Shown here one piece after another: positions 1-64,000 of a stretch of DNA of 64,000 nucleotides. The notes below the pieces were generated by a model, which saw nothing but the letters and a program-made list of their open reading frames with translations, searched no databases and was not told the DNA's origin. Every line of letters starts with the position of its first letter. Positions within the stretch are counted from its first letter, which is position 1. The translations under genes and the position numbers were made by a program. This DNA comes from Polytrichum commune (lineage: Eukaryota; Streptophyta; Polytrichopsida; Polytrichales; Polytrichaceae), in NCBI GenBank assembly GCA_950295325.1, contig OX485804.1:19778001-19842000 (forward strand), in the 5' to 3' direction.

Positions 1-826
1 TTCTACCATTGAGTAAAACACAAGTAGAGTGTTTATTGCGTCAGGGTAAAACACACGTTGCATTTTAATTGCATTTTGCGGTTTGCACAGTGGCTTGCCT
101 TGGCAACAATAAGTTTTTTTTGCTGTGTTGCACAATCACTCGCGCGGTTGCCCTGTCTCCTTTGCCTCCCCTATGGCTAAAAAAACAACTATGTGGCAAC
201 AAAGCTTTGGGCATGTGCCCAACCCTTTTGTCATAGTTGTCGTTTTCATTGATAGAACTACATTTTATAAGTAGAGGGATGTAAATTAGATGTTGTCCTT
301 TCGAAAGACTTTGGGAAGTAGAAATAACATTGTTTTGGATGTGACTTCGGCCAACCTCCAATTGCCAATTGTTATATGGTTAAGTGCGCATTTGCTATCA
401 TATGAGCTCCTCCAAACTCCTTTCCGAGAATGTTCAAGGAGGGTCTAATGTATTAGTAGATCTCCACATAAATGAGGAAGACCCTTCATGTTGAGATTTC
501 CTAGAATATGGGGCCCTCCACCTGGGAAAAGCCCACCCCTCACGACTTTTGCGTGTAAGTTGTTGCCACGTCAGCATTACCAACTCAGCTGTATTCCATG
601 ACGTGGCATCGACGGGGAGCACCGACCGGCATCTCCGACATCTCCTCTTCAGCAGACTGCGGCATTCTAACCTCCTCCTCTTCTCTTGTCCACTACCATT
701 CGATCGAGTATCACAATTCCCTCACTCATCTCGCATTTTCGTCTCATTCAATTAAGAACTGGACGGAAGTGGTGGACATATGAATTGCCTTGTGTGAGTC
801 TCTAAGAACATCAAACGGCTGCGAAT

Positions 827-1345
827 AGGGTTCGTGCTCGAGAATTGCATGCATGCCTTCCCGCAAACTGTTCTTTCGACGTGCATGTGGGGACGGCACG
901 CATTCTACCTGAAGAAATGCAGCAACAATTTCACGCATGTGATGAACGGATGAATTAATTTCATCGTGCGAGGCTTAAAACGGCTGTCATATCATAAGTT
1001 TCATGTAAGAGAGTTGCCATCCTGCAAACTGTTCTTTCGATGTGCATGTGGGGAGAGATAGAGACGAGTAGAGTTCAAGAAATCGGAGACTTCAATTTTA
1101 ACTCGAGTAGCTCATCCTAGGGTTGAAGCCATGAGGCAGCAACATGGTTCGCACGCAGTAATTATTAGATCGTGGCGAAGGCTTTTAAGTGTAGTTTCAA
1201 TCGAATATAAAGAAATCGGAAAGAATTTATCGGAGAATTGAATTGGATTAGGGCTCCGGAAGTGTCAGATGGCTATTATAGGGTTCGTGCATGAGTGTGA
1301 CCATCCCGCAAGCTGTTTGAAACCATGCAAGATGCGGAATATGAT
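827..1345. repeat. Imperfect direct repeats, three partial copies
   Basis: A block containing CCCGCAAACTGTTCTTTCGA followed by GTGCATGTGGGGA occurs at about 852-895 and again, with few changes, at 1015-1056. A third, more diverged copy (GGTTCGTGC, then CCATCCCGCAAGCTGTTTGA) lies at 1278-1321. The first and third copies share the preceding GGGTTCGTGC. This looks like a local duplication, not a named element. Confidence 0.5.
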
Positions 1346-1623
1346 GCCCACGTCATGCATGTGGAGAAAGAGAGAGAAAGAGACAGAGAGGATGGATGCG
1401 GAGATTCGAATTCATTGTTGCTAGGGTTAGGTGTGGCAGCAATGTTTGCGCAATTGCGAGTTAAGTGTGAGACGATGGTGAGAATCAATTGCAGTCCAGT
1501 TTTGGCTTTAACCTTACGGCATTGCGTGTGGACAGGTGGAAATAGAAAAGGAAAGGAAGAACTTATACCTGGACATGACAACTCACATGTGCTAGCGCAT
1601 CAAAATACGGGGAGAATTGATAG

Positions 1624-1650
1624 CTACACTAAACATTTTATTTAGTGTGG
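1624..1650. mobile_element. Solo palindromic terminus of the ACACTAAA MITE family
   Basis: ACACTAAA (1626-1633) and its exact complement TTTAGTGT (1641-1648) flank a 7-base loop. The same palindrome forms the ends of the longer MITEs at 17971, 39501 and 53257, so this is probably a solo end or a minimal relic. Confidence 0.45.
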
Positions 1651-1696
1651 CCCACACTATTCATCATCGACCTGGCAGATCGATTGTCTTGCAACC

Positions 1697-2461
1697 ATGG
1701 ACTTGGTGGTAGAGCCTGTAGGTTCTGCTGTGCACTTCTCTGGTGATGATTGTGTTTTCCTTGTATGTATGAGCTCCTCCTCGTAGTGGATCCATTGCTC
1801 GCTCTAATTAGTGACACGAGAGTTGAATGAAATCACGGGGCTGTCTCAGTGGTGATGAACTACCCAAGTGCCTCTTTATATCATGTCGATGGGCTCTGTT
1901 TGGCTATCACAATCGCGTTTGGATCTCCTGCACGGCAATTGACCTTAAATCCTGAGGGTATGGATGGAGGGGTATGATGCGGCTCAGAGCTCATTTGCTA
2001 GTCAGCAAGTTTACAGATTGACCATCAGATTATGGCGGGCGTCAACCTTATTCAGGAAGTAAGGGTTATCACATTGCACTTGATCCTCGCAACCCACTCA
2101 CAATTTCCATGAGAATGCAAACCTGTGCAATTTGAATCAATCCTGAAGAAATCATTGCAAGATTTGTCTTCTTACGGTTTAAGTAGAGCATAAGTTAACA
2201 TTCCCCCAGGTGTTTCATCTGTAGGGTTATCGAGGCTTTTAAAAGTCTTCAGGCAGCCTTGGCTTCTTGGATCTTTGGTAGCTTAATATACCAGTTTATA
2301 TCTACAAGTTAAATTGGTAGATCAGTTATGGGGATTTCGGAGGATTCCCTCTTCATCCGTTTTGACGCAAGACGAGAATTTTGAGGGGGTCCAGAACTGC
2401 ACATCCTGAAAGACGGTTTTGGTTAGTTGGAATGTTGCAAGAACGTTGACAAAAAGAGAGA

Positions 2462-2497
<36 letters not shown>

Positions 2498-3125
2498 GAC
2501 GATCTATTTGTAAAACGTCAGGTTCGGGATACCCAATGAGGGACAACTGACCTGAGGCAATAGCATGCAGGATCCTTTCGAGGATGCAGCGGATGTGCAC
2601 TCGACAAGTGAAGGGAACTGTTCCTATTGCTCAAGCCCAGAGTGCATTCACATTGCAAGGGTTTCTTCCAATTATCTAATGTCAGAGGATGACAACATGT
2701 TTGAGGATCCTGAATCCTCGAATTTGAGGTATAATGAGGCAACAATCAACGAAAGCAGGCTAGATGTAGTAGTTGCTTCAAGTTCGCGACAGACACAAAC
2801 TCCTAGTGTTTCATCACCACAGAGCCCGCAGAATGGACAGGTCAAAGCATCGGAAGTGGTATACTTCACCGGAAGGCTACAGGAATGGTTCGAGCGCTCT
2901 AATTCAGAGCTGATGGCAATCTCTAAGACCAGAAGGAAAAAGTCACTTGAAAAAGCGAGGAAAGAACTTGAGGAGGACCCCGCGGGCATAAAGAAAATGT
3001 TGCGGTCCTTGGGGAAAGAGGATTTGATGACACTTATTGTCAAAATGGCCAATAAACTGGAGGAGCTCGGAAAATTTGGTGAAAGTAAAGCCCTTATTGA
3101 TTCGGTAAGGGACAACTTTTTATAG
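1697..3125 (+). CDS. Unrecognised two-exon protein, about 206 aa
   Basis: Exon 1 runs 1697-1762. Its ATG sits in a good plant context (AACCATGG) and encodes MDLVVEPVGSAVHFSGDDCV, ending in FL before a GTATGT donor. Exon 2 runs 2571-3125 after a CAG acceptor. Both junctions are phase 0, so the frame is continuous. The protein has a short Cys pair region (CSYCSSPEC), an acidic Ser-rich middle, and a C-terminal half (about residues 120-206) rich in Lys, Glu and Leu that should be helical. I do not recognise the family and assign no function. A start at the internal ATG (2565) would give 186 aa without exon 1, but that ATG overlaps the proposed splice acceptor. The intron holds a (TA)n tract. The gene lies about 1.2 kb upstream of the ABC transporter on the same strand. 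Confidence 0.55.
2464..2496. repeat. (TA)n microsatellite
   Basis: An uninterrupted run of about 16 TA dinucleotides, inside the proposed intron of the first gene. Confidence 0.9.
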
Positions 3126-3789
3126 GTCTACCCTGTCTGGATAAGAATCTAATGACTTCAAATTGGAATCAGCTTGTTAGTTCTGAGCAACTCTGTCTTG
3201 TATTGGACAATTTTATGCAAGAAGAAGGGGATTTTAGAATCGTCAAGGTCACATTTACAATGAATGTCGGATCCGTGAAGTATGTAGTCCTGTGCGCCTT
3301 ACTTTACATTCTACTGGTGATGAATAAACGCAGATAAGGCGTCCTACACCTACTGGATATGCTGGTGCTTGCTATATGCCCAATCTCGTTCTCACAACAA
3401 AATTTCAAGCCCATTGAGAATGCCACGTTGACTCCTAAGTTGAAAAAGTCAGTCGCTTAATTAGACAGGAGCATTATTCCATTCCCAGGGGCCATTTTCA
3501 ATCATCAAAGCCACCATGGTTATGTGTTAAAGCTTGTCGATAGATGGGCATACCACCTAAACATTCCTTGATGTACTTCCTAGATTCCAGATTTGTACCT
3601 AAAATATTGACACCTTTATCTGGTGGCCTGCACGGACCGTTCAACGAGCCTCCCTATTTCAACTCTGGTGTAACAAGATGGATGTTTTTCTAAAAGCAAC
3701 CTTCCCTTGCAGTATAACAACAATCATTGCCGGATCTGAACAATTAGATGATAGTCTGAGTGTGTCCTTGTTTCCTTTTTCAATGGCAG
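3126..3789. other. 3' flank of first gene and upstream region of the ABC transporter
   Basis: No exon supported. It should contain the 3' untranslated region of the preceding gene and the promoter and first exon (start codon) of the transporter, but I could not place the latter. A 61-codon frame at 3152-3337 directly follows the upstream stop and looks like 3' UTR. Confidence 0.4.
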
Positions 3790-3918
3790 CTTTTGTCTAA
3801 GAAGCCTCGACTGCAGACGTCCTATTCACACTTAACTGGCATCGAGCAGCTTCTTCAGGATGGCCTGCTTGCATTCTTGCTCAAAATAAGGGCGATGTTG
3901 CCTCAATATCCACCTCAG
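3790..3918 (+). other. Possible 5' coding exon of the ABC transporter (unresolved)
   Basis: Between a CAG acceptor and a CAG|GTAACC donor lies a 43-codon open block containing LLQDGLLAFLLKIRAMLPQY, ending in PPQ. This resembles the stretch just before the conserved VEVRF motif in PDR N-termini. It ends in phase 0, but the next candidate exon (4371) needs two carried bases, so they cannot be joined directly. Either an exon lies between them or one boundary is wrong. Confidence 0.35.
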
Positions 3919-4370
3919 GTAACCTCAGAAGATTACTTGTGCCACTTTAGTGGCTTCTTCACTTACAAAAGCGAATGTGCTTGTAAAATAAAGGCTACCA
4001 GTCACTAGAATATGACCTGGGGCACAAGCTACGAATCTGTCAACACTTTCATATTCTGGCAACCTTGTCACCCTGCAGCTGTCAGTTGAGTATTTATTTA
4101 TTTATTTATATTCACTAATTCCTTCAGTGACAATGGTTTGCCTGTGCACTGTCCTGAAAAGTCAATTCTAGCTCGATACGAGACCCATAGGCCAGTTTGT
4201 TTGGTAAGAATTGGAATGGTCAACTTCTTGACTTTATTATTATTATTATTTTTATAAACTTTTATTTGGTCTCTCACCTTACTGGCTGTTGATCGAAAAC
4301 AAACTGTCTATTTTTCAGGAAATACTGTCAACCATTTTTTGTATGCTTCCTGTGTCCTTGTCTGCTACAG

Positions 4371-7300
4371 TATTGAGGTTCATGAGTTACTCATCTACAG
4401 TCGCAACAATACTAAGATGCAGAGAATAACATCAAATGCAGGTAGTGAAGTTCAATCAAGTGAATTTTTACGCTCAAGTGCTAGGAGCAAAACAGGGGTA
4501 CGAAACTGTTGGCTCAGTTTGTTTCAAATGTTTACTACCCTGCTTTGCTGACAGGCAAATAACGCAGCGTTTCACCATCCTCGACAACTGTTCTGGCTAC
4601 CTAATGCCTGGATCACTGACCCTTGTGTGCGGACCCCCAGGCTGCGGTAAGAAATAGAAATTGGTTTGATATATTGAGATTCAAATTCCCCAAGTGTCAT
4701 TTCAGCACTCTTTCGCGTTTACTTGTGTTGGGGACAGAATGGACCGCGTTGCATTCTATTAGTTGGTTATAGCCTCCTTTTGGGGATGATTTGCTGCCAG
4801 GTCCCATAGAATATTTACCTCCATAAAGTGAATGAGATTTATTTGTTTTTGTCAACAGAGATGTCAACTCTCTTCAGATTGAGAGGTATAATATTGGCTC
4901 TGGCTTCTGAATGGAGTACAGAAATTGATTCCCCAGTTATCCCATACTCAAACTGTATACATGGAGTAAGTGGAACTGCTGTATGTAACTGAAGGCTATC
5001 AAATTCTGTACTGATGGTGATACGTGATGGTTGTCAACTTTTGAATGTATGCGGTGAGGTACAGGAAAGAGCAGTTTACACAAAGCATTGGCTGGAAGAC
5101 TGTTTATTGATAAGACAACAAACCTCACCGGAACTGTAACTTACAACGGGAAAAGCGTAGATGAGATTCAAGTTCGACGCATAGCTGCTTTCATTGCACA
5201 AACAGACAGGCATTTGCCTACGCTCACTGTTCGGGAAACATGTGAATTTGCAAACTCTTGCACCAGTCATTTTGGGAAAGGTCAACAGATTGGTGGCCAG
5301 GCTGTGCAGGTGGGGTTCCTCCTGGCCCCTTTTTTTCTTACAACTTAGGCGGAAGTGAATGTGCCTTTCGTCCTTCTATGACCCCTCTTGCTGATTATAT
5401 GGATTATGGTCAGAGTGCTGTGTAGGATTATTTGGTTGCTATGATCAGGTTATATGGGTGTTTTTTCAAAATTACCTTGAATGCATCTTGCTGTGTTTAG
5501 GTAACCTCTACCAGGATACACTGTGGATTTATTCTTGATGTATGATGGCAGGTAGAGTTCTGCTTTACTTAAAGTAATAGGTCTAGGGAAGATCAAGATT
5601 TCATCCCTATTTGAAACCTTGTTAGGAGGTAGGTCCTCTCTTTGATATGTTGAAGGTGTAGCTGTGTGTCTTCGGTGTCTCAAAGTACTGAAAGGGGTTG
5701 ATGTAGGTCACTAACACGTATCTGGAGTCTAAGGCAACATGGATCTTGCATGTACTGGGGCGTTAACCTCTGTGTTGCATGTTACACTTCCCCAGAGTAT
5801 AATATGATCCAAACTAGCATTGCGTAGTGGACGCTTTTAGGATAACAAGAAATTTGTCGCTTGTGCATGGAGTGTGTAAAAGTATCAATAGTTAATTATT
5901 TGTCCTCCCTAGGATTTCATCCCAAGCGGAACTTTTGTTCTGGGACCACAGATGGAGATAGAGCTTGGGGGAGCAAACCTGCCTTTGGAGCTGACCCTAC
6001 ATCTGCTTGGTCTCCGTGGTGTGGCTGACACTGTGGTAGGGAATGCTTCAATCCGTGGAGTTAGTGGAGGGGAACGTCATCGCGTTACCACAGCTGAGAT
6101 GGTCTCAGGCAAGTTCTTCCACAAATCTTGAACAGTTGAATGCCTGCAACAGAGGTTTACTATGCTGCCATATATATTGATGGCCTTGACAGCACCATGC
6201 TTTGAATTCACCACTCTGAAGCTGTGTGAATGGATGTGGTTCAGGGACTTTTCTGGTATATCTCTTAGACGAAATTAGCACAGGGCTTGACAGCTCCGCC
6301 ACCTATGACATAGTTTCAGCCTTCCGCACATTTGCAAGAATAAGGCGTTACACATGCCTTTTTTCTCTGCTTCAGCCCTCACCAGAAGTCTTTGACCTCT
6401 TTGATAGGTGAGAAACCATTGAAATCTTTTTAGTGCAATATTTGTTGTGGGCCTTCGTGTATCTTACCTCAGCTTGCCCTGCACTCAAGGACAACAGAAC
6501 ATGAAGTATGCGCTAAGGCTTGGTCGTGAAATGGAAGTGATAAAGAGAATGTTGAACTGGTCCCACTAAAAGATACCTTTAGTAATGCCTTGCTATGTGG
6601 GTGACATCGGGTATTAATGCACGTAGTATCTATGCAAAAACATCTCAGTATGTCATATGGATTCAAACCGTTCCACTACCAAGCCCCTGTAGATGGACAG
6701 CCGTTCACTGTTGTAAATTACCTCATGTTACACCTTGTACTGTCGTAGTTTTTCCGATATAACTACCACTTTTCTAGCTTACTTATGCTGCATGAGGGTT
6801 TGGGTTCTAGTCACTAACTCAAAACATGTGTGTATTTCCATAGGATAATTGTTTTGAATGAAGGCTGCATAATATTTCAGGGACCACGTGAAGATGTGCT
6901 GCACTATTTTGATAAGCTTGGGTACGCCGGGATGCCTTTTTGAATCTATATTAACCAGAACAATTCCTAGGTTAAATTTTCCACGTTGCAACTTTGGTTT
7001 CTCCATATGGGGATGATTCGGGACTATGTTTTTCAACTCATCTCAATTCATGCAGGTATGTAAAACCGAAGCATGTTGATGTAGCAGATTTCCTTCAGGA
7101 GGTCACCACTGCTGAAGGTGTTCGGTTTTTGAAACCTGATCATAAACATTTCACTGTCGAGGAGTTTGTCAGGGCTTATATGGCCTCTGACATGTACAAG
7201 GATGTTCTTCGTATTGTAAACAACCAGGAGGTGAGTCATATCAACTGCAGCTAAGTGCTTGTGCATTAGTCTCCATTTAAAATAATACTGGGCAAAATCT

Positions 7301-10300
7301 GTAGGTCATATTAATTGTACAATAATTGACTTTCCTTGATTTTGTGCTGTAGTGAAATGTCAGAGTTTTTTTTATTGCTAAACATAAATGAATTGAATGG
7401 AATCTGAGTATTAAAGGAAGGGTTTGTTTGTGAGCGAACTTGTGAGTTTGTGAGGTCATTGCGAGATGTCCTCAAACCCCGGTCCTACTAGAGCGTTTCT
7501 TGGTCCCAATGGAGAGCCTTTGGTCTGGTCAGTAGGGATGCATTGCGGAGGCTTTAATTCGTTTCTATCAAATATATATGAAACTTCTTTTATGTTTTGG
7601 TATTTTTTGACTGTTCATTGAAAATAGGAAGATTGGTCCTTAAGGGATTCTGGTTTTTTTCTCCCAGCAGGAAGCTTCACTTGCCTCAAAGTAGTTTGGG
7701 ATATATGGGTCTGAATTGAAAGTTCATTTCCCCTAAAATGTGTTGTTGTCATGGGTTATGTTGTGAGAGGGCATTACAACATGTGACCCCCTGGCACAGC
7801 ACACACTCGTAACCATAATGAGCATAAGCAACCAAATTCACGAAGGACAATGAACAGGTACATAGAATCTGGTATCCAGCATTTCTTTGGCTGATCAGTT
7901 CCAGGAAGTTTCTGGTTTTTCATTGTCAATTCAGTTTCATTTACGTCTTCCATGGATATTTCCCTGCAGGATACAGAAGAGCTCTGGCTAGAAGCAGCCA
8001 AGCCTCTAGGCTTAAAAATCAAGGATAGGATTGGCATGGCAGGTGAGGTATTAAAATAAAGCAGAGTTTACTTTGAGCAGAATCCTGTATGGATCATTTT
8101 TCTCCTTTTCCAATTGAAACAATCGCACTGGCAAGTTTATAAAATGTAGATTTGGATTTTAAGTTTCATAAATATGACCATGGATTGAGAATGACAAGTG
8201 GTAATGCATCGCATTAAAGATGGTCATTGCCCGATTTGATTAATTCTAAAAGTTATATTGTACCTGATTGAAAGGAGATAGACATGCCAAGAAATGTACA
8301 CCAACTCCTCGTATTGGACACTTTTACTCAAATTGCCATATCGGAAGGAGGCACCTATTTTTGGAAATCCTACCTTGGTCGACATTGGACATAAATGTTA
8401 ATCTTCATATTAATTTATGACTCCTTGCTCGATTTGTCTAGATCGCAACTCTATAGTCTACAACAAAACCGCTTCTTGCCAGTTCTCAAACTTAGAATAT
8501 GCCACTGGGAGCGGAACTAATGTCAAAATTGGACAGGTGCCCTGTATGAAAATCTCACAATGGTAATTGGATTTCCCAAGCCTAGGTATAACTTGAACAA
8601 ACTGACTCCTGAACATCACTTCAATATAGATATTTGGTACCAATATAGATCATCTGCATCATGGATGGAGCAGGTCAGAAGGGAACAGTGGTTGTCGATG
8701 AAGTGGAATCTACAGGAACAGCCACTCTGATAGATATACAGCAGACAACACAAGTACAAGCTGGAGATCAAATCACTGCGATTGGAAGTTCTGGTGAACT
8801 TGAGTACCTTGCACTTCCTGATAGCAACTATGATGCTGCAAGCATTGTGGCAAAAGTGCAAGAGGCCCCAGGACATGTTCGTTTACAGCTTGAACGGCCA
8901 CGTCAACAGGTCCCCTCACCTTTAACTTTTACTCTAATATTGTTCAAATGTGTTTTTTCTAATTGTTTACCGAATTATGTCTGCTGCCTGAACTCCTTCA
9001 GAACTCTGCTGATTTTGATTCCTCAATTCAAGACAATTTTAAATTTGTCGAGCTCAAATGCCAGAATCTAGTGACTTGCTCAATCTCTCAAATCTTGTTA
9101 ACAGTTTCTCTGTGTGAATTTCTTGAATCTCGGTCCCTTAACAGAATGCATCGTTGCAAACTTAACCGCTTGAAACTTACCTTGTAGTTTCATACAAAAT
9201 TCAATACCGCAATATAAGTTCCTCACCAGGTCCCTCCAGAGAATGCGAAGATATTTGATGAAGAGTTCGTGCAAGATTGGTGGGTTTCAACAAAAACAGT
9301 ACTGCGTAGGCAGGCCACTTTAGCTCTCCGGAATAAGAGTTTTGTCTACGCGCGGAACCTGCAGGTACTTGGATCCACTGAATCACAAATTTATTAGGTC
9401 AGTTATTTTTATTCTAAGTTTCTTCAGAGGTTATTACTCTATTAATTTTCTAAATTTAGGCAAATAAGTAGAATTTGCCAATCATTTTTAAATCTCAGTC
9501 ACCAGGTAAATTATGAAGATATGTGGGTTTACCCTTCGTGTATGAGAAGCTCTGGTGTCCAGTGTTTTCCATTATAATGAAAGTAGCTTGCTGATGTTGG
9601 TGGTGAGCAGCTTGTGGTTCTAGGAATTTTTACTGGAACTTTATTTTATCAAGTTCCAAACACAACAGATCGCTCAACTATGGACCTTCGGAAGTCTCTC
9701 GCTTTCCTTGCAGTTATGACATTGTCACTAAATACTGTGTCTCAAATACCTATTCAGCTTGATGAGCGCTCAGTTAAGTCCCTGATCAATTTCCAATACA
9801 TGATCAAAACTTGAGTAAATATGGTCATAAGCTTCCCGATGTTCTTTCTTGCATCGTTTCTCAAGCATGGTTTTGAAGGTCCATGTCTATTGCAGTCTCT
9901 GTACATCGACATTCTCTGTACAATCACTGGAGCAATAATTGTGGCCAGTAGGGTAGCCACCCCCTTGAAATTGGAGGTAATTATGTTTCTGCTAACTTGT
10001 ATGTGATAACCTGCAACTTGCAACATGCAGGTTTTCGAAAAGCAATACGCAGCGAGGTTTTTTCGGCCAAATGCATATGTTCTTGCATGCACCCTTAGTC
10101 AAATTCCCTTCTCATTCATGGAGGTATTCCTTACTGGTACTTTTTAAAAGTGTCAAATCTCATTCATTGTTCAGATACATATACATACAATTTATCGATG
10201 TTACATGGTTGTGTCAGATTCTTTAGCAAATATATGAAAGGGATCGTCGTGGTTACTAATTGAATAGCAAATGCAGATGCTGATATATACACCACTGATA

Positions 10301-13300
10301 TATTGGCTGACTGGGTTAACGTCCTCAAACAATGGTGCGCATTATATTATGTATATACTTGTGGTCTTCATCGAAGCAATCACTTTCGCAATGCTGATCC
10401 GACTGCTAGCTTCTTTTTGCAAGACCAAAGAGGCTGCCAGTGGTCTTGCAGGTTGCATTTCATCCTTCTGGTTGTGAAGTACTCTTCTTTTGTATTTATC
10501 GATGTTTGGCATATAATTTCATGACTTACATTGTTTGACTTACCCAGATTAGTGGGACATTAGGACCTGTTGAGCCTTCAACCTTCGATAGTAAGTAAAT
10601 ATGTCACGATTAACGAGGAGAATTTAGTTTCCTTGAGATCCAATGCAGAATCAATTCTTGAACTTGCACAAATGTAATGGTTTGTCTACGTCAGGTTGCC
10701 CATTCTCCTATGAGGTCATCATGCTTTTGCTGTTTGGACTAAACTAGGATATAAAGCTTCTCAACTTCAACTAAGAATGTTGCTGAAAAAGAAATACAGG
10801 AGATGAAATGTTACATCCGTTTCTCATGACACTGTACCAAAGCGAATTTCTGCTCTGTGTGTGTGCAGGTCTTGCCATCATATTCTTTCTCTTATTTTCT
10901 GGCTTTCTAATTGCAAAAAATAAGGTGCCTGACTGGTGGATTTGGGTTTACTATATCAGTCCTCTTCAGTGGGGAGTCACAGCGCTAATCTGCAACGAGT
11001 TCCTTTCACAAAAATATTCTCAAGTATGTTGACAAAATGAAATCTTGTACTGAAAATTGAGCCACTTATTCTAGGTTCACAATTTTGTGGGCTTTGAAAT
11101 GTTGTTTATTTGGGAGCCATAACAGGTCATAAGGAAATTATTGCGTTCAAGGTTTAAGATGGTTTAAGGCTTATGATTACTTCCCAGATTTGATTTTCGA
11201 ATTGGATGATAGGCTTGTCAGGACTCCGTTACCTATTGCGTTGGAAGGAGCCAAATGACTGTCGGACAGGCATACCTGGATCTCTATGAGCTTCCAACCA
11301 ATATATTTCGTGGTTATTGGGTCCCAGTGATTGTTTTGTCCTGTTACTACTGTTTTCTCACCTACTTGTGTTTCTACACAGTTGCTAATGTTCGGCACGA
11401 TGAGGTGAATAAACTGGATTCCTTCGCAAGGTTTTAGAGGTGTAGGGAAATTAAGCCTTACATTGTGCTTGAAGGCAAATGTGCACCTGACTTTTGCACT
11501 TCACAAAATTTCTATTTTAGTGATGAGTAAAAGGCAAAGTAATAGCAATGTGTGCTCTTGTCAACAATGATGTTTTTGAAATGTTAAGCAGGTGTCTTCA
11601 AAACTACGCGTATAGATATAGTCCTAAGAACAAGTCTGAAGGACTAAATTGGCAAGTTCTGGACACCTGGTAGGTGAAATTGCCACCCGCTGCACGTCTG
11701 TTACGCGATCCAGAGTCCCAGCCAAGACATAATAGTAAATCTGCTCCTGCAAAGATGAGGTTCCCTAAATTTGGTCGGGCCAAGAATCGTTCAGCGGCTA
11801 TCGCACCTACGATCTCTTTTGAGCCTATGATTATGTCCTTCCACCAGATTACATATGAGGTAAGAAAATATCATCAGTTAAGGATACATTTTGCATTTGT
11901 GCATTTGCCTTTTCCGTTAATCTACTTGAGGGTTCCAACAACAGATTCATAGCAATTGCAAATAAATGAGAACTGCATCCTTGTACATTATTCAGTTACA
12001 TAATCTTTTGTGACGTTCAGGTGAAAATACCAGGTATAAAGGACCCCCGGGTGCTACTGTCAAATGTATCAGGGTTTGCTAAGCCAAATACTATGACAGC
12101 TTTAATGGGAAGTAGTGGTGCCGGGAAGACAACCTTGCTCGATGTTTTGGCTGGCCGTAAGACAACAGGTAGAATATCTGGAGATATTCTCATCAATGGC
12201 TACCCTAAAGTGCAGGAGACGTTTGCTCGCATTTCTGGGTGAGTATGTTTTATGATTGCTCCAAATTCTTGCTCATCCACTGACAACAAATCTGAAGGAT
12301 CTTAACATTGTCAGTAAATGTTATTGATTGGTAGTCACAACGCTCTGAAACATACAAAATAAAATAAAATATATACAGTCACGCTTTCCATTCTATATTT
12401 CTGTTTTCCCCAGACCATAAAGATTTTTAGAATTTGGAGTGATAATCTTCTACCCTTCCCTCTTGAATCATATTGACCATCAGCATCTCAAGCTTCTAGT
12501 GTTAGAAAGTGTAAACTGAAAGAGTAATGAAAGTTTTTGTTGGTATCCTTTATGATTGCAATATGGAATTCCAACACTTTCTAGACAGGTATGTGGAACA
12601 GAATGACATTCATACACCCTTTATTACTGTGAAGGAGTCTCTGGAATTTAGCAGTGCACTTCGCCTTCCAAAACAAACGTCCTCAGCAAGTCGTCAAAAG
12701 TACATTAATGAGGTAACCTCTTTCACACCTATCTCACATAAGTTATGTGTGTATACTACGATGAAGACCAATTAGACCATTGTTCTCTATGCAATTTTCT
12801 CAGATTGATAGTAAAGTTGATTTATGGCAATCTGATTCCGGTCCACTAGGTTATGAATCTATTGGAGTTACATGACATAAGCAACAAACTAGTCGGCATC
12901 ATTGGAGATGCAGGCCTCTCTGTGGAGGAAGCGAAACGTCTCACCATTGGCGTAGAACTGGTAGCCACTTGCCAAACTTGGAGATTTCATTATAATTGTT
13001 CACATAGCATTCTTAAGTGGTGTAGTGGGTGTTCTCCGTAGAAAATCATTTTGGAGAGTATACTCTCGGTGAGTTTCTTTTTGGCAAGTTCTTTAAGTTG
13101 AATCTTGGTAGATGGATGAGGGCATTGTCCAAACATAAGTAGCAATGACGTTTCGATTAATGTGAGCTTGCCACTTGACTATGCTTGGCATTAATTGATG
13201 CATGTAATCAAGGACCTTGATTCTTGATTTTATTCTCGAATTGAAAGAGAACGTCCTTGGCCATCCTTAAGAATGCTATGCACATGGTTAGTTGCCCTCT

Positions 13301-16300
13301 TGTTTCTTAGTGAATTTCCTTTGAGATTGATTCTGTCATGATTGTGGTTATGCAGGTATCAAACCCAAGCATCTTGTTTCTTGATGAACCAACTAGTGGT
13401 CTGGACAGTCGAGCTGCCCAAATTGTGATGCGCGGTGTTGTTAACATTGTTGGTTCAGGGCGCAGTGTTATCTGCACCATTCATCAACCTAGTCGACGCC
13501 TCTTCATGTATTTTGATCACTTGATGTTATTGAAGCGCGGAGGTGAGGTTGCATACTTCGGACCGATCGGAGAAGGAGCAAATGAGCTATTGGTATGTTC
13601 ATGCAATCCAATAACCTGTTACATGTTACAATATTTTCACTAAATTGGACAGAGCAACACAAGTTCACCAATACCAATCATCTAAAAGTTGATCATCGAG
13701 TCCTCATTTGCTCCCCTGATTTCATTTCAGTCCAGAGGAAACCTATCCAACTCTCATCAATCGAACAAGCTTCAGTCCTCAAGTGATTCCCAAACTGCTT
13801 CTCTTCCCTAAATCATCGAACACATTATATGCAAACATTTGGTCTGGTCAACGGGTTATATTTACATTATAATTACATCTCCACAAACTCCCAGTTTTCT
13901 CGTATACCGTGACCCTCCTCGAATAATAGCGAAACATTTTGATGCGTACTTTTAATCAAAACGTTGCTATTGTACACATTTGTTTGTTTCAAATACTTCA
14001 ATTTTTTATGAAGACCCTAATGGTGCTCTTTTGGTTTTTATGGTACAATAAAGTGCTCGACTTAACTCTAAATTGCTTAGCATCAAGGTATTGGTGATGG
14101 AGTTTGCATCTCAACAGTATTTCCACACAACCCTGGTCCATAGAGATATTAATTGGATCTCTAAGTTTGCACTATGATTGTGGAAATAAATTCATTTTTG
14201 ATATCTGAATCTCAAAACCTACGTTTACTTTTAGAACTATTTTCAATCACTTCCTGGAGTGAGGGAGTGTTCGGTGAACCAAAATCCAGCATCATATATG
14301 TTGGAGATTATTGGAGCTGGCATTGGACATACAGCTCAACGGGACTTTGGAATTGATTATCTGAACAGCTCTTTGGCTCAAAGAAACTGTGAGTTTTGTG
14401 AATCTTCATGACCTCCATAAATTGCAGATTATTTTCTTTGTACATCACATTTATTGTTTAGATTTCATTCCAGGCGGCTCTAAGTGCCTCATTGTTCCAT
14501 TTTCTTTTCATTAAATAAGCCACCACTAATCTGGTTGATACTTGGAATCAAATAGAATCTGGTTTTCCATGATAAATAATTAATATAGTAGCCGTTTCAA
14601 ATTTTGCAAACAATCTTTCTACTGTTAATCTCGATTGCCAATGTCCAACTCATGCAAGCAAACGTTATCTCTTTCTTAAACTGTTGCATCTGAGAAGGAT
14701 GGCCTGGTTATTGAAGGTCTATTACTGTGTTAATTGCAGTTGAGGAACTTGAGGTACTCAGGTATGGGAAGGGGAAGCTTGGTAAAGAGCCTCTTGTAAG
14801 AGGATATGGTGCAACATGGTCGCTTATGTGTATAGTTGTTGTGAAGCGCCAATTCAGGACATATTGGCGAAATATTTCTTACAGGTCAACCTGTTCTCCA
14901 GTTTGATAGTTGTGCCTTGTGACACCTGGTTATTTTCATACTAAGAGCCACTTTACACTATGGCCAAGGGCCGTGACCATGGAATTGTGAGGGCCAAACT
15001 TATAAAATAGTTTAACAAATTAGAAGATTCTGTGGAGATGCACGCAAACTATCTCAATTTACACAGCTTTGAAATTCTTCAGTTATTGACTGGTGTGTGT
15101 GAGTTGCCTTGGTTGCAGTTTTGGGCGAATGATGTTGGTGGTCATACTTGGGCTTATTTTAGGAAGCACATTTTGGCAGGTGTGCACGATCTAATACTTT
15201 TGACTGGTTTTGTGCATAAGATAGTTGATTCTTATCTTAATTTAGAACATGAGCCTAGTTGATGTATCCCTTGCTCACTAGTTCTGATTATAATTTAGTT
15301 TTAAACCATGCATTCACGAACTTTGTTTGGTAAAAGATTTGCAGAGTTTAAGTGTGCATCATTTCTCTGGCAGATAAAATATGATACTACTCCTGGCTTG
15401 GTGTCTCGGATGGGCCTAATATATATAGCAGTGGTGATGGTAGCTGTGTCAAATGCAAACAACGTCATCCCTCAAGTAATGATCAATTATTTTCTGACAC
15501 TAGCACTACAATAGGTCTTTCAACATGTTAAAATACCGACTAATTATATCATAACAATATGAACTGCCAAACATAAAGTTTTGAAGGATCTTATGAGGGT
15601 ATGATTTTGGTCTTACGATATTGCTTGAAATGTCAAATGTTCTTTGTCCAGGTAAATGCAGAGCGAGTAGTATACTACCGTGAGCGTGCATCCAATATGT
15701 ATCCGGTCTTATTTTATAGCCTATCTTGGACTTTAGCAGAGGTACATAAGTTTTCCATTCATGTATCAGAGTGAATAAATTATCTTCATGTGTCTTATGC
15801 AATGCAAAATTTGATAAATATTATGGGGGGATAAGAATGGAAAAATAATCACCTCCCCATGATTATTTACTTGGTATTCATGCCCATCGGGATCGTTTTA
15901 CAATGGGAATGTGAGGTTGAGAGAAAAATGTTTTTTTCCACTGAAGTTGTATGGTACCTCGTGACTATCCCACAATGTGATATCATATGATCTGTAAAAT
16001 TGTGGTCTACTTGAAGAGAATAGGCAGGATCTTATTATAATTGGCAAGATGGATGGCAGATTCCTTACCTTTGCGTTTCGACCCTCCTTTTTTGTTCGGT
16101 ATGTTTCACAATGGGCGGAGTGGCTACGAATTCAGGACGTAATTTTTTTGAGTTTTGGTTCATTTTCTTCGAATACTCCGCCTCCATCACGTTCTTTGGT
16201 ATTTTCCTGGCAATGTTGACTCCAAATGCACAGGTCAGTAACTCACTTGCTACATAACTTGGATCAAGACTTCCAGATGCAGTAGCAGCCTTCCTAATTG

Positions 16301-17236
16301 CACCTAATTGCAATAATGTTTGTGTCGTCTGCATGTCACACTTGGTGCATTCATTTTTGTTTATATTGGTGTAGGAACAAACAATAATCAGATGCTTGGT
16401 TCCAATGATTGACTTTGTTGTGTTCACTGCACTCCCAAAAGTTTACACACGATCTATGAATGAAACTTGTGCCTATGTCAATGTCAAGAACTATGTCATA
16501 TCCAGACACCAATTGAATGAAATGATGTTCAAAACAATCAAACAAACAATTCATAATTTGTTCTTGTTCTGCAGGTTGCAACAATCATCATTCCAATAAT
16601 TGTAAATTTCTGGTTAGTCTATATACTCATCCCAGTCTATCAAGATTTTTTCAAAGTGAGTAGGTGCTTCCACTTTGTGAGGATTATACTTCATTGGAAA
16701 CATGCGTTTCCATGTTATATCAAATTTGTTTTCCGCTTCTGAGATGATAGAATTATAACTGTGGAGAGCAGACAATCATTTATACCCAGATTGTAAATAA
16801 ATGATTAAAAAGCTATTCTCAAAAAGCACTATATTCTTGAAAATCATTCCATAGATTTGTTATGTGTTGAAACAGGAACATGACATCTGGGTTTATGATT
16901 CCAAAGAACAAGATCCCGCAGTTTTGGATTTGGCTGTATTGGGTAAACCCAACACAATACACCATAAACTCTTTGACAGCCATTGCTTTCCATTGTGATG
17001 TGGAGGTTCCCCCATGCAATGCATGTGTAGAGCTGAATCCCGCAAGTTGCCCAGATTGCAATTGTGTTCGTGTCACCGATGAAGGTAATTTATTGGCTTG
17101 GTTCATTATGCGGGATAGTATGTCATTAGATTACCCATCACGTTATAGGAACATGGGAATGTTAGCTTTCTTTAATGTGTTGTTTATGTGTGCTGGTGTC
17201 ATAGCTCTCAGATTTATGAAATATGACAGAAGGTAG
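4371..17236 (+). CDS. Full-size PDR/ABCG transporter with PDZ-like insertion
   Basis: Exons: 4371-4497, 4568-4646, 5065-5309, 5913-6108, 6245-6407, 6844-6921, 7056-7230, 7970-8042, 8674-8909, 9230-9364, 9611-9772, 10031-10123, 10277-10451, 10869-11023, 11222-11404, 11674-11859, 12021-12238, 12589-12712, 12850-12960, 13356-13592, 14235-14388, 14740-14884, 15119-15179, 15374-15475, 15652-15741, 16060-16233, 16575-16612, 16876-17236. From 4568 every junction keeps phase; the first exon is less certain. The total is about 1,425 aa plus a missing N-terminus, the usual PDR size. NBD1 has Walker A GPPGCGKSS, signature VSGGERHRV, Walker [11 protein letters not shown], and the LLQP variant in place of the H-loop His, as in plant PDRs. 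A PDZ-like segment follows (8674-8909), then TMD1. NBD2 has [29 protein letters not shown] and TIHQPS, then TMD2. The order NBD-TMD-NBD-TMD defines the full-size ABCG/PDR class, which exports lipids, hormones and secondary metabolites across the plasma membrane. The substrate is unknown. The intron after 6108 is GC-AG. Confidence 0.9.
14944..15000. mobile_element. Truncated Tourist-like MITE end in a transporter intron
   Basis: TAA followed by GAGCCACTTTACACTATGGC matches the left end of the element at 34446 and, more loosely, those at 54244 and 56879. It lies in the intron 14885-15118. No matching right end is visible, so only a terminal fragment remains. Confidence 0.45.
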
Positions 17237-17970
17237 GATAGGTCGCTGTATTTGTCTTGTCGCTAAGCAACACGAGGCTAGGGTTCTCAGAACTTGGTAA
17301 GAACTCTCTTTTGTGCTTTTCCATTTTTGATAGTGTCATCCATATTGCACGTAGATGATAATTAATATGGGGGCTCCTTGATTGATGAACTGTGTAATCT
17401 TCTAAAAGATTTGTAATTCTAAAGGTGTTGACCTTGAAGAAACATAATTTTTGTTGGAGTGATCTTGATATCTACTTACCAACCATTGGAATAGTATGAG
17501 TCGCTCCCGTACCATAAAGCACAAGCATAAAGAAAAAGAAAAAGAGTTCTGGAGTTGGACCATCTGCTCTATTTGTTTCTTGAATTGTGCTTCTTCAAAT
17601 AAGAGGATTTGAAATTAATAAACATACTCAAAATTTAATCGAAAAAAATATAGTTTTGATAAGAGTGCTTTTTTCAATTTCTGGGCTTTATTTTATCTTC
17701 TTCAGCCTGCCGCAAACCATAGCCATAGCTCCTGTCGCATATCTTGGGGCAATTACATGTCACATGATAAATAAATTCTATTGATATGATTTTGATTATG
17801 GATGCAAGGCTTTTTTTTAATAAATTACCATCATCCTCCAGCCTCACTTGTCCTTCTGGCTATGATACTTACCCATACTATCACTTACTATGAACCTAAG
17901 GAATATGCATAACCATATTGTGCTGACATGGAGTGCTATAGGAATTATTACAGCTAACCTTGAGAGCACA

Positions 17971-18351
17971 CTACACTAAATATGATATTTAGTGTGATAT
18001 GGTATTTAATGTCACTATGGTAACTTTTCGGATGACCCTTCTTATGAATAAGTGAGCAAATATTGTCACGGATGATGGATGAGTTCATCCATTGGCCAAA
18101 ACCCTACCTTCTCTTGTCAGCAACTTGTGATGAAATATTGTCATGGATGATTGAAATTTGGATGAAAACCCACTTGGTAAGTGACAGTAATTGCAACACT
18201 GTAAATCTATAACCCCCAAAAAAGTCTACAAGGAATAAAAAAGAATGTTGGCTTAACAGTGAGTGTTGGTGACACTATACCACGGTTTACGACTAGTATT
18301 GAGCAAGACAATTAGAATTGGTGGCATTGTATAATATGACATTTGGTGTAG
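17971..18351. mobile_element. ACACTAAA-type MITE, copy 1
   Basis: The left end is a perfect palindrome: ACACTAAATAT (17973-17983), G, ATATTTAGTGT (17985-17995). The body shares long blocks, such as GATGGATGAGTTCATCCATT and AAGTGACAGTA, with elements at 39501 and 53257 in the same orientation. The right end is decayed (ATTTGGTGTAG). There is no coding capacity. Confidence 0.8.
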
Positions 18352-19488
18352 CATTTCTAAATTCAAAAAGTTTTGATCCTAGTTAAGAATTTTTTTTTAT
18401 GAGAAACGTCAAATTCCCATTGACATAACAATAATCGGCTGAGTGATCAAGCTAGGTGGGACTAGAAATATGTCATGTAAAGTGCTAGAACTATATCTTA
18501 TAGATGCTTGTCTAAGCAAATTCAATCTAATAAACTGTGAGTCATTCAGGTGAAGCATTGTCATTGAATATTAGTATAATGGAACGTTTGATAGCAAGTT
18601 GAATAATGTTATGGAGAAAAAAAAGATTGGGAGCAGGAAAAATTGTTGCATTTAGATGGAGATGTAGAAATGCGAGGCCTACCAAACACATTGCCTCTTT
18701 CTATGGATCTCACATCACGAGTCTCCATAAAATTCTATGAGATGTTGTTACATTCGATCGATGGAAGTTATTTTGTAGTCCATGGCTCTTCTCCACAATG
18801 GATCGCCACTTGCAATTCTAAAAGTGGTGGACTCCTTGTAATCAATAGCAAGGCGGGCTTGGTACTCCCACAGTTGCTCATTTGTGAATTGTTGTAGGCG
18901 GTCATTTGAGGGCTCTGAAGGTGCCACACAATTTGACAAGGGAGCATGTTCTTCAAAGGAGTATGCGTTTGAAGTAAGGTAGATGTGTCTAAATCGGTTA
19001 CTTAATATCATAGTCGGACATCTTTATTTGAGTGGTATGTGTTCAAAAGAGATTCGATGACATGCTCAAAAAATGTTATTAACCATACTTGGCTTAGTTG
19101 TTAACATAGTTGAGGGAACCTTGATGACCATTTAATGAGCAAGAATATCTTCACTTTGGTAGACTTTATGATGTTTAACTTAACATTGTGTTACGCTAAC
19201 CATAACGGAAGTATGAACTGAAGTTAAATTACCCTCAAACTTAAGCAAAGACACCCACATATGTGAACCCTACCTTATTACCAAGTTTTGATAGGGCCGA
19301 TAGATTCGACATGTTACCATAATGTAGTACTTATCTATTTTGGCGGTTTATTAATATAGCACACCCCCTTGGTAAATATTTTAAGAAAGAAAACCCACAG
19401 ACATACACATTACCAATACACCCCCTCGATAAATATATTAGGACAAAAAAAACCACATACAAGAACTACACGAACACAATTACTCAAT

Positions 19489-19822
19489 CAAGGAATGATG
19501 TTCTAGTGGTGGGCACTAGGAGATCTATACAATGCTTCCAGAAAGACAAAGCACTTGATTCTTACTTGAAAGTATTGAGTTTATCATTGGTGCCAAAAAA
19601 AATACACCAAAATGAATTGAGAGTGCAAGTAAGAAGACCTGCACGGTGATGCTTAGAGCTTTGAAAGACCAAGAAGCTTGAACCTCCAAAGATTTGGGGT
19701 TAGCAATCCACGGAGATTTGATATTACCTAAAGTGGTGAAGATCGAGGAATGATATTCTAGTAGTGGGCACTAAGAGCACTAGTATACAATGCTTGCAAA
19801 AAGACAAAGCACTAGATTCTTC
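19489..19822. repeat. Direct repeat of about 75 bp, two copies
   Basis: 19489-19563 and 19745-19822 are near copies: AGGAATGAT, TTCTAGT, GTGGGCACTA, ATACAATGCTT, AGACAAAGCACT, GATTCTT. They start about 256 bases apart. No known element is recognised. Confidence 0.6.
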
Positions 19823-20239
19823 CCTCCACAACAAAGTCTAACCACAACCACAAAATACACACAAACCAGAGTCTATTGCATGCAAGTTGATAACACCGAG
19901 ATCTTGGCATAGTCTTCAACGTAACCTGTAGTGGATAAACACTCTACAACACACACATCCAAAGAAGAGTGCAAACTTGAATTAAGAAAAATGCCAGCAA
20001 ACGTACTACATCTCCTATCGCAAACTTTGTGTGCACTATGCACTGAGGAACCGGGCTTGACACCGCCTTCTATATGTGGTAGCCCACATCACCTACCACC
20101 TACACCCAGGGGCTCCACTCATTTCTTCCCTTCTACAACCCTCATCATCCACGACCACTTGTTGCCCTTCCACTATCCAACATTCATTGGTTGGTAGATA
20201 AAACAATGAACATGTGTGAAAGCTACTACACTAAAACCT

Positions 20240-20375
20240 ACTTGGAAATCTCCGGAGCAAGTTCTTGTAGGTGCATTGGGATAGCTGGACGTGTCCGCTA
20301 TAACCGAGGGAGCTTTACCCGGGTTTTAGGGAAGTCTTTGGTTATTTGCTAATGTCAAGTGGGGAGGGGGCATTA
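20240..20375 (+). repeat. Dispersed repeat, one of an inverted pair
   Basis: This segment matches the reverse complement of about 46090-46215. Shared blocks include AATCTCCGGAGCAAGTTCTT, GCATTGGGATAGC, GGAGCTTTACC and GTGGGGAGGGGGCATTA. The copies are 26 kb apart in opposite orientation. Type unknown; possibly the end of a larger mobile element. Confidence 0.65.
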
Positions 20376-20688
20376 TTTGGTTAAGAAAAAGTACAAATAA
20401 ATAACAGTCCTTGGCATCGCCTGACGAACCATCGGTCCACGGACGAGAAACAGTAAACGGACGTAGACGTCGGGTTTCGAAGCCACGTGGCAGACGAAAG
20501 CATTGCGAGAGTAGTAGATAAGTCGCTCACCTCGCGGAAGATTGAAGGAAGGAAATGTGATGGCCTTGCCTTGAACTCACACCTCCGTAGACGGCAATTC
20601 AGATGCTGGAGTGGAGATTGACCTAATTCCCCGCCAATTCGAGGCAGAAGAGGCCACTCCACACGGATAATTGCTGCTGCAGGTGTAG

Positions 20689-20711
20689 AGTAGTAGTAGT
20701 AGTAGTAGTAG
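20689..20711. repeat. (AGT)n microsatellite
   Basis: About seven AGT units, roughly 90 bases upstream of the candidate start exon at 20799. Confidence 0.85.
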
Positions 20712-20798
20712 GAGAGATTGCAATGACGAACAAGTAAATGAAAATTGGCAATTGAGTAGTTCATTCATCGTTTCCGAGCTCGGAGGTGAGCGGTGGCT

Positions 20799-20885
20799 AT
20801 GGCGATAACGATGACAACAATGACAATGCAGTTTCCCAAATGGGTAACATACGGAATCAACCCTAAAACTCTGCCACTTCATAAG
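20799..20885 (+). CDS. Candidate first exon, transit-peptide-like
   Basis: An ATG in GGCTATGGCG context opens 29 codons beginning MAITMTTMTMQFPKWVTYGI and ending before a strong GTATGT donor in phase 0. The Thr/Met-rich, uncharged start resembles a plastid transit peptide. The next same-strand gene (24653 onward) lacks a start codon and begins at a stroma-like site (RVTCATA), so this could be its first exon across a 3.7-kb intron. However, the phase of the 24653 exon does not match directly, so at least one intermediate exon would be needed. It may instead belong to another transcript. Confidence 0.35.
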
Positions 20886-21284
20886 GTATGTGGGGGTTAT
20901 TCGGTTAATTTTCTTGTTCTCCATTTTTTCATTCATCAGATTTACGTCCTGAAATTTGCGTTGCATTAGCAAGTCTATCTATAATGAAACACCGTCAAAA
21001 AAATTCGGATTGAAATTCGGCCTGCCCTTTATTTAGTTATGGATGTCGGAAGTGCACATAGGTCCCCAATTGTGCTGACTACTGAGTGTAGACTAGTTAA
21101 TAAAACTTGAAGAAGAAGACTTAGTCCAATCTCTTTTGAGCATGTGCCTTTATGGTGGTTGTTATTCTATCCACACCCAGACACAGACCATTCAATTATA
21201 AATGTCCGAGCAAGAAAAGTAACCGAGTAACACTTGCATACCTTATTAAGGTAGTCGTGCGTTATTTGGATACTTTTCTCTATG

Positions 21285-22265
21285 CACACACTTCTCATAG
21301 GATATGAAACACACAATTAGTGCGAGATTAGTATTTACCAATTCCAAATTGTGCCCGTAGCCATTTGCCTCATCATTTTTGGAGCTCATATGAATAACTT
21401 GTTCATTATCAAAGTGAAGATTCTTGTGCTCATTAAGTGTTCATAGAGGTCCCCACAATCGTGTTGACTGTTTAGCATAGTGCAGAGAACATTTTTTGAG
21501 CACATAGTCGAATCTCTTTTAAACACTTGTCTTTCTGGTGTCTGTTCTCAAATTCACACCTAACTACATGCCACTCGAATGTAGGTGTTCAAATTATTGC
21601 TATGTTCGATTTAGGCACATGTACATTAGCTCCCATTGAGTGGTTTTCAAATTTGTACAGAAGGATGATGAATGGGAGGGAGGGTTGGGAACACTTGCAG
21701 GATCAGCACTTTGAGATGGTGAAGGTGAACAATGCCAAGTCGATTCAGGGGCAGAGACTCCACTTTCATTGTAGTTCGGGTAAGCTTTTTGATTAAGCTC
21801 TCCTTCTGCCTCACATTTTCAAGAAGATGAAGAAGTTTGCCATATCCACGCACACTTCTGTGGTTATTTTTCCTCCTCTTTCTCAACTGATCATTTTGTT
21901 GAATCTTCTCCTTTCTAACGTAAGTGGGCCTTAAATGGACACTCTTGGCTCTGCACCCATTTCTCTTAGGATATGGAATATACAGTCAGTGCGAGAAGAT
22001 TAACAAATCCAAATGAGCCATGGCTTTATCCATTTTCCTTATAATTCTAAGCTCGTATGAATGTCTCATTCATTATCAAAGTGAAGATTCTTGAGCTCAT
22101 TAAATGGTCATATAGGTCACCCCTTCCCCCAACTATGTTCAACTCAGAATAATCAACGAATTTTGAGCACAAAGTCCAATCTCATTCATACACATGTCTT
22201 TTTGGTATTTTGATCCACATCTAACCATACTGCACTCAAATACAAGTGTCTGAGTAAGAAATGTA
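21285..22265 (+). repeat. Dispersed 315-bp repeat, two copies here
   Basis: Copies at about 21285-21600 and 21950-22265 share GGATATG, then AGCTCATATGAAT or AGCTCGTATGAAT, GTGAAGATTCTTG, and a conserved block reading AATCTC followed by CACATGTC or CACTTGTC. A third full copy is at 40895-41205; partial copies lie at about 21055-21235 and 56720-56840. No terminal repeats or coding potential are seen. Confidence 0.6.
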
Positions 22266-24183
22266 ATCAAGTAAAGTCTGCATTCCTTAACCCTTAATGT
22301 CCCTGGAAACCACATTGTGGTTGCCACACCATTCATCCAACACCCGTAGCAACAGTTGGAGGTCCTTTTTGAGAGGAGAATAGTTTTTTTGCGGGGAGTC
22401 TGCAAGGTTCATTTTCATAATGATGTTTTGAAAAGTGCATTTGAGTTTGCCATGATACTGATGGTCCTCCATTGAGATCATGACCAACCTCCCAACCAAT
22501 GAATAGGTTTCGTGAAAATTCATGAAAATTGTTGACGAAATCCTCGAATATTGCTTATCTCCAAATGTTTATCCCAAATAGTGTTTTGGGAATTATTTTC
22601 TCTATTCACACAACAACAAAAACAAAATAGTTGAATTTACTTAAGTTTTGATTTTCAAAGCATTTAACTTAAATAATTCTTGAGAAATATTTTATCATTT
22701 TGAAACAAAAAGTCATAATTCAACATTGTCTTTGGTGATTTGAATGACAAGTTTTCAATTTCAATTTCCATCAACAATGTTGTTCCAAATGTTGTTCACA
22801 CTTTATACATATGATCATATTCTTTTATGCACAGTAAAATATGTCGTAAGCTTTAATAAGTTGAACATGTCTACAAAATATCTAGGTAAGCTTTATGTCA
22901 TTTCCATTTATGAAGTTTTTCTTAATTTTTTGCTATTAAAAATGCTTACACGAGTTCATGACATTATTTGAAGAACCCACCCATACAAATGTCTTCTTTC
23001 ACTTTGTGTCAACAATTTTGCTTCAAGAATGTTTTCATAGAGGAAACTTGTATGTCTTACTTTATTTTCAATCTTGAAAATACATAAAACCTTAGGATTA
23101 AGAAGGTTTAAAGGCTTAAGGAAACGTCATCTCATTAGCAGAACTACACCAAAGTGTGTGGGCCTTAGGAGGTCACTCCTCTTGATTGGACACCTACATT
23201 TGAGTGGTTTATGGCAAGCTTGGAGTTGAGAATGGACACAAAAAAGACATCACGTGCTACAAGGAGATCGGGCTATGTACTCAAAATCCATAAACACTGT
23301 TGTAGTTGTAGATCTAATTGTCAACATCACAATTGGGAGGGTTCATGTGATTGTTTAAAGTGAAGTACGCTTTGCATCTCGCAAGACTCCGAGGAGTCTG
23401 AAAACTTGAAATGACAATCTGCATGACTCCTCGCAATTGCGAACAGACCAGATGATGAGACAATTCTTGAGCCAATCCAACGATCAGATCAGAAATGTAT
23501 GTGGAGTTGGAAGTGCCCACAATAGAATAAGACCTCAAACCTTAGAGGTCCTCTCTGTGAAGTTGGTCCTCCCTTTGGAAATCCTGCATTGCATAAAAAA
23601 TTATCATGGTTTTGGAGGATCCCCAAGTGGGAAGGATGTTTTCTGTACTAAACTGGATAAGCTTGAGGGTTTGGTCTTACCGCTTCTGGTTTCTTGTGTC
23701 GAAATTGAGGTCTTAGTACATTTACTATAAATTTAATTTGCTTGAGTCATGCCGTTACTTCTAGAGATTAGCAGCAGAAACTCAAAACAAGGATCCACTG
23801 TTGGGAACTGATGGAACTGATGAAGATTCATCAGCGGGGATGTCACATTTTCAAGAAGAAGAAAGAAATCGTTTCCCATATCCCCACCCTAAATCGCCTC
23901 ATGTGCTGGTTGTGATAGAGTTCCACATTGCACTTGTGCCCTCAGAATATACTTAAGCCTTGTGAGCTCATTCTCTTTCTATTTAGGCTCAAGGAACAAA
24001 TCCCCAAGAAATGGGGTCCACAAGTTGAGGAGATGAATGCCAAGCATAGTCAAGTGGCAAGCTCCTATTAGTCACTCCTGAACACATTATGAACCTACCT
24101 CAAGACATAAAGCCCTTGCAGTCACATTCTCATATTTAGGCTTAAAATTTGTGAAATATTCTCGTACATGGCTTTTGATGCTT

Positions 24184-24520
24184 GCATCAAAGTGCCTTGG
24201 ATTCCTGATCTCACAGAACACTCTTATGAAGCTTAGGAATGTAAAGTTGTTCTCAAATGACTCTTGATGGTTGATTCAAAGTGCCTTGGATCCTGGTCTC
24301 ACAGAAACTCTCAAGGAGCTTATGAATGTTATGCTCTTCTTAATTGGCATCAAAGTGCCTTGATTCCTGGTCCCACATAACACTCTTATGAAGCTTATTA
24401 ATGTGATGATGTTCTCAAATGGCTTTTCATGCTTGCATCAAAGTTGCCTTTGATTCCAGGTCGCACAGAACACTCTTATGAAGCTTATGAATGCTAGGCT
24501 GTTCTCATGTGTTATTCAGA
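24184..24520 (+). repeat. Tandem repeat, four degenerate units of 77-87 bp
   Basis: Units start near 24184, 24274, 24348 and 24435. Each carries TCAAAGTGCCTT, a GATTCC or GATCC motif, TCTCACAGAA-type sequence, CTCTTATGAAGCTTA and GTTCTCA. The array ends about 130 bases before the first confident exon of the following gene. Confidence 0.75.
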
Positions 24521-24652
24521 AAATTGACAGAGAAAAGATGAGCAATGTGGCCTTTCAAGAATTCAAGGTTTCTACTTCGTCAACATGTAGATTGCAAATG
24601 TAATGTTTTATAGCTTATTGTCTCACAGTTTTTGCATCCATGGGTTGACCAG

Positions 24653-27600
24653 GAGTACGAGTGACATGTGCCACGGCAGGGGGTGATTTGGAAGATGGAA
24701 AAGAGAAGAAAAAGGTGCTTGTGATGGGAGGCACAGGGCGTGTTGGAGCTTCCACCCTGCGTGCCTTGGCCAGAGGGGGTGACCTTCATCTGTTTGTTGG
24801 CGGCCGGAACCGGTACAAGGTCTCCTCCTTCCTCTTTGATGCACTCAAAATAATCTACTAATTGCTTGCTGGTCCATTGACCGTAATAAGAATTAGGTAT
24901 TGAATGCGAGGAGCCTTGCCACAGGCTGGACTGTAGTAGTGACCCAACCTATCAAGCCGCTGTAGCAGCGAGGTAGTTAAGGGTGCTTACTATAGCCGAT
25001 GGCAGGGTGACACAGGTAAATTACTGGATAAAGTTGTCAGGTCATGGCAGGGTGTCAATTACGGGTGACAATGTGCCTCCTCGTATGCAATTAGGAATAG
25101 ACATGTCAGCAAAATCACTTGACCACTAGACATGGTGGGTGATTCGGCCAAAATCGATGAAGGTTTAGGATAACGAATTGGTTCCGTCAGCCTCAGTTGT
25201 TGAAAGGGTGTTTCTGGGCCCAGGGAGAAAGGAGAAGCAATAGCGCGTGAGTTAGGGGGCACTGTGGAGTTTTTGGGCTTCGATCTCGATGAACCGGCAG
25301 CATTACGAGCGGCACTGGAAGGTCTTGATTCTTTCTTCACATGTCAACAATTTGTAAATGAATAATATCAAGAATCCTCAACAATCTACTCCTTGTCATC
25401 AAGAACATATACTTCCATTATTCTCAGTTTCAATGTCCAAGAGTACCAAGTTCTACAAACATCCTAGACACAAGAGGTGGTCCTCTTTAACAATAAAGTC
25501 TTAGTATTTTTCATGCTGCATGCATAACAGTAGGTGTTGAGATGCGCGTAGTTACTTTCCATACAATCTAATGAAAATATACCCACCATCCTGTCTATTA
25601 CAATACCCTTCCAGCTTACCCACAATTGTAGACAAATTTTGCTGCTCAACCTTAACGACATTCAAAAAAACCCCAACATTTGGGCAAAGATTAGCACTTC
25701 CAAAATTGCTCCCAAGTTGTCAGCCTTTATCCAGCTTCTTTTTCAGTAGATATATTCATGCTGGATACGTAGAGATGCTTGCTGTTACTTTCCATGCAAT
25801 CAAATGGAAATCCATCGACCATTCTGTCTGCTACATTTCATTACACCCCCTAAACCCCAACAAACTGTCTGGGAAGAGCGCTTTTGATATTTTCTCCCAA
25901 TTTGTCATCCATTGCCCCCCAGCTTCTTTTTCAATGAATGAGTTACGTGTGCAGGTGTAGATTTGGTAGTCCATGCAGCAGGGCCTTTCCAGCGGCGGGC
26001 AGAATGTGCAGTGCTGGAAGCTGCACTAGACACCAAGGTACAATCCCCACAAATTCATGATGATATTTTTGATGTACTTTTATTACAAGGTGACTAGTGT
26101 ACCTACACGTGCAAGGATGTTCAACAAAAATTACCAAATGGTGGTGTATTATGTAATTATTACGTTCAAATTGTATCTAGTGGTGTATAATGTAAATATC
26201 TCATAAAGTACTTATTATTTTTATATAGCAATTTACTGCATAGCAGCATAAATTGCTACATGTTAGAAGAAAATTAGAAAATTATGCAGTTATGACGCAA
26301 TATTAAGGAATTATATGATGTTATTTCAACATTTTATTGTTTCTACATGAGAACTTCTACCTCTGGAAGTTTGTGATGTTTCATTTGAGACTAAAAGTTT
26401 CAGGTTGTCACCATAACGTCAATTACTGTCTCACCCAGACTCATTCCAAAACTTGTGTCCGTTGTGTTAATCTCTGGAATTCTTAACTCCACCTTTAACT
26501 TGGAGTATCATTGTTGGCTTTCAAACCAATCATTTTCATGTTGGGACACTTGCCATTGCAGACAGCATACATAGATGTGTGTGACGACCAAGAGTACTCA
26601 ATTCGAGCCAAAGGTTACCATGATCAAGCTGTGGCAGCCCAAGTTCCAGCTATCACAACAGCGGGAATCTACCCTGGAGTCAGTAATAGTGGGTCCTTTC
26701 AACGGATCAAAGAGTCCTTACTTTGTTATTGCTTGCCTGCACTATTATTCCAAGTCCTAATCACCTGAAGATAGCTTCATTAATTAGCCACAAGTCTTTA
26801 GCACACGATCATTGACATCTACCATTGATGTGCGACTGGTGACAGTATGTACATCGTATTAGTGGAAGATTACAATCTGACCATGAACATCCAAATTTCA
26901 GTTTTAAACATGAATCCATTCTGCAAGTCATTTGAACATGTTCCAGGAAGTATGGAGGACTTGCTACTAATTTAAGTCATTGTAACAAGATAACGCAAAC
27001 AGCCAATAAAAATGAGTATGCACTTTAATTGACACAAGTTGTTGAGTTATGGCAGTCATGGCAGCTGAGCTAGTGCGCTTAAATATCAAGGCTGATGGAG
27101 ATGGCAAGCAAACTACACCAAAACGGATTCGGTTAGACTCTACTCCATCCTCTTATGCATTTGACACCATGTTTTCATTTTGCACAAATCATGTACATTT
27201 GCAACGACAACCATGCTGTTTCAAGACGAAAGACTTATCTCTATGTTTCTTGAGTGAATCTTGTTGGAGGTCCTGAATGGAGTGTAACTTAGCATTGATT
27301 AAAATTACTGGCATTATTACAAGGTCACCAAGCAAGGGTTTTTTGAATATATAATGAATAAAACCTAAAATTGTGTTGTTTGTACTTGAGTTTCCACTTC
27401 TGACAAATTCCTTCAGGTATTCATACTATACAGCAGGTTCAGGTGGGGCCGGACCCACCATTCTTGCAACGAGTTTCTTGCTATTGGGTGAAGAGGCTAT
27501 AGTCTATGTAGACGGTAAGCCCTCCTCTAAATAATTAGTCTTTTGAGAACCCATGTATGTTGATGTCAGGATCCTTTAGGAACGGCTGGTTGAATTTCAC

Positions 27601-30600
27601 ATCAAACCTTGAGAGAATGCATGTTCTTAAAGCTATTGATAAATCCTGCCCAGTTTTTGTTAATTATGTTCTCTTAAATCCAAAACCATAGATGATGAAA
27701 GTTGAAGCAGGCAGTCTGATTGAGAGGTCAGTCATTTCAATGGAGCCACTTAGGGTGTTTACAATCAAGAACCAAGGAAAGAGAGGTCATATATGTTTGT
27801 TCACCTTGGATGCACCAGGTCAACAACAGATGATGAAACCATATAGTGCAAGACGAGACGTGGACTTTGGGAGGGGAATTGGCAAAAAGCCTGTATATCT
27901 ATTGTACGTGTGGCTTCTATCTTTATCCCTTTTTAGATCAATTTCGCATTTATGCACAATATTATCCATATGCATTCACCTTAGGCCCCCTTTACAGAAA
28001 AGAGGTTGAAAGCTTGAAGATTGAGAGCTCAAAGAAAGGAGCCTTCTCATTGGTAGAAAGGAGCTTCTTAAGCTATGTTCACTCAAATCCACTCTTCACT
28101 TGAGCTTTCAACTTGATAGCTTGAACTATTTACCGAGCTTAGAACAAGGCCACCTCGACCTCAACCTCAACCCCAAAATCTCAATGTTTGGATGACAATA
28201 TAGGTCGGAGAAGGGCCATTTTCCCACCCAACCTCAATCCAGACCTTAACCCCGACCTCAATAACCCATTATCTCAATGTTGGATGACAATATAGGTTGA
28301 CACCAAAGACATTCCCATCTCAACCTCAAAACCTCAATAGGATTGAGGTCCGCTTGGATAGAAGGTTTTGTATTGAGGAGGCTCTTACAATGCTTAGATG
28401 GCGCCTTGATGGATCCATGTGGAACGACTATGACAACATCTCATTCATTTTTGACAAGCTCTCGGTGAAAATTCTAGGAATGCCAAGATTTTGAGCTCTC
28501 ATTTTGTGGACCCCAAGCCAATGGGCTTTAAAGCATTCTTTGGCTTGTCATGAATGGTTCTTTATTTAGTCCTATTCCGCCTTTGATATCTCAATTTGAG
28601 CATGGCCACTTTACACTTCCTCAAACTATTTGAGAGCTTGAAGATTGGTCAAGCTCTCAATAGTTTGTGCTTTGGATGAAAGGTTATCAATTACTCTTAA
28701 GTATGGAACTCCCAGTAATTGCTAGTTAGGGCTCTGAAATCGAAATATAGTGTAAAGGGGGCCTTAGAATAGAGATTGAATTCATCACTGAGATTTGAAT
28801 TTGCAAAACTGTGGTTGCAGGAACTTGCCGGAGGTGAGAAGTACACATGAGGTGCTTGGGGTGCCAAGCGTTAGTGCACGCTTTGGAACATATCCTCAGA
28901 TTTGGAACATAGCCATGGGCATCATTGCCACATTGGTTCCCAAGGTTGGTGAAACTTATGCTTGTGTGCTTGCTCCTAAATTCCTAGATTATGGTTGTAA
29001 TTGTAACAATGGTTGTAACAGTGAAGTTCTGCAGTTCTCTATTTGTAACATGGTTGTTATATATGTGTAGGAATTTTTGAAAGATCAAAAGAAGGTTCAA
29101 ACCCTAGTGCGGTGGTCGGATCCATTAGTACGCGCACTCGATGGATATGCAGGGGAGCGTGTGTCAATGCGAGTAAGCTTGTGATGTTGAGTTTAACTTG
29201 ACTCTTGATAATATCATTCACAATTGCATATATAAGTATCTGTAAGATATACTCTTACTATTGAATTCGAAAGGTGTCCATGTGATTTCACATCCAAAGC
29301 CACACAATGCTTCAAGGAGAATCATGTCAACGCTTGTTTTTCATTTCCTCTGCCTAGCCTTTTTCTGAAAATAGACAACCATTTAGTGTATACATGTGCT
29401 GGTGGTCTTTTGTAGGTGGATTTGGAGTGTGAAGATGGGAAAAAGGCAATTGGTATTTACAGTCATAAAATGCTTTCTGTGTAAGTATTAACAACAGGTA
29501 TTCCCTACTTGATTCTGTAACATACTAGCTCGGGCCTGTGCATATAAAATAATGTTGCTGGCCATCCTTGCTCTGTCTGCTCCACATGCCAATGTCAACA
29601 GCTGGCTGTTCTAGAATTTAGGAACAGCAACTGTGTTAACGCACATGTACCCTCGCCGTTCCAAAGTTCCAAAATGTATATTAGACTAGTTTGAACCCAT
29701 GCAAGTCCTGCCCCATTGCACCTGTCCCTTAATCATTTGCTCAACATGCCACCGTCGATGGTCAATTGCTGTGGAACTTTGGAAAAGTGATTGCGTCGGT
29801 GCCCACCAGCCCTCGCCGTACGTTGCCAAAACATATATATGATTGCACATTTTGGCATCACATATGTATACACATTTCAATGCTATGTTTGTGCTTAGTA
29901 GAAGTCATCGTGGTAGTCCGACATGAACCAATTGATATAGTGAGTTTACATTTTCTTGTCATGACAGATCTGTAGGTATTTCAGTTGCTGCATTTGCTAG
30001 GGCAGTGTTGGAAGGTGCCACACAGCCAGGTGTCTGGTTTCCAGAGGAGGTACGAGACAATTATCATCACAAATTTATCTCCATTGCTTGATGATATGGG
30101 TTACCATTGTTTGTGAATAGTGGTTTGTAGAGCAACTAATGAAGTTCGAACATTACAGATAGGGGGTGTTGCAGAATCAGCAAGAAAAAAGTTATTAGAA
30201 AGAGCAGCAGAGGGCACCCTAAACTTTGTCATGAACAAGTAAGTTTCAAGTTTCCACACCCCTTACAGTGATTCTACCACCTTGATGTTCATGAAGGAAG
30301 CAGCAGTTTCACCTTTCATATCAGACTGTACTTAGTACATGCCCCTATTCTATTTCTAGGTTCGACAAAGTATGTCAATTAGAAATGCATAGACAATTCA
30401 ATTCATTATAACATAGTTTGCTTCCAGATTTTATGAAGTCTGTTATGTTTCTTCTATGTTGATTTTTGGTCCATGTTGAAAACATGTCTTCCTCTTGTTC
30501 AAAGTTGACTTCTGCACAATGAAAGTTCAAAACAGAAGTTGGGCAGGCAAAATATATCAATTATTGGCGTGGTTATGTTTGATGCAAATCAAATTTCGGA

Positions 30601-30775
30601 CAGCCAATTCAGTTTTGAGTTGCTAAGATCAAATGGCCATAGTGTTTTTTTTTCAATATCTGTATGTGTGATGGTAAAAAGCGTCCTGAATCTTATGACC
30701 GTGGCATGACTTTTCAGGTCCCCTTGGATGACTGACCAAGATCCCAAAGAGGTTGGGTTTGGAATTTATTTCTGA
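24653..30775 (+). CDS. Saccharopine-dehydrogenase-like oxidoreductase (plastid type), 5' end missing
   Basis: Exons: 24653-24812, 25224-25321, 25955-26037, 26562-26688, 27047-27131, 27417-27514, 27819-27903, 28821-28944, 29071-29172, 29416-29480, 29968-30049, 30159-30238, 30718-30775. Every junction keeps phase and gives about 415 aa. The N-terminal NAD(P)-binding motif is VLVMGGTGRVGASTLRALA. Later blocks include VHAAGPFQRR, AYIDVCDDQEYSIRAKGY, ITTAGIYPGVSN, YYTAGSGGAGPTILATSFLL, NLPEVRSTHEVLGVPSV and GATQPGVWFPEE. These match the plant family represented by Arabidopsis At1g50450, about 428 aa, annotated as saccharopine dehydrogenase. Plant members are thought to be plastidial; the true substrate is not established, and this is not the bifunctional lysine-degrading enzyme. 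The first exon has no ATG, and an in-frame stop precedes it at 24646, so an upstream exon must carry the start. A MITE sits in the intron 27904-28820 without touching coding sequence. Confidence 0.9.
27984..28763. mobile_element. Tourist-like (PIF/Harbinger) MITE, 780 bp
   Basis: The ends are exact inverted repeats: GGCCCCCTTTACA at 27984 and TGTAAAGGGGGCC ending at 28763. Both are flanked by TTA (27981-27983 and 28764-28766), the 3-bp target duplication typical of PIF/Harbinger elements. The interior has a duplicated block (CTCAATGT, GGATGACAATATAGGT at about 28181 and 28273) and no transposase. It lies wholly within an intron. Confidence 0.8.
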
Positions 30776-31929
30776 TTCTGAAGTTATTGCACACATAATT
30801 GTTGCAATCATTAATTGTTACAATTCTTTGGAACAGTAGTTTACATGGGCACATTCTTTTGGCACAATGGCTACAAATAAATTTGATCACTGCAGTTTGC
30901 TTGAATTGAAATTCTCGTCAACTGGGATTCATTTCGAAGTATTTCTCTGTTGTCATTGTTCTCTCATAACCAGATCAAAGATTGAAGGCAAATAAGAATC
31001 ATCGCATAAGATAAAATAAAAGCTGATGACTTGCAATATTGATAATGTAAAGCACTCGTAAAGCCAATGACTTGCCCCACATTTTTCTTCTTGTGTTTTG
31101 CACTACACGTGTTTATCTAGTATAGATATTTCCTATTCTTTAAGCCAAATCGTCAAACTATTGTGATCTTATGTTGCATAAGCATGAGCATCCACATTTG
31201 TTGCTCTTTCCTTTGAGAAACTCCACGATTGCTTGGGTGTTCTCGGACTTCGTGGAGCTCCACATGGCTACCCAACATTTTGATTGGGCGATTTTCAAGA
31301 AGCGCTGAAGCCACGGCCAGAGATACACAAGCTTACTATTGATGTACGTGGAGGGGCCATTGTAGTACGTGTCTTAGGGCTTGTAGAAAGGGACCGTGGG
31401 GACCCTAGGACAATACACGCAATGAACAAGGACCCCGTTGAGATCTAACACCGAGTCTTAGGTGGCAAAGGTGGGGTGGGTAAAATGGGGGGGGGGGGGG
31501 GGCACCACGCCGTCGTCCACGCTTCTGGGAGAGGAGCGATTGGGAGCTACAATACTATGCTCTGATCCCTACGGAGACAAGCGAGAGAAAGGGGGGTCGG
31601 CTATGTCATGCTATGTCCATTTGATGTACAAATACAAAAACAACCAAATCATTGGTGGCAATAGAAATATACAAAGGGTAAAAGCACACAAGATACATTT
31701 GAACACAAAACAAACATATAGGGACCAAAAATAATAATTTTATTTTTACAATGCTTTATGTACAATTTGCTTAGGAGGTAGCCGGATTGAACAAGTTGTT
31801 CAGGTTATCCTAAATGTAAATCTACAAAATAATTTGTACGCCGCCAAATTCGAGCATAGTCGCAACTAGGGTAAAGGAGGGTGGCGAGGGATAGGGATGG
31901 GAGTGTGGGGAGGGGGGTAGTTCCTCGTA
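30776..31929. other. Intergenic, no gene supported
   Basis: 3' flank of the oxidoreductase gene. A run of 16 G (31487-31502) is the only striking feature. An open frame at 31462-31734 reads through this homopolymer and has no family character. Confidence 0.5.
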
Positions 31930-33420
31930 GCTAGGTGAACACGACCACGCTAAGTATACAATGACCCAAGGAGTTTGGGTTGATCGACCCAAAATGGGAA
32001 GTCTCAGTATAGTACCTCGTCCTAGTCATGCCTGGACGCCGTGGAAGCCTCCATCGTCTCCGTTGCCCCACCTCTCTCACCATTGCCTTCTCTAAAGAGG
32101 TCAACAATTTGCTCTTGCAAAGGCTCAATATCATGTCCTTGTTCTAACCCAACCTCTGCATGTGCATCATGTATGGTTTCATTGATTTGGTTAGGAGTAG
32201 AAGTATCACCAGGCCCTTGAGGGGCTTCAACATCTAGCATGTTTGTGTCTCTTTGACATTCATATTGGTCAAAGGGAGACTGAGCGGCAATGATGTTTGG
32301 GTCGACAGTCTTGCATTGGAGGAGTTGCCTTGGGGCATTGCAGGGGTAGGCCAATTTAGGTCAAGCGACCCAAACATCTTAGGGTCGTCGTGCTGATGAA
32401 GGGGGGGGGGGCAATATTGTAGGTGGCTAAAGTGGTGGAACCCTCGGGAACGCACCAGATATTGGGATCATCCACCTATTGAACCGGGGTGTATGGAACG
32501 TTATGGGGCCGCATAAGGTGCTGGAAGCTATAGGACTGGTGTTGGATAGACTGCTACAGGATGTTTTGCGCAAGGAAACCAAGTGCAAGTGTGGAAAGGA
32601 GCTCGACGGAGCCACCACCAAACCTTGTGCCCACATTTCTTGTATCACATGCGTGATCAAGCCCGCGTTGGACGGAGGGTGGGCCATCATTGTTTGTCAC
32701 TCATGCTCTAACAGGAGAGCCCTCAACTCTGCAACTATATTCTGCACTGAGGGTTCTTCTGCAACAACCTTTTGCAAGCAGATGCGTTGCTCCTCGTCCC
32801 TCAACATTTTCTTGTTAGCCTCTTGCACAATGGAGACTTCGGGTTTTGCCCTCATCATGCCAACAAACACTATAAGAGAAGGAGGATCCGACCTAAGCCG
32901 TTTGGCGAGTTCCATATCGTCCTCGTCCTTGCTACTTATAACTATGGTCTCCCCCGTTGTATAATCAATGTAGGGTTTCTTCCCCTTCAGCCTCCTCTCC
33001 TTGAACGTGGCAATCGCGTCCCTAGAGTTTATGTCCCTCTCATCATCCATAGTGAGGACGGACACTAGCTTATTCTGCGGAGTTGCCACCTGCATAGTTT
33101 TCTTTCGTTGAGGGACTTCGGATTCCTACTTGTAACCTGTTGCCCCTTCCTCGACCTCTGACACCCTTTGCCTTCATATCTTCTTCTTCCTCTTCTTCCT
33201 CCTCAGCCACCTCGTCACTTGGCCCCCATGATGGATTGCCCAGATGCAATCCGACCAAACGTTTGGGTATTCCAACAGGGACCCTCATGGCGAATTTTTT
33301 AGGGTTGATACGCAGCGCCATATCCAACGGGATCCAATCAAGGATGTCCATCTTCTTCGCCAAGGATTTATGGGTTTTGTAAAATTGAACATCACCATCC
33401 TCTATTGTAATATTATTCAT
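31930..33420 (-). pseudogene. Broken unrecognised protein-coding remains
   Basis: On the minus strand, adjoining open frames look protein-like but are interrupted. 33420-33070 contains MDILDWIPLDMALRINPKKF and a run of Glu before RGRGRG. 33095-32697 contains YIDYTTGETIVISSKDEDDM and AELRALLLEHE. A third at 32354-32022 is acidic. The first two overlap in different frames, so there is a frameshift or an unrecognised intron. A 12-G run (near 32400) interrupts the region. I do not recognise the family. The acidic, basic and coiled-coil-like segments suggest a DNA-associated or transposon-borne protein; that is a guess. Confidence 0.35.
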
Positions 33421-34445
33421 ATGTCACTATAGTAGACACATATTAGTCATATGTGTGCTCCTTACAATTGGGGTAGAGTTTGGGTTGAACTTAGGAATGC
33501 TATATTATTTGGGATTGGATGAATATCCATATGGAATATTTCATAACAAATATGAACTTTATAATATTATTGTGTTTGGGACTAAATTGCAGGGTTGAAT
33601 AAATATACATTTATTACACAATGCTTTGTAGGTCATAGTGTCTATATTTTATTGACCATGCTAATAATAGCCAAGATTATATATGTCTTACCCATGTGTT
33701 TTTTTTGGTGAAGTTGGTTTCACTTTGAAGAGATTCTTGAGATTACACCTTCCATGACAAAATTGTGATCACAGTCAGAAATTAATAAGGCTCTCTGATC
33801 GGTTCAGTTCTATATTGTGAATGGTATCGATGAATAGGGAGAATCGGCGTCTAGTTGCAGTCGAAGCGGTTGAGTTTAAGAAATAACCAGTGGCAGTTCA
33901 AGACGTCAGTATAACTACTGATCAATCGTTCTTGAGCAATATATGGAATGTTCGCCAAGTTAATGCAGAACAACCAACAGATGTCAACATGCAACCTGGT
34001 TGGACTTTGGAAACGCTCGGATCTTGATCGATTTCGCCCAAAATCTCCCCAAACGGTGTTTCCAATCTTCTTCGGCTAGCACCTGTCAAAGATTTGGAGG
34101 CCCAAAAAGTAGCATGAGAAGGTCCTCAAGAGATCTTACACAACCACAATTGAGCACTTACATGAACGAAGAAACGGACAGAAATTTCGATTCGAAACCT
34201 CCCTCCTCGAAGATCATCAGCTCCTGAATCAAGCTTGAGAAAATTTACAGCAATGAACCCTTCGATCCTACAACCTACACCTAAACCGGCATCTAAGAAG
34301 TGCTTAATCCTAATCCCACCCCATGCCTCCCTCGAATTTCTCTCTCTACACAGTCCTTGACATCAACACTATTTTGAATGGAAAATATTAGTAGTGGTGA
34401 AGAACCTTGTTTCAGTTATTAAGGGATTCATCATAACATTACTAA

Positions 34446-34920
34446 GGGCCACTTCACACTATGGCCGTCGAAGTCGAGAGGGCCAAACTTTGTTGAGAGT
34501 CCAAAGAAATGGGCTGAAAATAGCCAATGAAATATAGTAGTTGGAGCCTTCAGCTGGGCATAGTGTGAAGCTTCCAAAGGCCAAGCCCAACGTTCAAACT
34601 CGAACAAGCATCCCATTTGATTCTAAGTCCAAAATAACCCCTCCAATCTAACAGCCAAGATCTTGTCAATGATTGATCCTTTTAATGAAAAAAAACCGAC
34701 GGCCTCTCGACCATATTTTGGGGTTTCATTCCCGCCCAACCCAAACTTCCTTTGAGAATCCATCGTCCTCTTCAAAAAGTAATCATTTTAAATTATGACA
34801 ACCATTGAACTTTGGCCTTAGTGTGAAGGGTCAAGGGGCTGAACTCTTGGTTTCTTGCAATATGATTGGTGAAAATTGACGGCCTCTCGACCTTCGGCCA
34901 TAGACTGTATGAAGCGCCCC
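34446..34920. mobile_element. Tourist-like MITE, 475 bp
   Basis: The left end GGGCCACTTCACAC, then TATGGCCG and TCGAGAGG, is mirrored at the right (CCTCTCGACC, CGGCCATA, GAAGCGCCCC) as an imperfect inverted repeat of about 40 bp. TAA flanks the left; the right flank is TCA, so the target duplication has decayed. The ends match the TAA-flanked elements at 54244 and 56879. Confidence 0.65.
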
Positions 34921-35569
34921 TCAATACCCACTGTTTGTTCGATGGACCTTCAAAAAATATATACAATCAGAGCTATATATTATATTCCAAAAGCCCACTA
35001 AACAAACAGTAGATGTTGAGTAATGTAATGATTTGCACTCATGTCCCGGAATTAGGTCCTGCAACCTCGGACACTGAGCGGCCACGATGTACCAATCTGG
35101 ATGGCATCAATTCGGGGCCTGCTACATCATACTATCTTTAGAGATTGTAGGTGATAAGATTAATATCTTATCATCAAAGCTCCGAATTGTGTTAACACCT
35201 TAGAGAGAATGAGCATGGTTGTTGGGTGTGATCAGCTAAGTTAATGCATGGGGAGTACCGGCTGCTAGTTACAGATGAACCGGTTGAGTTTGAAAAATAA
35301 CCAGTTGAAGTTCAAGACTTCAGGAAAATTACCAATCGTTCTAGATGAATCTATGGAATGTATAAGCTTTCCGAGCATGCATGGTTCCATCTCAATGCCC
35401 AAAATCAGGACAAGCTCAAGTTCCAATTTTTCATGATTTTTTGGTAACTTACAACACATGACGTTTCAATAACATCCAAATGGATGGCCACCCATTATGT
35501 GCAGTTTTCCCCCGTTCCATCGCATTGAAACCTTTGTATTCTGCCCACTTAAAAGTTCCGGCTTTCCTA

Positions 35570-36640
35570 CTAGTGCGTGTTCTCGTTGCATTGTGTATAT
35601 TGCTGAGTTGTTTGTTAAATCGCGACACAAGAACCAGTGGCTTGCAGCAGTAAGGTTTCTTCACCTCGTGTGTCAAAACGCATGGAATATATGTACCAGT
35701 CCAGTTAGAACGTTGGCAAATGTGATCGTAGTAAGAATGATAGGGGTGGTTGTGTGAATGTGATTGACGTCGTTGTGTTGCACAGCTGTCGATTGCTCAA
35801 GCAACTTAACCTGTACATAGGGTTAAGAATTTGAGGACCATACGTGGCTGCGTTCATCCCTGTGTTATGTTATTTGTGAAATGCAACATAGATATTCCAA
35901 GACTAGGTATTCTTTTTTCAGTAATTCGACTCCATCACCGAGGCAATGGATATCGCAAGTCTCGTGTATAACGCTGAGTTGTTTGTTGGATCACGACACA
36001 AGAGCTAGAGGCTCTCAGCAATAAGGTTGCTTCACCTCGTGTGTGAAGGCGCATCGAATATATGAATCGGTTCGCTTAAAACGTTGGCAATTGTGATGTA
36101 TAGTATGAATGATAGGGGTGGTTGAATTGCACAGCCATCGATTCCTCAAGCAACGCAACCTATACGTAGGGTTGAAACTTGCGGACCATACGTGGCTGCG
36201 CCCATGCTGGTGTTTATGTGCATTGTAAAATGCAACATAACTTTTCCAAGAATCCGTATTCCTCTTTGCGTAATAGAACGCACAAGAGCTAAAGGCTTGC
36301 AGCAGTAAGGTTGCTTCACCTCGTGTGTGAAGACACATCGAGAATACCGATTAGTCCGCTTAGAACATCGCCATATGTGATGCGTAGTAAGATGGACGTT
36401 ATACTTTAATGTCGCTGTCTGGCACAGCTGTTGATTACTCAAGCAACTCAACCTATACATAGGTTAAGAATTTGCGGAATCTCCAAATGTGTTTTGCCCG
36501 CACATGGACGGGGATCATATGTGGCTGCGGTCACGCTGGTGTTTATATTATTGTGAAGTGTACCACAAAATCTTCAAATTTATCTATTCTTCTTTTCGTA
36601 ATCGAGCGCCAATATTAATGTACGTTGTGCGAGAGGATGC
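35570..36640 (+). repeat. Tandem array of roughly 285-370 bp units, three copies
   Basis: Anchors GTTGCTTCACCTCGTGTGTG (or a close variant) recur at about 35655, 36025 and 36310. Each is followed by GAACGTTGGCAA-like sequence, a TGCACAGCTGTCGATT-type block, CATACGTGGCTGCG, and AATGCAACATA. Unit length differs because the third copy has lost its leading block. No long open frame crosses the units. Confidence 0.75.
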
Positions 36641-37370
36641 GACGCATTGGCATGTTTAGCATGTACCACCGAGGCATTTCAGTCTAAAGAAGTTGAGCAA
36701 GGGGATTGCGGAAACAGTTTTTGAAATTCCATGAGCACCTATAATCCATTTGAGTCTGGGAAGCAGGTAGTGATCGCCGAGTGATTTTGTAGAAGGCAGG
36801 CAAATAAGCAAAGCCCGCCAATAAGGAGGCCATGGTAAATTGCAAAACCTGCGGGACGAGACAAAAGAATCAAAAAGAGAAACGAATGTGATAGAAAAGT
36901 CTCAACCAAGTTCATTTATTCGTGAGTCATGTTATCCTCTAACTCCACATCAACTTATGACCATGATTTGGTTGTTCTGCGTACAAGACCTCCCATGGTA
37001 GATGCTCGGAGGTATTGTGGATGCTCGGAGGTATTGTGGAGGTTTGACCGAAGAACATTCTATATCAGTTCATAGTGTGTCAAACTCTTTTTTATCATGC
37101 AAAAAGGTGCAAAAGTGGGTTTGGCCCTCAATGACATAGGTTGATGACGGTGAAAAGAAATTATTCATTTTGTATTCAAAATAACCAATGGAAAATCATA
37201 GTGGACCACCTCCCGACGAAAAGTCCCATTGAGTTGAAAAGAAACTCTTTCAATATTATTTCTCAGACCTGCAACAGTGAAACTTATACCTATGAGGCAA
37301 CCTTTCTCTGATTCTGCAGGGTTGATTTAACAATTTTGTATCGCAATTTTCTCCTGAGGAGCATAGTACG

Positions 37371-40300
37371 ATGGCAGAAGACCCAGAGAAGGCCGCTGGG
37401 GACAATGAGGACGAGGAAGAGGTGGTCACTGCTCCAGTTGTCGAAACAGCGGAAGAGAAGATGGATCGCATACGAAATGTCAAATTCCCTGTCATTCCCA
37501 AGTTAGCAGAAACAATGCAACGCGTCTTCCCCTACTTCGTCAGGAAAGGAGCGAAGAAGAAGACCGAGCTTCTAGAGAGGCAACAACCCTAACTTCTCCA
37601 TCTCACCAATCTGTCCCTCAATGCATGCAACTGAAACCTCCAAATAGGTTGAACTACGCTGGTACAAGTGCAACTAGGCTGCCTCTTCACCCATGCAAAT
37701 TACAATTTGGGTCAAAACCACAGAAAGAAAAGAAACTCATAACTTTGTCACCGATCCGTATAGCAACCACTGTAAACACAAATAAAAATTCATGTATTCT
37801 GTTCCTGTGTTAATCAAATATTCAAAATAGTGTGGACTGTCCATAAATGATTGTGTTGCAATCTAATTGCACATATCAGTGTACATAAATTCCTTGAAAT
37901 CATCTTCAGGACTACAAAGTAAAATGAAACAGAATGAGAAGAGACCCAAATGTTTCTTGGCACTTGCATAAATGAGAATCCATCCATCATCAGAGTACCC
38001 ATGCAGCTCATGGATGGTCTCCGTGGTGGTGTGATGCCCACTCACTTGAAAGTAGGAGGGTTTTTGCTCACCCGTGGTTGCAGTCATATAACGAGGTCTT
38101 TATGTTATGTAGTTTCTTAATTCATGGTGGGGGCTGGATGGGACGTTGGTTTCTTTCTAGTTTTTCATTTGGTTGAGGATATGCAGATTGGATGTTTGAT
38201 AGACAATTTGGTGTATTTTATCCAGTAAAATTTTGGTGAGGCGTTTAAGCATAATCATCTCCAGGACTGCATGAAATCTGTAAAGTCATTCCGCATAATG
38301 TCATGTGGATCTGACACAGTTGGATCGAAGTCACACACACAATTGCATGCCAATAGATACACAAAAGGCTGAGAGGAAGAAAAATTGCACCAGCAGAGTG
38401 GCACAGGGTTAGGCAAGGAAGCCACTATTTTCAGCTATACAGGTCTAGAAGAGTTATTCTTTGACTCAATGGGACTTTCCATTGGGAGTCGGTTCCGTAT
38501 GATTTTTCCCAGGTTTATTTTGCATACAATATCAATAAATATCTCTCTGCTTGTGATCGTGCATACTCAGAGGTAGAGTTTGAATTTGGATTGAATCACC
38601 TCTTGGCATGAAAAAATGAGTTTGACCCTCAATAAACCAATACAGTATGTTCTTTGCTCAAACCTCCACATTACCTCCAAGCATGCATCCAAATCTTACT
38701 AAACACGGAGGATATTGTATGCAAAACAACCAACTCTCAATCAAAAGTCATGTTAAGTTAAGAGGATGAACTCTAGTTTCATGTTAATCATGTGGTTTGA
38801 GGTGTCAGGAAATTGTCCACGGGGCCTATTTTCATAGGAGTGCCTCCGAGTCACTTGCAACCACAAATCAAATTGCATGTATTAAGGGATCGAGGTAAGA
38901 AATATTTTGGCAGTGCTTATGTTAATTCCAACTTGAAGTTTCGACCTAGGTTTGCAGATAAGTCTCCAGCCTATCCTAATATGCTCATAGTGTGCCATAT
39001 ACTGCGATTTCCGGCTGCCTGGTTCTTGATATGCAGTGTCTCTATTCAATGTGATAGTATTTTTTGACTTTCACGGAACGTGTATTTCTGCTGGTACAGG
39101 GAGGCTGGCCCCATGTTGCACGCCCTGGCATTCAACCCAAGTGAAGAACAAATTGCAAAACTCTGTGAAAATGTAAGATACCTTTAGGCCATACATTTTT
39201 TGGGGGGAGTGCGAATTCTGGTGCCTAAACAATCTGTTGATATCTTTACTAGAGAACCACGGAGACTTGCACAAATGTGGTGTTTGTTCTGTACTTGAAT
39301 CACTTCTGTGGCTGAATCATCAGGCAAGATACAAGGAAGTGCAAGCGACATCAAGGGGCCATTTTGAATATGCTAATTTTGAGCAGAGGGTGATGGAATA
39401 TCTACACTATGAACCTAATGCTTTCAAACGCCATCCAAAGGAAAAAGTTCATGAAGCTTTGCTTGTAAGTGTTCTGACAAATTGCAAACAATCAGCAAAT
39501 CTACACTAGATATGAGATTTAGTGTCATATGGTATATTTTGTCACTATGGTAACTTTTCGGATGATACTTCTTTTGAATACGTGAACAAATATTGTCATG
39601 GATGATGGATGAGTTCATCCATTGGCCAAAACCCTACCTTCACTTGTCAGCAACTTGTGGTGAAATATTGTCATGGATGATTGCAATTTGGATGAAAAAT
39701 CACTTGGTAAGTGACAGTAATTGCAACACTGTAAATCTATAATCCCCCGAGAAATTTACAAGGAATAACAAACAATGTTGGGTTAACATTTAGTGTTGGT
39801 GACGCTACACCGCGGTTTACAATTAGTATTGAGCAAGACAGTAAGAGGACACTAAATATCATGTTTAGTGTAGTAATGATGTGTAGGTGGATAGAAAGGC
39901 AACCAAAAAGCTCGGAGTGTTGGTTCTGCCGTTTGAGCTTTTAGATAACAGCCTTAATATTCAAGAGAAACCAAAATATACACTAGACAAGTTGCTGTTG
40001 TGATAGGAAAGGCTTAAGATTTTGTTGAAGATCACATGCTTCAAATATAGATAGGCATTGTATTCCCGAGTCACAAAATATTTCTTGATGCCATTTTAAT
40101 TTGACAAAATCTGCAATGTTCGTGCTGTTAAAAAGTCTTCAATGAAATGATTTGAAGATGTTACGATGATCCTTGAAGTCGCAGTGCCTGACCTTGATTG
40201 ACACAACGAATGTGGTGATACAGATTATGTGTGGAGGACAGGAGGAGGTTGAAGCAGAAGACTTCAAAGTACCCAACACTGTCCTCTCATCCTTACTCTT

Positions 40301-41522
40301 AATAAAAGAATAACTATGACATCACTGACGACTTCAATGCAATGCATGGTGCTTGAGCAACATTGCACTTATCAGGAGCTTGTGTTTTTTTTTACGAGTT
40401 CCAGAGTTTCAACAGGTCAAAGGAGCACGAAAAGTTCTTGACGAACGTATTTTAGTAAAAAGTCAAGCACATAACTTAACCATGGGTATCGTTCAGACTG
40501 TTGTTCACGAATCATAATCATGCTTTCTGGAAAACTGCCTCCCCCCTTTGAACTCTGCCTCATCTCTTCTCTGCATAATTTTATGCAATCCACCTTGGGA
40601 GGATATAGTGTAATTACATATTCACTACACTGAATGTAATATTTGGTGCCAGTTACTATTTGGAGTTGTAAACACAGTGCTATGCCTTTCTTTACTATTG
40701 ATGTGTTTTTAAACCAAGTAAAGTTGTTAACGTTCTATAATGTCCAAACAATCAATTTGACATTTGTTGGTAAAAATTTGAGATATGCAATAAAATCGCT
40801 ATAGCAGTGTGTAATTCCAAATAGTCAGTGACACTAAAATACAATATTTAGTGTAGTAAGATAGATGTGTGTTGTTCAGATGCTATTCAGTTTGCACCCA
40901 CTTCTCGTAGGATATGAAACACGCAATTAGAGCGAGACAATTAGCAGATCCAAATCATGCCCACAGCCATTTGCCATTTGCGTCATAATTTCTTCAGCTC
41001 ATATGAATATCTCACCCGTGATCAAGGTGAAGATTCCCGTGCTCAATAAGTGGTCATATAGGTCCCTTGACCAGGTTGCCTCGTGAACCTAGAATGATCA
41101 GCACAGCACATTTTGGGCTCAAAGTCCAATCTCTTTTCAACACATTTCTTTCCGGTGTTTGTTTATAGATCCACTCGTTACCACACACAGGTGTCCATAT
41201 TAATGCGACAACTTTGAGACAATGGAAGGATGGAAATTTCAGTCAAGTGCAACAATGAGAGTGGCCACGTAGGGAAGATGTGGAGTTTTCGGAGAGCTTG
41301 GTGGACAAGGTTTCCTGATAATCTTGCGCCCCTGTATGTCAGAAAATAATGAGGACAAGAGGCAACGTACTCACGGAAGATGAGGCGGTGAAGATGTTGC
41401 GAGTGGCCAGAGACATGGACACAGGGAAAGTCTACCTTGAAGAGTATGCAACAATTCTCGCCGAAGACGGCCTTCCAAAACCCCCGGATCCTCTCGAGCC
41501 TTGTGACGAGATTTACAGATGA
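37371..41522 (+). CDS. Dynein regulatory complex subunit 8-like (EFCAB2 family), one exon not found
   Basis: Confident exons: 38809-38894, 39100-39172, 39324-39464 and 41343-41522. The likely first exon is 37371-37538 (ATG in ACGATGGC; acidic, then IPKLAETMQRVFPYF). All joins are phase-consistent except across the gap 39465-41342. Key blocks are REAGPMLHALAFNPSEEQIA, GHFEYANFEQRVMEYL, HPKEKVHEALL, and GNVLTEDEAVKMLRVARDMD then TGKVYLEEYATIL. They follow the order of EFCAB2/DRC8: EF-hand helix with RE(I/A)G, CPTE-like loop, a second hand, RPIPEDVLLRAF-like segment, then LT.DE and a final EF-like loop. DRC8 is part of the nexin-dynein regulatory complex of motile flagella. Calcium ligands look degenerate. 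The third EF-hand start should lie in the unaccounted 1.9 kb, where two MITEs are inserted; I could not find it. The first exon could instead be a separate 73-aa gene (37371-37592). Confidence 0.6.
39501..39873. mobile_element. ACACTAAA-type MITE, copy 2
   Basis: Starts CTACACTAGATATGAGATTT and ends GTTTAGTGTAG. Its body is closely similar to copies 1 and 3. It begins 36 bases after the splice donor at 39464 of the DRC8-like gene. Confidence 0.8.
40624..40856. mobile_element. Short ACACTAAA-type MITE with a different interior
   Basis: Begins CTACACTGAATGTAATATTT and ends ACAATATTTAGTGTAG. The ends match the family but the 200-bp interior does not match copies 1-3. It lies in the intron gap of the DRC8-like gene. 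Confidence 0.55.
40895..41205 (+). repeat. Dispersed 315-bp repeat, third copy
   Basis: Collinear with 21285-21600 and 21950-22265: AGGATATGAAACACGCAATT, AGCTCATATGAATATC, GTGGTCATATAGGTCCC, AAAGTCCAATCTCTTTTC. It ends about 140 bases before the last exon of the DRC8-like gene. Confidence 0.6.
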
Positions 41523-42438
41523 ACTTCCGGCCATTGGAACGACAGTGGATCATCGATTTGAAGAAGTAAGTGTCTGTATCGGTTTCGATTGACGAAACAA
41601 CAGCTTGGGACATCTTGTTTAGCATCTTGTTTGTTGCTCTCAGTCCAAATCTGATGCAGTCACCACATCTCCTCCAAGTTCATCACTCTAAATTGTACCT
41701 TGGATATGAAAAAGAGAAACGAGAAAAATGAAGCAACAAAGAATAATGCGAAAAACATGACATTATTCAATTGCACGGTTGTGTTCCATCCTATATTTAA
41801 CATGTGACATGGGCTTCCACTATCTTACGTTAATGGGAAGAAGCTTAAAAAAAACAAGAAGAAGTTGACACCGCACGAATGATGGATAGTGCCGGTATAT
41901 ATAGTAAGAATATTGTGAATAGTGTTGGTATTTTCAATGATAGTGTTGATAGTAATAGTATTTTTTTATCAATAATACCCGGATGAACAATGTTTCTTAT
42001 AAACAGTGCCGGGATGAACAATGATTCATGTGAATAATGCCAAGAGTATAAGGGTTAGTTTCCATGTAGGCCGCTTGCCCACCGGATTGATGTGAGCTTT
42101 TTATTCTATTTAATAATTTAAGAATTCTACTGACGTAGGATATTGTGATACTAGATAGGAACATGTGTTATATGTTGGTATGGCACATGCAAAGGGGTTC
42201 CATTGTCCCATGCCTTTAATTAGATTGAGTCATTTTGTTAGTTTGGGTGAGTATGAATGCACATAAGGTATGTGGACCTTATGTGGTCTCTCTTCTTAAT
42301 CAAACACTTACAATTGAGTGGGGCTTGAAGTTAAGAATGGCCACCAATAAGGGCCAACTCACATGGGGTCCCCCAAGCCCCAAGTCCCAAGTATGACATG
42401 CCAAATGCCTACATGGCAACATTTTTTGGAGGTGAGGT

Positions 42439-43660
42439 CACGGGTAGATCACTCTAAGGCATTTTTGTGCACCACGTGCGGCTGGGGGTTATTTGTTTTG
42501 GGGCTATTTACCTCGGGGGGTGCACCTTTCATTAAAATCTAGAATCACGTGCGTTCACTGCATACTCTAAAAACCCCCTATATACAAGTTATTTTTTGTG
42601 AAATGAAGTAATACACATACAATTGCAACAATAAATATACAAGTGACAATATGTATACACAAAAAAACATCCATTCATATATAGTCATTAACATAAGTAT
42701 ACAAATATACTTTTGAACAATAATCAACCCCTATAATATGTATAACAAAATATCCTAGCTTTCATCAACAAAGTCGTTGAAAACTTTTTCATCTCCCGGA
42801 TGTAACTCATAAACATTTGATTCACCAATATATGTCATTATAGCCAATGCAATTATTGTCTCTAAGTCTACCATCAAATGATCAGTAAGATCATATGTCC
42901 ACTTGTTGTTAGCCCCTTTTTGATACCAACATAAACCAATCTCCACGTTTGATGGACGGTCCATCAAGTCAATTGGATCCCTATACTCCACCCAACGATT
43001 ACAAAACTTCCTCCGCATCCAATATGAAAACTTATGATATGTAGTATAGTAACAGTACCATACAAGTACAGTTATTGTATATTTTTTAAAGGCCTTCCAT
43101 ATATGTACGTAACTATAAATTCTAACATGTATACCATATGTATACGTAATACGGCAAGGTCCAAATCAATACCCCTCCTGTGCACTCACGTATACTCGTA
43201 CATGTTTAGTACAGTGCACCCCCCGAGCTATTTACCTTCAAGGGTTGAATTAAAGCCTCCCTATAATTACTTAAATTTCAAAAATGGCCCATTTGTTTGC
43301 ACCCTTTCATTACTTATATTGTCCAAATCATTGTAATTTTTTGTACTCTATATTCCTTTTAATTCATTTTTGGACAGATGGAAATCCCAATTATCATTCT
43401 TCCCCATGAGTCCTAAACCCATTTACATACCATACTAAACATACCTTCTAGGATCCTTATCTTCAGCCCCTATATTAATTTTACAAAAAAATAATGGCCC
43501 ACGTTTTAAGTCCATCTAACTTACTTATAATGGGATTGTCTACATTTAATGGCCCCTTCATTATTTGGAATTCCTTTATAATTTTTATTTCAAATGATTT
43601 TAATCCTCTCTATATTATGCCGCACGTCGTTTTTAAAATGCACTAAGTGATCTACCCGTG
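42439..43660. mobile_element. hAT-like non-autonomous transposon with 8-bp target duplication
   Basis: The left end CACGGGTAGATCACT followed by GGCATTTT and ACGTGCGGC is mirrored at the right (GCCGCACGTCG, AAAATGCA, AGTGATCTACCCGTG). The imperfect terminal inverted repeat is about 45 bp. GGTGAGGT flanks the element exactly on both sides (42431-42438 and 43661-43668). An 8-bp duplication with CA...TG ends fits the hAT superfamily. The 1,222-bp body has no transposase but holds a minus-strand open frame (42755-43018). Confidence 0.85.
42755..43018 (-). pseudogene. ORF carried inside the hAT-like element, probably a captured gene fragment
   Basis: 87 codons from ATG, and the frame stays open a little further upstream. 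It encodes MRRKFCNRWVEYRDPIDLMD and ends YELHPGDEKVFNDFVDES. The composition is protein-like and unlike a transposase. The block TYDLTDHLMVDLETIIALAI faintly recalls the C-terminal strand-helix part of LURP-one-like proteins, but I would not assign it. Capture of host exons by non-autonomous elements is known; whether this is one needs a parent gene. Confidence 0.4.
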
Positions 43661-46089
43661 GGTGAGGTTTGGGACCTGTGTTAGGAGTTGGGTCAACCAA
43701 AACAAACTCTCAACACAAAACCCTATAATTTTTTAATATAATAATTAAGATTTAACTTTCATGGGTATAAACCATACTTTGAGGGTTTTTTGAGGCTCAA
43801 AAGTAGGGACTTGCTAAGTTGACATGCGTGTGAACTGGCCATGAGACATATATTATGCATCATGAGATTGAGATATTTGGTAAGATGAATCAATCATTCT
43901 AAGTTCGGCAATTTACACAACTGGGAATGCATATGTGATCAGTGACTTTGATCTGTAATAACTTTTACATTCCACTCCAATTCTTAAACCTCGAATGACA
44001 ATCTTCGTGATTCGCAATTGATAACCGTATGAGACAAACCTCAAACCTATCCAACAATCATATCGTGTATGGAATTGGAAGTGCCCACAATAGGATCATG
44101 TGCGCTCCATGAACCTCATGAAGTTAAGTTGGGCATCATGGCACTTTTGCAATTGGCAATCCCACATTGTGCATGGCCTGCTCATATTAAAGCCATCTAA
44201 CTCAAGCCCCTTGCCGGCATGCCTTCTCATTCTCATGTCCACACAAAGATTTGATCTCCACAAGGTTCCTTGCAGCCATGTTGCAAATCAAGTGGGGGCC
44301 ACTTAATACTAAGGATCGGTTCACATTGGGTCCAAAGTCCCAAGTCCCACTCATGTTGGCTAGTCCCAACATGGAGGCAAAGTCACAAATGTTGAGCCTC
44401 AAGAAACCAACAAAATTTGGTTTATATTCATTAGAGTAAGATCTTGGCAGTTATATGCAGATACTTCTCAAGATTTGTGTTCAGAGTGGAGTCTAGCTTT
44501 TTTGCTTGACCCAACTTCGAACAAAAGTTGCCCACAAGTCCCAAGTCTCATTTTTAGAAAGTGTTGTCATGTAGGCATCCATGTCATATAATTGGGACTT
44601 AAGACTTGGGACCCCATGTGAAGTGGTAAGTCCCAACTTGCATGCTCTCAAATTTTCATCAATTGAGAATCAAATTTAAGTTTTGTGTGATCATGGGCCT
44701 TCAAGTGTAGTTCAAAGGGCATAGTACATGACCGAGCTTTCAACCATATGCTATTTATTACCATCCTATTCTTGTGGGTCCATTTACACAATAAGTAATA
44801 ACAAAATAAGTGTGGATGTGAGATTTTAAAGTGTCATGGTAAGAATTTTTTATGGCACGGGAGACATATACTAAGTTATGTCCCCCCTTGTGGGCACTTC
44901 CAACTCCAAAGACAATTATGACCCAATTTCTTGGGGCCACGTGGGAGACATATACAAAGATAACAAAGGCATTAGGCTCACCTACTTTATACCAAAACTT
45001 GATTCATAATTAAGCCCTAGTAACCCTTAGGCATCAAAAATATATATAGCAAAAGGAGGAAAACAAAGGATCCAAGTCATGACAATAGTGAAATGCTTCT
45101 AGTTGCATGGCTCAAGTACAAACTTGTGATTGCACTACACCATTTAAGGTATTTATTGATACATATTATTGGCAATAAGGCCATGCTATAACTTATTCCT
45201 ATAGGTCTGATGTTTTATCAATAAACGTCAAATAATTTGTTCGAACATTACAGAGCATCAATGCCTTTACTTAATAAAAAGTTACATTTCAAGTAAAAAG
45301 GTATAGCGCAACATAACCCCGAATTGTAAGTGACAATAAACACCATGAACGGTGTAGTGCAAAGGGGAAGTCTTCTTCAAGAAGGTACACAAGCGTAGGT
45401 GACGGGAGAACGAATTCAAATCGTCCTCACATCTCCTTTGTGGTATTCCATAATGTCACATGTTGCACTAATTCACTAGTATCACGCATCCATGTTAACA
45501 CTACAAAACTCTGTAATATCATGTGCACTTTGGTTGCCCCAGGTGTGATACTACGGAGTTTAGAGTGTCTCTTAATTCTAATAGTGTCATATCAACAAAA
45601 TGGTTGGTGGCATCACACGGCGCACGTGGCCTTGCTAGATGTATGATGAATGGTCGGATCTTTCCGGAACAAACAAGGAAAGTAGCACCTCAAAGAGTAA
45701 GAAAGGGATGACTTGACTACATGCAATGCATCCGTCTTGAGGCTGAATAGATTACACCAAACAAGGACTTTAATATGTTATTTTTATGGTTTGGCCATTG
45801 AAGTACGTGCTCTCTCACGGAGTATGGCACATAACTTAAGTTCATCAGTATCACATGAGTCTTATATTTAACATTGGCCCCTAGTAAGGTCAGGGTGACC
45901 TCTAGGCTCCCAGCCACCGTTGCCAGCTCAGACATAAAGGATGCCACATAGGACGTAAACGTCAATGCCAATCTTGGGAACACATAAGCCATGTTTCTGA
46001 CACGTGTCAGATTCCACGTCAGACATTTTTCAACGGCGCCCGCCCCTTCACTTACCTCCGTATAAGTTACATAAAGAAACTACACTAAT

Positions 46090-46215
46090 GCCCCCTCCCC
46101 ACCTCACTTTACCAAATAACCAAAGTCTTTTCTAAAAAATAGGTAAAGCTTCCTTGGGTATAGCGGAGGCGTCCGGCTATCCCAATGCGTTTACAAGAAC
46201 TTGCTCCGGAGATTG
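46090..46215 (-). repeat. Dispersed repeat, inverted partner of 20240-20375
   Basis: Reverse-complement match to 20240-20375: TGCCCCCTCCCCAC, ACCAAAGTCTTTTC, GGTAAAGCTTCC, GCTATCCCAATGC, AAGAACTTGCTCCGGAGATT. Confidence 0.65.
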
Positions 46216-46503
46216 TCGAGTAGGTTTTTGCTAAGTAGCTTTCACACATGGTCATTGTTTTATCTATCAAGCAATGAATGTTGGATAGTTGTTGTCCCAT
46301 CCCCAAATGCCTTAGGGCAAGGCCACTCACCCTGCATCTGCACTTTTACATCCGCGATGCAGATGCGGATGCAGGGCAATGCCCCACTCAAACTGGCATA
46401 ATTGAAATTTGGATGAAGAAATTTGGGGGAGGTGCAGAACTCCCTGCATTTCCTCGAGTTATGCAAGAAGCCTGCTATCAACTAAAAGACAAAGAATTTT
46501 GTC

Positions 46504-46835
46504 AGAGAAATTACCGGTTGAGGCTTGGGGTTCAGGAAACTTACCCTTCACGTACACATGAACTGCTTGAGTTTGAGAAATTACCGGTTGAGGCTTGGGG
46601 TTCAGAGAAATTACCTGCTTGGGGTTGAGAAATTACCTGTTACAGATGAACCGGTTGAGATTGAGAAATAACCCGTTGAAGATGAAGACTTCCGGAAAAT
46701 TACACATCACGGATGAGCCGGTTGAGTTTGAGAAATAGCCGGTTGAAGATGAAGTCTTCAGGAAAGTTACACATCATGGATGAGCCGGTTGAGTTTGAGA
46801 AATAACCCGTTGAAGATCAAGATTTCAGGAAAAAA
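46504..46835 (+). repeat. Tandem array of 67-bp units, with solo copies elsewhere
   Basis: GATGARCCGGTTGAG-type starts recur at 46645, 46712 and 46779, a 67-bp period. Each is followed by GAGAAATA, CGTTGAAGAT, and CAGGAAA or CCGGAAA with TTACA. Shortened, rearranged units precede at 46504-46640. Solo relatives lie at 33851, 35268 and 48186, usually just after GGGGAG and CCGGC-like sequence. Confidence 0.75.
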
Positions 46836-47319
46836 ATTTAGGTGATTTCTGAACATTAATGGTAAAATCCTACCATTTCCAAGTCCAACCAGAATGCAGA
46901 AAGCAAGATGAGTGGCAATTTTGCCTCGGTCTGCATCTGCATCCTGGAGGGAGGCCACTTTTCATTCCTGGATGTAGATGCAGATCCAGGAACAATTGGG
47001 CTAAGCCTTGCTCTTACTACTCATCTATCTTACCATCGGTTTTTGTTAATGAAGCTCCTCGTGCCCTCATAGTTGAGACTAAAAAGCAACCAATCACAAG
47101 GGCGGGAGGTGACACTTTTAAAGGTCCTACGTTCTTGCCTCATGTCTAGGTACCAACGGGAGGGTCGGTGCTTGAGGCTTAAAACCTCCACTCTTAAACC
47201 ATGCCACATCATTTGCCAACTAGGCTCGGCACTAAATAATGTCGATGGGTGTGAAGGCCATGGTCTTAGAACCAACTTTTAGGCTCAACTAAAGTCAGGT
47301 GGGGAGCGGGCATAATACT

Positions 47320-47502
47320 CCCACTTAGTGCGTGTTACTAGTTGGAGTTACACGGTGCTATAATTCTGATGAGAATGTAATGTTTTACCAAGAAAAATCA
47401 TTTTAGGTTTCTATAATGTCTGAACAACCCATTGAACTTTCGCCAAGTAAGAGGTAGTTATTGCACTCCGTAACTCAGAAATAGTAACACGCACTAATTG
47501 GG
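47320..47502. mobile_element. Small MITE nested in the inverted-repeat loop
   Basis: Left CCCACTTAGTGCGTGTTACT followed by GAGTTAC, and right GTAACTC followed by AGTAACACGCACTAATTGGG, form an imperfect inverted repeat of about 40 bp. The element is 183 bp. No clear target duplication. Confidence 0.65.
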
Positions 47503-48111
47503 ATGATTGGTGTAGACTTCAAGAGTTTTGACGAGAGGGAAAACCAAACAGGAACTTTGGTGGATTGCATGGGGATCGAGAGGCTCTTACAAGTCCACAT
47601 AAGTAGACAATGTGTGGCCACTTTGTGGGCATTTCCAACTCCACGTACACTTCTAACTGTTGGATTGAATGAGCAATTGCAAACATTTCATCATCATAGA
47701 TTTGCAAATGCAACACGAGTTTTGTTGTGTAGATATCTAATCGAAAGAAGTCGGAGAACGTGGAAAACGAACCAAAAAACACCCACATACGGTAATGGAT
47801 GACAACCATGACATAGTGATTCCAAGTTTGGGAGGTGTTTGGTGCTCAAAATAGGTTGTGCTAATTAACTGGCATAAGAGGCAATCAACTTATAACAACA
47901 CACTGTTATTCATCTCCATAAGCAGGTTCCATTCCACCAAAGGGGAAAATAGGTTGAGGCCTTGGGGGAGTTTGGGGCTATAATAAGAAACCGTGTTTGT
48001 CACCTACTGGATCACCATCCTAATGAGGTCGCGATCTCCAAGAAAAAAACACATAATTATTGCCCCCTTCCCACCTGACTCTAGCTAATAAGACTAGTAG
48101 GCTGCCCACAC

Positions 48112-48396
48112 ATACTGGTGGTGGGTAGCAGTGAACGGACAAACTGCCACTAGTAAGTGTGGGCGAGAACTGGGGAGAGCCGGCGATTAGTCCAGATGAA
48201 CAGGTTGATTTTGAAAAATTACCCGGTTGCAGTTCAAGACTTCAGGAGAATTTGGTGCCTAAAGTTACAAAGATGCATTGGTTGATTTTGATGCAGGACT
48301 GATGCGACCAGTCGCTGACACTGCTACAAAGTGATAAAAAAACTCAACCCTGCTGGTGGGAGTCGACGACTAGCCTCACCACCAGCAAGTGTGGGG
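48112..48396. mobile_element. Small MITE inserted in one arm of the inverted repeat
   Basis: Left CCCACACATACTGGTGGTGG and right CCTCACCACCAGCAAGTGTG are inverted copies with a few mismatches. The interval interrupts the otherwise collinear arm, as an insertion would. It also carries a solo relative of the 67-bp repeat (48186). Confidence 0.55.
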
Positions 48397-49289
48397 AGGC
48401 TATAAAAGTTGGTTCTAACAACCCGGCCTTCACACCCATCGATATTATCTAGTGCCGAGCCTACTTGGCAAATGATGTGGCATGTTTTAAGAGTGGAGGT
48501 TTTAAGCCTCCAACATCGACCCTCCCATCGGTACCTAAACATGAGGCAAGAATATAGGAGCTTTAAAAGCGTTGCCCCCCGCCCTTGTGATTGGTCGCTT
48601 TTGAGTCTTAGCTATGAGGGCACGAGGGGGGAGTGCTATCTTGTGAGCGGTGAGCAGTGAGCGGTGAAGAAAACAAAATATTTGGTAATAGGACCCCCTA
48701 GTATCCTATAACCGTGGCCTAAAGAATTTTTTTTTTAAGATTCAATAATAAGAAGATTGGGGAGGACAAACAATATGAATGCTAGATTGCAAGTAGTGAG
48801 CAATGAAAAAGACCAATATGTACACAACTCGGGGTTGCTAGTATGTGAGCATGCGAGCGTGAACATGTGAGCCTTCAATTTTTTCCCGGTTATGGTTTGT
48901 AAATCCGTTGGGGACCTATGACTATGGAATTACATGTAAGGGTCTATAGTCCAAATGAACAACAAATGAAAATGTTGCTAAAACAATTTTGCACTAAAAA
49001 TGAACTAATATACATTCAACTGTTGAGATAATAATAATGTAATTGGAGACAATGTGTAAGCAAACTCATGTTGAAAACTAGTGTAGCATGTTAGAATGTC
49101 TCATTATAATACACATCAATGTAAAATTTGAATACATCATAAGACCATCATAAGGGTGACATTTACGAAGTCTAAAACATAAAGAACAACAAAAGTGGAT
49201 TGTAGATATAAATCGGGTAATAGATTTAAATTGTTGAAGTTCTTGAAAATCAAATATCAAAAATCAAAAATCAAACCATGAATACAAAC

Positions 49290-49866
49290 TTAAATATCGT
49301 CAGACTCAGATGCACTGAGTTCAAAATAAGCACATACTCTAGTATCATAATATTTATGAGGTGAAGGTGAAATTGAGGATGAAGTAAATGAAGTATTAGC
49401 ATACGCTTCAGCTAAAGCCTCAGCACACACAAAGAGGCTATGAGGACTAAAAGAGGGACTTCTCAATAATCCACGGTGTTGATAAAATGGCAAGGTTTGT
49501 ATCGGCGATGGATTCATCCAACTGCAAACAACAAACCATGTATTAGAATATATAACAACAAATTAAAATACAAAATCTAGAATTTGCAATTGAAGTATGA
49601 ATTAAAAAACATATAAACATATAAACTAATAATTGGATAATGTAAAATATAATACATGTAGAAGCAATCATGTCTGCCACAATACCGCCTACAGGACTCA
49701 AACCATGAACAAATAACTTCATTAAAACTTCTGACTTCTCCTTTGCACCCCTCCATGGCTTGCCATCTCTTTGTCTACATAATTGAGTTTCCGTAGTAAT
49801 AGAGTTGAAGAAAACGTCATTTGTGGCTAAATCGACCTCTGAAATTGAAGGATGCATGGTGATCAA
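49290..49866 (-). pseudogene. Possible methylase-like gene fragment
   Basis: Two minus-strand blocks. 49866 down to about 49655 encodes LATNDVFFNSITTETQLCRQ, then KPWRGAKEKSEVLMKLFVHG and LSPVGGIVADMIAST. The arrangement (E)K, a helix, then a hydrophobic strand ending in D..A.T resembles the SAM-binding motif I region of N6-adenine/N4-cytosine methylases. 49517-49290 follows a CAG acceptor and ends ASESDDI before its stop. A direct splice between the blocks does not keep frame as I read it. Only a fragment of a domain is present, so I regard it as a gene relic or captured exon. Confidence 0.3.
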
Positions 49867-49978
49867 AAGTTCTTAAGGTTGCCTCGCAATGGGAAATGAA
49901 AGTGATCAGACCAATAACAAAGCCTTGAACTTCAAAGTCTAGGCCTATCATAGTAAGTTGCTGACATGTGCTTCTGAA

Positions 49979-50023
49979 CTACACTAAACATCTTGTGTAG
50001 TGTGATTTAGATGTTTAGTGTAA
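49979..50023. mobile_element. Solo palindromic ACACTAAA element
   Basis: ACACTAAACATCT (49981-49993) and its perfect complement AGATGTTTAGTGT (50009-50021) enclose a 15-base loop; TA borders both sides. The arms match the ends of the larger MITEs. It lies about 210 bases upstream of the transposase remains. Confidence 0.6.
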
Positions 50024-50233
50024 TGTTGTGGGTTTGACAATCATTAATTGAGTTAGTCTCGCCCATGGAATGATGTCCTTAGTTCCAATTCAATTTTGAA
50101 CAGTAGTTATCATATGACCCACATTTATTGATACCTCTTAAAAATGTCTTTACTTTCTTGTAAGTAGTTTTTCCTCTAATACTACCTCTAGAATTTTTTG
50201 TTTGATAAGTATTGAGGAAGTCTTTGGGGTGCT

Positions 50234-52473
50234 ATGACAAAGCGTCAACGTACAATGACAGACATGTTAGTTAGGGTGAGAAATCCTAGAGAGTCCGTGT
50301 TAGAAATTGAACATGTTGCTATCAATCCATCAACTTCAGCTATAAACAACGATGAAGAAAATCACATTAAAAATGCCAATGAAGAATGGAAAGATGCATG
50401 GTATGATCTATATGATTGGGTAGAGTTCAACAAAGAGTCAGGAAGAGTGTTTTGCAAAACTTGTAGAGAAAGAGGTGGAAAATTTGTGTATGCAAGTGAG
50501 GGTTCAACTAATGTTAAAGTTTCAGCACTACAATACCATTCTAAAAGCAATGAACATAAAAAATTGTCATATGCTAAACATGTGGGCAAAAAAACTTTGG
50601 AGAAATGTGTTGCTAAAGCTAACTGTGCATGTGACGAGGTTGTGATGTCACTCTTTAAGGCTGTTTATTTTCTAGGAAAAGAATCTATTCATTGCCACAA
50701 GTTTGCATTTTTGTGTGAATTGCTTGTGTCTTGTAAAACTCCAATAATTGAAAAGTTGTATCATCATGAAAAACCATGTGTAGACATGATGTTTGCAATT
50801 TTTACTAGACTTCAAAGACAAATCTTAGACATAATTCGAGATTCTAGATTTTTTGGCATAATGATTGACGAAAACACTGACATTTCAGTTTTGGGTCATC
50901 TTATAATTTTCGCTACTTTTTTAGAAGGTAGTGTTGTTACAACTAGTTTTTTTGGTTTGTTGTGGATTGTTGATGGGCAAAGAAGCTCAAGTGTGATTTT
51001 TGACTTACTTATTGGTGCTTTGAAGATTTGGGGTTTAGATATGAATAAGTATGTAGATTTTGGATCTAATGGTGCATCTACCATGGTGGGTAAGAATACA
51101 GGTGTGGCTACACTTTTAAAAAAGGTGAACCCTTTTTTTACCTCTACCCATTGTGTTGCTCACAGAACAAATCTAGCTGTTTTGGAAGCTTCTAAAATAG
51201 AAAGTTGTAAAGAATTGTCGTTGGATGTTGATCATGTATTGAATGTATTGGCTGGTCATTTTAACAAATCTTCTAAAAAAAAATCAGCTTTGCAAGCTTT
51301 ACAAGATGAATTGAACGATGCTCAAAAAACATTAAAAAGATATCACAAAATTCGTTGGTTTTCTAGATTTGAAGTTGTGACAACATTATGTGACTCGTTA
51401 GAGTCTGTATTGGTATATTTGCGTAATTCTTGCTCCTCTCCTAGTGTTGACGGAACTCACGTTTTGTATGACAAATTCAGAGAGTTCAAATTCATTTATG
51501 TTCTCTATTTTCTAGCAGACATTTTACAAATGTTTGGCAAATAGTCTAAGATTTTTCAATGCAAGCTTGTGGACATTTCTTATTTAGGGTCCATTGTGAA
51601 AAGCAAAATAGCTACTATAAGAATGTATTTTTTAGTTGAGGCTTGTGACTTGAATCATGAAACTTTCAATCCCTCTTTAGGATTTCATGTAATTCCATAA
51701 TTTGGACCTCCAGGTGGATTTCTCAGGCGTTTGTCAAGTGAAATTAGAGGGTCTAAATTTCATAGTGTAAACATGATTCGGGATCCTAGTGGGGTTGATT
51801 TAGAAGTTGCTTTGTCTTTTCAAAGGTTGTATGCTCAAGAAGTTTGTGATGCATTAGAAAATAGATTTGTTGACAATGATCTTATTGATTGTTTTAAGAT
51901 TTTGAGCCCTACTAATTTGCCTCAAAGGCAAGTTGGCTTGAGTTCTTATGGAGTTGTGTAGTTGTGTAGTTGGATTTGCTTTTGAAACATTATGGAGAAG
52001 AAAAGCGTATTGGGGGCACAACATATCCTCCATTGGTAAATGTTGTAGCTTGTAAGCAAGAATTTTTTGCTTTCAAAGTGCAAGGTAGTTGTGAATAGAG
52101 TGATCGTACCTTCGAGGATTTGTGGACATCTATAAGTTGGAGTCCTTCTTTGAAACTGAAATTTCCTAACCTACTAACACTTGCCGACATTGCAAGATGT
52201 CAATGTGTTAGTACTGCTACTTGTGAGAGAGCTTTCTCTGTGCAGAATAACATCAAGCAGAAGACTAGGAATCAAATGACAAAAACACACTTGGATAGTG
52301 TGATGCGGGTGGCGATTGAAGGACCAACCAAAAATTTTGAGTTTATTTTGGATGAAGCTATATCTTTGTGGAAGGATTCAAGAAAGTTTCGATTCTTGTT
52401 TACTAATCCTAAGAAATATCTTGCAGGAAGAGTAGAGGTTGAATCAGAAGATGGTGAGGACTTTCACCCTTAA
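50234..52473 (+). pseudogene. Decayed hAT-superfamily transposase
   Basis: An open block of 436 codons starts MTKRQRTMTDM. It includes a TTF-type zinc-finger region (about residues 55-110: WVEFNKESGRVFCKTCRERG, then ALQYHSKSNEHKK), a catalytic-domain start (IMIDENTDISVLGHL) and THCVAHRTNLAVLEASK. The same reading continues past in-frame stops at 51542 (TAG) and 51698 (TAA). A tandem 8-bp duplication of GTTGTGTA (51953-51968) then shifts the frame, and another stop follows near 52096. The end, 52120-52473, carries the hAT C-terminal dimerisation region (CVSTATCERAFSVQNNIKQK). Related full proteins (the ZNF862-like hAT group) run about 600-800 aa, so this copy is full length but inactive. Terminal inverted repeats were not found. 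Confidence 0.85.
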
Positions 52474-52529
52474 ACTCATTTGAATTTTAGCAACCTTTCA
52501 TTATAATCAACTCTTTAAAAAAGAGTTGG

Positions 52530-52591
52530 TTAATCCTTGGCCTTCAAACGTGGTGAAGGGCTAAGTCAGGTTCAATTCCTGCCAAGGATAC
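52530..52591 (+). other. tRNA-like fold lacking a D arm (weak)
   Basis: ATCCTTG and CAAGGAT form a 7-bp acceptor-like stem, followed directly by ACCA. CCTTC and GAAGG enclose a 9-base loop, and TCAGGTTCAATTCCTGC gives a T-arm with the usual TTCAA. There is no D arm and no normal 7-base anticodon loop, so I do not call a tRNA gene. Confidence 0.2.
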
Positions 52592-53256
52592 CACTTAGTA
52601 CTCAAATTTTGAATTTAAAGCCTACAACATTAAAAGATATGAAGGATTTTAACCTACTAAAAATTAGTTTTGAAGGCAATTGGCGGGTAACTTAAAAACT
52701 CAAAAGGTTTTCAACTTACAAAAAATTGATATTGTAGGATGCAACCTATGCCATGAGGGAAATAGCCTATGCCCTTTTAAAGAGGTAGGCAATTAACCTC
52801 AATAACTTCAAAAACTTTTCGGACCATGGGTGTCGTATTAACAAGGTTTAATTGTAGGTTTAATATTATGAACATACTTTGTTTGGGACCTACATGCGCA
52901 TCGCACACATAGGCCAAACTACTTTATTTCCATCTTTAAGCCTATTCTATGCTTAGGGTGAGTTCCCATGTAGGCCACTCGCCCACTAGATTCTAGTGTG
53001 AATAAGGAAATACCCACCCAATGTAGAGGGGATTTGGTGGGGTAGGGTGTACGTGACAACTAGCTACTCCCATCTTCTCAAATCTAGGTCCACCTACTAA
53101 CTTCCTCCTCCAGGATAAAACCTCCTTCTCCTCCCAAAACGGGTCTTCAAGCCTTTGGTGACCGACACTTGTAGGTTAAAGATTCTTTAATAGGGCGCAT
53201 GAAAGTGTAGCAGCATGTGATTCATGAACACATTACGTCACATGCTGAAGTCAAAA

Positions 53257-53609
53257 CTACACTAAATGTAATGTTTAGTATCATATGGTATTTATTGTCA
53301 TTATGTTAACTTTTTGGACGACACTTCTCATGAGTAAGTTTACCAATACTGTCATGGATGAGTTCATCCATTGGCCAAGACCCTACCTTCTCTTATTAGC
53401 AACTTGTGATGAAATATTGTCATGGATGCTTGAAATTTGGATGAAAAATCCCTTAGTAAGTGACAGTATTTGCAACACTGTAAAATTCACAAGGAATGGG
53501 AAATAATGTTGGGTTAACATTTAGTGTTGGTGACACTATACTACAGTTTACAATTAGTATTGAGAAAGACAATTAGTTTTGGTGACACTAAATAACATAT
53601 TTAGTGTAC
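53257..53609. mobile_element. ACACTAAA-type MITE, copy 3
   Basis: Starts CTACACTAAATGTAATGTTT and ends AACATATTTAGTGTAC. The body is collinear with copies 1 and 2, same orientation, with a deletion near the 3' third. Confidence 0.8.
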
Positions 53610-54243
53610 TTTCACCTCATTCAACATTGTGTTGTGACCTTGAATGGATTAATGCTAGGGTGGTCTTGACGATGTGCCCACATGATTGTCTTCCTAACGA
53701 CACTACATTGTTTATGGTATTTAGTGTCACATGTGTAATAATGTCATTTACCCTATTTTGAGGCATATACTAGGTTACATTGATGATTAACAACTGCATC
53801 ACAACTATCACCTTATGGCACTTGGTATTCGAGTGCGCTTACTAATATCTTGGCATGAGCATGTTCAACAATGTTGCCATGTGCATGTTCAAGTGTTACG
53901 CCTATGTTACACAATGGTCTACACATTGACTAAAGTGTACACAAATGACACTTGCATTTAGTATGCTCAAGACTATCTTCCTCTTGCATACTAAAATGTA
54001 GACACATGGCACTTGTCATTAGTACGCTTAGAAGATTTTCCCCTTGCATACTAAAAAGCAAGACTGTCATCTTACATATCCCAATGTGCTACTCTAAATG
54101 TCATAATGTAGATATCTTTTCATTGAAAGGAGTTACTTATGTTGACGAATGAAATCATACTTGTTGACAATTAGCAGGCGTGACACTTTGACACCTCTAG
54201 GCATCTAGTTTAGGCCCTTTGCAAATAGTGTACGTGACACTAA

Positions 54244-54726
54244 GGGCCACTTCACACATGTGATTGAGAACCCATGACCAGTACACTTCAAGCACTCTCA
54301 TTGGTGGAAAAGGCGGAGCCGGTCCAAGTTCGCTACACACTACGCTTGAGGGACCAACAAAGTATGTGAATGCAAGGGATGTAGAGTCTACATGGATTCC
54401 TACATGGCATTGAATGGATCATGTTTCATGGTCACTCGGACTATAATCAAAAACCACCTCTTGGAGGTAGGCCTAACACAGATCCAAGAGACCATGGCCA
54501 ATGGTTTATTCTATTTTATCATGTGTGAGGACCCGCACGAATAAAAATTCATTGAAATAGCATTTGGTTGAGGGCCTGGTCGCATATGACTTCACACTAC
54601 ACTTGAGGATCCGTGACCACACTATATGATGATGTTGGAGGTGAGTTGGGATGGCCTTTGGACACTTTTCTTTTGGGCTCTCACAATTTCATGGTCTCGG
54701 CTCTTGGCTCGTGTGTGAAGTGGCCC
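54244..54726. mobile_element. Tourist-like MITE, 483 bp
   Basis: Ends GGGCCACTTCACACA and TGTGTGAAGTGGCCC are exact inverted repeats. TAA flanks both sides (54241-54243, 54727-54729), the PIF/Harbinger hallmark. It is nearly the same sequence as 56879-57383 in the same orientation, sharing CACTTCAAGCACTCTCATTG and AAAGGCGGAGCCGGTCCAAG. Confidence 0.85.
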
Positions 54727-55152
54727 TAAATACCCTAAATGGTGAACTTGTTGGGTGCTCCACCCACGAGGAGGCATGAAACTTGTTGTTGAGGGCATTG
54801 CAATTGGAGGAGACTCCGCAAATCCTATTGAGACAAACTTTGGGAAGTTTGATTTGTTGTTGGCAACATTGCACCATGATGGCATGCAACGCGTTCAAAC
54901 ACGGAAGATCTACAAGAAGAACATCCTGATGATGTTTCTCATATGGTTTCTCACTGGAAATACTTCTCATGAGGTGTTTTTGGATGATGCAATATGTGTG
55001 GACAAAGTGGTCTGAGATGACCCTAAACTAACTGATGATAATGGATAGGTACCCAAACCAAACGGAGTGGTTGGTAGTTCAATTCCCGGTTGTGAAATTG
55101 TCTCTTTACTTGACGAAAAACTAGCTAGGTGGTCTAGTGCCTCTTGTGTTCC

Positions 55153-55196
55153 ATATATATATATATATATAGTGTGTGTGTGTGTGTGTGTGTGTG
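55153..55196. repeat. (TA)n(GT)n compound microsatellite
   Basis: About ten TA units followed by about twelve GT units. Confidence 0.9.
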
Positions 55197-55630
55197 AACA
55201 ATCCATCCTTGACCACATTAAATCGGCCCCTAATGTGCAGTGTGTCACCCACCTTTAACCTGAAGACTGGCTAGGATTTCGAGCAATCGTGTTATTTTAA
55301 GCGTTGTTTGAGATTTAGGTTGTAATATTACAATACACAATGTACATTCCCATTTCTTTGGCATTATGTAAATGTAAGGATGAGTTAGAAAGGCCATAGC
55401 ATGAATTCAGTGAACATTGGCAACAATGCATTTGTGACAATTCTCATGCCTTTTGATGGCATCCACTTTTTTTGGGTACATGTTTATGGCCATGAGCCAG
55501 TATTGTATAATGGAAAATATGAGGCAAGTATGTACACCATATTCAATACCATTGTGTGCTAATACGATGCACATTAGCTGAGTATACATGGTCATGACCA
55601 TATACTTTGTTATACATGTGGATATCACAC

Positions 55631-56048
55631 CACGGGGAGGTCATTCCATTGTTAAGTTGAACACCATTTGCGAATAAAGTTTGTTACCCCTATATTACAT
55701 GCCATAGATAATTTTAAAATTTATGATATGTTTTCTACATATACATAACCATTGATAGTGTCTTTTGTATATTTTTTTTAAAAATGTTTTTAGTCATCTT
55801 CATTGTTGTAGTAGTTTTTTTAGTTCAATTCTGCGTGATTCTAATTAAACATGGTATGTTTTATATAAAAAGAAAACAAATCATCATATTTGGTTACTAC
55901 TTTTTACTATGTAATAGACTTTGTGTATATCTACTCATGAGAAAAAATCGATAAAATTTTGACCCATTTTGGTGATGCTTTATGTAAAAAGTAGATTTTT
56001 TTGGTTCGAATGTGCTGTTCAACTTGACAATGGAATGACCTCCCCGTG
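55631..56048. mobile_element. hAT-like MITE with 8-bp target duplication, 418 bp
   Basis: The inverted ends are about 33 bp with one mismatch: CACGGGGAGGTCATTCCATT, then GTTAAGTTGAACA on the left against GTCAAGTTGAACA on the right arm. TATCACAC flanks both sides exactly (55623-55630 and 56049-56056). The interior is AT-rich and non-coding. Near-identical arms and an intact duplication suggest fairly recent movement. Confidence 0.9.
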
Positions 56049-56878
56049 TATCACACATGGCACCTCATACATAGGGTATGGTGGATTTTTGGGATGCCCT
56101 CAATCTAAGATCTAATATTTGTTGAACAAGATGGTGTAAGAAGTGATCCACGAAAGGAGAATGACATTTTCATTTAATAGAAGACCCTCACCTATAATGA
56201 AACTGATTTTGTGGTGATTCTCACTTAACAATCCAACATCAATGAAGCCCCCTAGTGGAGAGTAAAAGGCCCATTTCTTAAAACGAATTTTCAAAAATTT
56301 GTACCACATATATATATGTTTGATAATCTATGGATTTTTTTTTGAGAATTTCCCAAGTCTTTAACCTACCTAAAGTAGAAAAGTTCCTTAAAAGGGACTC
56401 TTTTAGGCTCAACTACCTTATAGGATCCATGATCATGACTCCACTTTGTCACGATCCTTGAAACCTCTGCCACCCATATGGCATGCATCATGACAATCGC
56501 AATAAAGACCTTTCAATGTCATTCCAATGCCATGTCAGGCACATGAGTATTATTTGGTTCGTTTTTCATGTTCTCCAACTTCTACCAATCAAACTTACAC
56601 AACAAACCTTGTGTTGCATTAGCAAATCTACGACAAAACATATGCAACTCATACCTCCCGTGATGAAGTTATGTTTATTGGAAGTGAATGTTTGTTGATG
56701 TCTTAACTGGGGTGCATACAGTAGGTCCTCCCAATCGTGTTCGCTATTGAATGTAGAGTAGTTATTAACAATTTGAAAACATAAACCCAATCTCTTGTGG
56801 ACACGTGTCGTTATGATGATTGCTGCTCTTTGATCCTCACCAAATCATGTACAAATCAAATCTAGGGGGTCCAATTAA

Positions 56879-57383
56879 GGGCCACTTCACACACGACACT
56901 AAGAGCCCGTGACCGTGACACTTCAAGCACTCTCATTGGTGGAAAAGGCGGAGCCGGTCCAAGTTCGCTTCACAGTACTACGCTTGAGGGACCAACGAAG
57001 TATGAGAATGCAAGATGGATGTAAAGTCTACATGGTTTCCTACATGGCATTGAATGGATCATGTTTCATGGTCACTTGGACTATATTCAAAAACCACCTC
57101 TTGGAGGTAGGCCTAACACAAAATTGGGAGACCATGGCACTTCAAACGCTCACAACCGTTGATTTATTCTATTTTATCATGTGTGAGACCCCGCATGAAT
57201 AGAAAATCATTAGAACAACATTTGGTTTAGGGTCCGGTCACATATGGCTTCACACCACACTAGAGGATCCGTGACCACACTACATGATGATGTTGGAGGT
57301 GTGTTGGGACGGCCTTTGGACACTTTCTTTTGGGCTCTCACAATTTCCTGGTCACGGCTCTTGGCTCGTGTGTGAAGTGGCCC
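56879..57383. mobile_element. Tourist-like MITE, 505 bp
   Basis: Same ends as the element at 54244 (GGGCCACTTCACACA, TGTGTGAAGTGGCCC) with TAA at 56876-56878 and 57384-57386. Overall similarity to that copy is high by eye. Confidence 0.85.
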
Positions 57384-57430
57384 TAATAAGAACACGAGCC
57401 ATGTACCTTAATAAAAAGCCCCCTTTCCTA

Positions 57431-57756
57431 CTACACTAAATAGGTAGATTAGTGTTGGAAACACTAATAGTCGACGAAAACTCTAAATGTAAATTGTCTC
57501 TATAGTGTTAGAACACTAAATGTCAACTCTAACACTATTTGTACCAAGTAGTAACTTTAAATATTTACATGAGCGCATTTAGTGTTAGATGATATTTTGT
57601 AAATCTTGGAATGAAGAATTGAAGGAAGAAGAATATGAGAACCTCGTATTGGTATAATTTGTTCAAACCCTATTCAAACACTAATTGTAATATCAGTTGA
57701 AAATTAGTGTTTTAGGTAACTATTGCATCTAACACTAATCTACCTATTTAGTGTAG
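57431..57756. mobile_element. MITE with perfect 26-bp inverted ends
   Basis: The left end CTACACTAAATAGGTAGATT plus AGTGTT is exactly complementary to the right end (AACACT plus AATCTACCTATTTAGTGTAG). The outer 10 bases match the ACACTAAA family; the interior is distinct. It lies about 250 bases upstream of the kelch-gene promoter. Confidence 0.85.
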
Positions 57757-58004
57757 CTGTGTGATGAATGTTGCATGCCTGGAGGCGTCTTTCTTGTGTG
57801 TGGTTTGCTGATGAGATAGTCTCGAGAAAAAGCACGCCCCTGAAAAAAGAATGCGCCAAAAAACGAGTTGATCGCCTGTGTGAGGCCACGATTTGGATTT
57901 GGTGCTGAAGGCCTGGACTAATGGTGATGAGCATGACAGCAGCCACGCTGGACTGGTGGATGACGCTGGCAGCTGATGTGGCATCTGTGGCCTCGCCCTC
58001 CACG

Positions 58005-58087
58005 CCACGTGGAACCGTTATAAAGGGGCATCCTCGACGGATCTCTGCTCCATGATCCAATTCTCTATTCTCTATTCTCTATTCTGG
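58005..58087 (+). promoter_or_regulatory. Core promoter of the F-box/kelch gene: G-box, TATA box, pyrimidine patch
   Basis: CCACGTGG (58005-58012), a palindromic G-box/ABRE core, lies 6 bases before TATAAAGG (58019-58026). A repeated ATTCTCT pyrimidine-rich patch follows at 58062-58087, where plant transcription often starts. Transcription from about 58050 would give a leader of roughly 770 nt, with upstream ATGs (for example 58051). The G-box suggests bZIP or bHLH control by light or ABA; that is inference. Confidence 0.55.
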
Positions 58088-58825
58088 TTTAACTTAATCA
58101 CCAGGGTGTCACTCCTGTCGAATCGCGGATAGAGTGTTCTCGCGGCGTCGATTCTGGCATCTCTTAAGTTTGGATCAGTCTACACGTCTCCGCAACGTCA
58201 ACCAACATCCTTGAATCGTACTCAGATCTCACAGCAATTGATTTCAGCAGCAGAGAGGCAGCCAACGTCGTCTTGCAGGTCGCTTCTCATCGTCGACTTG
58301 GTCATGATGCTCTTGTTGGGATCGGTAGTAGTATGAGAGCTGGATGAGGATTGTCAGTTTTTGTAAGGGAAGCCCAATCTGGTCAATCGTCTCCTCCTTG
58401 AGAACAGGGGGCTCGAAGGATTTGTTTTAGGTTTGAGCTACATGCATCCCCGTCCCCTTCTGGCCAGTGCAGGATTTCATAGCCGGGGTTTTTTAACTTT
58501 AGAGTGTGATCGTCGCCTTCGTCCTGTTCTTGGGAGAGTCAAGAATTTTGAGAGCTGATGAGGGTAAAAAGAGGAAACCCAGACTGGTCTACCATCTTCT
58601 TTAGAACGGGTTTAAGTTGGGTTCGAGTTACATCCTATCCGAAGAGTTACAGACAGGAATTTTGATCGGGAGGGGTTAGCGGGCTTGGAAAATTTCCTCG
58701 GTGAAACTTGTCAGCAAGTTGTGGGTAGAGGTTGAGTTGAAAGTGAACTAAGGGAATTTAGAGCCGCCTTGCTCCATTGTGTGCACGAGGATTTAAGTCT
58801 GTAGTGTGGCATTTGGGGTTCTACG

Positions 58826-61800
58826 ATGGGGGCGATGGCGGTAGCAACTGGGCTGCCACAGGTCTGCCCGACCAAATCCTGCAAACCGGGAAAAATTTAT
58901 GATGTCACGGACGATAAATCACGGGGCGGCGAAGCTCACGATCATCAAGACGTGGAAGAATTAGAAGAGGTTGAGGGTTTATCATCCGAATGGTGGGGTT
59001 TCCAAACACCGGTGCACAGGGCCGCTGTGGAGGAAAAACATGCTCCCATCCATGGCGTGCCTCATGATGTGATGACGCTCATCTTTTCTCGGCTGCCACG
59101 GCAAAGCTTGGCAAATGCTCGCGTAGTTTGTTCGTCGTGGAAGCGTATAGCGGAGCATCAAGAATTAGCTGCTCTGCGCCGACAGGTTTGGCCTCCTCTT
59201 CTCCCACTCTACCTATTCAATACGTACAGACCGACGCACTTACAATACATCTAACACTGTATACACATTAAGTGCGGCATTAAAATTGGCATGCCATGTT
59301 AATTAGAGTGGTTTTTATGACCGGTCATATAGCACCAAGTGTCCCATGACGCCTGCTCTAGTTGCCACCAGTAATGAACCAATGTGGGTCGAGGATGAAG
59401 AGTGTGGGCCACACTAAATCAGATGTTTAGTGTAGTGTCAGAGTTAATTACGGAGCCAAATCGGCAGTCATGCTGTTCATTGAAATCTTGCATTTCAGTG
59501 TGTATTCTCGTCTTCACATTGGTCAAGGTGAAATTTCCTGGATTAACGGACACAAGAATACCTATCTGCCCCCTCGTTGAAGACCTTACCCAGGGAAAGC
59601 ATCACTCCAAATTCAGTAGACCGCATTTCAAACCATCCAAGAATTGCTTCGCAAGAGAAGATAGAGGCATTTGAGGTATTGCTGCATTGATTTGTTTCTT
59701 TGTTGGCTGCAAGTTTTTGAGGGATGTCATGTTTTTGAGTTACAGATCGGTGTTGCGGAGAGCTGGATATACGTACTTGCGGAGACACCCGAGGAGTCGG
59801 CATTCCGAGCGTATGATCCCATCGCCAACAGGTGGTCTGTGCTCCCTCCCACTCCCGGTCGCACCAGCGACGAGCAGTGGCAGGGCTTCTCTTGCGTTGC
59901 GGTCGGCCACAAGCTGCTCCTTATCGGCGGCTCTCGAGTTCACAAAAGCCCCATATCCGACAGATTCTCATCAGGTCAGGTTCACTCCTCAAAACCATAC
60001 AAAACCCAGGACCACAGTATGTACAATTTTTCACTCCATGCTGATGGTAAAATCCAGAGTGCAGACATAGTTTTAGGACCATTTTGACCGATTTTGACCT
60101 AAACATCCCTCGATCTTGCTCAATGTCAAGCACTCTCTTGAGCCATTTTGATTTCCCAGATGTAGTAGCTTTCGAAATCGTCTATCATCTTCACAAGCTC
60201 GACCACGAAATTACCTGCATGGTTATGAGGTATAAGTGCTCACATCTCCCAGATATACTTTGACAGTTTGATGACTTCGAGATCATATTATGTCTGCAAC
60301 TTTTCAGCAATCTGTAGTTTCTGTAATCTCAATCAATCATATCAAGTTTCTCGTGAAGACAACGAGATTCGTGAGTATGATGATTTTTTGAAGTTCTCAC
60401 TCCTCAATTTATTACGGGAGGTCCATAAGCATTTTATGTTTTTTGATCGTATAATGTGATTCCCTGATGGTATGGTGACTAACAACTTGTCTTTTCTAAT
60501 ACTAAGATCTCGAGAAACCCTTGGAGATGTTATGTTTAGAGCGCATTTTAGAAATGATTTACCCCTTCAATATTATGGTGTGGAGAATACCAAGAGATTG
60601 ACGGCTGTCTTGAATTCCTTGGTATTTGCATTGCAGGTGTAGTCTGCAGCGATGTCATAGTGTACAACGCGCTCACGAACAAATGGTCGAAAGCGGCAAA
60701 CATGACCACGGCACGAAGCTGGTTCGCAGCAGCGGTGGTCGGAACGAAGGTCTATGTCGCAGGAGGTCAAGGTAATACGAAATTTCTCGACACGGCCGAG
60801 GTCTACGACTCAGAAACAGATCAGTGGGAGCCCATTGGCAGCATGGGGAACAGGAGGTCGAGCTGCCATGGCGTTTGCCTCGATGGCCAGTTCTGGGTTA
60901 TCGCTGGTGAATATGTGAAGAACCACTACGACAACAACCAGCGGAGCTCTGCGGAAGTTTACGATGCCGAGACGGATACATGGCGCTTCATCCCCAACAT
61001 GTGCATTGATGACAACAAGGTTCGCACGCAACCTGCCTCACTTCGCCTAAAAACTTCTGACAGCCCGAGTCGAGAGCCCGAACTTGCAATTTTGAGAGTT
61101 CTAGTCAAATTCTAACACGATTTCATCCAAAGCTTAAATAAGCTTGTTGGAGATGTTCCACATGGGATTCGTGCGGTGCCATCTTGAGCATTGTTGGAAG
61201 CTCAGTAGAAAGCTGAAGCTTTTATATTGGAAATCCTAATGGTGTAAAGTGGACTCGAATGAACAAGCTTAAGTTAGAGGCCAACGTGACGGCTTCATTC
61301 TTCAAGCTCTCAACCTATCCAGTGGAATAGGTTTAGGGCTTAGGACTTGAAAATTTGAATCCATGGACTACATAACCGGCGGCGGAGAGTGGACGATGAG
61401 CTGCAATAGCAGCAGACATCCATGTATTCAAGCCGTTTATGGGACATTGACCGGTCTGCGCATGGACATATACTGAAGGCTATGAATGATGTTTTCTCTG
61501 CGTGCATAGAAAATTGTACAGGAAAGTTGTTGGAAGTGCTCTCCGCTTGGATGAGCCACCAGTTATGGCCTGTTTTCTCACACTGCGCCATTCCTTGACT
61601 GTTCAGGTGTTAGGGCCCAGTGCAACGGTGAATGGCGAGCTCGTTTGTGTGCATCAAAGAAAGATTATGGCCTACAACAAAGACTTAAACACGTGGACTC
61701 AGTGGGGACACATCAATGGGGGCGATGTGTATAGCCGACCTTACTCGCGGTTTGGATTTGTGTGCGAGGGCGTTGGCAGCAGCTTGTACGTGATCGGAGG

Positions 61801-61969
61801 CACGAGGGAGTACATGCAACACCGTCGGTACTGCACCCCACTCAATACAGTCGAGATCTGCGACCTGGATGGCACTAAGCAGCAGGCGTCGCAGATACGG
61901 TGGAAACTGGGTGCCGATATGGGCCACTGCCGAGGCACCATGTCTGCTTCCACCGTCTTGTCGTTGTGA
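58826..61969 (+). CDS. F-box/kelch-repeat protein, about 444 aa
   Basis: Exons 58826-59185, 59746-59974, 60637-61019 and 61607-61969, all in phase (the stop ends at 61969). The N-terminal 75 residues are variable and acidic. The F-box follows (about 75-115: HGVPHDVMTLIFSRLPRQSL, then ANARVVCSSWKRI). Kelch repeats begin with AESWIYVLAETPEES and include YDPIANRWSVLPP, LLLIGGS, YNALTNKWSKAANMTTARSW, KVYVAGGQ, YDSETDQWEPIGSM, WVIAGE, YDAETDTWRFIPNM, YNKDLNTWTQW and LYVIGG. The double-Gly and Tyr...Trp spacing gives about five blades. F-box proteins recruit targets to SCF ubiquitin ligases through SKP1/ASK; kelch propellers bind the target. Plants have many such proteins, so no specific target is assigned. 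Intron 1 holds a small ACACTAAA hairpin. The gene is convergent with the TRM gene. Confidence 0.9.
59411..59433. mobile_element. Solo ACACTAAA hairpin in intron 1 of the kelch gene
   Basis: ACACTAAA (59411-59418) and TTTAGTGT (59426-59433) around a 7-base loop; same arms as the larger MITEs. Confidence 0.45.
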
Positions 61970-62763
61970 AAATCTCCCCCAACTTTTTGTGAATTAGGTA
62001 TTCTACGCCCATTGAGCACCCTTTTGAGTGAGTATTCTTGACCATTCGGCACCGACAAAGATGGACCATCATCACCACAGAAATTTTTTCGAGACTCTGA
62101 GTACCATACACGGTGCCATGCCCAAACAATCTTGGCAGGAAGGCAGTCAATTTCTATTCTGGCTGTCCAGAGAGACCTTGCTTTCTAATTTTCATTCTAT
62201 TTTTTATCCATCCTTTGAGACTTCCCACCTCAAAATTCTACCTCACGGGGTATGGAGCTGAGTCTCATCAGTCGTACAGTATTGGAGAAATAAACGATGT
62301 AGTATTAGTTTTAATGACTTAAATGTTCTTTGATTCAAAGTGTTTCAAATGTGATGCAATACTATACGCCAGTCTGACCAGTCAACTGAAAAGGTTAATA
62401 TCATCAATGAGGATGAAGTGGACGACCTTATTCTAGTTGCGAGCTGAAAATCAAGCACGCTTTTGCAGCTTGCAACCTATGCTCTTCTGTCGGCACTGTT
62501 GAAAGGTGCAACCAAGTTTACAGTTGTCCGATTTAGATTCCACTGTCCCTGTGAAGCTTCTCTCAATTCCAACAGAAGTTGCTGTAACATCAGCATTAGA
62601 TAGTACGCAATTTATCAACACATTTCGGACTGATTGGTACATGGTCATTTTCTACCTCTACTAATGAGGGAGATGGACGAGATCTAGACAACTTAGCAAC
62701 AAAAATATTTGAAGGATTGAAGGAGGCTAAACATGGGAACTGGCCTCCATGGTATCAGGGCGC
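61970..62763. other. Convergent 3' intergenic region
   Basis: Between the stops of the kelch (+) and TRM (-) genes. AATAAA at 62289-62294 is a plausible poly(A) signal for the kelch gene. No other gene is seen. Confidence 0.5.
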
Positions 62764-64000
62764 TTAAATAGTGAAAAGCTGTCTACGAGGACCAGGGCTT
62801 CCCGCAGAGAGATTCAAAGATTTTCTACAGGACAAAGGTGTAAGTTCCTTAACAACCTCATCCACCAAATCCTTATATATTAACTTCTCGACTTCTATAC
62901 CAACTTCCCCAATTTCTGTTCCAAAGCTGGCCCACTTTAGACCACGAGGCCCTAAATCCTTCTGCAGAATGCTCTGGACAGTGTCACAAACATCTTCAGA
63001 TGTAGCAGATGGAATTTCTTGCAGCTCCTCCCAAATTTCCTGTACCAGGTGTTGTCCTTCTAAATTCTGGACAGCTCGTAAAGGTATCGCCTCAACCCAC
63101 GGTTGTGGATTTGCATGAACAATAAGCTTCTCTGCTAGTAGTTCATTCAAGCAGTCGAAAAGGGCACGGCGATCTAGAAGTTCCTTCTCTTTCTCTTGCT
63201 TACTTTTACACCATCCATTTAGAAAGGCATCTTCAACATTTGCAAGCGCTTTGCGGTCTTCCCGCCGACATCGTTTTTCATACTTAGCCAACCACAGTGG
63301 GTTCATAATGTGTCCTCTCGAAGAACTCTCATCAATCCAGTGGTCCTTCGTGACACCTGAAACCACCAGTAGATCACGCACAAATTCCCTCTCTTCATCT
63401 CTATCTGCTATTGATGTTCCCTTGCGGCCACACATGGCCTTAGTGTCATGAGGAAGTTGCATCTCCAAAGACCTGTTCTGGGGCTGATTGTGTTGTTGGG
63501 TTCCATTTTTACGGAAGGAACTTTCAAAGAGAGGATTCATTTCTCCAGTCATCAATGAACTTTCGGCAAGTTTGCAATGCTCCTGTGTTTTCAACTCATC
63601 GGATTGGCGAATGCTCTCCAAAGCTTCGAAGGCATCTGCAATTAACAGAAAGAAATCTCATTCCCATGAATTTCACAACTCAACCACTGGAATGTTATTC
63701 AAGACTGATAGGGTGCCCTATAGATACACTCCATTAAGAGCTAGCCATCTGTAAGGGAAGAAATCTCAAGGAGTCCTTCAACTTTTTCTCAACATGGTGT
63801 ATGGAAATCAATAGACAGGCCTGAAGAAAATTGTCACAAACTCTAAAGTGAAAGTGAAATATATGCATCATCTGTACATACCTTGCAGGTTGATAGGAGT
63901 GGTGCTGCCAGACTTGGGGCTTGGTGTGTAATCCTCCTCAAAGAGGGTGTTGTCCAGCACTGAAACTGGGCTAGGCTGCTCACACCCTTCCACCGGTTGC
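62764..64000 (-). CDS. TRM/LONGIFOLIA-type protein with DUF4378, C-terminal part, continues beyond the window
   Basis: Two exons on the minus strand: 64000 (open) to 63882, then 63635-62764. The join G|AT keeps phase. The upstream exon contains EQPSPVSVLDNTLFEED, the PSPVSVLD motif typical of TON1-recruiting-motif (TRM)/LONGIFOLIA proteins. The last exon carries the C-terminal DUF4378 region: EFVRDLLVVSGVTKDHWID, NPLWLAKYEKRCRREDRKAL, RRALFDCLNELLAEKL, and WASFGTEIGEVGIEVEKLI with LVDEVVKELT near the end. TRM proteins sit on microtubules and, with TON1 and PP2A, form the TTP complex that organises cortical arrays, the preprophase band and cell elongation. The N-terminal half, with its own motifs, is outside the window. 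Confidence 0.88.

What the first reader, a model, noticed from the sequence alone, without database searches (positions are those of the whole stretch)
8674..8909. PDZ-like domain inserted in a plant PDR/ABCG transporter
Between NBD1 and the first membrane domain, the spliced protein has [19 protein letters not shown], then [20 protein letters not shown] and ER. This follows PDZ layout: V.V..V, GD.I.A.(N)G, a helix, and a final strand ending in R. Canonical plant PDR proteins have no PDZ domain there as far as I know. A scaffold-binding module in the cytosolic linker of an exporter could localise or couple it to partners. The exon alone carries the domain, as in exon shuffling. Splice sites and phases on both sides are clean, so it is not an assembly join.
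Basis: partly seen in the sequence, partly recalled or inferred. Interest (0 to 1): 0.7.

Follow-up and report, generated by a model that had tools for sequence, protein, structure and literature searches.

The report
PDZ-like insert in plant exporter linker
A plant gene for a large ATP-driven membrane exporter appears to carry, in the cytosolic linker between its first motor domain and first membrane domain, an extra module of about 100 residues that resembles PDZ domains, the peptide-binding modules that usually hold protein complexes together; this would be an unusual way to tether an exporter, but the fold and its use are not yet proven.

Summary
The exon at 8674-8909 is real coding sequence. 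It is exon 11 of an intact 30-exon gene (2565-17236, +) for a full-size ABCG/PDR exporter of 1,628 aa. The PDZ reading is probably right but needs correcting: exon 11 alone lacks the first strand and the carboxylate-binding loop, which lie in exon 10 (7970-8042: [14 protein letters not shown]). Exons 10+11 make exactly 309 nt with phase-0 introns on both sides; exon 11 alone is phase 1/0.

A profile of 15 animal PDZ domains scores exons 10+11 at 15.4 bits, exon 11 alone 8.1; 0 of 1000 shuffles, 0 of 264 other windows of the protein and 0 of 726 windows from non-PDZ bacterial frames reach 15.4. HHalign aligns it nearly full length, P about 8e-5, above all 300 shuffles.

Against: no PDZ hit in Pfam, NCBIfam or PDB sequence searches; the C-terminal half alone is not significant; an invariant Asn is Gly; the score lies below all 39 bacterial PDZs tested; the AlphaFold model of exon 11 alone is poor. 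No relatives of the insert were found. I call it a PDZ-like linker insertion.

The parts
2565..17236 (+). Full-size ABCG/PDR transporter gene, 30 exons, 1,628 aa, NBD1-linker-TMD1-NBD2-TMD2 (start codon assumed)
   Evidence: Spliced open reading frame without internal stops, exon 29 end corrected to 16612; Pfam ABC2_membrane two stretches 3.7e-85, ABC_tran two stretches 2.2e-37
4442..7230 (+). Exons 3-9: NBD1 ([29 protein letters not shown]) and first part of linker, ending NNQE in phase 0
   Evidence: motif names recalled
7970..8042 (+). Exon 10 (73 nt): first strand and carboxylate-binding-type loop of the PDZ-like module ([25 protein letters not shown])
   Evidence: Adding exon 10 raises the PDZ profile score from 8.1 to 15.4 bits and the HHalign score from 22.3 to 28.4; GLGF region aligned with PLGL
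8674..8909 (+). Exon 11 (236 nt): remainder of the PDZ-like module (residues 584-661)
9230..11404 (+). Exons 12-17: end of linker ([13 protein letters not shown]...) and first membrane domain
11674..17236 (+). Exons 18-30: NBD2 ([24 protein letters not shown]) and second membrane domain
   Evidence: motif names recalled

Best explanation
The gene encodes an intact full-size ABCG/PDR-type exporter. Its cytosolic linker between NBD1 and the first membrane domain carries one inserted PDZ-like domain of about 100 residues, encoded by exons 10 and 11. Shown: the gene, the exons, an insertion relative to a fern-like PDR and three fungal PDR sequences, and a PDZ-profile match well above controls. Inferred: that it folds as a PDZ, and that its groove (strand 2 below the PLGL loop, helix [11 protein letters not shown]) binds the C-terminal or internal peptide of a partner. 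This would tether the exporter to a membrane site, or couple or brake ATP-driven transport by acting on the NBD1-TMD1 joint. It probably does not bind the exporter's own C-terminus, which ends MKYDRR and has no hydrophobic last residue. The helix position that is His in class I PDZ domains (recalled rule) aligns with Ala, so a class I ligand is not expected. I put the PDZ-like fold at about 0.75 and ligand binding at about 0.5.
For: Intact coding frame across 30 exons. Animal PDZ profile: exons 10+11 15.4 bits; 0 of 1000 shuffles (max 8.4), 0 of 264 other windows of the same protein (max 1.4); a second shuffle set 0 of 1000 (max 8.5), 0 of 726 windows from bacterial reading frames without a PDZ match (max 7.6); leaving out any one of the 15 PDZs leaves 13.6-16.0 bits. 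HHalign: P 7.7e-5, probability 61.8, 77 columns; with flanks 86 columns from strand 1 to the last strand, P 9e-5; 300 shuffles reach at most 19.1 against 28.4, 132 other windows at most 14.3. The AlphaFold secondary structure of exon 11 (strands, then a helix at 54-62, then a strand at 67-73) fits the PDZ order. Insertion: 125 residues where Pdr5 has 38. The module is flanked by phase-0 introns.
Against: Pfam reports no PDZ family at E up to 10 for exon 11, for the 145-residue context, for exons 10+11 or for a loop-trimmed copy, nor among the best 25 of 33 families shown for the whole protein at E up to 1, while all 15 recalled PDZs hit PF00595. NCBIfam nothing. PDB sequence searches find no PDZ. 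The score lies below all 39 bacterial PDZ hits (minimum 19.3; these were themselves picked by a profile seeded from PSD-95) and all left-out animal PDZs (minimum 31.1). The C-terminal half alone is not significant: 66 of 1000 shuffles reach it, HHalign probability 1.2. With the bacterial profile 9 of 1000 shuffles reach the score. Of three columns invariant in the PDZ set, Gly and Asp are kept but Asn is Gly. The AlphaFold model of exon 11 alone is weak (pLDDT 60, pTM 0.45), and none of the 50 rows shown, of 297 Foldseek matches, names a PDZ. The PDZ hypothesis was chosen by a reader who saw the motif, so P values overstate. No relatives of the insert, no transcripts.
Confidence: 0.7

Rival explanations
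1. The insertion has a PDZ-derived fold but no working peptide groove: it is a structural spacer or intramolecular brace packed on NBD1 or on the intracellular side of the membrane domain.
For: Helix position that is His in class I PDZs aligns with Ala, and the invariant Asn is Gly; the segment between the GD.I strand and the last helix has 8 more residues than PSD-95 PDZ3 in the alignment.
Against: The loop that binds the ligand carboxylate is among the best-matching parts (PLGLKI).
Confidence: 0.3
2. The exons encode a lineage-specific beta-rich linker expansion that is not a PDZ at all; the motif match is chance on a GD.I turn, such as is also found in TrkA_C domains.
For: TrkA_C (RCK_C) is the best Pfam family for exon 11, 13.8 bits, E 0.056, a per-model P similar to that of my PDZ profile; the C-terminal half alone is not significant; Pfam gives no PDZ.
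Against: TrkA_C covers only 26 profile positions, is far below its cut-off of 27 bits, and was the best of 24,736 families; the PDZ alignment covers nearly the whole domain and gains from exon 10.
Confidence: 0.22
3. The module is a splice cassette: exons 10+11 (309 nt) can be skipped in frame, giving exporters with and without the module; or exon 11 is skipped with a donor 5 bases downstream of exon 10 (after 8047), also in frame.
For: 309 nt with phase-0 introns on both sides; the donor GAG|GTATTA after 8047 joins exon 12 in frame, whereas plain skipping of exon 11 runs into stops.
Against: Exon 10 has the strongest donor of the 29 in the gene and exon 11 has ordinary sites; the alternative donor is weak, scoring above only 2 of the 29 used donors; no transcript data were available.
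Confidence: 0.15
4. Prediction artefact: exon 11 is intron or an assembly join.
For: None found; transcripts could not be checked.
Against: Second-highest coding bias of 30 exons, no stops, ordinary splice sites, intact frame through 30 exons.
Confidence: 0.03

Closest known systems
Plant full-size ABCG (PDR) transporters; compared here with a fern-like PDR gene on contig CAKZGI010000372.1 (L004, binned in a MAG titled uncultured Trichormus; that it is fern DNA is my inference)
   Same: 50% identity over 102 residues around the NBD1 Walker B; an intron at the same place just before the first membrane helix (FKTFQ| and ARNLQ|; L004 read by eye)
   Different: The L004 linker from VTSRR to FKTFQ reads as one uninterrupted exon without an insert; here the linker holds the 103-residue module and three extra introns, and lacks the L004 intron after FLQE
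Fungal PDR exporters Pdr5 (7p03) and CDR1 (9iuk, 9s2c)
   Same: Best PDB sequence matches of the NBD1-linker-TMD1 segment
   Different: Between the aligned stretches they have 38, 72 and 99 residues where this protein has 125, 158 and 180, so 81-87 fewer
Animal-type PDZ domains (PF00595), for example PSD-95 PDZ3, Par-6, GRIP1 PDZ6
   Same: Order of strand 1, x-L-G-F loop, strand 3, GD.I strand, helix, last strand; PLGL as in the PLGF and PLGI of Par-6 and GRIP1 (recalled sequences, checked as PDZ)
   Different: Below Pfam detection; Asn after GD.I..V replaced by Gly; longer segment before the last helix; no His at helix start
Plant PDZ proteins such as Deg/HtrA proteases (recalled; PMC3473262 seen in the search listing only)
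   Same: PDZ domains in a plant
   Different: Those sit in proteases; here the domain sits in a membrane exporter

Membership tests
Full-size ABCG / PDR transporters | Two reverse-order units, NBD then TMD, twice | tested here: met
   Pfam ABC_tran and ABC2_membrane, two stretches each, in one 1,628-aa chain
Full-size ABCG / PDR transporters | PDR-type NBD motifs (Walker A, signature, [10 protein letters not shown]) | tested here: met
   Read directly from the spliced protein; motif definitions recalled
Full-size ABCG / PDR transporters | Plain NBD1-TMD1 linker without a further domain (usual in the family, not strictly defining) | tested here: not met
   Insert of about 81-112 residues relative to Pdr5, CDR1 and the fern-like gene
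PDZ domain (PF00595) | Match to the curated family profile | tested here: not met
   No PDZ family reported at E up to 10; HMMER filters may hide weak matches
PDZ domain (PF00595) | Similarity to PDZ sequences above matched controls | tested here: met
   15.4 bits, 0 of 1000 shuffles and 0 of 264 windows; HHalign above 300 shuffles and 132 windows; but only marginal with a bacterial PDZ profile, 9 of 1000 shuffles
PDZ domain (PF00595) | Carboxylate-binding loop (x-hydrophobic-G-hydrophobic) | tested here: met
   PLGL in exon 10 aligned with GLGF by hmmsearch and hhalign
PDZ domain (PF00595) | Invariant positions of my 15-PDZ set: Gly14, Asp47, Asn53 | tested here: not met
   Gly and Asp kept, Asn replaced by Gly
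PDZ domain (PF00595) | PDZ fold | tested here: inconclusive
PDZ domain (PF00595) | Binds a C-terminal or internal peptide | not testable with these tools
   Needs a binding assay
Exon-shuffled module | Domain borders coincide with introns of the same phase | tested here: inconclusive
   Exons 10+11: phase 0 in, phase 0 out, 309 nt; exon 11 alone phase 1/0. The alignment with the fern-like protein does not pin the insert to these borders: exact removal of exons 10-11 ranks 56 of 274 positions
Exon-shuffled module | A donor gene with the same module | tested here: inconclusive
   No relative in viral contigs, genome contigs or plasmids; no eukaryote collection was searched

The most novel reading that the evidence does not exclude
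An early-diverging land plant (or its algal ancestor) built an animal-type PDZ domain as a phase-0 two-exon module into the cytosolic hinge of a full-size ABCG exporter. This would make a transporter that carries its own scaffold receptor, instead of offering a C-terminal tail to someone else's PDZ as animal ABC transporters do (recalled for CFTR and ABCC2).
Probability: 0.4. Interest if true: 0.7.

Novelty: new variant of a known kind. Interest (0 to 1): 0.45.

Why it matters
Some animal ABC transporters are held in place by PDZ proteins that grip their tails (recalled). Here the transporter itself would carry the PDZ-like module, in the hinge that passes movement from NBD1 to the membrane domain. 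If true, this gives a direct handle on how a plant exporter is placed or gated by a partner, and an unusual non-protease PDZ in a plant. It is easy to test: the module is one 103-residue piece encoded by two exons.

Tried and rejected
Exon 11 alone as the whole domain: rejected, because strand 1 and the loop lie in exon 10. Pfam, NCBIfam and PDB sequence searches for a named domain: no PDZ; chance-level hits were TrkA_C and Qn_am_d_aIII (Pfam) and a designated lysozyme and a phosphofructokinase (PDB). A second copy in the window: four probes (exon 11, linker, NBD1, NBD2) hit only this gene, apart from one 22-residue chance match at about 56.0 kb. Relatives of exon 11 in viral contigs, genome contigs and plasmids: none (two chance-level plasmid hits at E 8-9); the phage collection was not searched. 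NBD2 region in viral contigs: three loci, L001-L003, matching only NBD stretches at 26-31% identity. Eukaryotic PDR genes by a [10 protein letters not shown]-type DNA pattern: 0 in viral contigs (stricter pattern), 3 stretches in genome contigs; only L004 is a plant-like PDR, L006 matches over one NBD stretch at 27%, L005 not at all (one search printed the same hits without locus names). The same bin searched with the linker-TMD1 protein: only the L004 gene, E 0.44. Placing the insert by deletion scan against L004: the best nine deletions of 103 residues start at residues 578-586; with length free, the best spans 546-657; exons 10-11 exactly (559-661) rank 56 of 274, so the borders are not pinned. 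A first score for the alternative donor was taken one base off and redone. Paper searches: six on PDZ with ABC transporters (two returned none, 47 listed 15 of 120), one on plant PDZ proteins, one with oomycetes (12 of 23 listed): no title or abstract start listed described this architecture. Beyond listings I saw only passages of PMC10513242 and PMC9164057 (PDZ occurs 0 times in each main text) and PMC6411480 ('transporter' 0 times).

Full report
What is there. The window holds one full-size ABCG/PDR transporter gene on the + strand, 2565-17236. I spliced 30 exons by hand and checked phases by script. Exon 29 was then shortened to end at 16612, because this gives a better register (NFWNMTSG) with canonical PDRs as I recall them; the frame stays open and the product is 1,628 aa. 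All introns are GT-AG except the sixth, which has a GC donor after 6108. Pfam finds ABC_tran twice and ABC2_membrane twice. Both NBDs have complete-looking Walker A, signature and Walker B motifs (definitions recalled), so the protein looks functional.

The reported exon. 8674-8909 is exon 11. It is open in the expected frame only (0 stops, against 2 and 7 in the others) and has the second-highest mean codon log-odds of the 30 exons; none of 3779 overlapping intronic windows of 78 codons reaches it. Its splice sites are ordinary for this gene (acceptor 12th and donor 17th of 29).

Insertion. Against Pdr5 (7p03) the flanking matches leave 125 residues here for 38 there; against two sequences named CDR1 158 for 72 and 180 for 99. 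The only plant-like PDR reachable, on a contig binned in a MAG titled uncultured Trichormus (L004; that it is Azolla fern DNA is my inference), has an uninterrupted linker exon without the insert. A deletion scan against that protein agrees with roughly 100-112 extra residues in the linker but does not fix the borders.

Is it a PDZ? Pfam gives no PDZ for any of four forms of the query at E up to 10, nor do NCBIfam or PDB sequence searches. I therefore built a profile from 15 recalled animal PDZ domains, all confirmed as PF00595 by Pfam at 2.6e-10 or better. Exon 11 alone scores 8.1 bits. Controls: 0 of 1000 shuffles (maximum 8.4) and 0 of 264 other windows (maximum 1.4), 0 of another 1000 shuffles and 0 of 726 overlapping windows from reading frames of 37 bacterial loci (frames with a PDZ match were dropped beforehand); among 310 frames of at least 60 residues in the whole window the exon 11 frame is top at 7.6 and the next is 3.0. 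Leaving out any one PDZ leaves 13.6-16.0. HHalign aligns 77 columns at P 7.7e-5, or 86 columns with flanks; 300 shuffles and 132 windows stay at or below 19.1 and 14.3 against 28.4.

Results against. The evidence sits in the N-terminal 61 residues (16.7 bits, 0 of 1000 shuffles); the C-terminal 42 residues score 0.2, reached by 66 of 1000 shuffles, and have an HHalign probability of 1.2. Every one of 39 bacterial PDZ hits scores higher (minimum 19.3), though these were picked by a profile seeded from PSD-95, so weaker PDZs are missing from that comparison. With the profile of those bacterial PDZs the region is only marginal (4.6 bits, 9 of 1000 shuffles). One of three invariant positions is lost. 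The fold prediction I could run (exon 11 alone, single sequence) is weak and the 50 Foldseek rows shown of 297 name no PDZ, though the predicted strand/helix order fits. TrkA_C is as good a match in per-model terms, but it is the best of 24,736 families and covers 26 positions only. I therefore say PDZ-like, not PDZ.

Gene anatomy. Exon 11 alone is 236 nt, phase 1 to 0, so it is not a symmetric shuffled exon, and simple skipping runs into stops. Exons 10+11 are 73+236 = 309 nt between two phase-0 introns, so the whole module could have entered, or could be skipped, in frame. A donor after 8047 would also allow exon 11 to be skipped in frame, but it is weak, above only 2 of the 29 used donors. 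Transcripts are needed.

How it may work. The insert lies in the cytosolic piece joining NBD1 to the first membrane helix. The most economical reading is a peptide-binding domain that ties the exporter to a partner or adjusts its cycle. The helix residue that is His in class I PDZs aligns with Ala, and the protein's own C-terminus is MKYDRR, so neither a class I ligand nor self-binding is expected. These last steps are inference.

Known or new. No title or abstract start in the listings described a PDZ in an ABCG or PDR transporter; two ABC-family papers that include early plants do not contain the term PDZ in their main text. This covers the held open-access library only, some lists were capped, and public protein databases of eukaryotes could not be searched, so such proteins may already sit there as automatic annotations.

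Noticed in passing
6109-6114: Intron 6 of the transporter gene appears to use a GC donor (CAG|gcaagt), between AEMVS and [12 protein letters not shown]; the other introns are GT-AG.
   Followed up: partly
50216-52470: Remnant of a hAT transposon: a 442-aa frame with a zinc-finger match (zf-C17orf113) and a later frame matching Dimer_Tnp_hAT.
   Followed up: partly
58805-61966: Frames matching F-box and then kelch repeats on the + strand, probably one F-box/kelch gene.
   Followed up: partly
62767-63657: Minus-strand frame matching DUF4378 (4.9e-29), a domain I recall as typical of land plants.
   Followed up: partly
2464-2495: Perfect AT dinucleotide repeat of 16 units about 70 bases upstream of the proposed start codon.
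   Followed up: no
L004 1-2600: A contig binned in a MAG titled uncultured Trichormus carries an intron-containing plant-type PDR gene, so it is probably host fern DNA in a symbiont bin.
   Followed up: partly
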